Of a DNA stretch of 64,000 nucleotides, positions 1-64,000 are shown one piece after another. This stretch comes from Nocardia sputorum. Lineage in GTDB: Bacteria > Actinomycetota > Actinomycetes > Mycobacteriales > Mycobacteriaceae. Position 1 is the first letter of the stretch. Every line of letters starts with the position of its first letter. A model generated the notes under the pieces. That model searched no databases and was not told where the DNA came from. It worked only from the letters and a program-made list of their open reading frames with translations. The translations under genes were made by a program, and so were the position numbers. The DNA lies in contig NZ_AP026978.1 in NCBI RefSeq assembly GCF_027924405.1, forward strand, positions 4,278,001 to 4,342,000, written 5' to 3'.

Positions 1-573
1 CGCGGTTATTTGTGTCACCTCTGGGGTGTCGACAGGAAGCGGATGGCATGCGCAGCCGGGCACCGGCAGGAACGGGTGGCGGGAGACCGTGAGGTCGGCC
101 AAATCGATGATGAGCAAGGCACGGACGGTTCTCGGCTGTCGCCCGGTCGCGCAGCGTTGGTACTCGTCTGCCACGAGGACCGCCACGAGCTTGCCTGCTT
201 GCCGCGTCAGCCATCGCGAGGGCTGGTCTTCCAGCGCGGCTCGGTGTTCCCGGATCAGACGCGCATAGATATCGCGCTCGACCCTGGCTTCGGTCCGGCG
301 CACGTCCGCACAACGCGGACACCCCGGTTCACCGGGCAGCTTCATTGGGCCGATGATGACCCGGCCGAGTTCGGTGTGAACCCCGAGTTGGGGTCGGTCG
401 CCGGCAGCGTCGAGGTGTGTGCTCGCCCATTTGTCGCTGACTGTGAACAAGACCGAGGGCGATGCGACGTTCATCAAATCGGCGAGCTCTGCGCGGACCG
501 CATCGGCGAGCACCCCGTCGCCGCGGACCTCCGCTACGAGCGGTGAATTTTCCGTGGTAACAGGGTTCTTCAT
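1..573 (-). CDS. TOMM cyclodehydratase / leader-peptide-binding protein (partial, runs off left edge)
   Basis: An open frame runs from ATG at 573 to base 1 (191 codons) without a stop. It contains the paired cysteine motifs of the E1-like, leader-binding cyclodehydratase domain of azole-forming RiPP pathways: GCPRC about 85 residues in, and a later HPFLPVPGCACHPLP segment. In the family this domain binds the precursor leader and delivers the core to a YcaO protein, which cyclises Cys/Ser/Thr to azolines; it is often fused to YcaO, so the missing C-terminus may hold YcaO. The start overlaps the SagB stop by 4 bp (ATGA), so it is the last visible gene of the precursor operon. The frame and motifs are seen directly. 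The YcaO fusion is inference and cannot be checked here. Confidence 0.8.
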   Translation of the reverse strand, partial: MKNPVTTENSPLVAEVRGDGVLADAVRAELADLMNVASPSVLFTVSDKWASTHLDAAGDRPQLGVHTELGRVIIGPMKLPGEPGCPRCADVRRTEARVERDIYARLIREHRAALEDQPSRWLTRQAGKLVAVLVADEYQRCATGRQPRTVRALLIIDLADLTVSRHPFLPVPGCACHPLPVDTPEVTQITA

Positions 574-1955
574 GTCGAATTCTCCCGAGATCGTTGTGCG
601 GTGCCGACGACCATGGAACCGATGCCGCACAACTGCCATGGAGCGCGGCGCGTGGCTTCGGCGAGCGCAGCGATGTCGACCGGACCCCATGCCAAGGCCC
701 CCAGCCCGAGCGCTGTCGCTACGAGATACAGGTTCTGTGTCAGAACACCGGCATTGCGGAGCATCAGGGAGTAGCCGATCTGCGCGTATTTGCGCAGTAC
801 GGAATCCTCTGCGGCGACGATCAGCAGCGCCTGCGGCGTGGCCCCACCGATCGTGGGGCCGATCGGCCGGAGAAACTGCGCGAGCGCAGGGTGCTCGCCC
901 GTTGTGACCGGACACAATGTGTGATCGACCGGACGGTAGTGATAGATGCCTTGCTCAATACCGGTGACCGCACGCGCCACCAGGTAGATCTCGATCTCGT
1001 AAGCCGCGCCGCCGGACGGGTAGGGGCGGCTGAGCTGAGCCGTCCGCGTGCGGTCGCGGGCTCCTGCAGCTCGAAACAGTAGTTCGCCGAGCTGGGTCAC
1101 CGTGACCGGGTGCGCGTCATCGAATCGGCGGCACGATCGGCGATCCTCGAGTGCTTCGGTCAGCGTCATATCGAGCTCTCGCAAGGACCGTAGATCCGGT
1201 TCGTGCAGCTTGATCGACTTATCCGTGGCGGGCGGTGGCCGAACCGGCTCCTCGCGTGCCGACGTGGTCGCGGCGAATGCTTCGGCATGCCAACCACGCC
1301 CGCTCAAGGAACTGCGGTGATGGAACCACAGTTCGTGAGCGCTCCACGGGGGCTCGTCCGAGGACGCGTCCGCCTCTGATAGCCGCGGACGGAGATGCTT
1401 CGACCAGGCGAGGTCGGCGCGGACATGATCGGCGACCGGAGCCGGGATCCCTGCCCGCGACGGAAGGAGCAGCAGTGCCGCGATCCGTACATCGTGTAGT
1501 CGGATATCGCACCAGGACGTCGGATTCTCCGAGACCAGATGCTCATGGTGGCGTCGCACGATGGTGTATTTCGACAGCTCGAGTTCTTCGGCCCGGGGCC
1601 GGAATGCGGAGGGCCGATCGAACGGCACCATGGTGTACAGCGGTGCACCCTCCCAGTCGACGGTGACGGCGAGAAGCCCTCGTGCCCAAAACGACCGGAG
1701 GACTGCTCGGACCTCCGCACCGTGCATGCGGGTGAGTTCGTCCACTGTGTGCGCGCCATGGGCGAGGGTGCGCAGCACTTCGGTTCGTGCGCGGACCCCA
1801 AGCGGAAGTGGGTGGATTCGTGGCCACGCGATCAGCGCAACAATATCTCCGCTCTTGTTGCCGGCGGACAACCCGGGGCGCAAGCAGTAGCGCTCACGGA
1901 GCTCAGCGGCGAACGGGCGGTCGGTGGCTGTCCATCCCGGAGAAGGTGCCGTCAC
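570..1955 (-). CDS. SagB-type dehydrogenase (azoline to azole oxidase)
   Basis: 461 residues from GTG at 1955. This start overlaps the upstream stop by 4 bp (GTGA); a longer frame up to 2174 lies wholly inside the neighbour and is not used. Residues about 1-240 form the poorly conserved N-terminal domain usual in SagB-like proteins. About 255-450 is a nitroreductase-fold FMN domain with DRRSCRRF, YPSGGAAYEIEIYL and a GVLTQNLYLVATALGLG helix. The family uses FMN to oxidise thiazolines/oxazolines to aromatic azoles. The context (LanB, SpaB_C protein, cyclodehydratase, precursor) fits a thiopeptide-like pathway in the cytoplasm. It most likely aromatises the single Cys48 of the adjacent precursor; that substrate assignment is inference. 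Confidence 0.85.
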   Translation of the reverse strand: MTAPSPGWTATDRPFAAELRERYCLRPGLSAGNKSGDIVALIAWPRIHPLPLGVRARTEVLRTLAHGAHTVDELTRMHGAEVRAVLRSFWARGLLAVTVDWEGAPLYTMVPFDRPSAFRPRAEELELSKYTIVRRHHEHLVSENPTSWCDIRLHDVRIAALLLLPSRAGIPAPVADHVRADLAWSKHLRPRLSEADASSDEPPWSAHELWFHHRSSLSGRGWHAEAFAATTSAREEPVRPPPATDKSIKLHEPDLRSLRELDMTLTEALEDRRSCRRFDDAHPVTVTQLGELLFRAAGARDRTRTAQLSRPYPSGGAAYEIEIYLVARAVTGIEQGIYHYRPVDHTLCPVTTGEHPALAQFLRPIGPTIGGATPQALLIVAAEDSVLRKYAQIGYSLMLRNAGVLTQNLYLVATALGLGALAWGPVDIAALAEATRRAPWQLCGIGSMVVGTAQRSRENST

Positions 1956-2920
1956 GAGCGAACTCCCACCAATTCGCCGAGCAACCGCTGGACCAGATGT
2001 CGCAGATAATGTTCCTCGTGGGGTGCCACGCCGATGCGGTTGCAAAACAGGTGCGCGCAGACATCGAGGATCGGCAAGGCTGCGCATGACGTGGTCGCGG
2101 ACACCGGAAGTTCCAGTGGTGCAGCGGCTTCTATCGCGGTCAGGTCGGCGGCGAGTTCGGTGACGGTGTCCCACCAGCGAGGAAGGGTGGAGCCGGGGGC
2201 AGCGATGACGTCGCGAACCACCTCGATGAGCCTGCCCCGCTGTCCGGTGTACCGTTCGTGGAGCAGTGCGTCATAGTCGGCGGCGACAGGGCGGAAGCTA
2301 TCCCACGGATGGTTCACCGCCCATGCGTGCAGGCTGGTGGCGTCGCGGGTCGCGGCGAGCCACGACTGCAGAATCGCGACCAAGGCGACCGCGTTGAGCT
2401 GCCCATCGGACGGAGCGGCGCTCACGATTGCTGTCGCGATTCGGCTGGATCGGCCGAAATGCTGCTCGACCGCGACGATGGCTCGTCCGGTGCCGTACCT
2501 GTCGTGTTCTCGTGCGTACTCGATGAACCGCACCGATTGATTGGGAAACAGTGTGTCCGAGAAGGTTTGCGCGCCTTCACGGGCCGCGAGCCGGTGCGCG
2601 TACGAGCGGTAGTCGCGCTGGGACAAGTGAGTGCGCGACGGGTTGACTTCGAAGAAGGTAGTCGCAGCGGAGAGAACGCCGCGGCGTATCGGGCCGGCAG
2701 CGACGCCGTGGGCAGGCAACAGCCGCAAGCGCACATGCGGACCGCCATCCCAGTAGCGGAGATAGAACCAATCCCTGATCGAGCCACCGCTCGAAAGCTC
2801 CTGGGTGAGTGGAGCGACGAGATCGGTGAGAACCGTGGTCAACGAGCCGTGATAGAAGATGTGCGCACTGACCCACGATGACGCCGCGGTTCGATCTGCC
2901 GAGAACAGTCGGCTTGTCAT
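1952..2920 (-). CDS. Thiopeptide-type bacteriocin biosynthesis domain protein (SpaB_C-like)
   Basis: 322 residues from ATG at 2920, which overlaps the LanB stop (ATGA). It carries the signature FYLRYWDGGPHVRLRL near residue 50, followed by the helical body typical of the SpaB_C/thiopeptide-ocin family. In this family the domain is either the glutamate-elimination partner of a split LanB or the [4+2] pyridine synthase of thiopeptides. Only one such gene is visible, so which job it does, or whether a second copy lies left of the window, is unresolved. Its position directly after the split LanB favours elimination. The longer frame to 3604 is rejected because it covers LanB coding sequence. Confidence 0.85.
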   Translation of the reverse strand: MTSRLFSADRTAASSWVSAHIFYHGSLTTVLTDLVAPLTQELSSGGSIRDWFYLRYWDGGPHVRLRLLPAHGVAAGPIRRGVLSAATTFFEVNPSRTHLSQRDYRSYAHRLAAREGAQTFSDTLFPNQSVRFIEYAREHDRYGTGRAIVAVEQHFGRSSRIATAIVSAAPSDGQLNAVALVAILQSWLAATRDATSLHAWAVNHPWDSFRPVAADYDALLHERYTGQRGRLIEVVRDVIAAPGSTLPRWWDTVTELAADLTAIEAAAPLELPVSATTSCAALPILDVCAHLFCNRIGVAPHEEHYLRHLVQRLLGELVGVRS

Positions 2921-5565
2921 GGCCGGGGCCCAGCGGTAGGGAGTTCGATGACGTACTCCATGACGTGCCGCAGTTGAGAGTTCGCCAGGGGCAGGGGATC
3001 TGGAAGGGCTTCCTCGAGAACGATCTGCGGCGAATCGGGAAGATTCCGGAAGGCGTCGAGGGCGGCGATGATATTGCGGACGTCGATGTACAACGGTTTG
3101 CGGCGCTTGTCGAATACCTGCTCGGTCGTGAGATATGCCCGTACGAAGAACCGCTCGGGAAGCGCCAGTTCGTGCAGCCAACCGGACAGACGGAGCAGGA
3201 ATTGCGCGTCGGTTTCGGTGCGGTGGGGGCGCGGCACGAGGCCGGTATCGATGACCCACGCCTGCCGGCAAAGGACCACTGATCCGATGCTGACTCGAGG
3301 ATGCCGGCGCACGCCGGGAGCGATCTCCCGGCCGAAGGGAGCGAACGGCGTGACGACGGATGCCCGAAAGGAGTGGAAGGCGCCGAACCACAAACACAAT
3401 GTCCGCGCTGCGGACGGCAGCAGCCGCGTGTCCATCATGCCGTTGTGGACCGGAAGCACCTGAGTGCGCAGCGCAGCGGAGTGCAGGGTCAACCGGCGGG
3501 CGTCCAACCGAATCTGCAGATCGGACATCGGGATGCACTGCTCGGCACTGCGGCGCGGCGTCACGCCGGGGTAGGCGATCGCGTACGGAGCCGCTGGAGT
3601 GCACTGATTGAATGCTGCTCCGAATATTCCTTCGATTTCCGCGAAGACGACGCCGTCCGGGTTCTCGGGGCTGACCAGCGGCCGCGGATGGTGCCCGGCG
3701 CGCTCACGGAGGTGGTGGATACGCGAGCGGTTCCGCCCCCACCCGGGGTGGATTGCGTTCAGCACGAATCGGCACTTGCCTCCCGTGTGGTCCGGCTGGA
3801 CGTAGTAGGCCACTGACGCCGATCCAGCCATCTCTTCAGGCCATTGGGACGCGGAGGCGTACACCGTCTCCGGCGAGAGTTCGATGCCGCCGGGAGTCTG
3901 CCCGGCGCGCAGTGCGGCGAGCATCTGCTGGCGCACTGAATGCATATGACGCAGCCTCGGATGCTGCCAGGGTGTATCGGGGCGGAGCAGCAGGTCGACC
4001 TGACTGCGTATCGACGGCGCTGTGACCATCAGCCGGAGGTCCGCCTCGGCGGCACTGTCGATGTCACCTCGCTGCAGGATCTGTTGCAGGTGCAGGTGCG
4101 CTTCGACGAAGGGAACACTGCGATCATCACCGAAGGCATCGCACAACAGCTCATGTACGCAGACCCGGGTGACAGTCAGCGGATCAAGAGCGGTGACAAC
4201 GCGGTTCACCGCTAGGAGATCGTGCAACGGTTCGTCCCACTCCGCTGACGACGCCGGTACGGCCGTTGCGAGCACCGCTGTTTCGTGCACCGGGGACGAG
4301 GTGAGCACCGGCTCGATCGGCGGCAGGTGTAATCGGTTGCGGATTGCTTCCACACACTGGGCGGTCCGGTATGACCATCGCCGATGACCGATTACGTCAC
4401 CCGAGGCCGGTGGACTGGCGAGCAGCCGCGCCAGCGCTTGCAACTCAGCGGTCAAATCCCAAGTGGGATGATGTACCGACAACCACGACGACAGAGCCGT
4501 GACCGGGTCCACTGTGGTATCGGCTGCCGGGCCGTCCAGTATCAGCACATCGGCATCGATGAGCTTGCCGAAGAGCGCGGCTGCGCTGGAGCGGTCGATG
4601 CCGAGATGGTTCGACATATCCCGCACTGCCGCGTCGAGCGGACGTGCGGGGCGCGTCGCACCGAGTTCGGATACCACGGCGTCCACCAGCGGAGTCACCC
4701 GAACGGAGACGACCGCCTCCCGCTGTGTGACAAGGAGGATGTGCTCGCCGACCCGGGTCGCTGTGGGGTTGACCCGCACAGTCAGGTGCGGCCTGACCCG
4801 CGGGTGATCCGCTACTCTTGCCGCGATCGAGCCGATCAGCCGGGCTTCCAGGTCGACGACGAAAGCCGGTGCGAGGTTTTGGACTGGAGATGCTGTGGCG
4901 TCGCCGGTCCAATCGACCTCCGCCGCAATGGTGAAACCACTGTAGAGTGTTGTTTTCGTCGCCGCACGGACGACGAATTTGCAAACGCGTTCCAGTTTAC
5001 GGCGTTTGGGCGCTATGCCTCTGGCAAGCCAGAGTTCGACCTCGGCGGCAAGGGGCTCGCTGCTGGCCGCGATACCGCGGCGAACACAGTCGTAGCCGGC
5101 CAGTCGAGCAAGCACCGTGCTCAGCCGCTCCCGCTCCGCCGCGACGGTGTTTTCCAGTTTCGAGAGGGCATCATGCAGCTCACCGAGCGTTTGCTGCCAG
5201 AGCTCGACCTCGGCCACGAGTCGCGCCGGAATCGCAGTCCGAAGCTCCGGATTCCATTCGTCCCCGCTGAGTCGTCGCTGATTGTGAATCGACCGTCTCA
5301 GGCCGATGAGTCGGCGACGACGAATGTCGCTCGGGGGCAGCACGCCTATGACCTCGTACAGCTGGTCGCCCAGCACTACACCTCGGCCGGTGAGCGCCCT
5401 TTGCAAGCCGTGAATCTGTGCGAGCGCAGCGTAGGTGGCGTTCGAGCGGAGGCCGGTGAGCGCCTCGGCAGGCAATGCCGCGATCCTGGCGATCGCCAGT
5501 GGGCGAAGCGTCGCGGTTCCGCCTCGAGTGGACCTCGAAGGTTGTTCGCGCACCTGGAAAGACAT
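2917..5565 (-). CDS. LanB-type dehydratase, glutamylation subunit
   Basis: 882 residues from ATG at 5565, preceded by a GAGGACGGGG ribosome-binding stretch; an in-frame ATG at 5628 lies very close to the upstream hairpin and is less likely. Features of the lantibiotic-dehydratase N-domain include an N-terminal arm near FQVREQPSRS, KFVVRAATKTTLYSGF around residue 220, and YYVQPDHTGGKCRFVLN in the last third. No SpaB_C domain is fused; that domain is the next gene, as in thiopeptide clusters. The family glutamylates Ser/Thr of the core using glutamyl-tRNA, giving dehydroalanine/dehydrobutyrine after elimination. The presumed substrate is the 50-residue peptide 120 bp upstream. Confidence 0.87.
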   Translation of the reverse strand: MSFQVREQPSRSTRGGTATLRPLAIARIAALPAEALTGLRSNATYAALAQIHGLQRALTGRGVVLGDQLYEVIGVLPPSDIRRRRLIGLRRSIHNQRRLSGDEWNPELRTAIPARLVAEVELWQQTLGELHDALSKLENTVAAERERLSTVLARLAGYDCVRRGIAASSEPLAAEVELWLARGIAPKRRKLERVCKFVVRAATKTTLYSGFTIAAEVDWTGDATASPVQNLAPAFVVDLEARLIGSIAARVADHPRVRPHLTVRVNPTATRVGEHILLVTQREAVVSVRVTPLVDAVVSELGATRPARPLDAAVRDMSNHLGIDRSSAAALFGKLIDADVLILDGPAADTTVDPVTALSSWLSVHHPTWDLTAELQALARLLASPPASGDVIGHRRWSYRTAQCVEAIRNRLHLPPIEPVLTSSPVHETAVLATAVPASSAEWDEPLHDLLAVNRVVTALDPLTVTRVCVHELLCDAFGDDRSVPFVEAHLHLQQILQRGDIDSAAEADLRLMVTAPSIRSQVDLLLRPDTPWQHPRLRHMHSVRQQMLAALRAGQTPGGIELSPETVYASASQWPEEMAGSASVAYYVQPDHTGGKCRFVLNAIHPGWGRNRSRIHHLRERAGHHPRPLVSPENPDGVVFAEIEGIFGAAFNQCTPAAPYAIAYPGVTPRRSAEQCIPMSDLQIRLDARRLTLHSAALRTQVLPVHNGMMDTRLLPSAARTLCLWFGAFHSFRASVVTPFAPFGREIAPGVRRHPRVSIGSVVLCRQAWVIDTGLVPRPHRTETDAQFLLRLSGWLHELALPERFFVRAYLTTEQVFDKRRKPLYIDVRNIIAALDAFRNLPDSPQIVLEEALPDPLPLANSQLRHVMEYVIELPTAGPRP

Positions 5566-5637
5566 GATCGCCCCGTCCTCATCGCTCAGATGGAATTCGT
5601 ACTCGGTGCCGTGACGAAGAAGTAGCAAGTCGGCAGA

Positions 5638-5666
5638 CCCGGTCCCGCTTCGCGAGCGGGACCGGG
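5638..5666 (-). terminator. 12-bp perfect hairpin between precursor and LanB (attenuator-like)
   Basis: CCCGGTCCCGCT, a 5-nt loop, then AGCGGGACCGGG form a perfect 12-bp stem. It begins 18 bp past the precursor stop and ends well before the LanB start. There is no U-run, so full termination is uncertain. A partial terminator or RNA-stabilising hairpin here would raise precursor over enzyme levels, a common layout in RiPP operons (inference). Confidence 0.7.
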
Positions 5667-5684
5667 CTTCGATCTCGGCTGCTC

Positions 5685-5837
5685 TTACGAGCTGCAGCCG
5701 CCACCGGTGTTTCCATCGACCGAGGCGACCGGCTGGCTGCCGTGCGGCGCGGCGTCGCTGGTCAGGGTCTCCACCTGAAGCTCGTCGAGGAGATCGACAT
5801 CGGCGGACAGGCGGCTGAGGTTGTTGTGTGCGGGCAT
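5685..5837 (-). CDS. Putative thiopeptide-like RiPP precursor peptide, 50 aa
   Basis: ATG at 5837 follows a strong GGGGGTGA ribosome-binding site; TAA is at 5687-5685. The leader is acidic and hydrophobic, with LDELQVETLT at residues 17-26, resembling thiazolylpeptide leaders. The C-terminal part has S39, V-D-G-N-T-G-G-G, then C48, S49, S50. S39 and S49 are ten residues apart, with the only Cys immediately before S49; this matches the spacing of the two serines that build the pyridine of thiopeptides and the azole that flanks it. It is much poorer in Cys/Ser/Thr than known thiopeptide cores and contains Asp and Asn. It lies directly upstream of LanB in the same orientation. Leader cleavage site and final structure are unknown. 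Confidence 0.8.
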   Translation of the reverse strand: MPAHNNLSRLSADVDLLDELQVETLTSDAAPHGSQPVASVDGNTGGGCSS

Positions 5838-5944
5838 GATTTCACCCCCTCTTGCGTCTACCGCAGCGGTGACACACGGCAGGGCCGTGAGTGGGCATTG
5901 GCTACGTCATGCTGCAGATCTTCTGCCGCCCCCGCTGCTATTCG

Positions 5945-5974
5945 ATAGCATGACATTTCATATGCTATAGCATA
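5945..5974. promoter_or_regulatory. AT-rich operator: three ATAGCAT half-sites
   Basis: A perfect 14-bp palindrome TATGCTATAGCATA (5961-5974) is preceded by another ATAGCAT half-site at 5945-5951, also inverted relative to 5962-5968. It is a conspicuous AT island in a very GC-rich region, between the divergent precursor (start 5837) and XRE gene (start 6140). It likely binds that XRE regulator and overlaps the promoter(s) of the RiPP operon. Binding and the promoter positions are inference. Confidence 0.6.
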
Positions 5975-6139
5975 GAGCGCCGATTGGGAACCCCCGGCGA
6001 TGCAGGACCGGACATCACTTCGGGCACCCATGCGGTCACTCGCCTAGGATTCGACCGCGGCGAACGCTTCCGCTGTCGAACTCCGACCGATGCGCCCACG
6101 TCTCGGGAATCACAGGCCCTGCGCAAGAATGGACATGAC

Positions 6140-6544
6140 ATGCCGGTCAACGAACATCCGACAGAGAGACCCGGTTTCGCCGAGCGACTGAGAGTGCTCC
6201 TCGATCAGTCGGCCACCGACCCCGAGGCGCGGATCACCGTGAAGGAACTGTCGCGACGCACGAGAGCGGCAGGCGCTCCCGTGTCGGAGCCGTATCTGTA
6301 TCAGCTTCTGGACGGCCGTCGTAAGAACCCATCGCTGGCCGCTGTGCGCGCGATCGCAGCGGCGCTCGGGGTGCCGGCCGCTTACTTCGTCGACAGCGCC
6401 GAGCCCGAGTCGTTACCCCGCCAACCCGCGAGTAGCGACCTGGCCGATCTGGAGGATGAACTCCGACAGTTGAACCCCGAAAACTTCCGTCAGGTACGCG
6501 AATTCGTCGCTTTCCTCCTCGCCAGGCAGCGACTTCGAGACTGA
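6140..6544 (+). CDS. XRE-family transcriptional regulator (EspR-like), likely RiPP cluster regulator
   Basis: 134 residues from ATG at 6140; the longer frame from 5984 would run across the operator region and is not used. Residues about 10-75 form an extended helix-turn-helix with the recognition part PVSEPYLYQLLDGRRKNPSL and a following ALGVPAAYFVD, the arrangement seen in EspR-like actinobacterial regulators. The C-terminal helix (LRQLNPENFRQVREFVAFLL) probably dimerises. It is divergent from the precursor operon across a palindromic AT-rich site, so local control of the peptide cluster is a reasonable inference. No ligand-binding or kinase-target domain is visible. Confidence 0.8.
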   Translation: MPVNEHPTERPGFAERLRVLLDQSATDPEARITVKELSRRTRAAGAPVSEPYLYQLLDGRRKNPSLAAVRAIAAALGVPAAYFVDSAEPESLPRQPASSDLADLEDELRQLNPENFRQVREFVAFLLARQRLRD

Positions 6545-6729
6545 GCTGGCCGAGGTGCGGATTCGAGGTTGCATGCCGAACTACGCCGCGGCAGTGGCGG
6601 CCGTTCGCGTCCGCTCGCCCTAGGCTCCGATCAGCGGCTCGCCATCCGGCGCACCGGACAGGTTCGGCCGCCCCGGACAGGACTCGGCAGCGCCTATCGG
6701 GAGCCGCGCCGAGGCGGGGAGACTCCGGT
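6545..6729. other. Convergent intergenic region
   Basis: Spacer between the ends of the XRE gene and the membrane-protein gene. I see no convincing open frame and no strong hairpin. Confidence 0.5.
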
Positions 6730-7584
6730 TCATGTTCTGTCGAGGGACGCGCGGGCGCGGAGGTGCGCGACAGCGGATTCCGGGTCCTCGGCGAAGTAGC
6801 GGAAGGTGCGAGCCTGCGCCGGCTTGCCCAACGGCCGGCTGAAGGTGACCGGTTCGGTCAGTGACACGGTGACCGTTGTCTGGCCGGACACGGCGAGATC
6901 CGCCGCGTCGCCGTCCACGGCCGCCAGCCGGGTGTCGGGGTAGCGGCGGTGGACGCGGACGGACGCGATGCGCTCAGCGGGGATGTGGATGTCGAGAAGC
7001 GCTCCGTAACGCAGCCGCAGCGAGCCGTCGGCGCCGACGACGTGCGGGCGCACGACACAGGAGGCATGCAACGCGACGACGAAGAAGACGCCCCATACGT
7101 CGACGACGAGGACGATCGCGTGCACCGGCGGCCAAGGGATGACGTACGCGAGAGCCGCTGTCTCCACGACACAGACGACGAGGAAGCCGTACATGACGGC
7201 CGCCTGCCCAGAGGCGTACGGCACCGCCACGTCGCCGTCGCGCACACCGTGGGGCCCGCGACGAATCACCCAGCGCAGAAAGCTGGTGACGAGAGCGAAC
7301 TCGTGCGCGATGAGCTTGCGTACGACCGCGGGAACCAGATCCGCGACGGCAGCCGAGACCGCCTGACGCCAGGTCAGTGCGGCGCGGCGGTGCCGGTAGG
7401 AGTCCAGGACCAGCAGCGCGGCCGCGGCCGTCAGCACGGCGAACACCGACAGCTCCACGGCCACCCGCACGGGCGGTGCGAGGGAGATCCCCGACACCAG
7501 GCAAACGACAAGCGCCGATTCGCCGGGCAGCACCGCCGCGAACGACCACCGCACGGCCCGGCGCAGGGCCCGCAACTCCTTCAT
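6730..7584 (-). CDS. Membrane protein, four predicted TM helices, unknown function
   Basis: 284 residues from ATG at 7584, overlapping the stop of the MerR gene (ATGA), so translation is coupled. Hydrophobic stretches include VVCLVSGISLA, FAVLTAAAALLVL, YGFLVVCVVETAALAYVI and LVVDVWGVFFVVALHASCVV. The soluble C-terminal part contains GALLDIHIPAERIASVRV and ends in a short domain with TVTVSLTEPV, similar in style to PH-like/bPH membrane proteins. Being co-transcribed with a MerR regulator, it may be the regulated transporter or stress protein. I do not recognise a specific family. Confidence 0.75.
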   Translation of the reverse strand: MKELRALRRAVRWSFAAVLPGESALVVCLVSGISLAPPVRVAVELSVFAVLTAAAALLVLDSYRHRRAALTWRQAVSAAVADLVPAVVRKLIAHEFALVTSFLRWVIRRGPHGVRDGDVAVPYASGQAAVMYGFLVVCVVETAALAYVIPWPPVHAIVLVVDVWGVFFVVALHASCVVRPHVVGADGSLRLRYGALLDIHIPAERIASVRVHRRYPDTRLAAVDGDAADLAVSGQTTVTVSLTEPVTFSRPLGKPAQARTFRYFAEDPESAVAHLRARASLDRT

Positions 7585-8381
7585 CGTCCCCGCTCCTGCA
7601 GCAATGCGATGACGCGACGCATCGCCGCCGCCTGCGCCGGTGCGAAGTCCGCGAAAAACGCTTCCGCGAAACCATTTCCGCCTGTCGTCTCCGGCTGCTG
7701 ATCGCCAGGAACACGCAGCGCCTCCAGCATCCCGTCCGGCATGCTGCCGACAACGGCCCGGGCTGCCTCCTCCACCCGAGGATCGTCCTCGGGTACTCCC
7801 GACAGCTCGTCGAGCTGGGCATAGATCTCGTACGCGCGCGTCATGGCCGCCGGATCGGACCTCAGCGCGCGCACCATCCCGTCGAGCCAACCGTCACCGA
7901 TCGGTGCGCTGGTCTCCAGCAGCGCCAACAGTTCACGTTCCTTGACCGCCATCGCGGGCTCCGGCCCGGGACGCCCGGCGCAGGCACGGGCCATGTCGTC
8001 GAACAGCGCGGCGAGCGCCGGGGAGACCGGCGCGTCGGCGGACAGCCCGCCGCCCTCCTCCGCCTGCCGCAGCAGCTGCGCCAAGCGGGCGCGCCGCTGC
8101 CGGAGGGACGCCTCTTGGCGCGCCAGGTCGGCGTCCAGTTCGACGAGCACCTCCACCAAGTCCTTGCCCGCGTCCTCGGCCAGGACGTCGCGGACCTCGT
8201 CCAGGCTCAATCCCAGCTCGGTGAGCCTGCGGATGCGGGCGAGCTCGACCGCGTCGCGCAGGGAGTACCGACGGTAGCCGTTGGGTTGGCGCGGGGGTTC
8301 CGGAAGCAGTCCGATGCGGTGGTAGTGCCGCACGGCGCGGGTGGTGATGCCGACCGTGTCGGCGAGTTCTCTGATCCGCAT
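7581..8381 (-). CDS. MerR-family transcriptional regulator
   Basis: 266 residues from ATG at 8381. The N-terminus MRIRELADTVGITTRAVRHYHRIGLLPEP is the winged helix-turn-helix of MerR proteins, followed by NGYRRYSLRDAVELARIRRL and a long coiled coil (about 80-115). The C-terminal 130 residues are a helical effector domain without an obvious cysteine metal site, suggesting an organic ligand or multidrug-type sensing. It is first in a two-gene operon with a membrane protein. The start lies 6 bp from a -10-like element, so the mRNA may be leaderless; a perfect palindrome in the promoter spacer suggests autoregulation. Confidence 0.88.
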   Translation of the reverse strand: MRIRELADTVGITTRAVRHYHRIGLLPEPPRQPNGYRRYSLRDAVELARIRRLTELGLSLDEVRDVLAEDAGKDLVEVLVELDADLARQEASLRQRRARLAQLLRQAEEGGGLSADAPVSPALAALFDDMARACAGRPGPEPAMAVKERELLALLETSAPIGDGWLDGMVRALRSDPAAMTRAYEIYAQLDELSGVPEDDPRVEEAARAVVGSMPDGMLEALRVPGDQQPETTGGNGFAEAFFADFAPAQAAAMRRVIALLQERGR

Positions 8382-8387
8382 GGCATC

Positions 8388-8418
8388 AGTGAAAACGTTG
8401 TCGTCGCGACAATGTCAA
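8388..8418 (-). promoter_or_regulatory. MerR-type promoter with 15-bp palindrome in a 19-bp spacer
   Basis: On the minus strand TTGACA (8418-8413) is followed by a 19-bp spacer and TTCACT (8393-8388). The spacer holds the perfect palindrome TTGTCG-N3-CGACAA (8398-8412 on the plus strand). MerR regulators classically act on promoters with overlong 19-20-bp spacers containing such a dyad. The -10 match is weak, so its exact position is uncertain. Confidence 0.6.
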
Positions 8419-8482
8419 GCGAAGGTGCGCGCACCGGTGCACCGCCGTGCGATCCGGCGTGCAGAGGACGGCGGGTGCCCGT

Positions 8483-8959
8483 TCAGACGACCTCGAAGAC
8501 TCGATAGGCGATGCCGCCCTCGACCGGATATCCCGAGCCGACGCACACGACATCGTTGAGCCACCGATAGTCTCGAGCGCCGGTTTCGAACACCGGGGTG
8601 GTGCGGAAGTAGTAGCTTCCGGGATCGACGAGATGTCGCGTGGCCGGATTCCCCATCCGGTCGCGCACCGATTCCGGAATGGTCCACCGTCCACCGTAGG
8701 TCATCTGCACCAGGGCGTCGTCGTCGGTGCGCAAGGTCAGCCGGACATCGAGCGTCATGCTCCCGTCCTGCCGGAACGTCGCCCAATCGCCGCCGCCCGG
8801 CAACACCGCGCCGCGTAGCTTCGGACCTTCGAAGGACCCGCCTACCGCACCGAACAGTACCCGGCCCCGTCCGATGTTCAGCGGCGGCGCCAGATCCACC
8901 ACGACGTCGAACAGCTGCCTGGTCTCGATCCCGGCGATGTCCTCGACCCGTGCGTCCAT
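8483..8959 (-). CDS. DUF3237 family protein
   Basis: 158 residues from ATG at 8959, one base after the stop of the upstream gene, so clearly one operon. DUF3237 features visible include LFDVVVDLAPPLNIGRGRVL, GGSFEGPKLRGAVLPGGGDW and DVRLTLRTDDDALVQMTYGG. The family is a small beta-barrel-like protein of uncertain function, frequently encoded beside SnoaL/NTF2-like proteins and aromatic-compound enzymes. It is probably cytoplasmic; no signal peptide. No catalytic assignment is possible from the sequence. Confidence 0.82.
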   Translation of the reverse strand: MDARVEDIAGIETRQLFDVVVDLAPPLNIGRGRVLFGAVGGSFEGPKLRGAVLPGGGDWATFRQDGSMTLDVRLTLRTDDDALVQMTYGGRWTIPESVRDRMGNPATRHLVDPGSYYFRTTPVFETGARDYRWLNDVVCVGSGYPVEGGIAYRVFEVV

Positions 8960-8960
8960 G

Positions 8961-9407
8961 TCATCTCCCTCCGAACAGCTTCTGCCGTACCGCGTCGGTG
9001 GAGACGCCCGATTGGGCGCACAGCTCCGACAGGTCGAAATGGAAGTACTCTCCTGCGATCAGCCCGTCGGCGAACGCGAAGCGAAGGAACACCGGTAGCT
9101 CCGCCCGCCGGCCGTTCGGCTCGACGCCGAATCTGTTGCCCGTCATGGTCATTCGCACCGTGCCCCAGCAGGCCAGCGTCTCCCCGTCGGCTGCGTTCCC
9201 GCCCAGCTGGACGTCGTAGTCCGGAAACGAGGCGAAGAAGGTTCGTAACGCCGCCTCGTTCGCGTCCAGCCCGCGCGCCACCGTCCCGAACGCCGGTGCT
9301 TCCAAGACCATTTCGTCGTGCATGAGCCGCAACGCCGCAGTGACGTCCTGCCTGCTTTTGACCACCGCGAGTTCCGTCGCCAGGTCCATCATCCAACCAC
9401 CGCCCAT
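8961..9407 (-). CDS. SnoaL-like / NTF2-fold polyketide-cyclase-type protein
   Basis: 148 residues from ATG at 9407. The order of elements matches SnoaL-like proteins: helix with LMHDEMVLEAPAFGTV, LDANEAALRTFFASFPDYDVQL, ADGETLACWGTVRMTMTG, then LPVFLRFAFADGLIAGEYFHFDLSELCAQSG. These small proteins catalyse isomerisation/cyclisation or hydrolysis in polyketide, steroid and epoxide metabolism. Two downstream ATGs (9392, 9389) are possible, but 9407 sits exactly at the expected +1 of a good promoter, supporting leaderless initiation there. It is cotranscribed with the DUF3237 gene. Confidence 0.8.
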   Translation of the reverse strand: MGGGWMMDLATELAVVKSRQDVTAALRLMHDEMVLEAPAFGTVARGLDANEAALRTFFASFPDYDVQLGGNAADGETLACWGTVRMTMTGNRFGVEPNGRRAELPVFLRFAFADGLIAGEYFHFDLSELCAQSGVSTDAVRQKLFGGR

Positions 9408-9413
9408 GACTTA

Positions 9414-9442
9414 ACTATACGTTCGACCGTATTTATTGTCTA
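9414..9442 (-). promoter_or_regulatory. Leaderless-type promoter containing a palindromic operator
   Basis: On the minus strand TAGACA (9442-9437), a 17-bp spacer, and TATAGT (9419-9414) precede the ATG at 9407 by 6 bp, so transcription should begin at or beside the start codon. A palindrome ATACG-N6-CGTAT (9417-9432) overlaps the -10 and fills the spacer, a typical TetR-type repressor position. No regulator gene is adjacent. Confidence 0.65.
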
Positions 9443-9660
9443 CATGCGAGCACGACCCGAGCGTTCGGCTCGGAGACGAGCGTTGGCCCGGAAATCCCGA
9501 AGACGGCGACTACTCCGCGCCGAAGCACCTGTGCCAGGGGTGAGTTCGGCGATCAGCTCGAAGTGCTCGGTGAACTCGACGTGCGGCGAGGTCGCGCAGA
9601 ACACCGAGATATGGCACGCTGATAATTCGACTCGATTCTTTTCGCGCAGGGGGAATTTCG

Positions 9661-10164
9661 GTGAACGAGCCGTCGCGGACGCAGGCCGTCGTCCTGGACC
9701 CGTGGGATGTGCCGTCGGCTCGCGCGCTGGCAGCGGCCCACGGCGTCGAGGTGCAGGAGTTCCCGCGCCGCGGGATCGAGCCGGTCACGACCGTGACCCT
9801 GCTGCTGATCGGTGCGGCGGCCGCCGTCGGCGCGGTCTTGCACATCTTGGAGCAGCGCAAAGGCGGTCAGGTGATCGACCTGCGGCCGGGCGCCCCGAAA
9901 GCGTTCTACCGCACCCCGGATGTCGTGTACGGCACCGTCGTGATCGTCACCGTCGACGGCAAGGTGACCGTGGAGGTCAGGGAGCCGGAAGGCATGTTCG
10001 GCAAAGTGGTATCGACCCTGCCGCAGTTGCTTTCCAGCGGCGGCAGCGCGGAGGAGGTCACTCGAACGGTGACCGAGAGGTTCGGCGCGGACATCGCTAT
10101 AGAGACGGCGGACATCGCGGTCGAGACGATTGATGGCGATCCGGCTCCCGAGGGCGGCGCATAG
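9661..10164 (+). CDS. Small single-pass membrane protein, unknown function
   Basis: 167 residues from GTG at 9661, preceded by GCAGGGGGAA. One hydrophobic helix (about residues 43-62, TVTLLLIGAAAAVGAVLHIL) separates a short N-terminal domain from a C-terminal domain of about 100 residues with beta-rich VVYGTVVIVTVDGKVTVEV. The stop TAG is immediately followed by the GTG of the metalloprotease gene, so the two are translated together and probably function together, for example as membrane anchor or substrate/effector of the peptidase. I do not recognise the family. Confidence 0.75.
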   Translation: MNEPSRTQAVVLDPWDVPSARALAAAHGVEVQEFPRRGIEPVTTVTLLLIGAAAAVGAVLHILEQRKGGQVIDLRPGAPKAFYRTPDVVYGTVVIVTVDGKVTVEVREPEGMFGKVVSTLPQLLSSGGSAEEVTRTVTERFGADIAIETADIAVETIDGDPAPEGGA

Positions 10165-12576
10165 GTGCACGGTGACGCCCAGCGAGCAGCACAGCGGTAT
10201 TACGAGCAGCTGCGGGCGGCACTGGAGGAGCCCGAGCCCGGCGATCTCGCCGGAGCCGACCTGGCCGAATTCCAGGCCCTGGCTACGGAACTCCTCGAAC
10301 GGATCCTGCGGGACTACGCGGCCCCCGAGGTCACCCCGGAAATACGGGCCGAGGCGGAGCGGGTGGTCGCCCAGTTCATGCGCGGTCGCGCGGGCCGCGA
10401 CGAGATCGAAGTCGAGCAGCTGAGCAGAATCCAGGACCGGATCGAAGCGGCCATACCGACCATGTTCCCGGACGGCTTGGCCCGGGTCGGCGGGCGCCCG
10501 TTGGTGCGTCCGCTGCGAACCGGGCAGCTCAATGCCGTCTGCACGCTGACGCCGGGCCGTTCGGATGCCTACCTGGTGCTCGTCGAGGACCAGATGGAGC
10601 AGTTCTGGCACAAGCTGAGCGCGGCGGTCGCCTGGGCGATCCCGCGCGGCCCCGTGCACGACGGACATCTGCACGACTATCGGCTCGGCGTGTCCGCCGT
10701 GACCGAGCGGATCGAGTCCGATCCGGATGTCCTCGCTCGTTTCGTCGACGCCGTCACCGGTTACGCCGTGACCGGCCGGTTCGATCGGACCGAGTCCTAT
10801 CCCATGCTGCCGCCGGGCTACCTCAACTTCGCGAACATGTTGGGACAGTCCCTGGAAAACTTCGTGATCGGCCACGAATACGGGCACATCCTGCTCGGCC
10901 ATCTGCACAAGACGGCGTCGAGCCGAGGCGTCCTGCCGATCGACGATGTCGGCACGCTGACCTACTCGTGGAAGCAGGAGCTCGAAGCCGACTTCATCGG
11001 CATGGGCCTGGCGCTCAACTGCACCGGCGAATATCCGGTCGAGTTGAGTTTTCTGGGCATCAGCCTGTTCTTCGATGCCCTGGACGTCATGGATCGCGCG
11101 GTGTCCCTCCTGGAAACCGGCGACGAGAACGTCCGCCAGCTGGGCTCGCACCCACCGTCCTATCTGCGCAGGCGACGATTGCGGGAGTCGCTCGAGCAGC
11201 TGGCTCGCGCCGACGGCACGGACGAGCGGGAGAAGGCCGAACGGTTTCGGGCGGCGCTGAGAAACGCCGAGGTGCAAGCGGACGTCGTGCGCCTGCTGTG
11301 GGAGCGCACGCGACCGCGCCTGCTCGACCTCCGCGAGCGTGGCGTGCGACCGGCCCGTACCTGGCGAACCATCCCGAAAGAAGTGCCGGCAACCGAGCCC
11401 CCGCTCGATCCGGGGTCGCTACACCCCGATGAGGCCGCGTCGCACTACTACCGAAATCTGCTGGCGCGGACCGACGCCCTGCTCGGCGCCCGCGCTCGAG
11501 TCGACCCGGCCGCTCTGGGAACCGAACTGGATCGCTTTCTCCGCGTCGAGCGAGCCGACGATCCGCGCGCGGCGACGGTGCATCTGGGTCGCGATCCGCG
11601 GGACATGGGCGACCTGTTCTCCGAGGTGCTGGACTGGACCGAGAGCGCGTTGCGGGCCGAGGTGGCCGAATTCCCCCGCCCGCTCGTCGGCCACCTCCGG
11701 ACGGGTCGGCTCGACGCGGTGCTCGCACCCGTGCCGGGCCATTGGGACGCTCGGGGCACCTGCCTGATGCTCATCGAAGACGAGTTGGCGCTGTTCGCGT
11801 TCAAGTTCGGCGAAGCGGTCCTGTCGGCTCTGCCGCAGCGGCGCGCGGATGAGAACGGCAGAACCAGCTTCGTCTTCGACGAGTCCGCAGCGGCCGAGCG
11901 ACTGGATGCCGAGCCGATGCTCGCCGCGCGCTTCGCCGAGATCGTCAGCGCTTACGCCATGACCGGCAGCGTCGTCGGCCACGCACTCGGCGGGCTGCCG
12001 GGTGGTCAGCTCGACTTCGCCGCGGACCTGCGTGATTCCCTCCTCCGTTTCGTCCTGGGGCACGCGTACGCGCACCTTCTGGTGCACGCCCGTGCAGCGA
12101 CGCCGCGCGCGGAAATGCTGCCGGTCCCCGATGTCGAATCACTCACGCACTCCTGGCAACAGGAGCTGCTGGCCGACGAGATCAGCTTGGGCATTCTCGC
12201 GACAGCCGGTTTCGGCGATGCCGACAACGTCGACCTGGTAGGCGCCTTCCTGGGTATCGGCTTGTACTTCGATGTCGTGGACGTGATGGATCGCGCGTTG
12301 TCGCTGCTGGAGACCGGCGCGGAGGAGGCTCGTCAACTCGGTTCCCATCCGCCCTCGGACGTGCGAAAGCAACGGCTGGGTGAGCTTCTGGTGACGAGCG
12401 CCGAATCGACACGCCCGGTGGTCGGAGCAGCCGAGGCACAAGGCAGGATCGTCCGCCTGTTCTGGGCCCGTGCCCGGCCGCGCCTGCTGGAACTGCACCG
12501 GCAGGGCGCGCGTCCGGCGCCCATGTGGCGGACGATCCCGAAAGAGACCGAAGCCGACGCCGCACGCGACCGGTAG
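10165..12576 (+). CDS. Tandem-duplicated zinc metalloprotease-like protein (one active, one degenerate copy)
   Basis: 803 residues from GTG at 10165, directly abutting the previous stop. The protein is an internal duplication: residues about 115-405 and about 505-795 align throughout (for example LSFLGISLFFDALDVMDRA / GAFLGIGLYFDVVDVMDRA, both followed by LLETG and RQLGSHPPS). Copy 1 has the zinc motif HEYGH at 237-241 and a downstream ELEAD (272-276) likely to give the third ligand. Copy 2 has HAYAH (633-637) and ELLAD, losing the catalytic Glu and the third ligand. No signal peptide or TM is visible, so it is probably cytoplasmic or tethered by its small membrane partner. Peptidase activity is inferred from the motif only. 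Confidence 0.8.
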   Translation: MHGDAQRAAQRYYEQLRAALEEPEPGDLAGADLAEFQALATELLERILRDYAAPEVTPEIRAEAERVVAQFMRGRAGRDEIEVEQLSRIQDRIEAAIPTMFPDGLARVGGRPLVRPLRTGQLNAVCTLTPGRSDAYLVLVEDQMEQFWHKLSAAVAWAIPRGPVHDGHLHDYRLGVSAVTERIESDPDVLARFVDAVTGYAVTGRFDRTESYPMLPPGYLNFANMLGQSLENFVIGHEYGHILLGHLHKTASSRGVLPIDDVGTLTYSWKQELEADFIGMGLALNCTGEYPVELSFLGISLFFDALDVMDRAVSLLETGDENVRQLGSHPPSYLRRRRLRESLEQLARADGTDEREKAERFRAALRNAEVQADVVRLLWERTRPRLLDLRERGVRPARTWRTIPKEVPATEPPLDPGSLHPDEAASHYYRNLLARTDALLGARARVDPAALGTELDRFLRVERADDPRAATVHLGRDPRDMGDLFSEVLDWTESALRAEVAEFPRPLVGHLRTGRLDAVLAPVPGHWDARGTCLMLIEDELALFAFKFGEAVLSALPQRRADENGRTSFVFDESAAAERLDAEPMLAARFAEIVSAYAMTGSVVGHALGGLPGGQLDFAADLRDSLLRFVLGHAYAHLLVHARAATPRAEMLPVPDVESLTHSWQQELLADEISLGILATAGFGDADNVDLVGAFLGIGLYFDVVDVMDRALSLLETGAEEARQLGSHPPSDVRKQRLGELLVTSAESTRPVVGAAEAQGRIVRLFWARARPRLLELHRQGARPAPMWRTIPKETEADAARDR

Positions 12577-12699
12577 GGACTGGTCCATCCGCGGGTGAGT
12601 GCGTTGACCACGAACTTTTGCCGGTCAGGCGGCGGTCGTGCGGATTCGTGACCGGCCCCAGCGTTGCGGCGTTCGCTGCGAACAGTCATGGTCGACGCA

Positions 12700-14703
12700 C
12701 TAGCCGAAGTACCGGTGGAACCACGCCGTCAGGTCGGCTTCGTTCTTCGGTCCCTGATCCGGATGATCGGCGCGCAACGTGCAGAAATGCCCGGCGATAG
12801 CGAACTTCTGGTGGACCACGAACAGGCAACTGGGTCCCAGTGCGGGATCGGTGTTCGGGTAGCAGAAGAAGCGGCCGAGGACGTTGCCGTTCTGTCGCCA
12901 GGCGTCGTCACCCGGGTCGCCGCTGCCGCACACATGCCCCGAGAACTGGCCGCGGTTCGCCTCGTACAGGTACATCGCGGACTCCTGGTCCGGGAAGCCG
13001 AAGAATTCCGCCGCTGGGAACCCGGCCTTCGTGCCGCAGGCCAGCATCGCGTCCACCGGGCCGGGCGGCGGATCGGCGTGGCGGCAATTGGCCGGACCGA
13101 AATCACCGGCCAGGTGGTTCAGCACCGCACGATCGGCCTGGGTGAAATAGTCCGGATCCCGGGCGGTGTCGGGAGTACGAAACCCGAAACCGTTGCGTGC
13201 GGCCACATAATCGCGGTACCGCTGGTCGGCCGGATCCCAGAGGTACACCGCGGCGGCCAACGCCTGCTCGTCCGTCACCAGCAGCGCCGGGCGCGGCGCG
13301 GCGGGATCGTCCACCTTGCTCAGGAAACACGATTTGCGGCCGACTTCCGCGCCGTCGCGCAGCATCGGTCCATCCTGCCCCGGCGGATCTCCGGGGCAAT
13401 TTCGTCCCTGCAGACCGGTCAGCAAGGAGGAGATGTAGCCGCGCAACTGGTCGACGGTGCGAAACCGTAGGAACCGCGCGGCGGGATCGCTCGCGGCCGG
13501 ATTCGCGGCGCAGAACACCACGGCGACGGTCGGCGAAGCGGGGTTCTCGTGCACACAGTTGGCGCGTTTGTAACCAGACGGGCCCACCAGGGACAGCAGG
13601 TCGATGTCCGGGCCGTCGGGCGCGCTCGCGTCGGGAACCGCGGCGCCGGTGGTGGGCCGGGTCGACTCCCAGCCGAGCAAGCCGAGCGCGGCGGCCAGAA
13701 GGACGACGCCCAGCAAGGCGAGCACGCGAAGCACCCGTCGGCGGCGGGGTCGGCCGCCGTCCCGGCTGCGCGGGCCGGTCGTCGCGCCCGATCGGTCCCC
13801 TGGCGGGCCCGCTGTGGTCGGCGGACCTTTGTCCTCCGGCTCCGTCGGCGTCTCCGGTGAGCGGCTCGAGGCGACCGCCGCCTGCGCGGCCGCGCCGAGC
13901 TCTCCTGCCGTGGCGTACCGGGCCTGCGGATCCTTGGCCATGCCGCGCGCGATCACCTCGTCCAATCGGGCGGGCAGTCCGGGACGGCACTCGTGCGGGC
14001 GCGGCGGCGGCTCGAACAGGTGCGCGGAGATGATCTGGGCTTCGGTGTCCTTCGGGAACGGCCGCGAACCGGTGAGGCATTCGTACAGCACGCAGGTCAG
14101 GGCATAGACGTCGGCGGCGGGGGTCACGGCGCGGGAGTGGAACCGCTCCGGTGCCATGTAGTGGAACGATCCGATCGCCGAACCGGTGCTGGTGAGGCTC
14201 TGCCCCGTGGCCGACTGCGCGATCCCGAAGTCCACCAGGTAGGCGAAGCCGTCCGCGGTGAGCAGGATGTTGTCCGGCTTGATGTCGCGGTGCACCAAAC
14301 CGTCGGCGTGTGCGGCGTCCAGTGCCGCGGCGACCTGCCGGATGATCGCGACCGCCCGCTCCGGCTCCAGCGGCGCCCGCTCGGTCAGCAGCGCGCGCAG
14401 GCTGTCGCCACCGACCAGGCGCATATCGATGAAGAGCCGGCCGTCGATCTCGCCGTAATCGTGGATCGGGATGATGTGCGGTTCCTGCAAACGCGCCGCG
14501 ACATGCGATTCGCGCCGGAACCGTTCCCGGAACACCGGATCGTCGTGCAGCCGCTCGGGCAGCACCTTCAGGGCGATGGTGCGGTCCTTGACGGTGTCGT
14601 AGGCCTCGAACACTTCCCCCATGCCGCCACGACCGATCAGGCGATCCAGGCGGTACGGCCCGAATCGCGACCCCACCTCGAGCGTCTGACGTCGCGTCGT
14701 CAT
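12700..14703 (-). CDS. Receptor-like Ser/Thr protein kinase with Cys-rich ectodomain
   Basis: 667 residues from ATG at 14703. Kinase domain about 15-275: glycine loop GRGGMGEV, ATP-binding Lys in IALKVL (K46), catalytic HRDIKPDN (138-145), DFG (158-160), APE (184-186). A proline-rich juxtamembrane linker leads to one TM helix (about 325-345). The outside part (346-667) is not PASTA; it contains two related Cys-rich segments, starting near YKRANC and FGPANC, each with conserved spaced cysteines, probably disulfide-bonded. It resembles the mycobacterial PknB/PknH-type membrane kinases in layout. It is expected to sense an extracellular cue and phosphorylate cytoplasmic targets. Neighbours do not reveal the ligand. 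Confidence 0.9.
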   Translation of the reverse strand: MTTRRQTLEVGSRFGPYRLDRLIGRGGMGEVFEAYDTVKDRTIALKVLPERLHDDPVFRERFRRESHVAARLQEPHIIPIHDYGEIDGRLFIDMRLVGGDSLRALLTERAPLEPERAVAIIRQVAAALDAAHADGLVHRDIKPDNILLTADGFAYLVDFGIAQSATGQSLTSTGSAIGSFHYMAPERFHSRAVTPAADVYALTCVLYECLTGSRPFPKDTEAQIISAHLFEPPPRPHECRPGLPARLDEVIARGMAKDPQARYATAGELGAAAQAAVASSRSPETPTEPEDKGPPTTAGPPGDRSGATTGPRSRDGGRPRRRRVLRVLALLGVVLLAAALGLLGWESTRPTTGAAVPDASAPDGPDIDLLSLVGPSGYKRANCVHENPASPTVAVVFCAANPAASDPAARFLRFRTVDQLRGYISSLLTGLQGRNCPGDPPGQDGPMLRDGAEVGRKSCFLSKVDDPAAPRPALLVTDEQALAAAVYLWDPADQRYRDYVAARNGFGFRTPDTARDPDYFTQADRAVLNHLAGDFGPANCRHADPPPGPVDAMLACGTKAGFPAAEFFGFPDQESAMYLYEANRGQFSGHVCGSGDPGDDAWRQNGNVLGRFFCYPNTDPALGPSCLFVVHQKFAIAGHFCTLRADHPDQGPKNEADLTAWFHRYFG

Positions 14704-15087
14704 CTCGTCCTCCGTGACGGGGACCCGGAGGGTGTCCGGCGCGGACCGAGCCGAACGCCTTCCCGGGGCCGTGACCCGGGTTCTGCGCTCAACTGTAGGC
14801 CGCGGCGATCCCTTCGGCAGGCGTATCGCGCAGCGGGCCGGTCAACCGCCGATTCGCGTCGGCGCAGGTCCCTGGCCTGTCGGCGCGGTCGCAGCCGAAC
14901 GGCGCCGCGGTGCCAAGAGGCGTCTTTCACGCGTCTTCAGACCACCCGCAACGGGTGCCGCCCTCGTCGCCCGCCTTCCCGATAGGCGGGCACCGCGACG
15001 ACCGGAGGCGAGTGCCGGTATTCCCCGGGATTCGAGCCATGGCGGCTCCGCTGCCACCGGGCGAACATCCTCGATCATTACCGAACG
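14704..15087. other. Intergenic, kinase upstream region
   Basis: 384 bp between the kinase start and the end of the T7SS-linked gene. I see no credible open frame. It presumably holds the kinase promoter; no convincing -35/-10 pair or palindrome was found. Confidence 0.5.
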
Positions 15088-15960
15088 TCAGGGTGGTGCC
15101 CCCGGTTTGTGCAGTGCCCACGGCGACTGTCCGTCCGAACTGTGCACCTTCAAATCGGCGGACCTGGCCGTACCGGGGCCCATACCCTCCCCGCTTTGCC
15201 CTAGTTCCAGGTAGCCGGTGTTGGCGTGGACTTCGGTCACTCCGGCCTCGGAATGCAGAATCTTGGCCGCGCGGGCGCCCACATCGGAGAGCGGCGCGTG
15301 AGACAGCAAGGCCACCGTCCCGCCGTTCTGCTCGACAGCCCGTTGGAAATACTTGTTTCCAGCCAGGATGCGGGCGTAGTCGGCTTCACCGACGGCGACG
15401 GTCTCCCGCTTGCGGCCCGCGCGCACTTGCAGGAGGACATTGTCGACCGGCGCTGCGTCGATGTCGTCGAGCCGCGGTGACGCAAGACTGGCGTTGATGG
15501 CCAGGACTGGCGGCTTGTCACGGAACGGCACAGCCCAGGGCACTCGAGGCTGCGACCCGGACGTCACACCGTAATTCTCCTTGTACTCGCCGAGCTCGTA
15601 GTAGAAAGACCGGAACATATCCATGGAGTCCGCTCCCGCCCATGCCTTGTACCTCCTGGCGTCCTCTTTCGACAGGGGGAACGCAACTCCTAGGTCGACA
15701 ATCGTCCGGAATTCGTCCTGGAACGATCCCATGCGGCCGATCAGGCGAACGGACTCCACGTCTTTCGGGTCGATCGTCGCGGGATCAATCGTCTGGAAGA
15801 ACGGATGGAACCGTAACGCCTCGGCGGAATCGGTCTCCACGTAGCGACTGACCGCTTCGCGCAGCTCATCTCCCGGGACCCGCCTGGACAGGCCCTCGCC
15901 CGCGTGCCGCAATTGCAGGGCGAGCCGCTCCGCCACCCACTTCCATTTAGCGGACAGCAT
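15088..15960 (-). CDS. T7SS-linked protein, possible degenerate CHAT-like toxin C-terminus
   Basis: 290 residues from ATG at 15960, 2 bp after the upstream stop. The N-terminal 150 residues are not recognised. The last 130 (VLLQVRAG..., YARILAGNKYFQRAV, VALLSHAPLSDVGARAAKIL, VTEVHANTGYLEL, SPWALHKPG) follow the outline of the Cys-protease-like domain found at the end of actinobacterial polymorphic toxins, where a catalytic Cys normally follows LLS; here that position is His-Ala. It could therefore be an inactive relative or immunity-type derivative. The link to secretion comes from its operon partner. Function is uncertain. Confidence 0.55.
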   Translation of the reverse strand: MLSAKWKWVAERLALQLRHAGEGLSRRVPGDELREAVSRYVETDSAEALRFHPFFQTIDPATIDPKDVESVRLIGRMGSFQDEFRTIVDLGVAFPLSKEDARRYKAWAGADSMDMFRSFYYELGEYKENYGVTSGSQPRVPWAVPFRDKPPVLAINASLASPRLDDIDAAPVDNVLLQVRAGRKRETVAVGEADYARILAGNKYFQRAVEQNGGTVALLSHAPLSDVGARAAKILHSEAGVTEVHANTGYLELGQSGEGMGPGTARSADLKVHSSDGQSPWALHKPGAPP

Positions 15961-15962
15961 CG

Positions 15963-16502
15963 CTAATCCCGCGTTGCCGACCCGTCGCGGTGCAGAGCTT
16001 CGGCCCGCAGCCGGAACGCCGCACGACCGTTGGCATTGAGAAGGATGTCGACGCCCGGCGGTATGACGGCAGGCAACTCATCCCCCACCAGCCGGAGCCA
16101 CCGCTGCACCGGCGGGCCGAACTTCTGCGCGTGCGCAGTAACGACGAGGACACAGGGCACATCGTCCGGTGCCTTGTCGATGACCGGCCGGCCGTGTTCG
16201 TCGCAACCGATCTCCACCACCGACTGCCGCAAGGTCGGCACGAGTTCGGCGCCGGCGTCCGCGTCCCCGGCATGGATCAGATGAAGCAACGCGTCCAGCG
16301 GATCGGTCGGCGACTGTTCGTCGGGCGGCAGATACGCGGGGTTCGGTTCGAACGGTCCTACCCGTCCGTCGGCGCCTATCTTCCAGCGTCCGACGATCGT
16401 CCGAGGCGGGGGCGATTGCTCCGACTCGTTCGGCTCCCACGCCGGTGACGTCAGGACGAACCAGTCACCCTGCCTGACGGTTCCCGACTCCGAACGATCC
16501 AT
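15963..16502 (-). CDS. Type VII secretion system-associated protein
   Basis: 179 residues from ATG at 16502 (GGGAG ribosome-binding site); a start at 16571 would add 23 low-complexity residues. The pattern GDWFVLTSPAWEP, PRTIVGRWKIGADGRVGPFEPNPAYLPPDEQSPTDPLDALLHLIHAGDADAGAELVPTL... and a closing PPGVDILLNANGRAAFRL matches the small actinobacterial proteins annotated as type VII secretion-associated, which are usually encoded beside secreted ESX toxins. No ESX core genes are in the window, so this looks like an orphan effector-type locus. Confidence 0.65.
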   Translation of the reverse strand: MDRSESGTVRQGDWFVLTSPAWEPNESEQSPPPRTIVGRWKIGADGRVGPFEPNPAYLPPDEQSPTDPLDALLHLIHAGDADAGAELVPTLRQSVVEIGCDEHGRPVIDKAPDDVPCVLVVTAHAQKFGPPVQRWLRLVGDELPAVIPPGVDILLNANGRAAFRLRAEALHRDGSATRD

Positions 16503-16807
16503 CACTGCTCCCGCCAGCGCTGTCCCCGAACCCCGCGGTTCTTCCTCACTCAGGCCTCCGCCCAGCCACATCGCGACTCAGCGTAGTCCGGAACTGCCGG
16601 ACAACCTGTGCGGCCACGTCGATGCGGGTCAGGTGACGGGCCGACTCCGATCCGGTCACGCTACCCGTGCCGAAGTCACGGCGGCATCCCCGATTTCTTT
16701 CGGCACCGGCGATGGTGCGCCCCCATGAGGCGGCCACGCCTCGATCGTGGGCCGATAGGTAGATCGTCCGCATCGGTGTGTGCGGCACGCCTGATGGTCG
16801 GCTGCCG

Positions 16808-18118
16808 TCACGTCGGGGGGTCCTTGGGTGTGCGGCGGTGCAGGGCGAGCTGGATCTCCAGCAGCAGGCGGTCGGCGGGGTCGTCGAGGTCCATGCCGAG
16901 GATGTCCTCGACGCGGCGAAGCCGGTAGCGCAGCGTGTTCGGATGCACGCACAGTGCCACGGCGGCGGCGCGCACGTCGCCGTGTTCGCGCAGATAGGTC
17001 TCGACACTGTCGCGCAGGCTCGCGGAATGCTTGCGGTCGTAGTCGAACAGCGCGCGCAGCCGCGGATCGTGCAGCTCCGCCCGCGATCCGACGAGATCGA
17101 GCACCTCACCGAGCAGCACGGCGGTCCGCGCCTCGGCCAGGGTGGTCACCCGGCTCGCGGGCGTGGCCGCGCCGCTGCCGTCCAGGACCCGATCGACTTC
17201 CGCGCGCGCGTCGGCCACCCGGCCGAGATCGGTTACCGGACAGGCGATCGCCGCCCGCAGCGACAGCGAGCGCTGGGCTTCGAACTGGTCGATCAGCTGG
17301 CGCGTCCACGCCGTCACCGCCTGCGCGGAGCGGTAACCGGGCAGCAGCACGTAGACGCGGTCACCGATCGTGGTGGTCACGGAGTCACCGCGAAAAGCGC
17401 CCGCCCGCAATCGCAGAACGCCGCCTATGGCAGCCGCCTCGGCGCCCGCCGCCCGCTCGCCCGCCGCGAGCGCGAACCCGATCACCGCCGCCGGACCGGT
17501 CGACGGTAGGCGCAGCGCGTTCGCGACCGCCGCGGCGTCGATCGCGGGCCCGCCCGCGCCGAACAGCCGCCGGATCAGCAGCGTCTCGGTGGTGGGCGCG
17601 TCAAGGCTCCGGGAGATCAGCCGTGCCGCGATGGCCGCCGCGCCGCGCAGGATCTCGGCCGCGTCCGGGGCGAACGGCCGATCGCCCTGCTGCAGCCAGA
17701 TCGCGCCGAGCAGCTGCGGGCCGGCCGCCTGCGCGTCCGCGGGACGGCGGATGCCGATCACCAACCTGCGCTTGATGTTCAGCTCGACGTGCGCGGGCAC
17801 GTCGACGACTTCGTCGGTGTTACGCAGCCGATCGAACACGCCCCACTGCCGCAGCAGACTCAGATATTCGCGCGGGCCCTCCCGGCCGAGAATCGAGCGC
17901 ACGCGCAACTCGTCGGCGTTCTCGTCGGACGCCGAGTACGCGAGCACATGTGACAACGGGTCCTCGATCGACACCATCCCGTCCGCGTCGTCCGCGATCA
18001 TCTGTGCCAGCGCGAACAGGTCGAGCTCCGCGGCACCCTGATCAGCATCCCCGCCCACGTTCCCGCCCTTCGGCCAACTCGACAACGCACTTGCCCCATC
18101 TTTGTCCGATCGACTCAT
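16808..18118 (-). CDS. PucR-family regulator of proline utilisation
   Basis: 436 residues from ATG at 18118. N-terminal GAF/PucR-like sensor region (about 30-180), a central GGDEF-like/CdaR middle domain, and a C-terminal HTH_30 domain with DVRAAAVALCVHPNTLRYRLRRVEDILGMDLDDPADRLLLEIQLAL. Members of this family next to pruA/pruB in mycobacteria (PruC) activate the proline catabolic genes in response to proline. Here it is divergent from the P5C dehydrogenase gene with a 65-bp spacer, the same layout. The assignment as the pru activator rests on this context. Confidence 0.85.
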   Translation of the reverse strand: MSRSDKDGASALSSWPKGGNVGGDADQGAAELDLFALAQMIADDADGMVSIEDPLSHVLAYSASDENADELRVRSILGREGPREYLSLLRQWGVFDRLRNTDEVVDVPAHVELNIKRRLVIGIRRPADAQAAGPQLLGAIWLQQGDRPFAPDAAEILRGAAAIAARLISRSLDAPTTETLLIRRLFGAGGPAIDAAAVANALRLPSTGPAAVIGFALAAGERAAGAEAAAIGGVLRLRAGAFRGDSVTTTIGDRVYVLLPGYRSAQAVTAWTRQLIDQFEAQRSLSLRAAIACPVTDLGRVADARAEVDRVLDGSGAATPASRVTTLAEARTAVLLGEVLDLVGSRAELHDPRLRALFDYDRKHSASLRDSVETYLREHGDVRAAAVALCVHPNTLRYRLRRVEDILGMDLDDPADRLLLEIQLALHRRTPKDPPT

Positions 18119-18183
18119 TCTCCGGGCAGTTTTCCGGTGTTGACTTCCATCTACCGAAAAATCATCTAATGCCAGGAGGTCTC
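18119..18183. promoter_or_regulatory. Divergent promoter region pucR / pruA
   Basis: The 65-bp spacer holds TTGACT (18140-18145), 17 bp later CATCTA (18163-18168) in the pruA direction, and AGGAGGT as ribosome-binding site at 18175-18180 region. The -10 match is weak and would leave a very short leader, so the real promoter may be elsewhere in the spacer. PucR binding is expected here but no clear dyad is seen. Confidence 0.4.
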
Positions 18184-19821
18184 ATGGACGCGGTCGTGGC
18201 CCCGCCCCCGCCGGTCAACGAACCGGTGGGCAGCTTCGCGCCGGGCACGGCGGAACGTGCGCGCCTACGGGTGAAGCTGGCCGAACTCGCCGCGACGCCG
18301 ACCGACGTCGCCCACGTCATCGGCGGTGCGCACCGCCACGGTTCGGGCGAGCGCGTCGCGGTGGTGCAGCCGCACCGGCACGCCGCCGTGCTCGGCACGC
18401 TCACCACGGCCGGACCGGGCGAGGTCCACGACGCCATCGCGGCGGCGACCGCCGCGGCGCCGGACTGGCGGGCGCTGCCCTTCGCCGAGCGCGCCGCGGT
18501 CTTCTTGCGCGCCGCGGACCTGCTGGCCGGTCCGTGGCGCGAAACCATCGCGGCGGCAACGATGTTGGGGCAATCCAAGACCGCATACCAGGCCGAGATC
18601 GACACCCCGTGCGAGCTGGTGGACTTCTGGCGGTTCAACGTGCACTTCGCGCGCCGGATCCTCGCCGACCAGCCGCTGTCGGTCCCCGGGGTGTGGAATC
18701 GGATGGACTACCGCCCGCTCGAAGGGTTCGTCTACGCGATCACGCCGTTCAACTTCTCCGCCATCGCGGGCAACCTGCCCACCGCGCCCGCGCTGATGGG
18801 CAACACCGTCGTGTGGAAACCGGCGATCACCCAGTCGGTGGCGGCGTACTGGACGATGCGACTGCTGGAGGCGGCGGGCCTGCCGCCCGGGGTGATCAAC
18901 ATGGTGCACGGCGCGGGCCCCGAGGTCTCGCGAGTAGCGCTGGCCGATCACCGGCTCGCGGGCATCCATTTCACCGGCTCCACCGCGACCTTCCGGCACC
19001 TCTGGCGCACCGTCGCGGCGAATCTCGACCGCTACGACGCCTACCCGCGCCTGGTCGGCGAGACCGGCGGCAAGGACTTCGTCGTGGCGCACAGCTCCGC
19101 CGATCCCGAGGTGCTGACCACGGCCCTGATCCGCGGCGCGTTCGACTACCAAGGCCAGAAGTGCTCGGCCGCCTCGCGCGCGTTCCTCCCCCGGTCGGTG
19201 TGGAACCGGATGGGCCGCGAGTTCATCGACCGGGTGGCCGCGCTCAGTTACGGCGATATCACCGACTTCGGTCACTTCGGCGGGGCGCTCATCGATCGGC
19301 GGGCCTTCGCCAAGAACGCGGACGCCCTCACGCGCGCCAAGGCGACCCCCGGCTTGACCATCGCCACGGGCGGCCACGCCGACGACAGCGTCGGCTACTT
19401 CGTCGAGCCCACCGTCCTGCTCGGCGACGACCCGGGTGACGAGGCATTCCGCACCGAGTACTTCGGCCCGATCCTGGCCGTGCACGTCTACGACGATTCC
19501 GCCCGGGGCTCGTTCGAGGCCACGCTCGATCTCATCGACCGGGGCTCGCCCTACGGCTTGACCGGCGCGGTCATCGCCCGGGACCGCGCGGCGATCGGCA
19601 CGGCCCTCGACCGGTTGCGCTTCGCGGCGGGCAACCTCTACGTCAACGACAAACCCACCGGCGCGGTCGTCGGCCAGCAGCCGTTCGGCGGGTCGCGCGC
19701 GTCCGGCACCAACGACAAGGCAGGCTCGGCACAGAACCTGCTGCGCTGGACCTCCGCTCGCACGATCAAGGAAACCTTCGTTCCCGCGACCGACCACCGC
19801 TACCCGCACCAGGAGTTGTGA
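18184..19821 (+). CDS. pruA: L-glutamate gamma-semialdehyde (1-pyrroline-5-carboxylate) dehydrogenase
   Basis: 545 residues from ATG at 18184, six bases after an AGGAGGTC stretch. Aldehyde dehydrogenase fold: ITPFNFSAIAGNLP in the Rossmann region, FTGSTATFRHLW glycine motif, catalytic Glu in LVGETGGKDF, catalytic Cys in YQGQKCSAASRAF, and C-terminal QPFGGSRASGTNDKAG. Length and motifs match the PruA type (about 540 aa). It oxidises glutamate semialdehyde to glutamate with NAD+, the second step of proline breakdown. Its stop overlaps the start of proline dehydrogenase (TGATG), giving a coupled pair. Confidence 0.95.
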   Translation: MDAVVAPPPPVNEPVGSFAPGTAERARLRVKLAELAATPTDVAHVIGGAHRHGSGERVAVVQPHRHAAVLGTLTTAGPGEVHDAIAAATAAAPDWRALPFAERAAVFLRAADLLAGPWRETIAAATMLGQSKTAYQAEIDTPCELVDFWRFNVHFARRILADQPLSVPGVWNRMDYRPLEGFVYAITPFNFSAIAGNLPTAPALMGNTVVWKPAITQSVAAYWTMRLLEAAGLPPGVINMVHGAGPEVSRVALADHRLAGIHFTGSTATFRHLWRTVAANLDRYDAYPRLVGETGGKDFVVAHSSADPEVLTTALIRGAFDYQGQKCSAASRAFLPRSVWNRMGREFIDRVAALSYGDITDFGHFGGALIDRRAFAKNADALTRAKATPGLTIATGGHADDSVGYFVEPTVLLGDDPGDEAFRTEYFGPILAVHVYDDSARGSFEATLDLIDRGSPYGLTGAVIARDRAAIGTALDRLRFAAGNLYVNDKPTGAVVGQQPFGGSRASGTNDKAGSAQNLLRWTSARTIKETFVPATDHRYPHQEL

Positions 19822-20780
19822 TGGCCTTCTCCGGACTGCTGCGGCCCGCCCTGCTGGCGGCCTCCCGTTCCCCGCGCGTGGAGCGCGCGATCACCCGCGC
19901 CGCCACCACCAAGAAGCTGGTCGACCGGTTCGTCGCGGGTGAGACCGAGAGCGACGCGGTCGCCACGGCCTCGGCATTGCTCGGCTCCAGCCGCTGCGTG
20001 ACCATCGACTACCTCGGCGAGGACACCACCGATCTCGACCACGCCCGCGGAACCGTGGCGCATTATTTGCGGCTGCTGTCGGCGCTGGCGGAGCTGCGCG
20101 CCGCGGAGGAGACCACGGTGCCGCGGCTGGAGGTGTCGCTCAAGCTCTCCGCCCTGGGCCAGTCGCTTCCGCAGAACGGGTACGCCATCGCCCGCGAACA
20201 CGCCTACGAGATCTGCACGGCGGCGAAGGCGGCCGGGATCTGGGTGACCGTGGACGCCGAGGACCACACCACCACCGACTCGACGCTGTCGATCGTGCGT
20301 GAACTGCGGCTGGACTTCCCGTGGCTGGGCACCGTCCTGCAGGCCTATCTGAAGCGCACCGAGGAGGACTGCCGGACCTTCGCAGGCCCCGGATCACGGA
20401 TCCGGTTGTGCAAAGGCGCCTATCGCGAACCCGCGTCGGTGGCCTACCAGAGCCGCTCCGCGGTGGACGAGTCGTATCTGCGCTGCTTGCGGGTGCTGAT
20501 GGAGGGCAAGGGCTACCCGATGGTCGCCACGCACGACCCGGCGTTGATCGATGCGGCGCTGCGCCACGTATGGGAAAGCGGTCGCAAATCCGGCGATTTC
20601 GAGTTCCAGATGTTGCACGGCATCCGCGACGCCGAACAGCGTCGCCTGGCCGCAGCGGGCCACGCGCTGCGGGTCTACGTGCCCTACGGAGACCAGTGGT
20701 ACGGCTATTTCATGCGCAGGTTGGCCGAACGCCCGGCCAATATCGCCTTCTTCCTGCGCTCCTTCGGCCGCGACCGCTGA
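19821..20780 (+). CDS. pruB: Proline dehydrogenase
   Basis: 319 residues from ATG at 19821, overlapping the pruA stop by one base. The TIM-barrel FAD enzyme is recognised by LEVSLKLSALGQSL, WVTVDAEDHTTTDSTL, GTVLQAYLKRTEEDC, IRLCKGAYREP, VATHDPALI, FEFQMLHGIRDAEQR and YVPYGDQWYGYFMRRLAERPAN, in the canonical order. It oxidises proline to 1-pyrroline-5-carboxylate and passes electrons to the quinone pool. Short monofunctional form, as usual in actinobacteria. Operon with pruA; controlled presumably by the divergent PucR protein. Confidence 0.95.
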   Translation: MAFSGLLRPALLAASRSPRVERAITRAATTKKLVDRFVAGETESDAVATASALLGSSRCVTIDYLGEDTTDLDHARGTVAHYLRLLSALAELRAAEETTVPRLEVSLKLSALGQSLPQNGYAIAREHAYEICTAAKAAGIWVTVDAEDHTTTDSTLSIVRELRLDFPWLGTVLQAYLKRTEEDCRTFAGPGSRIRLCKGAYREPASVAYQSRSAVDESYLRCLRVLMEGKGYPMVATHDPALIDAALRHVWESGRKSGDFEFQMLHGIRDAEQRRLAAAGHALRVYVPYGDQWYGYFMRRLAERPANIAFFLRSFGRDR

Positions 20781-21139
20781 GCGCTACCCGGTCCGGGAAA
20801 ACCGGATCCAGTCGCAAAGTGACCACAGACGCCGGTGACGTGGCCGTGCTTCCAGCGATCGGCCGCCGGAGGTGGACTTGCGGCCGGGGGTCGCACACCG
20901 GAACCGGATCACCAGCATTGGCACGCTTTCGCCGCAACTCGCGACGCCACGCGACCATACTTGCGAACATACGGTTTCGAGCGAAGCGAGACCGAGCATC
21001 CGCCGTTCGTGGCCCGGCTCGCGTTTGCGCGGCCGTCGCGTAGGCGACGAAGGAGCAAGCGGCGGTCGCGCACACGCGAGCCACAAGAGGACCGCGAACA
21101 CCCAGCGCCGCAGGCGCTGGAAACAAGCACAGGAGTCGC
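20781..21139. other. Intergenic upstream of permease, with hairpins
   Basis: 359 bp with no convincing gene. It contains CGGTTTCG / CGAGACCG (stem with one G-U pair, about 20968-20990) and a perfect CGTCGC-GTAG-GCGACG hairpin near 21035. These may be a terminator of the pru operon and part of the permease leader; no riboswitch class is recognised. Confidence 0.45.
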
Positions 21140-22585
21140 ATGTCCCTCGCGCAATTACGCGCCCAGATGACGCGCCGCAAGCCGCTCGGCGAGGTCGAGG
21201 ACGAAGCCGCCGCGGCCGACGAGCAACTGTCGCGGTCGCTCGGATTGTGGCAGCTCACCGCGATCGGCGTCGGCGGCATCATCGGCGCGGGCATCTTCAC
21301 CCTGGCCGGTGCGGTGGCGCACTCGGTCACCGGGCCTTCGGTACTGATCTCGTTCCTCATCGCGGGCGTGGCCAGCGCCGCGGCCGCGCTGTGCTATGCC
21401 GAGTTCGCCGGGATGGTGCCCAAGGCCGGATCCGCCTACACCTACGGGTACGTGTCGCTCGGCGAGATCGCGGGCTGGTTCATCGGCTGGGATCTGCTGC
21501 TGGAGTACGTCGCGGTCGCGGCGGTCGTCGCCATCGGGGTCTCCGGGTACTTCAAGTTCCTGCTGGAACAGGTCGACATCACGCTGCCGGATTGGATGCT
21601 GGGCGCTGCGGGCACCGGCGAGGGTCACGTCGTCGACGTGTTCGCCGTGCTGTTCTGCCTCGGCACGGCGTGGCTGCTCTCGCGCGGCATCCGCAGCGTC
21701 GGCCGGTTCGAGACCGTCGCGGTCGGCATCAAGGTCGCGCTGGTCGTGCTGATCATCGCGCTCGGCGTGTTCCACATCGACAGCTCGAACTACACCCCGT
21801 ACTTCCCGTTCGGCACGGGCGCGGTGTGGACGGGCGCGGCCACCGTCTTCTTCGCCGTGTTCGGCTACGACGCGATGAGCACCGCCGCCGAGGAGTCCAC
21901 CGACGGCAAGAAGCACCTGCCGAAGGCGATCATCTATTCGCTGGCCATCGCCATGGTGCTCTACGTGCTGGCCACCCTGGTGCTGACCGGCATGCAGAAG
22001 TACACCGAGATCAGTCCGACCAGCGGGTTCTCCACCGCCTTCGAGTCGGTCGGGCAACCGGGCGTGGCGAACATCATCGCGGTCGGCGCCATCGTCGGCA
22101 TCGTCACCGTGGTGCTCACCTTCATGCTCGGCGTCACCCGGGTCTGGTTTGCCATGAGCCGCGACGGGCTGTTGCCCGCGTGGTTCGCCAAGACCCATCC
22201 GGTTCGCAAGGTGCCTACCCGGGTGACCTGGATCGTCGGCATCGGCTCGGCGCTGATGGCCGGGTTGCTGGACATCACCGTGGTCGCCGAGCTGACCAAT
22301 ATCGGCATCCTGATGGCGTTCATCGTGGTGTCCGTGGCCGTGATCGTGCTGCGGCGCACCCGTCCCGACGAGCCGCGCGAGTTCCGCCTGCCGTTCATGC
22401 CGGTCGTGCCGCTGATCGGCATCGGGTTCTCGCTGTACCTGATCTGGTCGCTGCCCTGGGAGACGTGGGCGCGGTTCGTGATCTGGCTCGTGGTCGGCCT
22501 GGTCGTCTACTTCGGCTACTCGCGCACCCATTCCCTGCTCGAGCGCGGCCGCCGCGCCGCGGCCGAGGGCCCCGCGTCCTTCTGA
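21140..22585 (+). CDS. APC-family amino-acid permease (cationic amino-acid transporter type)
   Basis: 481 residues from ATG at 21140 with AGGAG upstream. The N-terminus has [27 protein letters not shown], the APC substrate-binding first helix, and about 12 hydrophobic segments follow ([68 protein letters not shown]). The SxTAEE-like motif and overall length match the CAT/YfnA branch. It is likely a proton-coupled amino-acid importer in the cytoplasmic membrane. Following proline catabolic genes in the same orientation it may supply substrate, but it is 360 bp away and could have its own promoter. Confidence 0.88.
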
Positions 22586-22696
22586 TCGCCCATCCTTGGA
22601 CAGGTTCGCGAGCGGTATCCATTGCGGAATGGTTGCTCGACTGCATACGGTCGGGAATGCCTGCATCGGCGTCGAGCCCGGAAGGAGCACGAGCGG

Positions 22697-24106
22697 ATGG
22701 ATCTGCGAGAGGTCGTTTCGTCGGGTGTGCTCGAACAGCGCGAACTGCTGGCCCAGGGGGCGCTGTCCGCGGAGGAGTTGGTCGAGGCGACGCTCGACGG
22801 GATCGATGCCGCCGCTGACCTCGGCGCCTTCACCCACATCCTGCGGGAGGAGGCCAGGGCCGAGGCCGTCGAGCGGGACCGGGAACGCGCGGCGGGCGGC
22901 ACGGTGGGCCCGTTGCACGGGGTTCCGGTCGCGGTGAAGGACGAATTCGACGTCGCCGGCGTGGTGACCAGCTTCGGCACCAGGGCGAACGCGACGCCCG
23001 CCGTGACGGACGCCGAGGCGGTGCGCAGGCTGCGCGCGGCCGGGGCGGTCATCGTCGGCAAGACCTCGATGCCGGAATTCGGGCAGTGGCCGTTCACCGA
23101 GTCCAGCACCTTCGGCATGGCCCGCAATCCGTGGGACCCGAGCCGCTCCGCGGGTGGATCCAGCGGCGGATCCGCCGCCGCGGTGGCGGCCGGGCTGGTG
23201 CCCGCCGCGCTCGGCGGCGACGGGGGCGGGTCGATTCGCATCCCGGCAGCGTGCTGCGGATTGTTCGGCCTCAAGCCGCAACGCGGGCGAGTGCCGCTTG
23301 CCCCGAACGAGCACCTGTGGTGGGCGCTGGGTGTCGCCGGGCCGCTGACCCGCGGGGTGCTGGACTCCGCCGTCGTCTACGACGTGATCCGCGGCAGCAC
23401 CCGCACCGACCGATTCCGGGCGCCGGAACCGGCGACCTCGTTCGAAGCGGCGGCGCGCGGACCGGCTCGGCCGTTGCGCATCGGCTACAGCGTCAAATCG
23501 CCGATCCCGTCGGTGCGACCGGATCCGCAGCATGTGCGCGCCGTCCGCGACACCGCGATACTGCTCGCCGAACTGGGCCACACGGTGGCGGAGATCGACC
23601 CGCACTACCCGGATTCCACGCATGCTTTCTTTCCGCAGTTCTTCGGCGGGGTGCGCGCCGAATTGGCCGAGGTGGACCATCCGGAACTGCTGGAACGCCG
23701 CACCAAGCAGACGATCGCGGTCGGCTCCTGGGCGCGCAGGCCGGTCGTCGAATGGGCGATCCGGCGCGGAGAGGCGGTGCGGCGCAAAGCCGATCGGATC
23801 TTCGCCGAGTGCGACCTGCTGCTGACGCCCACCATCGCGATCCGCCCGCCGCTGCTCGGCGTGCTCGACGGGGCGAACACGGTGCGCGCGCAGCTCGCCT
23901 CGGTTCCGATGGTCGCCTACACCGCGATCTGGAACGTCACCGGCCATCCCGCCGCCTCGGTGCCCGCCGGTGTCGGCGACGACGGGCTTCCCTTGTCGGT
24001 TCAGCTGGTCGGCCCCACGAACGGCGAGACGAGAATCCTCCCGATCGCCGTACAGCTCGAGCAGGTGCGTCCGCAGCCTCGCCCGGTCCTCCCTCCAGCC
24101 GGGTAG
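22697..24106 (+). CDS. Amidase-signature family hydrolase
   Basis: 469 residues from ATG at 22697 after GGAAGGAGC; the frame upstream to 22622 lacks this signal. The Ser-cisSer-Lys triad is visible: Lys in [13 protein letters not shown], the Gly/Ser-rich signature [16 protein letters not shown], and [22 protein letters not shown]. Length is typical of actinobacterial amidases that cleave small amides or amino-acid amides to acid plus ammonia. No GatB partner, and divergence from GatA motifs, argue against a tRNA amidotransferase. Cytoplasmic; substrate unknown. Same strand as the permease, 111 bp apart. Confidence 0.88.
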
Positions 24107-24236
24107 ATCTACGCGGGCCCCGTCTCGGCGGGAGCGGAAGCCGGTCGGGATGACGTGTATCTCGCGCGCCCCTCTCCGGAGCAGCTCCGGTGCTGCGCGA
24201 CTATCGAGCCTGACCGTCACCGCCCGGGCGCTGGTA

Positions 24237-24668
24237 TCACCGCTTCGGCGTCAGCAGGACAAGCGGGATCTCGCGCGTGGTCTTCGTCTGATACCCGGCG
24301 TACACCGACTGCGCGGCGGTGACCCGGGGCCACAGTTGCGCCCGCTCCTCCGGCGTGGCCACCCGAGCCGTCATCGGCGTCTTCGGCCCGCTCCGCACCG
24401 ACACGACGACATCCGGATTGTCACGCAGATTCAGGAACCACGCCGGGTGCACGGGGTCGCCGCCGCGCGAGGCGACGACGACATAAGTGTCGTCGTCGAT
24501 GATCGGCGCCGTGAGCATCACCGAGTGCGGTCGCCCGGACTTGCGGCCGGTGGTCGTGAGTTCCAGCGACGGCATGCCGGAGAAATCGTTGCCCAGCTTC
24601 CCGAAGCTGAGTTTCAGCAGGGCGCGATGCACCGTATTCATGGTCTTCAGCGCGAAATTCGAGGGCAT
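24237..24668 (-). CDS. Deazaflavin (F420)-dependent nitroreductase-family protein
   Basis: 143 residues from ATG at 24668; the longer frame to 25265 overlaps the next gene and is rejected. The DDN-like split-barrel family is shown by LELTTTGRKSGRPHSVMLT, DDDTYVVVASRGGDPVHPAWFLNLRDNPDVVV and the C-terminal SVYAGYQTKTTREIPLVLLTP. Members bind F420 and reduce quinones or nitro compounds at the membrane. A second F420/FMN-type split-barrel gene follows 95 bp upstream on the same strand. Substrate unknown. Confidence 0.87.
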   Translation of the reverse strand: MPSNFALKTMNTVHRALLKLSFGKLGNDFSGMPSLELTTTGRKSGRPHSVMLTAPIIDDDTYVVVASRGGDPVHPAWFLNLRDNPDVVVSVRSGPKTPMTARVATPEERAQLWPRVTAAQSVYAGYQTKTTREIPLVLLTPKR

Positions 24669-24763
24669 GCGATCCTCACGATCGACTCGACGGGTGGTCC
24701 GGCTCGCCGTCTCCCGCGGCGGGAAGCGGCGAATCGGACTGTACCGGAACCGGCGCGGCCGGC

Positions 24764-25177
24764 TCAGCTCGCGGACCATCCCGACCAGCGTGCCACCTCG
24801 ATGGCGATCACCGGTCCCGGTGGCGGCTGTCGCTCGTACTGGGGGTAGCGCGCGGTCAATCGGCGGATCGCCGCTTCCGCCTCGGCGCCGTGGGCGAGAC
24901 GAGCCGCGCCGTCCGCGCGGGCCCACCACAACCGGGTCCAGTCGTCGTCGTAGCTGTCGACGAGCACGGCGACCGCCGGGTTCGCCGCGATGTTGTCCAG
25001 ACGGCGCAGCGCGGTGGTCGTCTTCGGCTTCGCGTCGACACTGGTGTAGACGATCTCGCCGGCCACGGCGAACACGATGGGCACCAGGTGCGGGCGCAGC
25101 CGCGCCGAAACGGTCGCCAACCGCGCGACCGGACTGGTCGCGAATCGTTTGCGGGCCTCCTCGGAACTCAGCAGCAC
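24764..25177 (-). CDS. PPOX-class F420-dependent oxidoreductase
   Basis: 137 residues from ATG at 25177. It has the split beta-barrel signature FATSPVARLATVSARLRPHLVPIVFAV, a DAKPKTTTALRRLDNIAANPAVAVLVDSYDDDW segment, and a C-terminal PVIAIEVARWSGWSAS, the layout of TIGR03668-type F420 proteins. These bind F420 or FMN and carry out small redox reactions. It probably shares a transcript with the nitroreductase-like gene downstream. No specific substrate can be named. Confidence 0.85.
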   Translation of the reverse strand: MLLSSEEARKRFATSPVARLATVSARLRPHLVPIVFAVAGEIVYTSVDAKPKTTTALRRLDNIAANPAVAVLVDSYDDDWTRLWWARADGAARLAHGAEAEAAIRRLTARYPQYERQPPPGPVIAIEVARWSGWSAS

Positions 25178-25252
25178 ACCCGTCTCCTCGGCATCGCCTT
25201 CCCCGTGAATCGGGGATCCAGTCGGTTACCTCCCCTATGCAACCGGACATTT

Positions 25253-25268
25253 GCCGTGAAATCACGGC
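25253..25268. promoter_or_regulatory. 16-bp perfect palindrome between divergent genes
   Basis: GCCGTGA-AA-TCACGGC lies 76 bp from the start of the F420 oxidoreductase (25177, minus) and 78 bp from the small XRE-like gene (25346, plus). Its central position suggests an operator for one or both, perhaps bound by the XRE protein itself. Confidence 0.45.
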
Positions 25269-25345
25269 GATCTACTACTCCCACGCTACGGTCGAGTCAA
25301 CGTGTGACCCGTCAGAGGCTATGTCGCCAAAAAGTGGAGGCGGTC

Positions 25346-25762
25346 GTGGACATCGATATCACTGCTCGGCTGAACCTAGCGTTCGAAATGTGGGAGCGTG
25401 CGCACGGACGCCCGCTCGCCGACGATACGGTCGAGACCTGGGTGACCGCGGCCGGGTACGACTTGGAGCCAGGTCACCTGGCGAAAGTCCGGCGCGGAGA
25501 GCTCACCGCGCTGCCGGAGCAGGCCCGCGCCGGGCTGGCTCATGTCTTCGGGCTCGACCCCAGCTATTTCGTCTTCGATCCCGGCCCGGACCGGGCCGAC
25601 GACGCCGAAGTAATCGCGCACCTGGACAATTCGGCGCTGCGCCGCCTGGGCCAAGCCGTGAACGGCGTGTCGCTGCGGACGCTGTTGTACCTGGAGTCCG
25701 TCGCCGAAGTGCTCCGCCAGGCCGACGGCCTGCCTCCGTGCGAGCAGACCGCGCAACTCTGA
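25346..25762 (+). CDS. Small XRE-like (EspR-type) DNA-binding protein
   Basis: 138 residues from GTG at 25346, five bases after GGAGG. It has a degenerate helix-turn-helix over residues about 10-75 (LNLAFEMWERAHGRPLADDTVETW..., LPEQARAGLAHVFGLDPSYFVFD), ending like the AYFVD/YFVFD strand of EspR-type regulators, and a helical C-terminus (DNSALRRLGQAVNGVSLRTLLYLESVAEVLRQADG). It lacks an obvious recognition helix of high quality. Divergent from an F420 gene across a palindrome. Regulatory role is inferred. Confidence 0.7.
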   Translation: MDIDITARLNLAFEMWERAHGRPLADDTVETWVTAAGYDLEPGHLAKVRRGELTALPEQARAGLAHVFGLDPSYFVFDPGPDRADDAEVIAHLDNSALRRLGQAVNGVSLRTLLYLESVAEVLRQADGLPPCEQTAQL

Positions 25763-26111
25763 TCGACGACAGCGGCTCGGTTTCGGCCCCCGGCCCGGGA
25801 AGTCCGGCGGGCCGGCCACACCGCCCGGGCGCGCCCACCGCTCACCGCCGCGGCTACCTGGCACGCCGATAAGCCAAATTTCGAATACCACCTCCCTGGC
25901 GCGAGGGTGGGAGTCCAGGTAGAGGTAGAGGGGGGATTTCTGGTGAGTAGCGAGGTGGCAGGACTGTGGGTATGGGCGGCTCAGTTGCGCCTGGGCGTTC
26001 GTGACAAGTCCATCCCGCGGGGGATGGTGCGGCGGCACCCGTAAACGGCGGATGAGGGCCAGGGAGCACCGGTTGCACGTCGCAAGGAATGGCAGGAAGA
26101 GAGTTGAATCA
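25763..26111. other. Intergenic upstream of DUF4288 gene
   Basis: 349 bp without a credible gene. It is purine-rich around 25910-25935 (GTAGAGGTAGAGGGGGGA) and shows no strong stem or promoter consensus to me. Confidence 0.45.
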
Positions 26112-26531
26112 ATGGCTCGGATCTGGTACTCGTGCGCGGCAAACTACGCGATCATTCTTGACCGCGATTCCGCCACTAACCCACCGAGTATGCATCGCTC
26201 GGTGTTCGTCTTCCAGGCTCAGGATGACCCGGACGATGCCATCGCCAAAGCCTTGGAGATCGCCAGATCCCGCGAGCAGGACTACATGGGTGGAGCGCCC
26301 GGAGACTCCGCGCGGGTCGTCTGGCGTCTGGAGAGCCTGGAAACCATCGATATCCTCGGCGAGTCCATCGTCGACGGCCGCGAGATCTACGCCGAGCCGA
26401 TTCCCGTTCCCGATCACGTCAACTGGACCGTTGAGACTCGATTCACCCCAGATACGACCGACATCGGCACGAGCGGAGTTCAGCCACTGCTTGCTTTCAG
26501 AGACCAACGGTCGTCGGGTGGACACGATTAG
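26112..26531 (+). CDS. DUF4288-type protein
   Basis: 139 residues from ATG at 26112; the upstream in-frame extension to 26001 has no ribosome-binding site near its start. It begins ARIWYSCAANYAI and continues with HRSVFVFQAQDDPDDAIAKALEIARSREQDYMGGAPGDSARVVWRLESLETIDILGE, matching the small DUF4288 fold (a beta-rich domain in which a short N-terminal WYxA motif is followed by ExxxLxxA helices). Function in the family is unknown; homologues often lie beside toxins or SMI1-like immunity proteins. No partner is visible here. Confidence 0.7.
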   Translation: MARIWYSCAANYAIILDRDSATNPPSMHRSVFVFQAQDDPDDAIAKALEIARSREQDYMGGAPGDSARVVWRLESLETIDILGESIVDGREIYAEPIPVPDHVNWTVETRFTPDTTDIGTSGVQPLLAFRDQRSSGGHD

Positions 26532-26649
26532 TGCCCTGTGGCAGTGCATTTCGGCTGCATGGGAGGGCCCGTCCAAAAAGCTGATGTCGTCGGCTGCGGG
26601 GTTGGCGATGATGCATCTCGGGAACTGATCCGCAGCGCCGGTTGTTGCC

Positions 26650-27504
26650 GTGCGTATGACCGGCGAAACCTCAACGGCGCCCCACCGGCGCGCCCAACTG
26701 CGTGAGTTCCTCCGTACCCGCAGAGCGCGGCTCACACCGGCGGATGTCGGTCTGGCGACGGGAGGCAGGCGGCGCACACCCGGCCTGCGGCGCGAGGAGG
26801 TCGCGTTGCTCGCCGGAGTGGGCGTGTCCTGGTACACGTGGCTGGAACAGGGCCGCGACATCACCGTGTCGGCGGAGGTGCTCGACGCGATCGGCACGGC
26901 ACTGCGCCTGTCCGGACCGGAGCGGACGCATCTGTATCTGCTCGCCGGTCTCAACCCGCCGCCCGGCCGGGCGCGCGACACCGAGGTCACCCCCGAACTG
27001 CGCCGACTGCTCGACGCGTGGGGCGCGCGCCCGGCGGTGCTGCGCGACCGCTGTTGGAATCTGCTCGGGGTCAACGATGCCGCGCGCTCGGTCTTCGGGT
27101 TCGGCGACGCTGACCACAACTGCCTGGTCTCCTTCTTCACCAATCCCCGATACCGGGGTATGCACGTGGAATGGACCGCGATCGCGCCCGCGGTCGTGGC
27201 CGCTTTCCGTGCCGACGCGGCGCACGCCCCCGACGATCCCGCGTTCGCCCGGGTGGTCGGCGAACTCAGCGCGGCGAGTCCCGAATTTGCTCGCTTGTGG
27301 GCCCGCCACGACGTGGACGCCGCCGTGCAAGCCGTGAAAGCGGTGCGTCACCCCGACGCCGGTGACCTGGTGTTCGACACGACCACCCTCGCGGTGGCCG
27401 ACCGTCCCGGATGGTTCCTGGTGCTCTACAACCCGCAGCCGGACACCGGCACAGCGCAGCGGGTCGACGGGCTGATGCGGATCAGGCTCGCCGCCCCGGC
27501 GTGA
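26650..27504 (+). CDS. XRE regulator with MmyB-like ligand-binding domain
   Basis: 284 residues from GTG at 26650 (ATG at 26656 is an alternative). Helix-turn-helix with RRTPGLRREEVALLAGVGVSWYTWLEQGRDITVSAEVLDAIGTAL, the hallmark of this actinobacterial family, then the PAS-like MmyB domain (about 100-280) with WNLLGVNDAARSVFG, NCLVSFFTNPRYRGMHVEW and LWARHDVD. These regulators usually control a neighbouring short-chain dehydrogenase, and one follows 75 bp downstream on the same strand. The MmyB domain is thought to bind a fatty-acid-like ligand. Confidence 0.9.
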   Translation: MRMTGETSTAPHRRAQLREFLRTRRARLTPADVGLATGGRRRTPGLRREEVALLAGVGVSWYTWLEQGRDITVSAEVLDAIGTALRLSGPERTHLYLLAGLNPPPGRARDTEVTPELRRLLDAWGARPAVLRDRCWNLLGVNDAARSVFGFGDADHNCLVSFFTNPRYRGMHVEWTAIAPAVVAAFRADAAHAPDDPAFARVVGELSAASPEFARLWARHDVDAAVQAVKAVRHPDAGDLVFDTTTLAVADRPGWFLVLYNPQPDTGTAQRVDGLMRIRLAAPA

Positions 27505-27510
27505 CCGTAG

Positions 27511-27531
27511 CCTGGTGGTGCCACACCTAGG
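27511..27531. promoter_or_regulatory. Imperfect palindrome between MmyB-XRE and SDR genes
   Basis: CCTGGTGGTGCCACACCTAGG (21 bp) is symmetric at seven of ten paired positions and sits 49 bp before the SDR start. It is a plausible binding site for the XRE protein encoded just upstream. Confidence 0.35.
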
Positions 27532-27579
27532 TCGACTGGACACTGTTCGGCCGCGGTGGCCTTCGGCACGCTGATTCCC

Positions 27580-28350
27580 ATGACGCACAACATCTCCCGA
27601 TTCGACGGCAAGGTCGCGCTGGTCACCGGCGGCTCGAGCGGCATGGGGCTGGCCACCGCACGACGGCTGCTCGCCGAAGGCGCGCAGGTGGTCATCACCG
27701 GCCGGGACGAGACACGGCTGGACGCCGCGGTCGAAGCGCTGCACGGCGACGAGCGAGTGCTCGCGATCCGCGCCGACGCGGGTCGTCTCGCCGATCTCGA
27801 CGCGCTCGCCACCGCCATCCGTGACCGGCACGGCCGCCTCGACGTGGTCTTCGCCAACGCCGGGGTCGCGTCCTTCCAGCCGAGCGCCGAGATCACCGAG
27901 GACGAGTTCGACCGGGTCGTGGACATCAACTTCAAAGGCGTGTTCTTCACCATCCAGAAAGTGCTGCCGCTGCTGTCGGAGCACGCGTCGGTCGTCATCA
28001 ACGCGTCGTGGACGCTGCACCGCGGCCTGCCCGGCGCCGCGCTCTACGCGGCCACCAAGGCGGCCGTGCACAACCTGGCCCGCACGCTCGCGGCGGAGCT
28101 GGGGCCCAGGGGAATTCGAGTCAATTCGGTGAGTCCCGGGTACATCGAGACCCCGATGTTCCACGACAACGTCAGCCCCGACGCGCACGCCGCCGTGCTC
28201 ACCGAGGTGGCGAGCCGCCGGTTGGGCACCGCCGAGGAGGTGGCCGACGCCGTGGCATTCCTCGCCTCCGCCGAGGCGTCCTACGTCAACGGGCAGGACC
28301 TGGTCATCGACGGTGGCCTCGTCGCGGCCGTCTCCCGGGAGCTGCTCTGA
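27580..28350 (+). CDS. Short-chain dehydrogenase/reductase
   Basis: 256 residues from ATG at 27580. Classical SDR: cofactor motif VALVTGGSSGMGLATARRL, NAG in VVFANAGVASF, catalytic Ser in VVINASWTLHRG region with YAATKAAV giving the YxxxK pair, and C-terminal NGQDLVIDGGLVA. The usual Ser of the triad falls at NASWTL, one of the accepted variants. It uses NAD(P)H on an unknown alcohol/ketone. It probably belongs to the regulon of the preceding MmyB-type regulator. Its stop is only 3 bp from the stop of the convergent epimerase gene. Confidence 0.92.
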   Translation: MTHNISRFDGKVALVTGGSSGMGLATARRLLAEGAQVVITGRDETRLDAAVEALHGDERVLAIRADAGRLADLDALATAIRDRHGRLDVVFANAGVASFQPSAEITEDEFDRVVDINFKGVFFTIQKVLPLLSEHASVVINASWTLHRGLPGAALYAATKAAVHNLARTLAAELGPRGIRVNSVSPGYIETPMFHDNVSPDAHAAVLTEVASRRLGTAEEVADAVAFLASAEASYVNGQDLVIDGGLVAAVSRELL

Positions 28351-28353
28351 CCG

Positions 28354-29430
28354 TCAGACCCGCGAACCGGCTTCGCGACGCACGGAGTCGACGATCGCTT
28401 CCCGGATGGGCCGCCAGCGCAGATCGAGTTCGGCCAGCGTGCGGGAGTCGTCGGTCGGCGTGGCGGTGGTGAGCAGCCACGCCGCCTCGTAGCTGAGCCC
28501 GGCGCTGATCGGCAGGATTCGGGCGGCGGCGTCGGTGAGCCGTCCGAGCCCGAGCAGCGCGGCCTTCGGCACCGGAATCCGCCGGATCCGCTGTCCCACA
28601 GCGCTTTCCAGGATGTCCACGATCTCGTCGAAGGCCACCATGTGGCCGCCGCACAGATAGCGCCGTGGCCCGAGGCCGGGGCGCATCACGGCGGCGTGCA
28701 CCGCGGCCACGTCCCGGACGTCGATCATCTGCATGCCACCGCGGATCCGAGGAGCGACGCGGGCCCGCAGGATGACGCCCCACCCGTCGGAGGTGATCCC
28801 GGCCTGGGCGCCGAGACCGGGGCCGACGACGCTGGAGGGATAGGTGATCACGACCGGAGCGCCCGCGGCCTGCAACGCCCGCGCGATCCGGTCGGCGGCC
28901 GACTTGGTGCGGCCGTAGGCACTGCGCCCCGGCGCGGTCGGGCTGTCGGGCGTGATGACCGGATCGGGGCTGGGAAAGAGCGCGCTGTAGCTGGCGACGT
29001 GCACGATCGGATCCAGGCCGAGCGCGGTCGCGCGGGCCAGGACGGTGGCGGTCGCGTCGACGTTGACCTCCCACATCAGTCGCTCGCGCCGGTCATCGGT
29101 GCCGACCACGCCCGCCGCGTGCAGGACGGCGTCGCATCCGTCGAGCAACGCTTCGACCGTCTTCGGGTCCCGGATGTCGCCCGGCAGCACCGCGAGCGCT
29201 TCGGGCGTGGTGTCGAACATGCCGACGACCGCCGAGACGGATTCGCTGGGGTGGACCAGCAGCACGACGCGGTGCCCGGCCCGCAGGAGGGCGGCGACGG
29301 TGTGCGCGCCGAGATAGCCCGTCCCGCCGGTGACGGCGATGCGCAGACCCATCTCTCGCAGTTCCCCGCCGGCGTCCGCTTCTCGCGCTGCCGTGCCGGT
29401 ATCCGCCGGTATGTCCTTCGGTCCACCCAT
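28354..29430 (-). CDS. NAD-dependent epimerase/dehydratase (extended SDR)
   Basis: 358 residues from ATG at 29430 with AAGGAA upstream; ATG at 29352 is an alternative that would begin just before the Rossmann fold. Motifs: LRIAVTGGTGYLGAHTVAALL, VLPGDIRDPKTVEALLDGCDAVLHAAGVVG, VASYSALFPS and YGRTKSAADRIAR (YxxxK). The family reduces or epimerises sugar nucleotides or other carbonyl substrates. Divergent from a TetR gene with a perfect operator between them, so repression by that TetR protein is likely. Confidence 0.88.
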   Translation of the reverse strand: MGGPKDIPADTGTAAREADAGGELREMGLRIAVTGGTGYLGAHTVAALLRAGHRVVLLVHPSESVSAVVGMFDTTPEALAVLPGDIRDPKTVEALLDGCDAVLHAAGVVGTDDRRERLMWEVNVDATATVLARATALGLDPIVHVASYSALFPSPDPVITPDSPTAPGRSAYGRTKSAADRIARALQAAGAPVVITYPSSVVGPGLGAQAGITSDGWGVILRARVAPRIRGGMQMIDVRDVAAVHAAVMRPGLGPRRYLCGGHMVAFDEIVDILESAVGQRIRRIPVPKAALLGLGRLTDAAARILPISAGLSYEAAWLLTTATPTDDSRTLAELDLRWRPIREAIVDSVRREAGSRV

Positions 29431-29530
29431 TTCGTTCCTTCGTCACCATGGATTCCGCCGTTCGGTCCACCGGCGCCGCGCCTTCGGCGCACGCGACAAT
29501 GGCCGCACATCGGAAGCATCGGCACAAATT

Positions 29531-29547
29531 CGATGCCACTGGCATCG
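29531..29547. promoter_or_regulatory. TetR-type operator palindrome
   Basis: A perfect inverted repeat CGATGCC-ACT-GGCATCG flanked by A/T lies between the divergent epimerase (start 29430) and TetR (start 29568) genes, 21 bp before the TetR start codon. Size and placement are those of TetR autoregulatory operators. Confidence 0.7.
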
Positions 29548-29567
29548 TAATTGAGGAAAGGAGCGGT

Positions 29568-30164
29568 ATGGCGGAAACGGCGCGGGATCCGCACTCGGCG
29601 AACCGGGGCGCCGGCCGGCCGCGCGACGAGTCGGTCGAGCAGCGAGTGCTGGCGACCGTGCGGGAGATGCTGGTCGAAGTGGGGTGGGACGAGCTGAGCG
29701 TGCGGGCGGTGGCGGCCCGCGCGGGCGTCGGCCGGGCATCCATCGCTCGCCGCTGGCCATCGAAGGCCGAATTGGTGCTGCACGCCGTGCTGGGTGAGAC
29801 GCCCGACCTGGAGCCGTTCGAGGGAACCGACCGGCAGGGGTGGCTCGAGTGGGTGCTGCGCGGCAGCCGGGAGCTGTTCGCCCGCAGCGAGGTGCGCGCC
29901 GCCGTTCCCGGGCTGTTGACCGCACTCGATCGGGACCAGCACTTGCGCCACCGGTTGTGGGCCGGATTCAGCGCCCCGGCGGCCGCGCTCTTCGCCGCGG
30001 GCGACACCACACCCGGCGCGCACTCCGAGTTGGACGCCAGGGCCGTCATCGCGCTGGCGGCCGGTGCGGCGTTGTTCCTGGAGTTCGTCGCCGACGGGGA
30101 CGACACCGCGCTGCTCCACCGGCGCATCGGCGAACTGCTGCGTCGCGCCGTGCTCGAGCACTGA
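29568..30164 (+). CDS. TetR-family repressor
   Basis: 198 residues from ATG at 29568 after GAGGAAAGGAG; the frame upstream to 29448 crosses the operator and is not used. The N-terminal HTH reads VEQRVLATVREMLVEVGWDELSVRAVAARAGVGRASIARRWPSKAELVLHAVL. The remaining 120 residues are the helical ligand/dimer domain (PGLLTALDRDQHLRHRLWAGFSAPAAALFAAG). It likely represses itself and the divergent epimerase through the 17-bp palindrome upstream. The inducer is unknown. Confidence 0.92.
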   Translation: MAETARDPHSANRGAGRPRDESVEQRVLATVREMLVEVGWDELSVRAVAARAGVGRASIARRWPSKAELVLHAVLGETPDLEPFEGTDRQGWLEWVLRGSRELFARSEVRAAVPGLLTALDRDQHLRHRLWAGFSAPAAALFAAGDTTPGAHSELDARAVIALAAGAALFLEFVADGDDTALLHRRIGELLRRAVLEH

Positions 30165-30226
30165 GCGGGGCGATCCGCGCGAAAACCGGTTGGCGACCTG
30201 TTCCGGCCGCTCAGTACAGTGGGCCG

Positions 30227-30625
30227 GTGATTCGCACCGCCGCACTGGCCCATGTCCGGAATCGCCGCCTGCTGCAAGCGCGCTCAGTGGGCAAGGACGT
30301 CTTCTACATGGCCGGCGGCAAGATCGACCCCGGCGAGACGCCCGAGGCCGCGCTGCACCGCGAGGTGCGCGAGGAACTCGGCGTCGGCGTGGTCTCCTGC
30401 GACGAACTCGGGGTTTTCCACGCCGAGGCGTACGGGCACTCCCCCGGCACCCGGCTGCACATGACCTGCTTCACCGCGGAACTGGACGGCGACCCGACGC
30501 CCGCGAGCGAGATCGCCGAGCTGCGCTACTTCACCGTGAGCGAGTACGCCGCCATGGACCATGTGGCCCCTGGCTCCATGCTGGTCTTCCGCAAACTCCA
30601 CGAACTCGGCGCCGTCGACTGGTAG
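30227..30625 (+). CDS. NUDIX hydrolase
   Basis: 132 residues from GTG at 30227; the longer frame belongs to a shadow of the TetR gene. The complete Nudix box GGKIDPGETPEAALHREVREELG matches GX5EX7REUXEEXGU, and the surrounding strands fit the fold. Such enzymes cleave nucleoside diphosphate derivatives, often as housecleaning enzymes. No specificity-defining motif (e.g. for 8-oxo-dGTP) can be called. It sits 63 bp after the TetR gene and may share its transcript. Confidence 0.92.
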   Translation: MIRTAALAHVRNRRLLQARSVGKDVFYMAGGKIDPGETPEAALHREVREELGVGVVSCDELGVFHAEAYGHSPGTRLHMTCFTAELDGDPTPASEIAELRYFTVSEYAAMDHVAPGSMLVFRKLHELGAVDW

Positions 30626-30766
30626 TCCGCCGAGAACCGGGCGCGGGCCGGAGCATCAGGCCGATGCGTCCCGTGGTCCGGGACGGATCCGTACCTCCAG
30701 CGAACCGTGCGGGTAGTACGGCATGACACGGAAAGGGCACCGATTCGACACGCGCCGCCCTCGCCG

Positions 30767-31078
30767 TCAGCGGAGCGCGGCGCTCGGTATCTCGTCGTCG
30801 AGCACTTCCACGCCGCGCCAGAAGGCGACGTGGTCTTTGATCTGCTCCGCCGCGCTTTTCGGGTCGGGGTAGTACCAGGCGGCGTCCTCGTTACGGTTGC
30901 CGTGGACTTCCAGGGTGTAGTAGCTGGCCTCGCCCTTCCACGGACACGTCGTGTGCGTCTCGGAAGGCCGGAGGAATTCCTTCCGGACGGACTCGGCCGG
31001 GAAGTAGTGGTTGCCTTCGACCATCACGGTATCGGAGCTGCTCGCCAGAATTTCGCCATCCCACATTGCCTTTGCCAT
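30767..31078 (-). CDS. DUF427 protein
   Basis: 103 residues from ATG at 31078; longer frames upstream have no start support. DUF427 features are clear: MWDGEILASSSDTVMVEGNHYFP, LRPSETHTTCPWKGEASYYTLEV, EDAAWYYPDPKSAAEQIKDHVAFW. Small cytoplasmic protein; biochemical role unknown in the family, widespread in actinobacteria. It stands alone on this strand. Confidence 0.9.
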   Translation of the reverse strand: MAKAMWDGEILASSSDTVMVEGNHYFPAESVRKEFLRPSETHTTCPWKGEASYYTLEVHGNRNEDAAWYYPDPKSAAEQIKDHVAFWRGVEVLDDEIPSAALR

Positions 31079-31326
31079 ATCGCGATCCTGTCGCGCCCAC
31101 GCGGACGAAAGAATGCTCCGCGGCAGCCGTATCCGAGTCGGTACACGGATGTTGCCGTTTCGATTCGCTCCTGTAGTCGCGCGAAGGAGGTGGCGACTTA
31201 CTGCCCGCACGATATCGGCCGACCCGCGGATTGCCGGCCGGCAAGACAGGTCGGGCCCCTACGCGGAGCTACTCACGGTGCGGGCGGCGAGGGGCAGCCA
31301 CGCCATGAGCGAGCCCGGCGATCAGG

Positions 31327-31731
31327 TCACCCTCGGGCCCCGTCTCCTGTGGCGCCGGGACCGCGACGCGCATGCTCGGCCACCCACACGCCGACGCCGA
31401 TCGCCCCCGCGACCGGCCACGACACCAGCCCGGTGACCGCCGCCGCTCCGAGCCCGCCGAAGTAGAGCAACGACTCCCGATCCGGTACCCGGTTGCGCAC
31501 CGCCGTGGTCGCCGAGGAGACGCCGGTCGCCACGGTGCGCGGCCCGGGCGGCAGCGGAACTCGGGCCATCCGCATGCCCACCGTCGGAACCGGGACCCGC
31601 AGCCGGGCGCGTGCGGTAGCCGGGGTATCCGATTTCGTCGGCGGTTCGGTCTCGGTGTCCGGCACGGCGCGTGCCGGCTCGGGTGATTCGGAACCGGACT
31701 CGCGGACCTTCTGGGCCGCTGTCTTGGACAT
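31327..31731 (-). CDS. Small membrane protein, Pro/Thr-rich
   Basis: 134 residues from ATG at 31731 with AAGGAAGGAGCG upstream. The first 55 residues are polar and rich in Pro, Glu and Thr. A hydrophobic stretch in the last third (LLYFGGLGAAAVTGLVSWPVAGAIGVGVWVAEHA, about residues 88-121) could form a helical hairpin. It resembles the hypothetical membrane proteins common in Nocardia and mycobacteria. No function can be assigned and neighbours do not help. Confidence 0.65.
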   Translation of the reverse strand: MSKTAAQKVRESGSESPEPARAVPDTETEPPTKSDTPATARARLRVPVPTVGMRMARVPLPPGPRTVATGVSSATTAVRNRVPDRESLLYFGGLGAAAVTGLVSWPVAGAIGVGVWVAEHARRGPGATGDGARG

Positions 31732-32108
31732 GACCGCTCCTTCCTTCGTCCTGAACCTCGTCGCTGGTTATGTGATCCAGCCAAGCCGTGCTCGCGCCGC
31801 GTCGCAACCCCCGCCTGGAATCCCTTTCGCGCTCGGCGAGCATCGCCCGGACGGGGAATGCGACCGCGCTGCTCGTACGCCGCTTTCCCTTACCGGATGA
31901 CAGCACGGACATGCAATGGCTAACAGATTGCTGGAAGTCACAATACCTCGCCGAAACAGTGCAGATTCTGCGCATTTTCTTGATGCGAGAAAGTTTTTCA
32001 TGCAATCCTGACTCACCTCCACATGTCGCTGGTAGTTTGCCGAACGAGGCACTCGGAGGCAGACCACTGGTCGGCGAATCCGCCGAACTACCCCTGGAGG
32101 TCAAGGTC
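31732..32108. other. AT-richer intergenic region upstream of lipase
   Basis: 377 bp between the divergent small membrane protein and the lipase. The part 31905-32030 is clearly less GC-rich than its surroundings and probably carries the lipase promoter; no consensus pair was convincing. Open frames here have no coding character. Confidence 0.45.
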
Positions 32109-33344
32109 GTGACTCGTCCGTTTCTTCGTTCCCCCCGCGGCAGACGCATCGGTTCGGTCCGTGTCCTCGGCGCCCTGGGCGGGATGGCACTCGCCCTCCT
32201 GCTGGCGACGACGGCCACTGCGGAACCGGTCTATCCGCAGCCCGATCCAGACCCGTTCTACGCCGCACCGGCCGATCTGGCGGCGCACAACCCTGGCGAC
32301 GTGCTGGACGTACGGGTCCTGCCGCCGCTGGCCCTCTTCCCCGGCGCCACCGTCAGGCTGGTCGAGTTCCGGTCCACCAATTCGCGGGGCGCGCCGATCG
32401 CGGCGACCACCACGATCCTCACCCCCCTCGGACAACGGCCCGGGATGCCGCTGCTGTCGTATCAGCACTTCATCAACGCGCTCGGCACGCATTGCGCGGT
32501 ATCGCACCTGCTCTACAGCAACGATCTGAATCTGTCGGCGTCGTCGTCGATGCTGAACGTCCTGCTGGCGCGCGGCTGGACGGTCGCGCTGCCGGATCAT
32601 CTCGGCCCCCAGTTCGCGCTCGGCGCCGGGCGTTTGGGCGGCCAGATCACTTTGGACGGCGTCCGCGCGGCGAAACGACTACCCGAACTCGGCCTGCAGA
32701 ACAGCCCGGCGGCGTTGACCGGTTACTCCGGCGGCGGGCTCGCCACGGCATGGGCGGCCGCGCTGCAGCCGTCCTACGCACCCGAGCTGCGGCTCGCCGG
32801 CGCGGCCATCGGCGGCGCTCCGATGAACCTGGTGGCGATGGCGCGGGGGCTGGGTCTGGAGCCGCACCCGGCGTTCGGCCTGGCCATGGCAACGGCCATC
32901 GGCCTGGAGCGGGAGTATCCCGACCAGGTGCCGATCAGCCAGAATCTCAACGAGCGCGGACGGGCGCTGCGCGACGCGATGGCCAACAGCTGCACCAACG
33001 ACATCCTCGCCGTCGGCGCAGGCGGCAGCGCGCGCGAACTCGTGGACAACACTTCGGTCTTCGACTCGCCGGGCGCGTGGTCCGTGGTGGAGGAGAACAG
33101 CGTGGAGCTCTACCCCGGCTCCCCGGCAATGCCGATATTCGAGTGGCATTCGCCGAGCGACCCGCTGATTCCAGTCGCCGCGATCGACAACACGATCCAC
33201 CACTGGTGCTCGGCCGGTGTGCCGCTGCAGACCGTGCACGTGCCCGACGCCGAGCATCTGACCGCGGCGGTGCTCGGCGCCCCCTCGGTGCTGGGGTGGC
33301 TCGAGGGCCGCGTTCGCGGCGAGCCCGCGCCCAGCACCTGCTGA
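32109..33344 (+). CDS. Secreted lipase (secretory lipase family)
   Basis: 411 residues from GTG at 32109, eight bases after CTGGAGG. An N-terminal basic region and hydrophobic helix (VLGALGGMALALLLATTATA) form a signal peptide, cleaved near A-E-P. The alpha/beta hydrolase nucleophile lies in GYSGGG, with the His probably in PDAEHLTA and acid in SPSDPLIP. The secretory lipase family is known from Candida and from mycolic-acid actinobacteria, where it hydrolyses triacylglycerols outside the cell. Cysteines near the C-terminus may form disulfides. Monocistronic as far as I can see. Confidence 0.88.
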   Translation: MTRPFLRSPRGRRIGSVRVLGALGGMALALLLATTATAEPVYPQPDPDPFYAAPADLAAHNPGDVLDVRVLPPLALFPGATVRLVEFRSTNSRGAPIAATTTILTPLGQRPGMPLLSYQHFINALGTHCAVSHLLYSNDLNLSASSSMLNVLLARGWTVALPDHLGPQFALGAGRLGGQITLDGVRAAKRLPELGLQNSPAALTGYSGGGLATAWAAALQPSYAPELRLAGAAIGGAPMNLVAMARGLGLEPHPAFGLAMATAIGLEREYPDQVPISQNLNERGRALRDAMANSCTNDILAVGAGGSARELVDNTSVFDSPGAWSVVEENSVELYPGSPAMPIFEWHSPSDPLIPVAAIDNTIHHWCSAGVPLQTVHVPDAEHLTAAVLGAPSVLGWLEGRVRGEPAPSTC

Positions 33345-33442
33345 CACGGGCAGACATCCGCGGCCGCTCGGCGCCGCGCGTTCTTCCCGACCGGATTGCG
33401 CGCGAATTCCCGGGGTAAGCCGCAAGCACAGGAGGTGATGAC

Positions 33443-33769
33443 ATGCCGAAGGCTTGGACAGACAAGCAAGAACGCCAGTACGAGCACATCAAGGATTCGG
33501 CGAAGTCCCGTGGCACGAGCACGGGACGCGCGAAGGAGATGGCCGCTCGCACGGTCAACAAGAACCGTGCCCAGTCCGGGCAGTCCAAGACCGCGAGCAA
33601 GACGTCGACCGACGACAAGTCGCCGCAGCAGCGCGGCGGTCAGCGTTCGCACAGCGGCGCGCAAGGGCCGACCCGCGACCAGCTGTACAACGAGGCCAAG
33701 AAACGCAATGTCGAAGGCCGCTCGAAGATGACGAAGAAGGAGCTGGCGCACGCGCTCGGACGGGACTGA
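33443..33769 (+). CDS. Small basic protein of the plasmid-stabilisation-like family
   Basis: 108 residues from ATG at 33443 after AGGAGGTG. The N-terminal half KQERQYEHIKDSAKSRGTSTGRAKEMAARTVNKNRAQSGQ and the C-terminal half TRDQLYNEAKKRNVEGRSKMTKKELAHALGRD (a Rho-N/SAP-like helical motif) are typical of a conserved actinobacterial family often annotated as plasmid stabilisation protein. It is strongly charged and probably binds nucleic acid. The name does not imply a plasmid here. Upstream of another small protein; likely co-transcribed and stress-linked (inference). Confidence 0.8.
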   Translation: MPKAWTDKQERQYEHIKDSAKSRGTSTGRAKEMAARTVNKNRAQSGQSKTASKTSTDDKSPQQRGGQRSHSGAQGPTRDQLYNEAKKRNVEGRSKMTKKELAHALGRD

Positions 33770-33804
33770 GCCCGCTCGAAGACGAAGAACCGAGAGGAGT
33801 GGAA

Positions 33805-34047
33805 ATGGCCGAGCAGCAGGAAACCGGCACCGTGACCGGCACCAGGGACAAGGACTACAACCTGATCTGGTTCGTCGAAGCCTCCCTGGAGAACGCTCTG
33901 CGTCTGGATACGTTCATCCAGGACGCGGAACGGGACGGAGACAGCGAGCTGGTGGAATTCTTCCGCAAGGCGCAGGCCGACAGCCGTAAGGGCGGTCGGA
34001 TGGGCAAAGAACTCTTGTCGAAGCGCCTCGCGAAATCCGATATGTGA
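33805..34047 (+). CDS. Small acidic protein, unknown
   Basis: 80 residues from ATG at 33805 with GAGAGGAGT upstream. The sequence has a helical pattern (NLIWFVEASLENALRLDTFIQDAERDGDSELVEFFRKAQADSRKGG). It resembles small actinobacterial stress proteins found beside the preceding gene but I cannot name a family. The end is 11 bp before a perfect intrinsic terminator, so it is the last gene of this two-gene unit. Confidence 0.75.
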   Translation: MAEQQETGTVTGTRDKDYNLIWFVEASLENALRLDTFIQDAERDGDSELVEFFRKAQADSRKGGRMGKELLSKRLAKSDM

Positions 34048-34057
34048 TCTTCGGTAC

Positions 34058-34098
34058 AACAGGCGGGGAGGGCGGCAGTGCCGCCCTCCCCGCCTGTT
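34058..34098 (+). terminator. Intrinsic terminator, 19-bp perfect stem
   Basis: AACAGGCGGGGAGGGCGGC, a 3-nt loop, and the exact inverse complement form a 19-bp stem, followed by CCCCTCTTTATC. It begins 11 bp past the stop of the small acidic protein gene. Confidence 0.9.
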
Positions 34099-34194
34099 CC
34101 CCTCTTTATCCAGCTGATGCGGAGTGCCCGCGTGTCGTCGTCCTGATGCTGGGTACCTCGACCTCGAATCCTGCCGCCGAGCCGAGGAGCAGCT

Positions 34195-35256
34195 ATGCGT
34201 GTTGTCGTGGTCGGTGCCACCGGAAACGTGGGAACGAGTCTGCTGGAGACACTGTCGACCGAAGCGGGGGTCGGCTCGATCGTCGGGATCGCGCGGCGCC
34301 TGCCGGACGAGCCCCGGGAAGGGGTGGAGTGGGTGCGGGCGGATGTGCGTACCGACGACCTCGAGGCCCACTTCCACGGGGCCGACGTGGTGGTGCATCT
34401 GGCCTGGCTGTTCCAGCCCACCCACCAGCCTATGGTCACGTGGCGCGCGAATGTCGGCGGTACGGAACGCGTGCTGCGCGCCGTGGCCGCGGCACAGGTC
34501 CCGGCTCTGATCTACGCCTCGTCGGTCGGTGCCTACTCCCCCTGCCACGATGACGAGCCGGTGCCGGAGAGCTGGCCGACCGACGGCTGGCCACCTGCCG
34601 CGTACACCCGCGAAAAGGCCTACGTCGAAAGGCTGCTGGATCGGTTCGAAGCCGAGAATCCGGACCGCCGCGTGGTGCGCATGCGCCCGGCGTTCATCTT
34701 CCGCCGGGAGACCGCCAGTCAGCAGCGGCGACTGTTCGCCGGTCCGCTGCTGCCGAATCGCCTGATCCGGCCGGGGCTCCCGCCGATCCTGCCGATCCCG
34801 CGCGGACTGCGCTTCCAGGCGGTGCACAGTGACGACGTCGGCCGCGCCTACGCGCTGGCGATCGCGACCGACGCCCGCGGACCGTTCAATCTGGCGGCGG
34901 AGCCGGTGATCGATCGCGACCGGCTGGCCGAACTCTTCGATGCCCGGGTGGTATCCGTGCCGCCCGCGCTCGTCCGCGCCGCGCTCGCGCTGGGCTGGCA
35001 CGCCAGGACCCTGCCCGCGGCGCCGGATCTGTTCGACGCGGTACTGCGCCTGCCGATCCTGGACACCGGTCGCGCGCGAGCAGAGCTGGGCTGGACACCG
35101 CGGTACACCGCGGTCGACGCCCTCCGGCACTTGCTGTCCGGTCTGCGGGCGGGCGCTGGGGCCGACACCCCTCCCTTGGCCCGCGAAGCGGGCGGGCCTT
35201 GGCGCTGGCGGGAGTTCGCTTCCGGGGTCGGCGGACGCGAACTAGGTGTCGGCTAG
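34195..35256 (+). CDS. NAD-dependent epimerase/dehydratase
   Basis: 353 residues from ATG at 34195 after GAGGAGC. Rossmann motif RVVVVGATGNVGTSLLETL, then ADVVVHLAWLFQPT, LIYASSVGAYS (Ser of the triad) and AYTREKAYVERLL (YxxxK-like). Late residues HSDDVGRAYALAI and ELGWTPRYTAVDALRHLL are typical of extended SDRs acting on nucleotide sugars or related compounds. Extra C-terminal tail of about 40 residues rich in Gly/Ala/Pro has no family counterpart I recognise. Own transcription unit, ended by a hairpin downstream. Confidence 0.88.
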   Translation: MRVVVVGATGNVGTSLLETLSTEAGVGSIVGIARRLPDEPREGVEWVRADVRTDDLEAHFHGADVVVHLAWLFQPTHQPMVTWRANVGGTERVLRAVAAAQVPALIYASSVGAYSPCHDDEPVPESWPTDGWPPAAYTREKAYVERLLDRFEAENPDRRVVRMRPAFIFRRETASQQRRLFAGPLLPNRLIRPGLPPILPIPRGLRFQAVHSDDVGRAYALAIATDARGPFNLAAEPVIDRDRLAELFDARVVSVPPALVRAALALGWHARTLPAAPDLFDAVLRLPILDTGRARAELGWTPRYTAVDALRHLLSGLRAGAGADTPPLAREAGGPWRWREFASGVGGRELGVG

Positions 35257-35388
35257 TTCGCCGGGCCGGCTCTCCGGCTGTCCGCCGCTGGATGTGGCCA
35301 CCGGCTGGGATGCTCGGCGCACGAAGGGCGACGACTGCCACCGCGGCGCCGGTGGATAACCGAAGCCGACGGCTGTACCTGCGCACGG

Positions 35389-35426
35389 CCGGAGAGGCCG
35401 ACCCCAATCGTGGTCGGCCCCTCTGG
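35389..35426 (+). terminator. Hairpin terminator after epimerase
   Basis: CCGGAGAGGCCGACC pairs with GGTCGGCCCCTCTGG (one G-U and one A-C mismatch) over an 8-nt loop and is followed by TTTTCC. It lies 132 bp past the epimerase stop; it may also receive transcripts from the opposite gene. Confidence 0.75.
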
Positions 35427-35493
35427 TTTTCCTGATACCTCGTTCACCTGGGCGGCACACCTGCCTCGGACTCGGGTAGGTGCGGGAGCCGCG

Positions 35494-36237
35494 TCAGCTA
35501 TAGGTGAAGAAGACGCCGGAAGCGATACCGCCCGGCCCGGTAACCGTCACCGGCACGGAACCGACCCCCGCCGGAGTGACCGCGGTGATCTGCGTATCGG
35601 AGACCACCGTGAACGACACTGCCGGAAGGAGACCGAAGAACACGCTGGTCGCGCCGGTGAACCCGGTGCCGGAGATCGTCACCGTGGTGCCGCCGGTCAC
35701 CGGCCCCGTGTTCGGGGTGATCGAGCTCAGACTCGGCACGGACACATAGGTGAACGGCACTCCCGCACTGGTGCCGGCCGAAGTGGTGACCGTGACCGGC
35801 ACGGTACCCGTTCCCGGCGGAGCGATCGCGATGATCAAGTTGCTGGAAAGCGCGAAGAAGAGCAGGGCCGGGGTAGCTCCGAAGTTCACGGAGGTAACTC
35901 CGGTGAAACCGCTTCCCAAGATCAGAACCACGGTACCGCCGGTCGCGGGCCCGGAATTCGGAATAACCGCGGACACCACGGGAACCTGCACCACAGAGGT
36001 GTAGGTGTAGGGAACACCATTGCTGATACCGTCCGCATTGGAAACGGTGACCTGCACAGTGCCCGTGCCCGGCGGAGCGATCGCCGTGATTTGAGTGGGG
36101 GAATCCAGAGTGAAAGTGGTTGCGGTTCCGCCGAATCGGACCGTGGTCGGCCCGCCGAATCCGGTTCCGGTGATAACCACGCTGTTACCCCCAGAACTCG
36201 GGCCCGTGGTCGGCGATACCGAAGTGATAGTAGGCAT
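35494..36237 (-). CDS. IPT/TIG-repeat protein (three repeats)
   Basis: 247 residues from ATG at 36237 after AAAAGGGGAA. Three near-identical repeats of about 82 residues begin PTITSVSPTTGPSSGGN, PVVSAVIPNSGPATGGT and PSLSSITPNTGPVTGGT, each followed by VTISGTGF-type strands and a final TGxxSxGVxFTY: the immunoglobulin-like TIG fold. There is no signal peptide, anchor or extra domain, so either it is cytoplasmic or exported by an unusual route. TIG domains normally occur in cell-surface or carbohydrate-binding proteins. Monocistronic; its upstream region carries three 10-bp direct repeats. Confidence 0.85.
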   Translation of the reverse strand: MPTITSVSPTTGPSSGGNSVVITGTGFGGPTTVRFGGTATTFTLDSPTQITAIAPPGTGTVQVTVSNADGISNGVPYTYTSVVQVPVVSAVIPNSGPATGGTVVLILGSGFTGVTSVNFGATPALLFFALSSNLIIAIAPPGTGTVPVTVTTSAGTSAGVPFTYVSVPSLSSITPNTGPVTGGTTVTISGTGFTGATSVFFGLLPAVSFTVVSDTQITAVTPAGVGSVPVTVTGPGGIASGVFFTYS

Positions 36238-36350
36238 GACATTTCCCCTTTTCAGTATTGATTACCTGCACCGGGGAGCGCTCGACCTTCAGGTAGCCCG
36301 GCTGTAACCATTAACGCCCCGAAACCACCACTACGGCAATGCAAATGGGA

Positions 36351-36380
36351 TCCGTTTTCGTCCGTTTTCGTCTGGTTTCG
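36351..36380. repeat. Three tandem 10-bp repeats upstream of TIG gene
   Basis: TCCGTTTTCG, TCCGTTTTCG and TCTGGTTTCG follow each other without gaps. The 10-bp period places each unit on one face of the helix, as in multi-site operators. They lie about 115-145 bp upstream of the TIG-repeat gene start. Confidence 0.6.
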
Positions 36381-36388
36381 CCCGTGCG

Positions 36389-36545
36389 CTATTCGTGCGC
36401 TCCGGCCGGCATTTCCGCGATCCGGGCGGGCAAAGCCCGGCCGCGTGCAACGGCTCGGTCGAGCGCATACGGCTGAGGACGAAAGCGCCCTCGAGAGCGG
36501 CGGATACGGCGAGGATGAACTCGTGGGCGTCGGGACGGGCGCAGG
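36389..36545 (-). pseudogene. TetR-family regulator remnant (C-terminal domain, frameshifted)
   Basis: Reading the minus strand gives RRACARPDAHEFILAVSA then ALEGAFVLSRMRSTEPLHAA, the typical dimerisation end of TetR proteins. After the AA the natural continuation GRALPARIAEMPAGAHE and stop (36391-36389) lies in another frame. Upstream, the first frame meets an in-frame TGA and no HTH is found. It therefore looks like a decayed TetR gene of which only the end remains. Seen in sequence; family call from pattern recognition. Confidence 0.5.
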
Positions 36546-36697
36546 CTCGCCGAACTCATGAGGCTCGGCTGGTCGAAATCGACGACACGTACGTCGAACC
36601 TGGCGGGCTCGTCGCCCGGCTACTCGGCGAGTGGCGGTTTGCCTTGACGCCGACGAGAAGGTTTAGCGTGGCGAGGACGAAAGGCGAAGGAGGACGG

Positions 36698-37099
36698 ATG
36701 CGCATCGGCGAATTGGCGCAGCGGGCCGGCACCAGCACGCGCGCCCTGCGCTACTACGAGGAGCACGGCCTGGTGCGGCCCCGCCGCGCCGCCAACGGAT
36801 ACCGCTCCTACGACGACGCGGAAGTGCTGATCGTGGCGAAGATCCGCGAACTGCTCGGCGCGGGCTTCGACCTCGACGACATCCGTCCCTTCGTCGCGTG
36901 CCTGCGGGCGGGTAACGGCTCCGGCGACGTCTGCCCGGACTCGGTCTCCACGTTGCGGCGCAAGCTGGCCGAGGTCGATTCGTACCTGGAGCGGCTGACG
37001 GACGTCCGCCGCCTGCTGAGCGACCGGCTGACGGCGGCCTGCGAGTTCGACCGGATCACGGCGGCCTGCGAGTTCGACGGGCTCGGGGAGCGGCCGTGA
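36698..37099 (+). CDS. MerR-family regulator with internal C-terminal duplication
   Basis: 133 residues from ATG at 36698 after GAAGGAGGAC. The MerR N-domain is clear (MRIGELAQRAGTSTRALRYYEEHGLVRPRRAANGYRSYDD), followed by helix VDSYLERLTDVRRLLSDRL. The last residues contain TAACEFD twice, the product of a 27-bp-period duplication. One Cys in each copy could alter sensing but this is unproven. It overlaps the luciferase-like gene by 4 bp (GTGA), forming a two-gene operon that it probably regulates. Confidence 0.9.
   Translation: MRIGELAQRAGTSTRALRYYEEHGLVRPRRAANGYRSYDDAEVLIVAKIRELLGAGFDLDDIRPFVACLRAGNGSGDVCPDSVSTLRRKLAEVDSYLERLTDVRRLLSDRLTAACEFDRITAACEFDGLGERP
37031..37078 (+). repeat. Tandem duplication inside the MerR gene
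   Basis: The 21 bases at 37031-37051 and 37058-37078 are identical with a period of 27 bp. They encode TAACEFD twice, at the very end of the MerR protein. A recent in-frame duplication is the simplest explanation. Confidence 0.9.
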
Positions 37100-37962
37100 A
37101 ATTCGCGGTCAGCTATAGCACCCCGTTCTTCGGCGTCGACCCCGATCGGCTGCTCGGCTACGCCCAGCATGCCGAACGATGCGGCTTCGAGGCGATCTAC
37201 CTGCCGGAGCACGTCGCGCTGTACCCGGGCGCCGCGGTCGGGCCGATGGAATTCACGCCGACGGTCCCGTTCGCCGACCCGCTGGACGCGCTGAGCTTCG
37301 TGGCCGCCGCGACCGAGCGGATCCTGCTCGGCACCGCGGTGCTGCTGCTGCCCTATCACCATCCGGTGGTGCTGGCCAAGCGCCTGGCGACCATCGACGT
37401 GCTGTCCAAGGGACGCCTGCGGCTGCTGACGGTGGGACTGGGCACCCTGCCCGGCGAGGCGCACGCCCTCGGCGTCGAGTTCGCCACCCGAGGCCGCCGC
37501 GCCGATGAAGCCATCGACGTGCTGCGACTGCTGTGGTCCGGCGATGCGGACGGGGTGAGTTTCGACGGCGAGTTCTTCCGGTTCGAGAACCTGTGCAGTT
37601 ATCCGAAACCGACGGAAGGCCGACCCCTGCCGATTCACGTGGGTGGTTCGAGCCGCGCCGCGGCGCGCCGTGCCGGATCCCGCGGCGACGGCTATTTCCC
37701 CGGCGGCATGCTCGGTCCGGCCGAACGCGCCACCCAACTGGAGATCGCCCGTGCCGAGGCCGCTGCGGCGGGCCGCGACCCCGGGGCGTTCGAGTACACC
37801 CGCTGGGGATCGATCGACATGCCGGCCGAGCGGGTCGAGGGACTGGCCGCACAGGGCGTCACGCGCATCGTGGTGAGCGCGAGCACCGGCGACCCGGAGC
37901 GCGCCCGCGACGAGTTGTCCGCCTTCGCCGAACGCTTCGATATTGCGAACGCACTGCGGTAG
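37096..37962 (+). CDS. F420-dependent LLM-class oxidoreductase
   Basis: 288 residues from GTG at 37096, coupled to the MerR stop. TIM-barrel of the bacterial-luciferase family with MKFAVSYSTPFFGVDPDRLL, FEAIYLPEHVALYPG, LLGTAVLLLPYHHPVVLAKRLATIDVLSKGRLRLLTVGLG, GRPLPIHVGGSSRAAARRAG. These match the TIGR03619 group of F420-using oxidoreductases common in mycobacteria and Nocardia. Substrate unknown; regulation by the co-encoded MerR protein is likely. Confidence 0.9.
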   Translation: MKFAVSYSTPFFGVDPDRLLGYAQHAERCGFEAIYLPEHVALYPGAAVGPMEFTPTVPFADPLDALSFVAAATERILLGTAVLLLPYHHPVVLAKRLATIDVLSKGRLRLLTVGLGTLPGEAHALGVEFATRGRRADEAIDVLRLLWSGDADGVSFDGEFFRFENLCSYPKPTEGRPLPIHVGGSSRAAARRAGSRGDGYFPGGMLGPAERATQLEIARAEAAAAGRDPGAFEYTRWGSIDMPAERVEGLAAQGVTRIVVSASTGDPERARDELSAFAERFDIANALR

Positions 37963-37968
37963 CGATCA

Positions 37969-37985
37969 CGGCGCGGTTCGCGCCG
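37969..37985. terminator. Short hairpin between convergent genes
   Basis: CGGCGCG-GTT-CGCGCCG, a 7-bp perfect stem, lies in the 32-bp gap between the stops of the LLM oxidoreductase and the flavin reductase gene; it could serve both strands. Confidence 0.5.
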
Positions 37986-37994
37986 GTAACCTCC

Positions 37995-38495
37995 TCAGAC
38001 GGTATGGCCCGCAACCAGATCCGCGACGGAGTGATAATGCAGCGTCTCCGCGGCCGGTCGCAGCACGGCGCCGTCCTCGGGCTCGAGCAGCATTCCGACG
38101 TGATCGCCGAGGTCGTAGCGCTCGCGGATGCGGGCGCTGAACCAGCTCGGCACCGTGCTGAGCACCGGAATGCCGCCCGGGCCCGCGTGCCAGTCGCAGT
38201 GCACGAACTTGTCGATGTCGTCGCCGGTCTCACCGCCGAAAAGCCGCGCCAGGGAGAGCTGTTCGCTGCCGAGCAAATGTACCGCGAGCCGGTCGGCGCG
38301 CTGCGCGACCCGATAGGTGTGGTTCTTCTTCGACAGGCCGATCAAGAACCGGCGCGGCTCGATGCTGACCTGCGTCGCGAATCCGACGAGACAGCCGGCG
38401 CGCCGGCCGTCCGCCTGCGCGGTGACCAGCAGCACGGGATAGTCCGCCGCCGCGACCACCGCGTCGAACACTGCGGTCCGGTCTTCGGTAGCCAT
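37995..38495 (-). CDS. Flavin reductase-like protein
   Basis: 166 residues from ATG at 38495. The split-barrel flavin reductase domain is shown by AVVAAADYPVLLVTAQADGRRAGCLVGFATQVSIEPRRFLIGLSKKNHTYRVAQRADRLAVHLLGSEQLSLARLFGGETGDDIDKF. These reduce FMN/FAD with NAD(P)H, often feeding a monooxygenase; the convergent neighbour is an LLM-type oxidoreductase, so a functional pairing is possible though not required because that group uses F420. Confidence 0.85.
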   Translation of the reverse strand: MATEDRTAVFDAVVAAADYPVLLVTAQADGRRAGCLVGFATQVSIEPRRFLIGLSKKNHTYRVAQRADRLAVHLLGSEQLSLARLFGGETGDDIDKFVHCDWHAGPGGIPVLSTVPSWFSARIRERYDLGDHVGMLLEPEDGAVLRPAAETLHYHSVADLVAGHTV

Positions 38496-38851
38496 CGGTC
38501 CTCCCAGCGTGATGCGACGTCTTCCCCGGATGCCCGCGCGATCGCCGCGCAAACATGCCGGACCGGGCAGCGCTCACCCTACAACCGAGGCGCCCGAGTC
38601 GTCTCAGACGCCGACGCCGGCAGGGGTGGGGCGCCCGTACGACGGCCCTGCAGACCGGCTCTTTCCGGTCTACATCCCGTGGATGATAGTCCACCACAAC
38701 GACTTCCGCGCCTGCACTGAAAACGCATGGTGGCGGTCGCCACATTGCGAGCACATCAGTGCACTGAGGGTGGCGCCGGCCGATGGAGGCATTCCAGCCG
38801 TGCCGGTCGCGCTCCGGACTCAGCGGTAAGCGGCGCTCTCGGCGGACCGGG
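38496..38851. other. Intergenic, upstream of flavin reductase
   Basis: 356 bp with no credible gene. Around 38670-38700 there is an imperfect inverted repeat (GGTCTACATCC ... GGATGATAGTCC) that may be an operator, but the symmetry is broken by one base. Confidence 0.4.
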
Positions 38852-40180
38852 TCACGACTCCGGGCTCCGGCGCGCGGGCATGTCGCGGGCTCGCCCCCGC
38901 AGCGTCAGCACACCCACGGCGGCGGCGACCATGCACAGTCCCACCACCCAGAGCCCGGCCCGCCGGCTCCCCGTCACGTCCGTCAACCCACCGGTGACGT
39001 ACGGAGCCACGAAACCGCTGACGTTGCCGATCGAGTTGATCAGCGCGATACCGCCCGCCGCGGCGGCGCCGGACAGGAAGGTGCCGGGCAGGGCCCAGAA
39101 CGTCGGCAGCGCCGCGAGCACGCCCACCGCGCACACGGTGACCGCGACCATCGCGGCGAACGGGTCACCGAGGTACAAAGCCACCGGAATGGCGAGACCG
39201 CCCAGCAGCGCGGGCAGCGCGACGTGCCATATCCGCTCCCCGGTCCGGTCGGCGTGCCGACCCCACCACACCATCACGATCGCCCCGACGAGATAGGGCA
39301 CCGCATTGATCAGTCCGCGCTGCACCACCGAGTACTGGACGCCGTACTGCTGCTGGAAGCCGTCGATGATCGACGGCAAGAAGAAGCCCAGCGCGTAGAG
39401 ACCGTAGACGATGCCGCCGTAGACCAGGGCGAGCCCGAGCACCCGCGGATGGGTCAGCGCCCGGCGCACCGTCCAGTGCTCGGCGCGCCGCAACGCGGAC
39501 TGCTCGGCCGCGATTTCACCTGCGAGCCAGTCCCTTTCGTCCGGTTCCAACCAGGTCGCCCGCTCCGGGCGGTCGGTCAGGTAGAACCAGGTCACCACCG
39601 CCAGCGCGATGGCGGGCAAGCCCTCGACCAAGAACATGAACCGCCATCCGCTGAGCCCGAAGATCCCGTCGCCGTATCGAATGATCAGGCTGGACACGGT
39701 CGCGCCCAGGGCGGTGGAAATCGGCACGGCGGTCATGAACAAGGCCACGATCCGCGCCCGTTGCGCTTGCGGGAACCAGTACGTCAGATACAGCAGGATG
39801 CCGGGGAAGAACCCCGCCTCCACCACGCCCAGCAGGAATCGCAGGACATACAGCACGGTGGCGTCGGGCACGAAGGCCATCGCCGTGGCCACCAGACCCC
39901 AGCTGACCATGATGCGGGCGATCCAGCGCCGGGCGCCGAAGCGGTGCAGCGCCAGGTTGCTCGGCACCTCGAGCAGCAGGTAGCCGACGAAGAAAATGCC
40001 CGAGGCGAACCCGAAGGCGGTCTCGGTGAGACCGAGATCGGTCTTCATGCCGCTGGGCCCGGCGAACCCGATGTTGACCCGGTCCAGGTAGTTGACGAAA
40101 TACAGCAGCCCGAGAAAGGGCACCAGGCGAATCGTGACCTTGCGCAACGTCGTGCCGGCCACCTCGGAGGTGGAAACCAT
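38852..40180 (-). CDS. MFS transporter, anion:cation symporter type
   Basis: 442 residues from ATG at 40180 (a TTG start at 40216 is possible but has no ribosome-binding site). Typical of the tartrate/phthalate/4-hydroxyphenylacetate permease branch: LVPFLGLLYFVNYLDRVNIGFAG near the N-terminus, GYLLLEVPSNLALHRFGARRWIARIMVSWG, YLTYWFPQAQRARIVALFM and LVEGLPAIALAVVTWFYLTDRP. About 12 TM helices. It imports organic acids by proton symport in the family. It follows the P450 array but a strong hairpin (40233-40262) separates them. Confidence 0.88.
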   Translation of the reverse strand: MVSTSEVAGTTLRKVTIRLVPFLGLLYFVNYLDRVNIGFAGPSGMKTDLGLTETAFGFASGIFFVGYLLLEVPSNLALHRFGARRWIARIMVSWGLVATAMAFVPDATVLYVLRFLLGVVEAGFFPGILLYLTYWFPQAQRARIVALFMTAVPISTALGATVSSLIIRYGDGIFGLSGWRFMFLVEGLPAIALAVVTWFYLTDRPERATWLEPDERDWLAGEIAAEQSALRRAEHWTVRRALTHPRVLGLALVYGGIVYGLYALGFFLPSIIDGFQQQYGVQYSVVQRGLINAVPYLVGAIVMVWWGRHADRTGERIWHVALPALLGGLAIPVALYLGDPFAAMVAVTVCAVGVLAALPTFWALPGTFLSGAAAAGGIALINSIGNVSGFVAPYVTGGLTDVTGSRRAGLWVVGLCMVAAAVGVLTLRGRARDMPARRSPES

Positions 40181-40232
40181 CAGCGCACTCTCGGCCCAGC
40201 ACGGCCACTTCGTCAAGTGCCCGCGGCGAGCT

Positions 40233-40262
40233 CCCCGCGCCCCCGGGGCGGGAGGCGCGGGG
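40233..40262 (-). terminator. Hairpin at the end of the P450 array
   Basis: CCCCGCGCC (40233-40241) pairs with GGCGCGGGG (40254-40262) over a 12-nt loop that is itself self-complementary (CCCGGG). It lies 8 bp beyond the last P450 stop (40270) and likely terminates the conservon transcript. Confidence 0.7.
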
Positions 40263-40269
40263 GGCGGCG

Positions 40270-41499
40270 CTAGTCCGCCTGCTCCAGGTACACCGGAAGC
40301 CTGGCGTGCCCGTTGGAGATGAAGCTGGACACGCTGCCGAGGTCGGCGGGGCCGGCCGCCAAGCGTAGGTTCGGGAAGCGCCGGAACAGCGCGGGCAGCG
40401 CGATTTCCGCTTCCAGCCGGGCCAGTGGCGCGCCCAGGCAGTGATGCGCCCCGTAACCGAAGGCCAGGTGCTCCTTGGTCGGTCGCCGTACGTCGAACTC
40501 GTCGGCGGTGGCGCCGTGCAGTTTCGGATCGCGGTTTGCCCCGGCATACGAGGCGAGGATCGGCTCGCCCTTGGCGATGCGCAGCCCGTCCATCTCGATG
40601 TCCTCGGCGGCGAAGCGCAGCGGGAGGTGCGCCACCGGCGCCTCGTAGCGCAGCGCCTCCTCGATCAGATCCGTCCAGGCCGCGCGCCCCTCGGTCACCT
40701 CGGCGCGCTGATCCTGGTGGGTCAGCAGCGCGAAGACGGCCTGATCGAGCAGGTTCACCGTGGTCTCGTGCCCGGCGCTGATCACCAGCAGCAGCGTGTC
40801 GACCAGTTCCTGCTCGGTCAGCTGTGAGCCGTCCTCCTCGTCGCGGTGCGAGATCAGCAGGCTGGTCATGTCGTCCCCGGGCGTCTGCCGCCGGTAGGCG
40901 ACGAGTTCACCGAGGATCCGGTACATCTCCATATAGTTCGCTTGCGACTCCTCCGGCCCGAGCGACGTGTCGAAGATGCCGTCGACGCAGGTGCGCAGAC
41001 CGGCGTTCAGGGTTTCCGGAACGCCCATCAGCGCGCTGATGACCTGAATCGGCAGCGGGTAGGCGAAGCCTTCCCTGAGGTCCACCGCTTCCCCCGCCGG
41101 CGTCGCCGCGAGTTCGGTCAGGAGGTCCGCGGTGATCTGCTCGATCATCGAGCGCATCGCCTGGGTGCGGCGGTGGGTGAACGCGGGCGCGACGAGTTTG
41201 CGCAGTCGGCGATGGTCCGCGCCGTACGCGGTGAACATGTTGTTCACCGCGACCCACGGCAACAGCGGCCAGTCCTGCGGGATCTCCCCGTTGATGAGCG
41301 CAGGCCAGTGCTGCTTACCATCTTTCGACACCCTGGGGTCCGCCAGCAACCGCTTCAGCACGTCGGCGTCGGTGACCGACCACGCCCGCACGCCGCCCGG
41401 CAATTCGACCAGGGTCACCGGCCCGCGCGCGCGAATTCGCGCGGACTCGCCCTGGATGTCGGCGCCCGCGGGGTCGAGGACTAGAGGTTGTGTGTCCAT
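40270..41499 (-). CDS. Cytochrome P450 (canonical, CYP154-like), second copy
   Basis: 409 residues from ATG at 41499, GGAGTCCCG upstream. I-helix AGHETTVNLLDQAVFALL, K-helix EEALR (ExxR present), heme loop FGYGAHHCLGAPLARLEAEIALP. It is a close paralogue of the P450 at 44558-45787: N-terminus VLDPAGADIQGESARIR versus VLDLTGSDIQGEAARLR. In conservons such P450s are redox partners of signalling or natural-product pathways; substrate unknown. It is 9 bp after the upstream ExxR-less P450 gene, so the two form a coupled pair. Confidence 0.92.
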   Translation of the reverse strand: MDTQPLVLDPAGADIQGESARIRARGPVTLVELPGGVRAWSVTDADVLKRLLADPRVSKDGKQHWPALINGEIPQDWPLLPWVAVNNMFTAYGADHRRLRKLVAPAFTHRRTQAMRSMIEQITADLLTELAATPAGEAVDLREGFAYPLPIQVISALMGVPETLNAGLRTCVDGIFDTSLGPEESQANYMEMYRILGELVAYRRQTPGDDMTSLLISHRDEEDGSQLTEQELVDTLLLVISAGHETTVNLLDQAVFALLTHQDQRAEVTEGRAAWTDLIEEALRYEAPVAHLPLRFAAEDIEMDGLRIAKGEPILASYAGANRDPKLHGATADEFDVRRPTKEHLAFGYGAHHCLGAPLARLEAEIALPALFRRFPNLRLAAGPADLGSVSSFISNGHARLPVYLEQAD

Positions 41500-41508
41500 C
41501 GGGACTCC

Positions 41509-42771
41509 TTAGAAGACGGTCAGCGGAGGGGATTTCGGGAAGACGACCGGCAGGGACACCAGAGCGCGGTGGAACGGGCCCGGCCGCCAGCTCAATCGCT
41601 CGGCCGGCACGGCAAGGCTCATCTCGGGCAAGGCGTCGAGGATCTGATCGATGGCGTCCTGGACGACCAGATACGCGGCCGAACGGGCGGGGCAGGCGTG
41701 CGGCCCCACGCTCCACGCCAGGTGCGCCCGGCTGTCGGTGCGCTGGCCGACGCCGATCGCGGGATCGTTGTTGCAGCCGGCCATGCTGATCACGACCGGC
41801 TGGTGCGCGGGCAGCCAGACGTCATCGATGAGGATCGGCTGTTTCGGGTAGCTGACGCAGTAGTTCGCCATCGGCGGGTCGTCGAACAGCACCTCGTCGA
41901 GCGCGTCGCGGGTCGACAGGCTGCCGCCGAGGAAGTCTCCCGCGAAACGCTCGTCGGTGAGCATCAGCAGCACCGTGTTGACGATCAGGTTCTGCATCGG
42001 TTCGATGCCGGCGCCGTACAGCGTGATCAGCTGATGGATCATCTCGACGTCGTCCAGGCCCGCTTCGTGCCGCAACAGCCTGGAGGTGATGTCGTCGCCG
42101 GGCTCCTTGCGCTTCAGCTGCACGAGCTCGAACAGCGCGTCGGTGAGCATCGCGTTGCCCTTGTCCGCGTTGACGCCTTCGAAGATGGCGGCCATACCGG
42201 TCGCGACCTGCTGGCCGATGTCCGCCGGGCAGCCGAGCATGGCGTTGAGCACCGCGAAGCTGAGCGGGAACGCGTACTGGCTGATGAGATCCGCCGCGCC
42301 GTCCTCGCAGAAGGCGTTGATCAGCGGAACGGCGATCTGCTCGACGGTTCCGTGCAGTGCGTGCAGATCGACCCCGGCGATGCTCGCCACGTTCGCCTGC
42401 CGGTAGCGCAGATGTTCCAGGCCCGAACTGCGCAGCGCGTTCTTCCGCCACTCCAGCATCGGCAGGACCGGGCACTCACCCGGGATGTCCCTCTGCCAGA
42501 TACGCGGATCGGCCGGAAAGTGGTCGGGGTCGTTCAAGATACGCAGCGCGGTGTGGTAGCCGATCACCAAGGTGGCAGGCACGCCCGGCGACAACTCGAC
42601 CGGGACGAGCGACCCGAACCGGCGGCGCATCTCACGGTACGCCTTGTGTGGATCCTCGGCGTATTCCTGCGAATACAACGCGTAGCGGGGACCGCTGGTG
42701 TCGATCGGCGAGCCGTGCCGGACGGGACATCCGTTCGCGGGCGTGGACGGCGGGAAGTGTGGCGTGGTCAA
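41509..42771 (-). CDS. ExxR-less cytochrome P450 (CYP157-like), copy 3
   Basis: 420 residues from TTG at 42771, eight bases after GGAG; longer frames upstream cross a GTPase vestige. N-terminal NGCPVRHGSPIDTSGPRYALYSQEY, heme loop AWSVGPHACPARSAAYLV with Cys ligand but Trp in place of the usual Phe. The I-helix reads LYGAGIEPMQNL, lacking the acid-Thr pair, and the K-helix site reads EVLFDDPP, so the ExxR arginine is replaced by Phe. CYP157 members from Streptomyces are known to lack ExxR. Adjacent to a canonical P450. Confidence 0.9.
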   Translation of the reverse strand: MTTPHFPPSTPANGCPVRHGSPIDTSGPRYALYSQEYAEDPHKAYREMRRRFGSLVPVELSPGVPATLVIGYHTALRILNDPDHFPADPRIWQRDIPGECPVLPMLEWRKNALRSSGLEHLRYRQANVASIAGVDLHALHGTVEQIAVPLINAFCEDGAADLISQYAFPLSFAVLNAMLGCPADIGQQVATGMAAIFEGVNADKGNAMLTDALFELVQLKRKEPGDDITSRLLRHEAGLDDVEMIHQLITLYGAGIEPMQNLIVNTVLLMLTDERFAGDFLGGSLSTRDALDEVLFDDPPMANYCVSYPKQPILIDDVWLPAHQPVVISMAGCNNDPAIGVGQRTDSRAHLAWSVGPHACPARSAAYLVVQDAIDQILDALPEMSLAVPAERLSWRPGPFHRALVSLPVVFPKSPPLTVF

Positions 42772-42975
42772 AGACGAGACTCCAGAGAAACGAACAATTC
42801 GACGAACACGACGACCTGGGCGCGTGCGCGCCGCGGCGGCGTCAGTCGACGTGATGCGTGGGATCGGTGACAGGCCGGCGCACACCCTCATCAGCTGTGT
42901 GCACGACGACCTCTGAGCGGCAACCTCCTTCTGGATTCGGCATACGGCGATGTCGGTTCGCCGGACGGAGTGCGG

Positions 42976-44262
42976 CTACGACGCCGAATTCCGCTCCGGC
43001 TGAAGGACCGGCAGTGGCGGGGATTCCGGGAAGCGGACCGGCAGGGCCGTCAGCGATCGATGGAACGGCCCCGGCCGCCAGGTCAGCTCCTCGGCGGGGA
43101 CGGCCAGCCGCAGCTCCGGCAACGCGTCGAGCAGCTGGTCGATGGCGTCCTGGGCGATCAGATACGCCACCGACCGGGCCGGACAGGTGTGCGGCCCGAC
43201 ACTCCACGCGAGATGTGACCGGTTGTCGGTGTACTGCCCCGTGTTGATCGCCGGGTCGTTGTTGCATCCGGCCATGCTGATGACCACCGGCTGGTGCGCC
43301 GGTAGCCAGACGCCGTCGATCAGTATCGGCTGGCGGGGGAAAGTCACACAGTAGTTCGACAGCGGCGGGTCGGTGAACAGCACCTCGTCCAGCGCGTCCC
43401 GGGTCGACAGGCTGCCGCCGAGAATGCCGCCGGCGAACCGCTGGTCGGTGAGCATCAACCGCATGGTGTTGACGATCAGGTTCTGCTGCGGCTCGATGCC
43501 CGCGCCGTACAGCATCAGCACCTGCTGGACCATCTCCTCGTCGTCGAAATCGACGGGGTGCCGCACGATGCGCGAGACGATGTCGTCGCCGGGCTGGGAT
43601 CGCTTGAGCGCCACCAGATCCGCCATCGCTCCGGTGAACATCGCGTTGCCTTGCTCGGCGTCCACGCCCTCGAACATCGCCGCGAGCCCCATCGCCGCCC
43701 GCTGCCCGATGTCCGGCGGGCATCCGAGCATGGCGTTGATCACCGCGAACGACAGCGGGAACGCGTATTGCGCGATCAGGTCCGCCGAACCGTCCCCGCA
43801 GAAACTGTTGATCAGGGGAACGGCGATCCGCTCCACCGTGTTACGCAGGGCGAACTGGTCGATCTCCTCGATGCCCGCGACCGTGGCCTGCCGGTACCGG
43901 GCGTGCTCGAGACCGGAATTGCGGATCGCGGCCGGACGCCACTCGAGCAAGGGCAGGACCGGACAGTCACTGGGCACGGTCTGCTGCCACGTCCGCGAAT
44001 CGGCCGGGAAGTGGTCGGGATCGTTCAGGATGCGCACCGCGGTGTGATAGCCGATCACGAGCGTCGCGGGCACACCGGGCGACAGTTCCACCGGGACGAG
44101 CGAACCGTACCGTCCGCGCATCTCACGATAGGCACGATGGGGGTCCGCCGCGAAATCGTCCGAGTACAGCGCGACCCGGGGGCCGTCTGCACCGACCGGT
44201 GAGCCGTGCCGGACCGGGCAGCCGCCGGAGGTGGACGCGGACGAGGACTGTGCGTGGGTCAA
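42976..44262 (-). CDS. ExxR-less cytochrome P450 (CYP157-like), copy 2
   Basis: 428 residues from TTG at 44262, with GGAG eight to nine bases upstream. Same features as its paralogues: GGCPVRHGSPVGADGPRVALYSDDF, I-helix LYGAGIEPQQNL, K-helix position EVLFTDPP (no Arg), heme loop AWSVGPHTCPARSVAYLIAQ. This copy has no canonical P450 immediately after it. A hairpin upstream (44459-44484) suggests it starts a separate transcript. Tandem duplication origin is evident from near-identical stretches shared with copy 3. Confidence 0.9.
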   Translation of the reverse strand: MTHAQSSSASTSGGCPVRHGSPVGADGPRVALYSDDFAADPHRAYREMRGRYGSLVPVELSPGVPATLVIGYHTAVRILNDPDHFPADSRTWQQTVPSDCPVLPLLEWRPAAIRNSGLEHARYRQATVAGIEEIDQFALRNTVERIAVPLINSFCGDGSADLIAQYAFPLSFAVINAMLGCPPDIGQRAAMGLAAMFEGVDAEQGNAMFTGAMADLVALKRSQPGDDIVSRIVRHPVDFDDEEMVQQVLMLYGAGIEPQQNLIVNTMRLMLTDQRFAGGILGGSLSTRDALDEVLFTDPPLSNYCVTFPRQPILIDGVWLPAHQPVVISMAGCNNDPAINTGQYTDNRSHLAWSVGPHTCPARSVAYLIAQDAIDQLLDALPELRLAVPAEELTWRPGPFHRSLTALPVRFPESPPLPVLQPERNSAS

Positions 44263-44458
44263 AACGTGACTCCAAAGTCGGAACGTTCGACGAGCAGGGT
44301 TGGTACACGACATGTCCGGGTTCCGGAAGCCGAATCGCCGTGCGAGCGTAGCGAATTCGACCTTACGCCGAATTGCGCTGGGGCAGAGCATAACTCGTGC
44401 GCCACATCGACGCGATCGGGCGGGCGCGGTGCGGCCGCCTGCGGTGCCAACACCTGTA

Positions 44459-44484
44459 CCCGCGTATCGCGAGGGATACGCGGG
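44459..44484 (-). terminator. 10-bp perfect hairpin inside the P450 array
   Basis: CCCGCGTATC-GCGAGG-GATACGCGGG lies 74 bp after the stop of the first canonical P450 (44558), within a 295-bp gap. It probably ends the first transcript of the conservon; the promoter of the next P450 should lie between 44262 and 44459. The rest of the gap (44263-44557) has no gene. Confidence 0.7.
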
Positions 44485-44557
44485 ATGCCAGGCCCGACCC
44501 AAGTGTGCCGAGCCCCGAAACCGGACAGGTGTGCGCGGGATATTCGTGCGGACCGGA

Positions 44558-45787
44558 CTACTCCGCGGCCTCCAGGAAGACGGGCAGCTCGGCGTGGCCG
44601 TTGGAGATGAAGCTGAGCACCGGGCCCAGCTCGGACGGGTCGGCCGCGAGGCGCATGTCCGGGAAGCGCCGGAAGATGGCCGGAAGGGCGATCTCGGCCT
44701 CCAGCCGGGCCAGCGGCGCGCCCAGGCAGTGATGCGCTCCGTAACCGAAGGCCAGGTGATCCTTGACCGACCGGCGCGGGTCGAACTCGTTCGCCGTCAC
44801 GCCGTGCACCTTCGGATCGCGGTTGGCCGCCACGTAGGAGGCGAGGATCGCCTCCCCCTTGGGGATACGGAAGCCCGCGATGTCGATGTCCTCGACGGCG
44901 TAACGCAGCGGCAGATGGGCGACCGGCGCCTCGAAGCGCAGCGACTCCTCCACCACGTCCGACCAGGGGATCCGGCCCGCCACCACGTCGGCACGCTGGT
45001 CCGCCCGGGTGAGCAGCGCGAAGATGGCCTGATCGAGCAGGTTCACCGTCGTCTCGTGCCCCGCGTTGATGACCAGCATCAGGGTGTCGACGAGTTCCTT
45101 CTCGGTCAGCTGCGAGCCGTCCTCTTCGTCCCGGCTGGCGATCAGCACACTGGTGATGTCGTCGCCCGGGGTCTCCCGCCGATACGCCACGAGTTCGCTG
45201 ATGAGCCGGTACATCTCCAGGTAGTTGGCCTGGGCTTCCTCCGGCCCGAAGGAGGTGTCGAAGAATCCGTCGACACATTTCCGCACGCCGGGGCCCAAGT
45301 GCTCGGGCACGCCCATCAGCTCGGTGATGACCTGGATCGGCACCGGATAGGCGTAGCCCTCGCGCAGGTCGACGGCCGTGCCGGGCGGGGTCGCCGCCAG
45401 CTGGTCGAGCAGGTCGGCGGTGATCGCTTCGATGCGCGGTCGAAGCGCCACCGTCCGACGGTGCGTGAACGCGGGAGCGACCAGCTTGCGCAGCCGCCGA
45501 TGCTCGGCGCCGTAGGCGGTGAACATGTTGTCGACCGCCACCCATGGGTGCAGCGGCCACTCCTGGGTGATCTCGCCGTTCATGAACGCCGCCCAGTGCT
45601 GCCTGGGATCCTTCGACACGCGCGGGTCGGCCAGAAGGCTCTTGAGCACGACGGCATCGGTGATCGACCACGCCGGCACCCCGCCGGGCAGTTCCACCAG
45701 GGCCACCGGCCCACGCTCGCGCAGCCGCGCCGCTTCGCCTTGGATATCGGAACCGGTCAGATCCAAGACTATCGGCTCTTGCGACAT
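44558..45787 (-). CDS. Cytochrome P450 (canonical, CYP154-like), first copy
   Basis: 409 residues from ATG at 45787 with GGAGAAGC upstream, 13 bp after the previous P450 stop. Standard P450 motifs: AGHETTVNLLDQAIFALL in the I-helix, EESLR as ExxR, FGYGAHHCLGAPLARLEAEIALP as heme loop (Cys thiolate ligand). N-terminal PHPWVAVDNMFTAYGAEHRRLRKLVAPAFTHRR contains the WxxxR C-helix equivalent. Highly similar to the P450 at 40270-41499. Part of the cvn operon; substrate unknown. Confidence 0.93.
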   Translation of the reverse strand: MSQEPIVLDLTGSDIQGEAARLRERGPVALVELPGGVPAWSITDAVVLKSLLADPRVSKDPRQHWAAFMNGEITQEWPLHPWVAVDNMFTAYGAEHRRLRKLVAPAFTHRRTVALRPRIEAITADLLDQLAATPPGTAVDLREGYAYPVPIQVITELMGVPEHLGPGVRKCVDGFFDTSFGPEEAQANYLEMYRLISELVAYRRETPGDDITSVLIASRDEEDGSQLTEKELVDTLMLVINAGHETTVNLLDQAIFALLTRADQRADVVAGRIPWSDVVEESLRFEAPVAHLPLRYAVEDIDIAGFRIPKGEAILASYVAANRDPKVHGVTANEFDPRRSVKDHLAFGYGAHHCLGAPLARLEAEIALPAIFRRFPDMRLAADPSELGPVLSFISNGHAELPVFLEAAE

Positions 45788-45800
45788 CGGACGCTTCTCC

Positions 45801-47072
45801 TTACACCATGTTCAACGGAGGGGACTTGGGGAAGACGACCGGCAAGGCCGCCAACGCCCGGTGGAATGGGCCGGGCCGCCAGACCACTTGGTCCACGGGC
45901 ACGGCCAGTTGCATTTCGGGGAGAGCGTCCAGGAGCTGGTCGATGGCTTCCTGGACGACCACCGACGCCACCGACTTCGCGGGACAGGCGTGCGGCCCGA
46001 CCGCCCACGCCAAGTGGGAACGGTTGCCGGTGCGGTCGCCGCCGCGGATCGCCGGATCGTTGTTGCAGGCGGCGAGGCTGACCAGAACCGGCTGATGCGC
46101 GGGCAGCCAGGTGTTGTCGATCAAGATGGGCTGCCGGGGATAGGTGATGCAGAAGTTCGCCATCGGCGGGTCGTTGAACAACACCTCGTCCAGCGCGTCG
46201 CGCGTGGACAGGCTACCGCCGAGGACGTCGCCGCCGAAACGGTCGTCGGTGAGCATCAGCAGCAGGGTGTTGGTGATCAGGTTCTGCTGCGGCTCGATTC
46301 CGGCGCCGTAGAGGCTGATCAGGTTCGACAGCATCTCCTCGTCGTTCAGATTGGACGAGTGATGGGCCAACCGGGACGTCACGTCGTCGCCCGGCTCCGC
46401 GCGGCGCTCGTGGATCAGCTCCATCAACGCCTCCGACAACATCTGCATGCCCTTGGCCGCCTCGACGGTGTCGAACAGCATCGCCATGCCCGTGGCGACC
46501 CGCTGCCCCAGTTCCCTCGAACAACCGACGATCCGATTGAGCACTTCGAAGACGAGCGGGAACGCGTACTGCGTCACCAGATCGGCGGATCCGACCTCGC
46601 AGAAGTTGTTGATCAGCGGAATGGCGATACGCTCGACCATCGAATGCACTTCGTGCAGGTCGATGGCGTCGATGCTCGCGGTATAGGCGCCCCGGTAGCG
46701 GGCGTGCGCGGCGCCGCTGTTGCGCAGTGCGTTCGGATACCACTCCATCATCGGCCGGATGGGCGAGTCCTCGGGGATGTTCTTCTGCCAGATACGGGGA
46801 TCGGCGGGGAAGTGCTCGGGATCGTTGAGGATCCGGACGGCTTCCTGATAGCCGATCACCAGCGTGGCGGGCACACCGGGCGACAGTTCGATCGGGACCA
46901 GCGAACCATGGCGCCTGCGCATCTCCCGGTAGACCCCGTGCGGGTCGGCCGCGAAACCCTCCGCGTAGAGGGGAATCCTGGGACCGTCGGTATCGATCGG
47001 CGATCCGTGCGCGACCGGGCAGGCGCCGCCGGCTAGGTGCGTGGGGAAGGTCGAGGACTGAGACATGGTCAA
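45801..47072 (-). CDS. ExxR-less cytochrome P450 (CYP157-like), copy 1
   Basis: 423 residues from TTG at 47072, which overlaps the GTPase stop (TTGA) and has GGAG at the right distance; ATG at 47066 is the alternative (14 bp from GGAG). Motifs: GACPVAHGSPIDTDGPRIPLY, I-helix LYGAGIEPQQNLITNTLLLML, K-helix EVLFNDPP, heme loop AWAVGPHACPAKSVASVVV. As in CYP157 the ExxR arginine is missing. Its immediate coupling to the GTPase makes it the ancestral-position member of the array. Confidence 0.9.
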   Translation of the reverse strand: MTMSQSSTFPTHLAGGACPVAHGSPIDTDGPRIPLYAEGFAADPHGVYREMRRRHGSLVPIELSPGVPATLVIGYQEAVRILNDPEHFPADPRIWQKNIPEDSPIRPMMEWYPNALRNSGAAHARYRGAYTASIDAIDLHEVHSMVERIAIPLINNFCEVGSADLVTQYAFPLVFEVLNRIVGCSRELGQRVATGMAMLFDTVEAAKGMQMLSEALMELIHERRAEPGDDVTSRLAHHSSNLNDEEMLSNLISLYGAGIEPQQNLITNTLLLMLTDDRFGGDVLGGSLSTRDALDEVLFNDPPMANFCITYPRQPILIDNTWLPAHQPVLVSLAACNNDPAIRGGDRTGNRSHLAWAVGPHACPAKSVASVVVQEAIDQLLDALPEMQLAVPVDQVVWRPGPFHRALAALPVVFPKSPPLNMV

Positions 47073-47674
47073 ATGCGAGACTCCAAACGGTGGAACAAGA
47101 ATTCGACGAGCGTGATCAGCGAACGCAGGCACGTGCCCCGATCACGCGCGTCCAGTGCCGTCAGCGGTGTGCCCGGTTCCAGGTCGAGGGCATCGCGCAC
47201 CTCTTCCAGCGGGTAGGGCCGCGCGCCTTCGAACTGATTGACCGCCACCGAATACGGGACGCCGCGTTCCTCGAGCACCGAAAGGACCTCGTCGGACTTC
47301 TCGATGCGGCGGGTGTCGACCAGCACGAGCGCGCCGAGCGCACCGCGGGCCAGCTCCTCCCACAAGGGGACGAAACGCTGCTGGCCCGGAGTGCCGAACA
47401 GGTAGAGCGCGAGTTTCGGACTGAGCGTGATGCGACCGAAGTCCATCGCGACCGTGGTCTGCGATTTGCCGGGCAGCCCCGCCATGTCGTCCACACCGAC
47501 GCTGGCTTCGGTGATGGTCTCCTCGGTGCGCAGCGGCTTGATCTCCGAGACGCTGCTCACGAACGTGGTCTTGCCGACACCGAAGTTGCCGGCCACCAGC
47601 AGTTTCACCGAGCGGGTCACGGTCTCCGGCACGTAGTCGACGGCGCGATCAGACGGCGAGAGCACGGAGCCCAT
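47069..47674 (-). CDS. cvnD: Conservon GTPase (MglA-like)
   Basis: 201 residues from ATG at 47674, overlapping the DUF742 gene by 26 bp. P-loop LLVAGNFGVGKTTFV, the D-x-x-G region LALYLFGTPGQQRF, and VAVNQFEG in place of NKxD. This is the small Ras-like GTPase that ends every cvnA-D set in Streptomyces and relatives, where it associates with the membrane sensor complex. Unusual NQ in the guanine motif is normal for this family. Downstream genes are P450s, as in several conservons. Confidence 0.95.
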   Translation of the reverse strand: MGSVLSPSDRAVDYVPETVTRSVKLLVAGNFGVGKTTFVSSVSEIKPLRTEETITEASVGVDDMAGLPGKSQTTVAMDFGRITLSPKLALYLFGTPGQQRFVPLWEELARGALGALVLVDTRRIEKSDEVLSVLEERGVPYSVAVNQFEGARPYPLEEVRDALDLEPGTPLTALDARDRGTCLRSLITLVEFLFHRLESRI

Positions 47675-47999
47675 TGAGTACCTCCTCCAGCAGAGCGATC
47701 TCCGGCAGGGACTCGGCCGGGGTGGGGGTGACCAGGTGCCCGCCGTCCATGAGATCGGACGCGACGATCTTCACGACGGACGGCGGGAGGTCGAGGTACG
47801 CCGCGATCTCGGCGATCGACAGCGCACCTCGACGGCTGCACAGGGCCATGACCCGGCGCGCGTCGGGCGACGCGCCGGGGAGTGGATCTTTGGCGGTCAG
47901 GACCAAAGTAACCAGGTCCAGCTCGCGAGTGGGACGCGTACGCCCTCCGGTGCGCACATAGGCCCGGACCAGGTCCGGGTCGCGCCGCGGCTTGCTCAT
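47649..47999 (-). CDS. cvnC: Conservon DUF742 protein
   Basis: 116 residues from ATG at 47999. DUF742 winged-helix-like protein: LVRAYVRTGGRTRPTRELDLVTLVL, SRRGALSIAEIAAYLDLPPSVVKIVASDLMDGGHLVTP, and LLEEVLNGLRAL at the end. It forms part of the CvnA-D signalling complex. The 26-bp overlap with the GTPase gene is the usual arrangement. Confidence 0.95.
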   Translation of the reverse strand: MSKPRRDPDLVRAYVRTGGRTRPTRELDLVTLVLTAKDPLPGASPDARRVMALCSRRGALSIAEIAAYLDLPPSVVKIVASDLMDGGHLVTPTPAESLPEIALLEEVLNGLRALAV

Positions 48000-48072
48000 G
48001 ACGGCACCTCGCTCGTGCTCGGCTCCGTGATGCCCAGCGGCGCAGTACCTTTGACTCGCTCGCTGCGCTCGA

Positions 48073-48498
48073 TCATGGCATTTCGCTGCCGTCTACGCGC
48101 CTGCGCGGCTGACTGCCGAGCTCGCGCCCGACCCGGCCGGCCAGCTCGTTCATCCGGTGGGCGACGAGGCCCACGTCGATGTCGTTGGTGGTCGCGACGC
48201 CGAGCAGCGCGCCCTCCCCCGCCGCGGTGATGAGGATCATCCCCTGGTCGTACTCGGTCATGTTCTGCCGCACCCCGTTCGCGGAGTCGCCGCAGAACTC
48301 GCCGAGCGCCTTGCCGAGCGAGCGCAGGCCCGAAGCCGCGGCGGCGAAGCGTTCCGCCTCGTCGCGGGCGATCCCCGCGGAGTGGGCGATGCGCAGGCCG
48401 TCGTCGGAAAGCAACACCGCGAACCGCACACCCGTGATGTTGAGATCTTCGAGTAGCCAGCCCAGTTTGTTGCTGCTGTCGGTCACGGGTGTGGCCAT
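48073..48498 (-). CDS. cvnB: Conservon roadblock/LC7 protein
   Basis: 141 residues from ATG at 48498, overlapping the stop of the kinase-like gene (TGATG). Roadblock/LC7 fold with LGWLLEDLNITGVRFAVLLSDDGLRIAHSAGIARDEAERFAAAASGLRSLGKALG and QGMILITAAGEGALLGVATT. It is expected to act as a regulator of the CvnD GTPase, as in the MglA/MglB pair. Confidence 0.95.
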   Translation of the reverse strand: MATPVTDSSNKLGWLLEDLNITGVRFAVLLSDDGLRIAHSAGIARDEAERFAAAASGLRSLGKALGEFCGDSANGVRQNMTEYDQGMILITAAGEGALLGVATTNDIDVGLVAHRMNELAGRVGRELGSQPRRRVDGSEMP

Positions 48499-49868
48499 CA
48501 GGATGTCATCCCTTCCGTGTCATCGGATGCGGCGGCGCGGCCGCTCTTGGAGCCGGTATGCCAAGCTGCGGCGACCTCGGGGCGAGCGAGGCCGGGTTCG
48601 GTGCGCGGCCCGACCGGGGCGAGCGCGACCGTTCGGCGTCGTCGCTTGGGTAGTCCGCCGCTGGTGATCTCGCTGACCGTCAGCGAGTGCTCGTCCTCGA
48701 CGGGCTGCTCGCTCGGCGCGTCCTTCGCGGGAACTGTGGCCGGCTCCGGTTTTGCCTCGGTCACGGGCGCGACCTCCTGGACGTTCTGCGGGGTGACCAG
48801 CAGCGACTCCGGGATGTAGACCATCGCGCGCATGCCGCCGTAGACGTTCGGGCCGTCGATGTAGACGGTGAAACCGTAACGGCGGGCCAGCGCGGCGATA
48901 CCCGGGAAGCCGACCTTCGGCGACGGGCCGAGCTGGTGGATGTCGACGGGCCGCTCGTGCGCGAGCACTTGGCGGGCTTCCTCCATCTGCTCGGCGTTCA
49001 TCCGCACGCCCGCGTCATCGATGATGACGGTGACGCCGTGATGACCCTCCTGGAAGTTGACGTCCACGTAGGAGGTCGGCGGAGAGTACCGCAACGCGTT
49101 GTCCAGCAGGGTCGCCAGCGTGTGCACGAGGGGTTCCACCGCACGGCTGATCACGACGCGGTCGAGCTGGTTGGGCCGCACCCGCAGGTATTCCCGGACG
49201 CGTCCGATGGCGCCGCCGACCACGTCGGTCAGTGTCTGCGCTGGCCAGCGGCGGCCGGGCAGGCCACCGCAGACGATCACGTAGGACTGCGCCTGACGGA
49301 TCATCTGCTGCACGGTGTGGTCGATGCGGGTGAGGGTCTCGTACACCGCGTCGTCGCGATGCTCACGCAGCGCGGCGCTCACCACCTGGCTGACGTCCGC
49401 GCCGAGGCTGACCACCGAGGTGCCGAACGAGCGGACCGCGGCGCTGGTCGCCTGCCGCGACGCGGCGGCGACCTCGGTGCGCGCGGTCTCCTCGGCGGCC
49501 TTGATCGCCTGCTGCGCTTCGTTGTTGGTCAGGTCCCTGGTCTCCGAGCGCATCAGGCTCAGATCGTCGGCGTACCGCTCGGAGATCCACCGCAGGATCT
49601 GCGCGAGCCGCGAATTCTCCATGCCCGCCTGGACTTCGACCGGGGGCACCTGCGACTCGAACCGCCGGATCGACTCGGCCACCGCGGGTAGCGTGGTGGC
49701 GGCGAACCGCTCGAGCGTGTCTTCTGTCGCGCGTTGTTCCCTGATCAGCGTCTCGACCTTGGCCCGCTGAGCCCTGGCATACTGCACTGCATACAACGCC
49801 CCCGCTACGGCGATCACCACAGCGGCGGCGAGGATCCATGAAAGCACCACGGCGATATCTTGATTCAT
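48498..49868 (-). CDS. cvnA: Conservon sensor histidine kinase-like protein
   Basis: 456 residues from ATG at 49868; the frame to 50117 adds no conserved sequence. A single N-terminal TM (about 6-30), then a coiled region and an HATPase_c domain: N-box LVHTLATLLDNALRYSPP, DxG-like VIIDDAGVRM, and GFPGIAALARRYGFTVYI. The usual HisKA phosphoacceptor histidine box is not apparent, as in other CvnA proteins. C-terminal 100 residues are charged and low complexity. First gene of the conservon, probably with the promoter in the 627-bp gap upstream. Confidence 0.93.
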   Translation of the reverse strand: MNQDIAVVLSWILAAAVVIAVAGALYAVQYARAQRAKVETLIREQRATEDTLERFAATTLPAVAESIRRFESQVPPVEVQAGMENSRLAQILRWISERYADDLSLMRSETRDLTNNEAQQAIKAAEETARTEVAAASRQATSAAVRSFGTSVVSLGADVSQVVSAALREHRDDAVYETLTRIDHTVQQMIRQAQSYVIVCGGLPGRRWPAQTLTDVVGGAIGRVREYLRVRPNQLDRVVISRAVEPLVHTLATLLDNALRYSPPTSYVDVNFQEGHHGVTVIIDDAGVRMNAEQMEEARQVLAHERPVDIHQLGPSPKVGFPGIAALARRYGFTVYIDGPNVYGGMRAMVYIPESLLVTPQNVQEVAPVTEAKPEPATVPAKDAPSEQPVEDEHSLTVSEITSGGLPKRRRRTVALAPVGPRTEPGLARPEVAAAWHTGSKSGRAAASDDTEGMTS

Positions 49869-50495
49869 CAGTTCTTTCGTCGTTGACTGGTCTCGAGGAA
49901 TCGGCCCACTGCCATCCTGCTTCGCTCGCCTTCCCTCGCCTGCCGACCATGAACGGACCGGTCGGTGGGGTCCGCGTCGGAGTACCGGAAACCCCGCGAC
50001 GACACCGGCACTCACCAGAGTGCCTACCGCATAGTGCCCGCAGGACAGGCGATTACACGTGAATCGCCGACCGCCCGGATCGTGTCCGAACGGTAACCAG
50101 AACCCGACCATTCGCACATTAGCAGCATTCCAACGAAGTCTCTGCCGATCCCATCGACACTTTCCGGATTCCCGGAGCTGGGACGATACGTGCCGCAGAT
50201 CGCGACATAGTTGGGCAATAATGTTGGGCTGCCATGCAACCCGCAGGCCATTTGCCCTGCGTACGGGACCGCGCGCCGGACGGGCACCGGAGACGGCCGT
50301 CTCGGCGCTTCGGTCGATGCGCCCGCCGCGATAGGGGCCGAGCAGGCAGAACAGGCATTCACTGACGCGTCAACAAATGTATTGGCGGGTGTCGCGATTC
50401 GTTTTCGCAAAGACGAGTTCGCCTGGAACCGGAAGTCCACCCGACCGGCCGCCCTCCCGGCCGGGCGCACCACCGGCGCCGGATACCATGCGCCC
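49869..50495. other. Intergenic, conservon promoter region
   Basis: 627 bp between the divergent cvnA and Rv0910-like genes. I find no credible gene. AT-richer patches around 50110-50225 may mark promoters. No perfect palindrome longer than 12 bp noticed, and no small antitoxin gene for the downstream toxin. Confidence 0.5.
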
Positions 50496-50927
50496 ATGGC
50501 AAAGCTGAAGGTCTCGGTCGACGTCCCGATCTCGCCCGAGGAGGCCTGGACGCACACCTCCAACCTCGCCGAACTCGACAAATGGCTGACCATGCACGAA
50601 GCGTGGCGCGGTGCGGTTCCGGCCGAGCTGACCGTCGGCACCCAGCTGGTCGGCATCGCCTCGGTGAAGGGCCTGCGCAACCGGGTCACCTGGACCGTGC
50701 GGGCCGCCGAGCCGCCGCGTCGCCTGCAACTGACCGGCGCGGGCAAAGGCGGCACGAAACTGGGACTGCAACTGCTCGTCGCGCCGAAAGGCTCCGGATC
50801 GGAGGTCACCGTCGACATCGAACTCGGCGGCGCGCCCCTGTTCGGCCCGATCGGCTCCGGAGTGGCCCGCGCGGTCAAAGGCGATATCGAGCGCTCGCTG
50901 GACCGCTTCATCGCCCTCTACGGCTGA
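50496..50927 (+). CDS. Rv0910-family SRPBCC toxin-like protein
   Basis: 143 residues from ATG at 50496. It begins MAKLKVSVDVPISPEEAW and contains LAELDKWLTMHEAWRGAVPAEL, VGTQLVGIASVKGLRNRVTWTV and LGGAPLFGPIGSGVARAVKGDIERSLDRF, closely following the M. tuberculosis Rv0910 toxin pattern, an SRPBCC (START-like) fold. In mycobacteria it is partnered with antitoxin Rv0909. No partner gene is visible on either side here, so it is either orphan or has another role such as lipid binding. Confidence 0.85.
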   Translation: MAKLKVSVDVPISPEEAWTHTSNLAELDKWLTMHEAWRGAVPAELTVGTQLVGIASVKGLRNRVTWTVRAAEPPRRLQLTGAGKGGTKLGLQLLVAPKGSGSEVTVDIELGGAPLFGPIGSGVARAVKGDIERSLDRFIALYG

Positions 50928-50936
50928 CCTCGACCG

Positions 50937-51653
50937 TCACCCGCCGAGGGCGTCGAAGATCTCCTCGGCGCGGTCGCGGGTGCGGTACATGTCCCACGCG
51001 GTGTCGGCCAGGTCGTCCGGATCGAGGGTGTGGCCTTCGGGGCTGCCGAAGCGCGCCGGATCGGCGGTGACCATGGCGTGGATGTCGCCGCGTTCGACGA
51101 GGCCGCCGATGGTGAGCGTGCCCGCGTAGAGGTTGCGCCCGGCCAGCGCGGCGTTGAGGGTGAGCGCGTAGTTGCGCAGCGCGGCGGCCGCGAGAGCGAG
51201 GTGGCCGAGCATGGGCATGGGGCGGACACTGGAGAGCCCCCCGGCGAAAAACAGTGCGCCGTCGCCATGTTCGAGCATTCCGGGCAGCACGTCGCTCACC
51301 ACGTCGATCGCGGGCCACACCCACTCGAACGCCGACTGTGCCGTGGCCGCGTCGACGTCGGTGATCGGCACCGGATGCTGCGCCGGCCCCGGCCCGTAGT
51401 AGACCATGCCGATCGGGCCGCCCCCGCGGATGTCACCGAGTACCGCGCCGAGCCGCGAGCGATCGGTGACGTCCGCGACGTGGGCGGTGGCGTCGATGCC
51501 GCGACTTGCCAGGTCCGCCAGATACGCGGCATGCCGCGCGTCGCTCCGTGAGACCAGCGCGACCCGGAATCCTTCCCGGCCGAAGCGCCGCGCCATCGAC
51601 ATGCCGAGACCGGGGCCGACGCCGACGATCACCGCTGTTCCCTGCTGTGCCAT
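50937..51653 (-). CDS. Short-chain dehydrogenase (atypical)
   Basis: 238 residues from ATG at 51653. The cofactor motif AVIVGVGPGLGMSMARRFGREGF is present, and HVADVTDRSRLGAVLGDI follows, but the catalytic Tyr-Lys pair is not in the normal YxxxK form: the region reads LGHLALAAAALRNYALTLNAAL. It may be a non-canonical SDR with altered or no activity. Divergent from a TetR gene across a large nested palindrome, so probably repressed by it. Confidence 0.82.
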   Translation of the reverse strand: MAQQGTAVIVGVGPGLGMSMARRFGREGFRVALVSRSDARHAAYLADLASRGIDATAHVADVTDRSRLGAVLGDIRGGGPIGMVYYGPGPAQHPVPITDVDAATAQSAFEWVWPAIDVVSDVLPGMLEHGDGALFFAGGLSSVRPMPMLGHLALAAAALRNYALTLNAALAGRNLYAGTLTIGGLVERGDIHAMVTADPARFGSPEGHTLDPDDLADTAWDMYRTRDRAEEIFDALGG

Positions 51654-51665
51654 GCCTTCTCCTAG

Positions 51666-51723
51666 AATCTGAGGCCCCCCTCGAATTCGTACCGTAGCAC
51701 GAAATCGAGGGCTGCCTCAGATT
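51666..51723. promoter_or_regulatory. 58-bp nested palindrome, double TetR-type operator
   Basis: Outer arms AATCTGAGGC (51666-51675) and GCCTCAGATT (51714-51723) are perfect complements. Inner arms CCTCGAATTCGT (51679-51690) and ACGAAATCGAGG (51699-51710) match in 11 of 12. The whole structure fills the space between the SDR and TetR starts, consistent with two nested operator pairs and autoregulation. Confidence 0.75.
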
Positions 51724-51738
51724 TTGTAGAATGACCGG

Positions 51739-52293
51739 GTGACCAAACCGCTGCGCCGCGACGCCGCCCGCAATCGCGAGAAATTGCTCGCAGCAGCGGC
51801 CGATGTCTTCACCGAGCAGGGACTGGAAGGCTCCCTGGAAGAAATCGCGCGGCGCGCGGGTGTCAGCATCGGGACCCTCTACAACCATTTCCCGACCCGC
51901 GACGCGCTCATCGACGCACTCCTACCGCCCCGGCTGGCGGCGGTGGACGAGATCGCCGCCCGGGCAGCGGCAGAGCCGGACGCGTGGACGGCGTTCACCG
52001 GGTTCGTCGAAGACCTGCTGGTCCGGCTGACCGCCGATCGCGGTCTGCTCGAGGCGTTCACCGGGGATCATCCCGCCGCGGTGCGACTGGCGCAGGCCTG
52101 CCACCGCGGAATGTCGCAGCTGTCGGCCATTCTCGCGCGCGTGCGGGAAGACGGTGCGCTGCGCGCCGACGCGACCGACGAAGACGTCGTCAACTTGGTA
52201 TGGGCGCTGTCGCTGCTCGGCGAGACCACGGGCTCGCCGTCGTGGCGGCGCGCCTTGCAGATCGTGTTCGACGGCCTGCGAAGCCGTCGGTGA
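51739..52293 (+). CDS. TetR-family repressor
   Basis: 184 residues from GTG at 51739. HTH: RDAARNREKLLAAAADVFTEQGLEGSLEEIARRAGVSIGTLYNHFPTRDALIDALL, the standard TetR helix pattern; the rest is helical ligand/dimer domain. It is 18 bp before the alpha/beta hydrolase gene and divergent from an SDR, so it probably controls all three through the nested palindrome upstream. Confidence 0.94.
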   Translation: MTKPLRRDAARNREKLLAAAADVFTEQGLEGSLEEIARRAGVSIGTLYNHFPTRDALIDALLPPRLAAVDEIAARAAAEPDAWTAFTGFVEDLLVRLTADRGLLEAFTGDHPAAVRLAQACHRGMSQLSAILARVREDGALRADATDEDVVNLVWALSLLGETTGSPSWRRALQIVFDGLRSRR

Positions 52294-52311
52294 CCGGAAG
52301 GATTGCGACAC

Positions 52312-53097
52312 GTGCCTCACGCAGTGGCGTCCGACGGGGTTCGCCTCGCCTATCAGGTGGCGGGCGCGGGTAGCCCGCTGGTCCTGCTCGCGGGTCAGGC
52401 CAACACCCACCACTGGTGGGACGGCATCCGCGCGGACTTCGAGACCCAACACCGCACCATCACCCTCGACTGGCGTGGCACCGGCGACAGCGACAAACCC
52501 GACGAGGTGTACAGCACGGCGGGTTTCGCCGACGACGTGGTCGCGGTACTCGACGACCTGGGCGTAGACCGGGCCGCCGTCTACGGCACGTCCATGGGCG
52601 GCCGGGTGGCCCAATGGTTGGCCGCGCGGCATCCCGATCGGGTGCACACCCTGGTGCTCGGCTGCACCTCTCCCGGCGGGAAGCATGCCGTCGAGCGCGG
52701 GCCGGAGGTCAGGCGCTCGCTCGCGCAGTCCGATCCGGCCGCCGCCCGCCAGGCTCTGCTGGAACTGATGTACACCCCCGACCGGCTGGCGAGTACGGCC
52801 GGCCCGTACAACACACTCGGCGATCCGGCCATGCCCGCCTATGCGAAACGCAGGCATCTCTACGCCAGCAACAAGCACGACGCGTGGGACGTTCTGCCGG
52901 ACATCCGCGTCCCCACCCTGGTGGTGCACGGCACCGATGATCGGTTCAATCCGGCGGCGAACGCTCTCTTACTGGCCGAGCGCATTCCCGGTGCGCGACT
53001 GCATCTGGTCGAAGGCGCACGGCACGCGTACTTCGACGAGTTCCGTGCGGTGGCGAGCCCGGTCGTCCGGACATTTCTCGACGCGGCGCGGCCCTGA
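52312..53097 (+). CDS. Alpha/beta hydrolase
   Basis: 261 residues from GTG at 52312, nine bases after GGAAGGA; TTG at 52303 is an alternative. LVLLAGQANTHHWWDG, nucleophile elbow YGTSMGGRVAQWLAARHP, acid in VVHGTDDRFNP, catalytic His in GARHAYFDEF. Family esterases/epoxide hydrolases; substrate unknown. Co-transcribed with TetR. The downstream 17-bp hairpin marks its end. Confidence 0.92.
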   Translation: MPHAVASDGVRLAYQVAGAGSPLVLLAGQANTHHWWDGIRADFETQHRTITLDWRGTGDSDKPDEVYSTAGFADDVVAVLDDLGVDRAAVYGTSMGGRVAQWLAARHPDRVHTLVLGCTSPGGKHAVERGPEVRRSLAQSDPAAARQALLELMYTPDRLASTAGPYNTLGDPAMPAYAKRRHLYASNKHDAWDVLPDIRVPTLVVHGTDDRFNPAANALLLAERIPGARLHLVEGARHAYFDEFRAVASPVVRTFLDAARP

Positions 53098-53150
53098 CCT
53101 GCCGCCGCCGGTACGTCCTGGTGGACCGGCGTGGCGCGTGCCCGCTGGAC

Positions 53151-53189
53151 TGTCCCGGGATCGCCTGGCGGACAGGCGATCCCGGGACA
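53151..53189. terminator. Bidirectional terminator, 17-bp perfect stem
   Basis: TGTCCCGGGATCGCCTG-GCGGA-CAGGCGATCCCGGGACA lies between the convergent ends of the hydrolase (53097) and MFS exporter (53197). A perfect 17-bp GC-rich stem works on both strands. Confidence 0.9.
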
Positions 53190-53196
53190 TGTACCG

Positions 53197-54735
53197 CTAC
53201 GCGTGGATCACGGTCGCCGCGTCGGCCGCCTGCGGGTCCTTCGGCTTCGTGCGCGGCAGGAAGGACGCCGGGATCAAGGTGAGCACGATCAGCACCAGCG
53301 CCACCACATAGGTGTGGCTGAACGCTTCGGCGGCCTGCTGCAGACCGGTATCGACGGCCCCGGGCGGAAGCTGCTCCGCCAGGCGGGGATCGAAGTTCGA
53401 CGCGATCGCCGGACGCGCGAGCGGTTGGTTGTTCAGCAGGTTGGTCAGCACCACCGACATCGTCGCCGTGCCGATCGAGCCCGCGGTCTGGTTGACGATG
53501 TTCATCAGCGTCGACCCGCGCGCCACCTGCTGGTGGGTCAGGGTCTGGATCGCCGCGGTCATGATCGGCATCATGGTGCAGCCCATGCCCAGGCCCATCA
53601 CGACCAGCGCGCCGATCATCGGCAGATACGAGCTGTCCGCGTCGAGTTGGACGAAGTAGGCGGTGCCGATCGAGATCAGCGTGATGCCGATGAGCACGAT
53701 CTTGCCGGGGCCGATCTTGTCCACGAAACGCCCCGCGATCGGCATGCTGAGCATCGCGCCGATGCCCTGCGGCGCGATCAGCAGACCCGCTTGCAGCGCC
53801 GACTCGCCGCGCACCTGCTGCAGATACGTCGGCAGGAGCAGACCCGCCCCGAAGAACGCGACGGCGAACAGCACCATCGTGAGTACCGCGAAGGTGAGCG
53901 CGCGGTTGCGGAACAGATGCAGATCGATGAGCGGGTGTTCGGTGCGCAGCGCGTGCAGCACGAACGCGACCATCAGCAGCGCGCCGATGGCGGCCGGGAT
54001 CAGCACCCGCGCCGCCAGCACCGTTCCCTGCTCCGGGATGGAGGAGACGCCGAACAGGAACAGGGCCAGGCCGGGCGAGGCCAGCAGCATGCCGATGAAG
54101 TCGAACGACTCCGACGGCTCCGGCTTGTCGCTGGGCAACACGATGAACGCGAGCGCCAGGGCGACCACGCCGATCGGCAGGTTGATCAGGAAGATCCAAT
54201 GCCAGCTGAAGTTCTCGATCAGCCAGCCGCCCAGGATGGGGCCGCCGATCGGGCCGAGCAGCATCGGCACGCCCAGCACCGCCATCACCCGGCCCACCCG
54301 CTGCGGGCCGGCGGCATGGGTCATGATCGTCATGCCCAGCGGCATCAGCATGCCGCCACCCAGGCCCTGGATCACGCGGAAGGCGATCAGCGATTCGATG
54401 TTCCACGCCGTGCTGCACAGCAGGGAGCCGAGCACGAAGAAGGTGAGCGCCATGATGTACAGCCGCTTGGTGCCGAAACGGTCGGCCGCCCAGCCGGTCA
54501 GCGGGATCACGGTGGCCAGCGCGAGCGTGTAGCCGGTCATCGTCCACGCCGCGATGGCGTAGCTCGTGTCGAATTCGCGCTGGAAGGTCGGGATGGCGAC
54601 GCTGACGACGGTGATGTCGAGAATCGACATGATCGCGCCCAGCACGACCACGCCGGCGACCTTGAAGACGGCCGCGTCCAGTTTGTCGCTCGTCGGGTCG
54701 GGCCCAGCAGCCTGGGTATCCGGAGGTTGTGTCAC
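53197..54735 (-). CDS. DHA2-family MFS drug exporter
   Basis: 512 residues from GTG at 54735, overlapping the dapA-like stop (GTGA). About 14 TM helices with the EmrB/QacA signatures: MSILDITVVSVAIPTFQREF, WTMTGYTLALATVIPLTGWAADRFGTKRLYI, FRVIQGLGGGMLMPLGMTIM and LLGPIGGPILGGWLIENFSWHWIFLINLPIG. It extrudes small organic compounds using the proton gradient. Being coupled to an aldolase-type enzyme gene suggests it exports the product or a related toxic compound. Confidence 0.92.
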   Translation of the reverse strand: MTQPPDTQAAGPDPTSDKLDAAVFKVAGVVVLGAIMSILDITVVSVAIPTFQREFDTSYAIAAWTMTGYTLALATVIPLTGWAADRFGTKRLYIMALTFFVLGSLLCSTAWNIESLIAFRVIQGLGGGMLMPLGMTIMTHAAGPQRVGRVMAVLGVPMLLGPIGGPILGGWLIENFSWHWIFLINLPIGVVALALAFIVLPSDKPEPSESFDFIGMLLASPGLALFLFGVSSIPEQGTVLAARVLIPAAIGALLMVAFVLHALRTEHPLIDLHLFRNRALTFAVLTMVLFAVAFFGAGLLLPTYLQQVRGESALQAGLLIAPQGIGAMLSMPIAGRFVDKIGPGKIVLIGITLISIGTAYFVQLDADSSYLPMIGALVVMGLGMGCTMMPIMTAAIQTLTHQQVARGSTLMNIVNQTAGSIGTATMSVVLTNLLNNQPLARPAIASNFDPRLAEQLPPGAVDTGLQQAAEAFSHTYVVALVLIVLTLIPASFLPRTKPKDPQAADAATVIHA

Positions 54736-55667
54736 CGCTTAAGCGTGGCACCTTCGGGGCCGCAATACCAGTCATTACCGGTTCCTGTCGCCGGGAATTC
54801 CGCGAGCACCGACAACGCGGCCCGCGTCGCGGCCTCGCTCGCGGGTAGCAGCGGCAACCGGACCATCGGACTCGGTATGCGACCCTGCGCCGCGAGCACC
54901 GCTTTGATCACCGTCGGATTGGGTTCGGCGAACAGCGCGGCCGACAATACCGCCAGCCGGTGACCGAGCGACCGCGCCGCGCCGACCGGACCGGTGCGCC
55001 ACGCGGCGACCAGAGCCGCGAACGCCGCGGTGTGCACGGCGGCGGAGGCCGTGATCGCGCCGGATGCGCCGAGGGCCAGCAGCGCCGGAGCGAACAAGTC
55101 GTCGCCGGCCAGCACGGCGAAATCCGCGGGCAACGCGCTCATCAGCGCGACGGTCGCTTCGTCGACGGCGCCGACGGCATGCTTGAGACCGATGACGTTG
55201 GGCAGGTCGGCGAGGGCGAGCAAGGTGCCGGTACCGAGGGAGAGCCCCGTCCGGTAGGGGATGTGGTAGACGACCAGCGGCACCGGCGCCGCCGCGGCGA
55301 GCTCACGGAAGTGCGCGAGCACACCCGCCTCGGAGGGCCGCGTGTAGTACGGGACCACGGTGAGGGCCGCGGCGCTCCGCGCGTCCAGACCTTCGAGGGC
55401 TTCGACGGAAGCGGCCGTCGAGTTCGATCCCACGCCGACGATCAACGGCGCGTCGTGTGCCCGGCAGACGCGCGCGCAGACGGCGACCACCTCCGCCCGC
55501 TCCGGGGCCGTCAGGGTCGCGGGTTCCCCGGTGGTGCCGAGTGCGACGAGGCCGGTGGCACCGTCGTCCAGTACCTCGTGGGCGAGCCGCTCCAGCGCGT
55601 CGGCGGCGAGTGCGCCGTCGGCGGTGAACGGCGTGATCAGGGGGACGAAAAGACCTGCGAGCGTCAT
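54732..55667 (-). CDS. DapA/NAL-family aldolase (dihydrodipicolinate synthase-like)
   Basis: 311 residues from ATG at 55667. N-terminal FVPLITPFTADGALAADALERLAHEVLDDGATGLVALGTTGEPATL (GTTGE phosphate/pyruvate motif), YHIPYRTG in place of the usual YNIPGRTG, and Schiff-base Lys in IGLKHAVG. The family condenses pyruvate with an aldehyde via a lysine imine. Because a housekeeping dapA is normally in the lysine operon, this copy in an exporter operon is more likely a paralogue for another keto-acid substrate. Confidence 0.85.
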   Translation of the reverse strand: MTLAGLFVPLITPFTADGALAADALERLAHEVLDDGATGLVALGTTGEPATLTAPERAEVVAVCARVCRAHDAPLIVGVGSNSTAASVEALEGLDARSAAALTVVPYYTRPSEAGVLAHFRELAAAAPVPLVVYHIPYRTGLSLGTGTLLALADLPNVIGLKHAVGAVDEATVALMSALPADFAVLAGDDLFAPALLALGASGAITASAAVHTAAFAALVAAWRTGPVGAARSLGHRLAVLSAALFAEPNPTVIKAVLAAQGRIPSPMVRLPLLPASEAATRAALSVLAEFPATGTGNDWYCGPEGATLKR

Positions 55668-55701
55668 GACAGTCAGCCTGATCGCTGAAAACCATCAGAT
55701 C

Positions 55702-55738
55702 CAGTTCACGTTTCTGTCGCAGACCATAAGCTGAACTG
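55702..55738. promoter_or_regulatory. Inverted repeat between divergent dapA-like and LysR genes
   Basis: CAGTTCA (55702-55708) and TGAACTG (55732-55738) are perfect complements 23 bp apart; the second arm directly touches the LysR start codon. Position between divergent genes suggests the LysR binding region. Confidence 0.5.
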
Positions 55739-56617
55739 ATGCTCGATGTCCGCAAACTGCGTCTGCTGCGGGAACTGTCCCATCGCGAGACCATCGCCGC
55801 GGTCGCGGAAGCCCTCGCCTACACCCCTTCGGCGGTCTCCCAGCAGCTCACCGCCCTGGAACGGGAGGCGGGTGTGCCGCTGCTCGCGCGAACCGGCCGG
55901 CGGGTGACGCTCACCCCGGCGGCGGTGGCCCTCGTCCAGCACACCGAGCGCATTCTCGCGGTGCTCGAGCAGGCCACCGCCGAACTCGCCACGACACGCG
56001 CCGAACTGACCGGAACTCTCCGCATCGGAGCGTTCCCCACCGCCGTGCGGACCATCCTCTCCCCCGCACTCGTCGCGCTGAGCAGTGCGCATCCACGGCT
56101 GGAACTGCGCGTGACCGAACTGGATCCGGCGCTGGCGCCCGACGCGCTCCGCGCCGAGACACTGGACGTCGCGCTGATCCAGGAGTACGACTACGTGCCG
56201 GTCCCCGCCGATCCCGCGCTGCACAGCGAGCCGCTGTTCGAGGAGGTCGTCTATCTCGCCGCGCGCTGCCCCGGCCCGCTCTCCGCGCACCGCGAAAGTC
56301 CCTGGATCGCGAGCACGCCCGGCACGCTGTGCCACACGATGACGGTGCGCGCTTGCGAGGCGGCGGGATTCACACCCCGGATCCGGCATCACGCCGACGA
56401 CTTCGGCACGGTCCTCGCGCTCGTGGCGGCCGGGCAGGGCGTCGCGCTGGTCCCGGAATTCGGGACGCGGGATTGCCCAGGAGGCGTCACGCTCGTCGCA
56501 CTGCCGACGCGACGGCGGACCCACCTCGCCTATCGGCGCGGCGCGGGCGACCATCCCGTCGTGCGCGCCGCTCGGGTGGCGCTGCGCGAATCGGCCGAAC
56601 GCTCTCCCGGCCGCTGA
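55739..56617 (+). CDS. LysR-family regulator
   Basis: 292 residues from ATG at 55739. HTH LRLLRELSHRETIAAVAEALAYTPSAVSQQLTALEREAGVPLLARTGRRVTLTPAA, then a periplasmic-binding-protein-like effector domain (LRIGAFPTAVRTILSPALVAL onward). It is divergent from the dapA-like/exporter operon and likely activates it on a small-molecule signal. Its end is 4 bp from the end of the EthD gene, a tight convergent arrangement. Confidence 0.94.
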   Translation: MLDVRKLRLLRELSHRETIAAVAEALAYTPSAVSQQLTALEREAGVPLLARTGRRVTLTPAAVALVQHTERILAVLEQATAELATTRAELTGTLRIGAFPTAVRTILSPALVALSSAHPRLELRVTELDPALAPDALRAETLDVALIQEYDYVPVPADPALHSEPLFEEVVYLAARCPGPLSAHRESPWIASTPGTLCHTMTVRACEAAGFTPRIRHHADDFGTVLALVAAGQGVALVPEFGTRDCPGGVTLVALPTRRRTHLAYRRGAGDHPVVRAARVALRESAERSPGR

Positions 56618-56621
56618 CCAC

Positions 56622-57278
56622 TCAGCGCAGCCGATACCGGCTGGTCGGCACGACATCCAGGTTCCGATCGCCACCGAAGGTCGCGACGCTGGCCATCAGC
56701 CGGTCGATCCGGCGGGCCAGCTCCGCCGCGTCACCGCCGCTGCCGTAGAACGCGTGCGGATCGCCGAGCGCTTCGATCGGGAACAATTCCTCCACGATTC
56801 CCGCGATGCCGGGCGCACCGGCCGTGGCGGGCCCGGTCACGACGTTCTGCACGTAGCCGAACGTCGCCTGCGTCTCGATGGCGATCGCGGTGTGGCGGTT
56901 GCGCCAGCGGTCCAGCCAGTCGGCCTGCGGCAGGCCGTCCGGCTTGCGCAGGAAGGCGATGTTCGACAGGCCCGGCGCGCGCTCGAGCGCGGCGGTGACC
57001 GGCGGCGGGATCGGCGTCACCTCCTCGACGTGCCAGCCGGCCACCCGCTCGGCGACAGCGCTCAACGCTCGCTCGGCCGCCTCCGGCCGCGGGTCACCCG
57101 CCCACCAGACGCTGACGACGGCCCGCACCGGCGCGTCGAACGTCGTGATGCGCAGCATCGCCGTCTCGACCGCCGCGTCCGCGATGTTCGCCTGCGCGGC
57201 GGCCACTTCCGGCAGGCGCGCCGCCAGATCGTCCGCGCGCAGGTCTCCGACACCCCACAGCGCAAAGATGGTCTTCAT
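56622..57278 (-). CDS. EthD-domain protein
   Basis: 218 residues from ATG at 57278; a start at 57308 lies inside the KstR-like site. The domain is shown by RAPGLSNIAFLRKPDGLPQADWLDRWRNRHTAIAIETQATFGYVQN, a dimeric ferredoxin-like fold seen in EthD and in steroid/ether degradation clusters. It lacks its usual partner P450 and ferredoxin genes here. A KstR-like palindrome lies 16 bp upstream of the ATG, suggesting steroid-responsive control. Confidence 0.8.
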   Translation of the reverse strand: MKTIFALWGVGDLRADDLAARLPEVAAAQANIADAAVETAMLRITTFDAPVRAVVSVWWAGDPRPEAAERALSAVAERVAGWHVEEVTPIPPPVTAALERAPGLSNIAFLRKPDGLPQADWLDRWRNRHTAIAIETQATFGYVQNVVTGPATAGAPGIAGIVEELFPIEALGDPHAFYGSGGDAAELARRIDRLMASVATFGGDRNLDVVPTSRYRLR

Positions 57279-57293
57279 CCGCAGGCCACTTTC

Positions 57294-57307
57294 TAGAACA
57301 CGTTTCA
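57294..57307. promoter_or_regulatory. KstR-like site TAGAACACGTTTCA
   Basis: Matches TNNAACNNGTTNNA, the motif of the cholesterol-catabolism repressor KstR of mycolic-acid actinobacteria, in the space between EthD (start 57278) and the divergent MFS gene (57392). About one such match could occur by chance per window this size, but the position just before a steroid-linked gene type makes it noteworthy. Confidence 0.45.
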
Positions 57308-57391
57308 CTATCGGTGCGAGCCTAGCCCACCGGCGCGGTTGGCCGCCGCGGCTCGGGGTATCCGACCGTCAAGCTGCGAAGGTGGTGATCC

Positions 57392-58867
57392 GTGCGGACC
57401 ATATCGACCGACATCCCGGCCAGACTCGATCGTCTGCCCTGGTCGCGATGGCACTGGATGATCGTGATCGGGCTCGGATCCGTGTGGATCCTCGACGGGC
57501 TCGAAGTCACCGTCGTCGGCAGCGTGGCCGCCCGGCTGTCACAACCGGACAGTGGCCTGACCATCACAGCCGCACAGGTCTCCGGCATCGCCGCCGCCAT
57601 GTACGTCGCGGGCGCAGGCTCCGGCGCGCTGTTCTTCGGTTGGCTGACCGACAGATTCGGGCGGAAGAAGCTGTTCCTGATCACCCTCGCGGTGTACCTC
57701 TTCGCGACCGCGATGACGGCGCTGTCGTTCTCGATGTGGTGGTTCGTCTTGTTCCGGTTCCTCACCGGGTTCGGTATCGGCGGCGAGTACGCGGCCATCA
57801 ATTCCGCCATCGACGAACTGATTCCGAAACAGTACCGCGGCCGCATCGACATCGTCATCAACGGCACCTACTGGCTCGGGGCCGTCGGCGGTGCGCTGCT
57901 GTCCATCGTCGCGCTGAACACGGACCTGTTCCCGCCGAATGTGGGCTGGCGGTTGACCTTCGCGCTCGGCGCGGTCTTCGGTCTGGTCATCCTGCTGGTG
58001 CGCAGGCATGTCCCGGAGAGTCCGCGCTGGCAGTTCATCCACGGTCACGAGGACGACGCGGAACGCACCGTCACCGCGATCGAACAGCGCGTCCGCGCGG
58101 ATACGGGCACGGCGTTGGCCGACGTGTCCGATCAGCGGATCCGCGTCCGGCAGCGCCGGACGATCTCCTTCCGGGAGATCGCCGAGGTGATGGTGCGGCG
58201 CTATCCGCGCCGCGGTGTGCTCGGCCTGTCGTTGTTCATCGGGCAGGCGTTCCTCTACAACGCCATCACGTTCAACTACGCGCTCATCCTGTCCAGGTCG
58301 TTCGAGATCCCGGACGACCGGGTCGGCTACTACTTCGCGGTGCTGTGCTTCGGCAACTTCCTGGGCCCGCTGCTGCTGGGCAAGCTGTTCGACACGGTCG
58401 GGCGCAAGCCGATGATCGCGGGCAGTTATCTCGGGTCGGCGGTGCTCTTGCTGGGCACCGCATGGCTTTTCGCGGGCGGTCACCTGACCGCTACGACGCT
58501 CACCGCGTGCTGGACCGCGGTGCTGTTCGTCGCGTCGTGCGGCGCCAGCGCGGCCTATCTGACCGTCAGCGAGATCTTCCCGATGGAGACCCGCGCCATG
58601 GCCATCGCCTTCTTCTACGCGATCGGGACGGTCGCGGGCGGCGTCGCGGGACCGTTGGTGTTCGCCGAGCTCACCGCGGACGGTGAGCCGGGGAAGACCG
58701 CCCTGGCGTTCGTCATCGGCGCGCTGGCCATGTTCGCGGCCGGGTTGGTCGAAGTGGCTTATGGGGTGCGCGCCGAAGGCCGGTCGCTGGAGGACTTGGC
58801 CGAGCCGCTCAGCGCGACGCCGGAGCCGAGCCGGGTGGAGGCCGGTCAGCCGCCGCCGAGTGGATAG
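57392..58867 (+). CDS. MFS transporter (sugar-porter-like branch)
   Basis: 491 residues from GTG at 57392. RFGRKKLFLITLAVYLFATAMTAL is the loop 2-3 MFS signature; VLFRFLTGFGIGGEYAAINSAIDELIPKQYRGRIDIVI is typical of the aromatic/sugar porter group. About 12 TM helices, long charged C-terminus. It shares the KstR-like site region with EthD and may import a steroid-derived or aromatic compound (inference). It overlaps the opposite gene at its 3' end by 22 bp. Confidence 0.88.
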   Translation: MRTISTDIPARLDRLPWSRWHWMIVIGLGSVWILDGLEVTVVGSVAARLSQPDSGLTITAAQVSGIAAAMYVAGAGSGALFFGWLTDRFGRKKLFLITLAVYLFATAMTALSFSMWWFVLFRFLTGFGIGGEYAAINSAIDELIPKQYRGRIDIVINGTYWLGAVGGALLSIVALNTDLFPPNVGWRLTFALGAVFGLVILLVRRHVPESPRWQFIHGHEDDAERTVTAIEQRVRADTGTALADVSDQRIRVRQRRTISFREIAEVMVRRYPRRGVLGLSLFIGQAFLYNAITFNYALILSRSFEIPDDRVGYYFAVLCFGNFLGPLLLGKLFDTVGRKPMIAGSYLGSAVLLLGTAWLFAGGHLTATTLTACWTAVLFVASCGASAAYLTVSEIFPMETRAMAIAFFYAIGTVAGGVAGPLVFAELTADGEPGKTALAFVIGALAMFAAGLVEVAYGVRAEGRSLEDLAEPLSATPEPSRVEAGQPPPSG

Positions 58868-61605
58868 GGGCGGCACTGCGCGGTGTCCTCGGCGGAAGCC
58901 CGGCCACAGCCGTAGATCATCACGGGTTCGGCGTTGGTCGAGGGATCCCAGATCTGCTCCACGCTGAGCATGCCCACCCACTTGTCGTGCGCCACCCGGC
59001 CCGCGTGCGCGCCTTGACTGACCGAGAAGTCCAGCACGCCGCTACTGGATTCGATCACCGGATGCCGAGGGAGATCACGCAGCGCGGCCCACACCGCGGC
59101 CGCGCTGATCGGGATCGGCTCGGTCCACACGCCGGAGACGGCCGGAGCCAGCGCTTGCACGGCGCGCACGAACAAGCCCACCGCGTCGTAGGTCAGCGCG
59201 ACCCGTTCACCCAGCGGATGCAACTGCGCGCGCTCGCCCAGCGGTTTGTCCGCCTCGGCGCAGGCGTTCCAGCTCGGGATGTCCGGATCCACGGTGGTGG
59301 CGAGGTTGTAGAACTCGACCCGGCTGCGCCGGCCCTGCCCCTTGTTCCGGCAGGTCACCAAGCTCGCTTTGGCCACGTAGACGAGCGGGCGCGCGCTGTT
59401 GGCGGCTCTACGCCGGTCCGCGCTGGCCATGAACCGGTTGACCGAATCGTCCGCGATCAACAGCACCCGCCGATCGCCGCACGCCTTGTTGAGGCTCTGC
59501 AGGAAGTCGGGGAACTCCGAATCCCGGCCTGCGAAGAACAGCACCTCGTCGCAGGCGTCGGTGTTGTCCGGCCCGGTGAAAGCCTCGCGCCGGTCCCAGG
59601 ACCCGTCCCAGATCCGGCGCCCGCCCCGGGCCAGAATGTGCAGGTCGGCGGCCATGTTCTCGGTGTAGAGATCGGTCGGGTCGGGCCGGTGGTAGATCCG
59701 CACGCCGCGTCCGGCCAGCCCGGGCAGCGAATCCAGGTACTGCTCGATCATGTCGGCGATCGCGGAGTTCGGCGGAGCGATCTGGAAGTACAGCGGCGAC
59801 GATTTCACCATCTCGTCGGCCGACAGGCTCGGCGCGACGATCGGAAGGCCGAGGCCGGTCAGCGCGTTGATCATGCCCAGCGTCGCGGTGCGGCTCTGGT
59901 CGAGCCCGATCGCCCCGACGATGCTCGGCTCGGCGCGGACGAGCGGCGCCAGCAGATCGACGACCTGCGCCCCCTGCAAATTGGCCGGCCCGGTGTTGGC
60001 GAGCAGCAACCTGATCAACGGGATCGTGTCGGGCGTGCGGGCGTCGGACAGCGCGACCGCTTCGAGTCCGCTGTACTGCGCCAGGGCCAAGCCCTCGATG
60101 TCCTCGCTCTGCGCCGGGTAGTCGCCCGGGACGCCGGTGAGCTGACCGAAATAGACCAGCGTGAACAGCGGCCGCGCCGGCTGCTCCCGAGCCAGCTGTT
60201 CGGCCAGCAGATTCTGTTTGTACACCCGTCGCTGCACGTCCACCAGGCGGTGGCTGCCGGGCTCGTCGCTCGCGAACAGGAAGCCCCGGCCGCCCGCCGC
60301 GGGATCGTCCGGATCGTAGGCGCTGAAACCGACGCAGTTGCCGTCCGCGCCGGAAACGACGCGCACCCACCGGTCGGCCGTACCGGTCGCGCACGCGGGT
60401 GCGCCCGCACGCCACGGTCGCCACGTCGCGAAGCCGGCCGCGGCCAGTGCCAGCACGACCACCAGCACCATCGCGGTCACCGTCACCGCCCGCCGCGCCC
60501 ACCACGGCGGCGCGGGCGGATCGATGCGACGGAACGGGTCCGGTTCGTCGTCGTTCGGGCCGGTCGCGGGGACCCCGAACCACAGCTGCCACGCCCGCTG
60601 CCGCTGCCGCTGCCGCGCGACGGGCAATTCGTCCAGCCAGATCTCGTACAACCGCCGCACCCGGTACGCCGGTCGCGCGGTGACGCCCAGCGGCGGGGTC
60701 CGCGTGCCCGCCACCACCAGCAGCGGATCGTCCTTGCCGGTCTCGTTGCGGACGTCGTTGATCAGATCCAGCAGCCGGGGACCGGCTTCACCGTCGAGAG
60801 CGCGCAGGATCGCGACCGGATAGGTGGTGCGCCGCGCGGCGCCGATGCCCAACCAACGCCGTTGGTAGGCGACCCGCAGGTCTTCGACGAACGCGTGCAC
60901 CAGCAGCTTGGCCAGCTGGTCGCCGTTCTCGCGACGGCGGGCGCCCTCGGTGAGCCGGTGGGCGAAGCCGAGGAACTGGCTGGACTGTTCCGGCGCCAGG
61001 TACTGCTGGCGCATGAACCAGCGGAACTCGCGCCCCACCCCGGGTATCCGGCCGCCGGTGCGCGCCCGGAACACCGCCGTCGGGAGCACGATGCGCAGCA
61101 ATCCCAGCACGAGCCGCTGCACCACACCCACGGTGGCCTCGGCTTCGCCGAGCAACTCCTCACCCCAGCGGCCGAAGTCTCTGCGCAGCAGCGACGCCAG
61201 TTCGTCGAGCTCGTTGTCGGAACTCAGCCTGCGGGCCATCAACCACTCGGCCAGCCGGTAGCGCCGGAACAGCAACGGGCTCGATCGTCCGAAGCGGTCG
61301 GCGGACAATCCTTTGCAGAGGTTGTAGAGCAGTCGGCGAAGATCGGTGAGCCCCGGCGTGGTGTCGTCGACTACCGAACTGCCCTCGGGCAAAGGGTCGA
61401 GAGCATCGACGTCCACGGCCACGTGCAAGGCGCCGCCCAGTGCCGTCCCGAACATGTCCAGACAGGCGTCGACGTTGGTGAGATCGCCGCACAGGACCAC
61501 CATCGGCAGCGTCAGCTCACCCCGCGACGGCCGTCGTACCAACCAGCGCAGCAGATCCTCGAGCACATCGACTCCCCGAAAGGAGACAGCTCTGGTGCCG
61601 GACAT
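58846..61605 (-). CDS. Membrane sensor-like protein: cytoplasmic N-domain, TM, substrate-binding ectodomain
   Basis: 919 residues from ATG at 61605 (GGGGG upstream). Residues about 1-365 are cytoplasmic and helical; near residue 35 MVVLCGDLTNVDACLDMF occupies the place of a P-loop but has no GKS/T. One TM helix at about 373-394. Residues 400-919 form a type-1 periplasmic-binding domain like the branched-chain amino-acid-binding proteins (GAIGLDQSRTATLGMINAL, LPIVAPSLSADEM, FAGRDSEFPDFLQSL, VALTYDAVGLFVRAVQAL). The layout suggests a ligand-sensing transmembrane receptor rather than a transporter component: no permease or ATPase is near. Confidence 0.8.
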   Translation of the reverse strand: MSGTRAVSFRGVDVLEDLLRWLVRRPSRGELTLPMVVLCGDLTNVDACLDMFGTALGGALHVAVDVDALDPLPEGSSVVDDTTPGLTDLRRLLYNLCKGLSADRFGRSSPLLFRRYRLAEWLMARRLSSDNELDELASLLRRDFGRWGEELLGEAEATVGVVQRLVLGLLRIVLPTAVFRARTGGRIPGVGREFRWFMRQQYLAPEQSSQFLGFAHRLTEGARRRENGDQLAKLLVHAFVEDLRVAYQRRWLGIGAARRTTYPVAILRALDGEAGPRLLDLINDVRNETGKDDPLLVVAGTRTPPLGVTARPAYRVRRLYEIWLDELPVARQRQRQRAWQLWFGVPATGPNDDEPDPFRRIDPPAPPWWARRAVTVTAMVLVVVLALAAAGFATWRPWRAGAPACATGTADRWVRVVSGADGNCVGFSAYDPDDPAAGGRGFLFASDEPGSHRLVDVQRRVYKQNLLAEQLAREQPARPLFTLVYFGQLTGVPGDYPAQSEDIEGLALAQYSGLEAVALSDARTPDTIPLIRLLLANTGPANLQGAQVVDLLAPLVRAEPSIVGAIGLDQSRTATLGMINALTGLGLPIVAPSLSADEMVKSSPLYFQIAPPNSAIADMIEQYLDSLPGLAGRGVRIYHRPDPTDLYTENMAADLHILARGGRRIWDGSWDRREAFTGPDNTDACDEVLFFAGRDSEFPDFLQSLNKACGDRRVLLIADDSVNRFMASADRRRAANSARPLVYVAKASLVTCRNKGQGRRSRVEFYNLATTVDPDIPSWNACAEADKPLGERAQLHPLGERVALTYDAVGLFVRAVQALAPAVSGVWTEPIPISAAAVWAALRDLPRHPVIESSSGVLDFSVSQGAHAGRVAHDKWVGMLSVEQIWDPSTNAEPVMIYGCGRASAEDTAQCRPYPLGGG

Positions 61606-62081
61606 GACGCCCCCGTGTCCTCCGCCGAATGTGACCACCCATTGAAGCAGAAGCCAAAGTCTTTGACAGCCACAGAGGTTGGCTGGAGGCAGCGGCAGGA
61701 GAGCGCGGCAACCGGGCAGCAGGCACGGCGCACAAGCCCGGGATACGCGGGAGAGCACGGCCGGGAGGGGGCGTACAGTTCAGCGGAACTCGAAACGAGC
61801 CTGCGATTTCATACGGCTCGGAGTGTGTTTCACGGGAGCGGCCGGCGAATTCGCGGCGCGTCCAGTTCGGTGTTCGAGCCGCGACCGGCTATTCACCCGC
61901 CGCCGTCGCGTTTACCGGTGTCATCGGCTCCATGTGAAAGTACTTTTGCACGTGCATTCGCGAGCGGGACGCCGGGTCCACAATTACGGCGCCACCGTCG
62001 CGACCCTGGGCAGGGCCGCGCACGGTATCGGAATCCATCCGTCCGGACGTCACGCAGGACCGGAGGACGCCGCCGGTTCGC
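61606..62081. other. Intergenic, sensor upstream region
   Basis: 476 bp between the sensor start and the end of a small possible gene. No frame with coding character. Presumably includes the sensor promoter; nothing else seen. Confidence 0.45.
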
Positions 62082-62237
62082 TCAGTTGTGGCGCGGGTCG
62101 GCGGAGGAGTGGGGCCGGGTGATCCGGCGATGGGCCATGACCTCGGCCCACCAGCCGCTGAGCGGGCTGGGGTCGGGCCATACGATCCGATCTCGTTCGT
62201 CGTCGTCCGCGACGGGCGCTTCGGGCTTCTCGATCAC
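62082..62237 (-). CDS. Possible small protein, 51 aa
   Basis: GTG at 62237, with AGAGGA nine bases upstream, opens a 51-residue frame ending at 62082. The product begins VIEKPEAPVADDDERDR and contains IVWPDPSPLSGWWAEVM, ending in a basic tail. The Trp-rich centre and good ribosome-binding site make it more credible than random frames around it. No homologue recognised. The less GC-rich region just upstream (62240-62500) could be its promoter. Confidence 0.35.
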   Translation of the reverse strand: MIEKPEAPVADDDERDRIVWPDPSPLSGWWAEVMAHRRITRPHSSADPRHN

Positions 62238-63026
62238 GATGACATTCCTCTGCGCTGGTGCACGTAGCCGTACACATACTTGCGGAGAGCCCTCGTGTTC
62301 GTGCGCGCCGGTAGTCCGCGACAGAGCGCTTCGAAACGGCTGAACATCGAGCAGCGCGGGTTCCTCGCCCCTTTTATCGGATGACCGCGCTGTCGATCCG
62401 ATACATCCCACATTTACCACAGCCGCCATGAAACAAACCGATCTTTTCGGTTTACGATCCGGACACCAACTGGTCACTTGGTAACATTTCTGCCCGCTGA
62501 ACAGTGAAAATAGCCGCTGGACCAGCTTTCTTACACGAAACCGAAAAAGGGCCCGGGTGGCGAAACGCACCCGGCCGCCGCGCCCCGCCGACGGACGGCA
62601 CGCGGACCGGCGGAATCGCGCTTCCCGACGGCTCTCGGCACCCGGCTCGCCGCAGAGCCACGCCTGCTCATCGTTGGCCGAACCCGGCCGAATGCGCGCC
62701 CGGTGGCCCGCGTACCCCTCGGCGAGGGGTGATGCCACCCGGGTGCGGCCCGAGCCGCCGGTCGGCGGACAGGAGCCATCGAAAATCCCACGGTCACAAA
62801 CCATTCGACTATCGACCGGACAGCCCCGGGCACCACGCGAAGTTTTGCGTCGACTGATTCGGCTCGAGCCACCCGGGTATCCGCCGATTATGGTTCGCCG
62901 AACCGAAGCCGTTGGCACACACGACGGAGTCACCCGGGCGCCGAGGCCCACGGACCGGGTGGCGCCCGATGGTTGCCGAAGACGATCGGCGCGGGCGTCC
63001 ATGGCCGACGAAACCAGGTGATACCG
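62238..63026. other. Large intergenic region
   Basis: 789 bp without a convincing gene. 62380-62530 is markedly AT-richer than the genome average and has CCAA-N8-TTGG (about 62463-62482), a possible operator. It likely contains divergent promoters for the small ORF and the release-factor-like gene. Confidence 0.45.
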
Positions 63027-64000
63027 ATGGCCGACCTCCGCCGGATAATCCGAAAGCACGGTCCCTTCGCCTCGGTCTGCTTCGACAGTTCGCAGGACAC
63101 CGAGGACGCGGCGCGGGAAAGCGAACTGCGCTGGCACTCGATCGACACCGAACTGGAACGCAGCGGAGCCCGGCCGCGCCTGCGGCGGCTGCTGGCCCAG
63201 GCGATCGCGCTGCACCCACCACCGCGGGGCCGCTGCGGCAGACTGCTCATCGCCGACGAGACCGAAGTGCTCGCCGACGAACGCTTGCCGAGCCCGCCGG
63301 CCACCCGGATCGTCCGGGTGTCACCGCTGCCCTATCTGCTGCCGCTCCTGGAAGCGCAGGCGGAGAAGGTGCCGCACGTCGTCGCGCTCGTGGACCGGGT
63401 GGGCTCGGAACTCTACTCGCTGGACGGCCACGGCAGCGAAGCGCGGGAAGCCCTGCGCGGTCCCGCCCACCCGGCGCAGCCGATCCGGCACGACGACTGG
63501 TCGCATCGCACGCTCCGGCAGCGGGTCGCGGATACCACGCGGCGCAACATCCGCGAGTTCGCCGACGAGCTGGACCGGCTGGCCGAGACCGTGCGCGCGG
63601 AGGTCGTCGTGCTCGCCGGGGAAGCGCGAGCCCGTTCGGAATTGCGCGCGGCGTTCGACGCGAAGGGCCGCGACGTCGTCGAGGCCGAAGCCGGTCCGCT
63701 GGCACCGGGTTCGGACCCGAAGGCACTCGACGCGGAGATCCGCGAGATCCTGCATCGGGTGGTGGCGCAGCGCCGCCGCCGGGTGCTCGATCGCTTCGCC
63801 ACCGAGATCCGGCTGCCGGACGGCTTGGCGGTGGCCGGACTGGCCGCGACCACGACCGCGTTGCGCGCCGCCGCCGTGGAGCGGCTGCTGCTCGACCCGG
63901 GGGCGCTGGGCGACCGCCTGGTGCTGGCCGGGACCGCGCCGAACCCGCTGCTCGGCCCGGCCGTGCACAGCTCGGCCGGGGAGATGCGCCGCGCCGACGA
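63027..64000 (+). CDS. Bacterial eRF1/Vms1-like family protein (Rv2629-like, truncated by window)
   Basis: ATG at 63027 (AGGTGA upstream) opens 324 codons running off the right edge. The N-terminal ADLRRIIRKHGPFASVCFDSSQDTEDA, central VVALVDRVGSELYSLDGHG and HRTLRQRVADTTRRNIREFADELDRL, and later VVLAGEARARSELRAAF match the baeRF family 2, bacterial relatives of archaeo-eukaryotic release factor 1; M. tuberculosis Rv2629 belongs here. The family is thought to act on stalled ribosomes/peptidyl-tRNA in dormancy or stress. C-terminus not visible. Confidence 0.8.
   Translation, partial: MADLRRIIRKHGPFASVCFDSSQDTEDAARESELRWHSIDTELERSGARPRLRRLLAQAIALHPPPRGRCGRLLIADETEVLADERLPSPPATRIVRVSPLPYLLPLLEAQAEKVPHVVALVDRVGSELYSLDGHGSEAREALRGPAHPAQPIRHDDWSHRTLRQRVADTTRRNIREFADELDRLAETVRAEVVVLAGEARARSELRAAFDAKGRDVVEAEAGPLAPGSDPKALDAEIREILHRVVAQRRRRVLDRFATEIRLPDGLAVAGLAATTTALRAAAVERLLLDPGALGDRLVLAGTAPNPLLGPAVHSSAGEMRRAD

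Follow-up and report, generated by a model that had tools for sequence, protein, structure and literature searches.

A thiopeptide-like gene cluster in Nocardia sputorum

The one-contig genome of Nocardia sputorum contains a complete RiPP cluster of about 12.8 kb (genes A-K), which crosses the left edge of the window, the 64,000-nucleotide stretch of DNA analysed here. We think it reasonably probable, judging from its genes, that the cluster belongs to the thiopeptide lineage and has lost, or manages without, the [4+2] pyridine synthase. Its product would most likely be a short peptide without a pyridine, carrying one thiazole and dehydroalanines and ending in a C-terminal amide. No ring-forming enzyme was found with the single-Cys precursor, and the peptide is therefore probably of undescribed shape. 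At the level of listings, our literature search returned no title or abstract start that describes the cluster.

The minus strand carries the genes of a 50-aa precursor, a LanB-type (TbtB-like) predicted Ser/Thr glutamylation enzyme (positions 2917-5565; PF04738, E=5.4e-32; a TTG start at 5628 is possible), a stand-alone SpaB_C protein, predicted to be a TbtC-type glutamate-elimination enzyme (1952-2920; PF14028, E=2.2e-41; TIGR03891, E=3.4e-26), a 461-aa SagB-type azoline dehydrogenase (570-1955; TIGR03605, E=1e-33, 116.3 bits with a cut-off of 78.4), a TbtG-like E1-YcaO cyclodehydratase and a NosA-type terminal-amide synthase. Overlaps of 4 bp join LanB to SpaB_C (2917-2920), SpaB_C to SagB (1952-1955) and SagB to the cyclodehydratase (570-573). 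The sequence-only reading was right to call the latter a cyclodehydratase; the window holds only its N-terminal part (1-573), and the gene (genome C1:4276651-4278573) runs left to include the YcaO that was expected there. It encodes an E1-YcaO fusion (TIGR03882, E=1.7e-32; TIGR03604, E=3.2e-91; both above cut-off), whose YcaO domain (PF02624, E=3.6e-77) lies left of the window.

On the plus strand are a TbtF-like partner (gene A), a free-standing fragment of an NRPS condensation/epimerisation domain (gene B) and a DrrA-like ABC exporter with a 330-aa ATPase. Gene A matches TIGR03882 weakly (E=0.03), and 8 of the 11 synthase-bearing loci or genomes contain a homologue of about 25-34% identity; the gene is predicted to encode a ThiF-like, leader-binding partner (TbtF). 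The NosA homologue is recognised with E=9.6e-7 from a single sequence and 2.2e-25 from a four-sequence profile. It keeps the equivalents of K49 and E101, residues whose role is given in the available part of PMC4525488; homology and this catalytic Lys/Glu pair make it a predicted terminal-amide synthase. Genes A-K include no LanC-type cyclase, no leader-removing protease and no model match to the GodH acetyltransferase or the GodB peptidase-domain transporter.

Between the precursor and LanB genes lies a hairpin on the minus strand (5638-5666), with perfect 12-bp arms at 5638-5649 and 5655-5666. Its predicted energy is -31.5 kcal/mol (z -3.5; 1 of 200 shuffles equally stable), and the stem is kept in an alignment with Nocardia sp. 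CY41; it is possibly an attenuator or an RNA-processing stem. An XRE-like HTH regulator (6140-6544, plus strand; PF13560, E=1.5e-6; 88% identical in CY41) diverges from the operon. An imperfect palindrome between the divergent genes (5938-5975), a 14-nt inverted repeat (5938-5951/5962-5975) of 86% complementarity, is aligned in CY41 with one change and is possibly an operator.

All the parts that the sequence-only reading had listed (precursor, hairpin, LanB, SpaB_C, SagB, cyclodehydratase, overlaps, XRE regulator and palindrome) are present by coordinates and family matches, and these matches support its view of a dehydrating, azole-forming enzyme set, predicted to form a RiPP pathway of thiopeptide type. 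From the thiopeptide repertoire, the cluster has a split LanB, a YcaO cyclodehydratase, a SagB dehydrogenase and a ThiF-like TbtF homologue; a [4+2] pyridine synthase was not detected, and the precursor has neither a match to thiopeptide models nor a multi-Cys core. The goadsporin-type combination, a split LanB plus azole enzymes without pyridine synthase, is present. Judged by its gene content, the cluster falls outside the thiopeptides for want of the [4+2] enzyme and is a variant of the thiopeptide/goadsporin kind; we reject a classical thiopeptide, since no pyridine synthase was found in this genome or in the CY41 draft.

The precursor peptide

The best precursor candidate is a 50-aa open reading frame on the minus strand (5685-5837), with an ATG start at 5837 preceded by GAGGGGGTGA. 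Residues 1-38 are its predicted leader and residues 39-50 its predicted core, SVDGNTGGGCSS; cleavage would fall before Ser39, a boundary placed by alignment only. Ser1 is retained in the core, as is a tail of C-S-S in which Cys10-Ser11 constitutes an azole-Dha motif; the core has one Cys and no Ser-Cys. This supports the earlier argument that such a core is incompatible with a classical polyazole thiopeptide. The frame had been proposed as the precursor, with a different, Cys/Ser-rich peptide to the left as the conceivable objection. We found none there: no other small frame, a second Cys-rich precursor included, passes our filter in L004+L005 (28 kb) or L012, a filter that admits only frames with a leader motif or a tail rich in C/S/T and could miss others. 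The peptide matches no NCBIfam or Pfam model, which is not decisive by itself because the precursor of the thiomuracin/GE37468-type cluster L077 also has no Pfam match.

The leader was compared by pairwise shuffling because a MAFFT alignment of whole precursors put it in the wrong place. It resembles thiopeptide leaders, with 0 of 1000 shuffles reaching the score of the best relative. Of the 12 peptides compared, four show the similarity clearly (0-9 of 1000 shuffles), L077 and L082 among them, and the other eight do not (24-300), including that of L076 (65), one of our two nearest relatives by LanB. The test was run without L081 and one of the two L086 peptides, and with three non-thiopeptide peptides taken whole.

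Conservation and closest relatives

The locus is 91-93% identical at the DNA level in CY41, so its parts are not a chance assembly. There the same peptide stands beside the same gene set, as the sequence-only reading demanded of a true precursor: it is 100% identical, with 8 of the 10 other genes at 87-93%. Two silent base changes and no residue change separate the two precursor genes; silent changes being so few, this invariance alone is modest evidence. Among 5.8 billion proteins, the only homologue of the peptide was itself (1 of 1 candidate).

A LanB search with 7997 scored candidates returned, besides the enzyme itself, one entry from Nocardia sp. NPDC004573 (732 aa, 90%); among 401 genomes of the family, our LanB occurs only in its own. 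The cyclodehydratase is found in 11 of 150 Nocardia genomes, exceeding 42% identity only in its own and CY41. A contig scan with this enzyme returned CY41 only, missing distant relatives because its patterns were drawn from variable stretches. LanB and SpaB_C tblastn matches occur in two (L024, L030) of the nine other cyclodehydratase genomes read.

By sequence, trees and leader similarity, we tie the predicted system to the thiomuracin/GE37468-type thiopeptide clusters. Three of these (L076, L077, L082) share LanB, TbtC, SagB, TbtF, E1-YcaO and Ser1 with ours, and L076 and L077 the NosA homologue as well. Their precursors match NF033399. Unlike in our cluster, their TbtC and SagB genes are separated by one for a pyridine synthase, and their cores contain Ser-Cys steps and 2-5 Cys. 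A Nocardia cluster, G459, has the same LanB-SpaB_C-SagB-cyclodehydratase order at 27-40% identity; we infer that it is of the nocardithiocin type, its 59-aa precursor agreeing in length with PMC4654471. Unlike ours, it possesses a pyridine synthase, a six-Cys core and adjoining P450-like genes (recognised by eye). The nocathioamide family (NF038395) is represented by a Nocardia genome, G484, that likewise encodes a single SpaB_C and a related cyclodehydratase, and in which we detected no pyridine synthase; its precursor is of a different family and is only putatively paired with the L031 enzymes.

Absence of a detectable pyridine synthase

No [4+2] pyridine synthase was detected in the complete genome (G000) or in the CY41 draft. 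The second SpaB_C-type gene that had been expected does not appear: genome-wide, the only other match falls in a full-length LanB, at its C-terminus, and lies 1.5 Mb from the cluster. The pyridine synthase model NF045556 gives 64 bits on our SpaB_C. In two Nocardia thiopeptide-type clusters, it gives 62 and 82 bits on the elimination enzymes, and on the synthases 443 (G459) and 134 (G414), the latter below the 325-bit cut-off. Because the G414 synthase reaches just 134 bits, a still more divergent one would be missed. A profile of 11 synthases, run on G000 and CY41 with E up to 10, recovered the elimination enzyme only (50 and 55 bits); both of its control synthases are rows of the profile, so NF045556 in G459 and G414 serves as the independent control.

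In a SpaB_C tree of 33 rows (without L092 and L093), ours falls among 22 elimination rows, separate from the 11 synthases (100/100). Together with synthase-bearing clusters, it belongs to a clade of 12 rows (98/97), its closest placement there being weak (87/60); the control elimination enzyme L030 is outside this clade, beside the long-branched L031 (87/81). A His-Asn-Arg signature marks all 22 elimination rows, including ours, and none of the 11 synthases. On tree and residues, we reject our SpaB_C as a pyridine synthase. The LanB groups with thiopeptide-cluster LanBs in an 18-row tree, built without L082 (whose frame contains a stop), L087, L089, L091 and L031.

Ser-Cys beyond core residue 1 occurs in all nine relatives for which both a synthase and a precursor were identified (omitting L083 and L084, with a synthase and no precursor found, and L078, with a precursor and no SpaB_C in its 20 kb); ours has none. 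As an argument against a synthase this is weak: according to the available part of PMC7210931, the lactazole C13A variant still cyclises and the lactazole synthase may need only azole-Dha, and our core keeps Cys10-Ser11.

Alternative readings

The cluster may instead encode a goadsporin-like linear azole peptide, in which the pyridine was ancestrally absent and no synthase was lost. We judge this unlikely. Goadsporin (GodD-H) has the same minimal set of cyclodehydratase, dehydrogenase and split LanB pair, as far as the available parts of PMC5303826 and PMC8120280 describe it, and single SpaB_C genes with a cyclodehydratase are common, occurring at 10 of 20 related loci that we examined (fetched from 25 non-own LanB matches). 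However, the SpaB_C and LanB trees, which contain no goadsporin sequences, group ours with synthase-bearing clusters, and our cluster has both a NosA homologue and a TbtF-like partner. Goadsporin moreover has a core of 19 residues that carries six azoles and two Dha, as well as an acetyltransferase and a peptidase-domain transporter; our core has far fewer modifiable residues, and neither protein is encoded among genes A-K.

We give little chance to a macrocycle still closed between Ser1 and Ser11, whether the single SpaB_C acts a second time or some other protein, such as gene B, steps in; the product would then be a minimal one-thiazole thiopeptide with its last residue trimmed by NosA. Ser1 and the azole-Dha motif are indeed retained, and NosA-type enzymes have been described in thiopeptide pathways (PMC4525488, available part). 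Pyritides and lactazole, with a split LanB and Ser1 as ours, need few or no azoles, yet use a [4+2] enzyme (available parts of PMC9247985 and PMC7210931). Against it, both the tree position and the signature residues of our SpaB_C are those of elimination enzymes, no SpaB_C model picks up gene B at E up to 0.1, and the genome offers no other synthase-like place.

Gene B corresponds to an NRPS condensation/epimerisation domain reduced to its C-terminal lobe, and has a 61% identical counterpart in Nocardia sp. NPDC050710; the structure predicted for gene B is uninformative (mean pLDDT 37.9). To our knowledge, a stand-alone NRPS domain piece within a RiPP cluster has no precedent. That gene B, co-translated with the predicted leader-binding partner, has replaced the synthase and helps to release or cyclise the dehydrated, thiazole-bearing peptide in a novel way seems decidedly improbable; if true, the cluster would establish a new class of RiPPs, marked by a hybrid RiPP/NRPS enzyme.

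That this is a thiopeptide cluster in decay and no longer functional, as the missing synthase and the few modifiable core residues might suggest, is highly improbable given the intact, coupled frames in two species, the unchanged precursor and a dN below dS in every one of the nine genes examined (dN/dS about 0.06-0.41, gene A left out; dN 0.014-0.066 in the five minus-strand enzymes; dS 0.056 in the precursor and 0.114-0.22 in nine other genes).

Proposed pathway

For a thiopeptide-lineage cluster working without the synthase, we propose that the TbtF-like protein and the E1-YcaO fusion bind the leader and convert Cys10 of the core into a thiazoline, which SagB would oxidise to a thiazole. 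The split LanB pair would glutamylate and eliminate Ser11 and Ser12, probably Ser1 and perhaps Thr6. The NosA-type enzyme would then take off the C-terminal dehydroalanine, leaving Dha11 as an amide; a protease from outside genes A-K would cut off the leader, and the DrrA-like pump would export a linear, dehydroalanine-containing mono-thiazole peptide amide. Calculated [M+H]+ values are 1040.395 for the free core, 966.337 for the core with a thiazole and three dehydrations, and 896.332 for the amide of core residues 1-11 with thiazole, Dha1 and Dha11 (878.321 with Dhb6 as well); a pyruvyl N-terminus would give 897.316 or 879.305. Gene content, the lack of a detectable synthase, lineage and conserved residues are sequence-level results, and every chemical step, the core boundary and the linear form are proposals. 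The new product class suggested by the sequence-only reading may still prove right, with the evidence speaking more for a derived form of something known than for an unrelated class.

In pyridine thiopeptides, leader release and ring formation are one step (PMC7210931, available part). The cluster raises the questions of how a leader is removed without a ring step and whether dehydration is possible on a single-azole core. Thiopeptide machinery combined with a NosA homologue and no ring-forming enzyme may throw light on the evolution of such clusters towards linear peptides.

Cluster organization and conservation

The Nocardia sputorum genome is a single 7.43 Mb contig (C1), on which the window spans C1:4278001-4342000. 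The genes called by the sequence-only reading are borne out, in a cluster that extends further left, and the enzyme set it proposed was right. On the forward strand lie A, TbtF-like (C1:4271704-4273695, 663 aa); B, overlapping A by 4 bp (C1:4273692-4274495, 267 aa); C, an ABC ATPase (C1:4274505-4275497, 330 aa; TIGR01188 (DrrA) 323 bits, above cut-off); and D, an ABC-2 permease (C1:4275494-4276249) that matches PF01061 and falls below the DrrB cut-off. E, a NosA-type protein (C1:4276254-4276637, 127 aa), and F, an E1-YcaO fusion (C1:4276651-4278573, 640 aa), are on the reverse strand. After F come G (SagB), H (SpaB_C), I (LanB), the precursor J and the regulator K.

The cluster recurs in Nocardia sp. 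CY41 at 91%. At the protein level D and E are 97-98% identical there, while A (compared over residues 29-663), B, C, F, G, H, I and K share 87-93%. The precursor peptide is identical, with two silent base changes in 50 codons; dN is 0.007-0.066 and dS 0.114-0.22 across the nine genes B to I and K. A LanB entry, 90% identical, comes from Nocardia sp. NPDC004573.

Related clusters

A class-wide LanB search returned 25 hits besides our own, in 23 of 393 other genomes, and we read 20 neighbourhoods around them. Two SpaB_C genes, one synthase-type, occur at nine loci (L076, L077, L079-L084, L086), a single one at ten (L085, L087-L095) and none within the L078 stretch read. At L078 (G765), which looks like a thiopeptide cluster, LanB is matched twice and the precursor core reads SDCGCWCCSCC. 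Precursors of L076, L077, L082 and the nocardithiocin-like L024 exceed the NF033399 (thiomuracin/GE37468 family) cut-off. Among the ten lone-SpaB_C relatives, seven have at least two cyclodehydratase matches, and eight an ABC ATPase match, and small Ser/Thr/Cys-rich peptides turned up in nine of them; of two such peptides tested, one scored above the NF033400 and TIGR03892 cut-offs and the other below. Five Nocardia genomes (L025-L029, 20 kb read each) match the cyclodehydratase, SagB and TbtF-like A, with no match to our LanB or SpaB_C: this is another azole-type cluster. A second YcaO gene in N. sputorum (C1:4940491-4942876, L006:5491-7876; PF02624 E=2.9e-55) lies directly downstream of a protein that we take by eye to be TfuA-like, a possible thioamide-forming locus.

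Search for a pyridine synthase

A ThiF-like leader binder, a split LanB pair and a [4+2] enzyme are described as requirements of thiopeptide pathways (PMC8120280); the pyridine synthase combines ring closure and leader expulsion (PMC7210931). Since the synthase is required and none was found in N. sputorum or CY41, we rejected the cluster as a thiopeptide cluster by pathway definition.

PF14028 hits the N. sputorum genome twice, once in H and once at the C-terminal end of a full-length LanB of 1120 aa at 5.80 Mb. The latter frame (C1:5797389-5800340; L007, L009; PF04738 617 bits, PF14028 177 bits) probably belongs to a class I lanthipeptide locus of its own. H scores 64 bits with NF045556 (cut-off 325 bits); the synthases of genomes G459 and G414 score 443 and 134, only the former above cut-off, and the elimination enzymes there 62 and 82. 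A profile of 11 synthases, searched up to E=10, found nothing but the elimination enzyme, once in N. sputorum (50 bits) and once in CY41 (55 bits); G459 and G414 gave 490 and 311, being profile rows and hence no independent control.

In a 33-row SpaB_C tree, elimination and synthase rows split at 100/100, and His-Asn-Arg is present in 22/22 elimination rows and 0/11 synthase rows. H falls in a 12-row elimination clade (98/97), whose other members all come from synthase-bearing clusters and which is separate from an 8-row lone-SpaB_C group (100/99); within the clade, the nearest neighbour of H is L082, with weak support (87/60). The synthase-bearing L030 lies outside this clade, beside L031 (87/81). 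An 18-row LanB tree gives a similar picture, our LanB being in an 11-row clade (96/97); the root split of this tree is weak (75/68). L031 comes from another Nocardia genome (G484), in which a single SpaB_C and a cyclodehydratase were detected, with no pyridine synthase found; the family model for nocathioamide precursors matches a 42-aa peptide nearby (L075:4464-4592; E=3.4e-31).

Gene order in L076 and L077, nearest by LanB, is LanB - TbtC - pyridine synthase - SagB - TbtF - cyclodehydratase - NosA-like, whereas ours is LanB - SpaB_C - SagB - cyclodehydratase - NosA-like, with nothing but a 4-bp overlap at the SpaB_C/SagB junction.

Precursor and substrate

The precursor, MPAHNNLSRLSADVDLLDELQVETLTSDAAPHGSQPVASVDGNTGGGCSS, matches none of the family models. 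Its leader can be aligned with those of thiopeptides (LQVETLTS versus LTVESLTS, then HG...A|S), so the leader/core border is predicted just before Ser39. Against peptides of 12 relatives, the number of shuffles in 1000 that attained the real pairwise leader score was 0 for L082, 5 each for L077 and L078, 9 for L080, 24 for L079 and 42 for L024, and 65-300 for L076, L086, L030 and the non-thiopeptide L085, L087 and L088.

In all nine relatives for which both a synthase and a precursor were found, Ser is followed by Cys somewhere past core residue 1; in its place our core has Gly-Cys-Ser-Ser, which fits loss of the ring partner. However, the lactazole C13A variant still yields a thiopeptide, and the lactazole synthase may require azole-Dha alone (PMC7210931); Cys10-Ser11 of our core would provide azole-Dha, counting against the argument. 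The substrate alone is not decisive, and the main evidence is the absent enzyme.

Accessory proteins and proposed pathway

NosA cleaves a terminal dehydroalanine, leaving an amide. E matches NosA (PDB 4za1) over residues 6-66 as a single sequence (E=9.6e-7), and at E=2.2e-25 as a four-sequence profile (own, CY41, L076, L077). K49 and E101, required for NosA activity (PMC4525488), correspond to K43 and E96 of E, counted on printed alignments, and are invariant in all four. Among 26 stretches searched, E occurs in three lineages (own with CY41, L076, L077). Cores end in Ser in all three, compared with two (L030, L086) of the seven further relatives for which synthase and precursor are both in hand; this supports removal of the C-terminal Ser12 by E.

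All three known B members match the NRPS domain model TIGR01720 (best E=1.6e-7); our B does so at E=0.004 and 17 bits, below the 74-bit cut-off, and a PDB profile search gave weak matches only, to the NRPS PvdL (E=0.017). Some match to B exists in 147 of 150 Nocardia genomes; among the matches listed, B is full-length only in N. sputorum and CY41, the others lying in open frames of 954-6181 residues, mostly above 3000, as NRPS genes have. From these matches and long frames, B looks like the C-terminal lobe of a condensation/epimerisation domain standing on its own, the half that carries HHxxxDG being absent. The predicted structure of B was too poor for use. The third member, 61% identical, is from Nocardia sp. 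NPDC050710, from which a protein search with our LanB returned no LanB.

Azoles are reported to precede dehydration in thiomuracin (PMC10676384) and goadsporin (PMC5303826), though the lactazole pathway is described as more cooperative (PMC7210931). As azoles come first in thiomuracin and goadsporin, Cys10 would become a thiazole before Ser11 and Ser12 are dehydrated, after which E would trim Dha12. Cleavage of the goadsporin leader has been ascribed to a transporter that carries a peptidase domain (PMC5303826), whereas C is a plain 330-aa ATPase; the cluster holds no candidate for leader removal. Every step of this scheme is drawn from protein families. The cluster is real, conserved and rare, and what was unexpected in it is the lack of a pyridine synthase.
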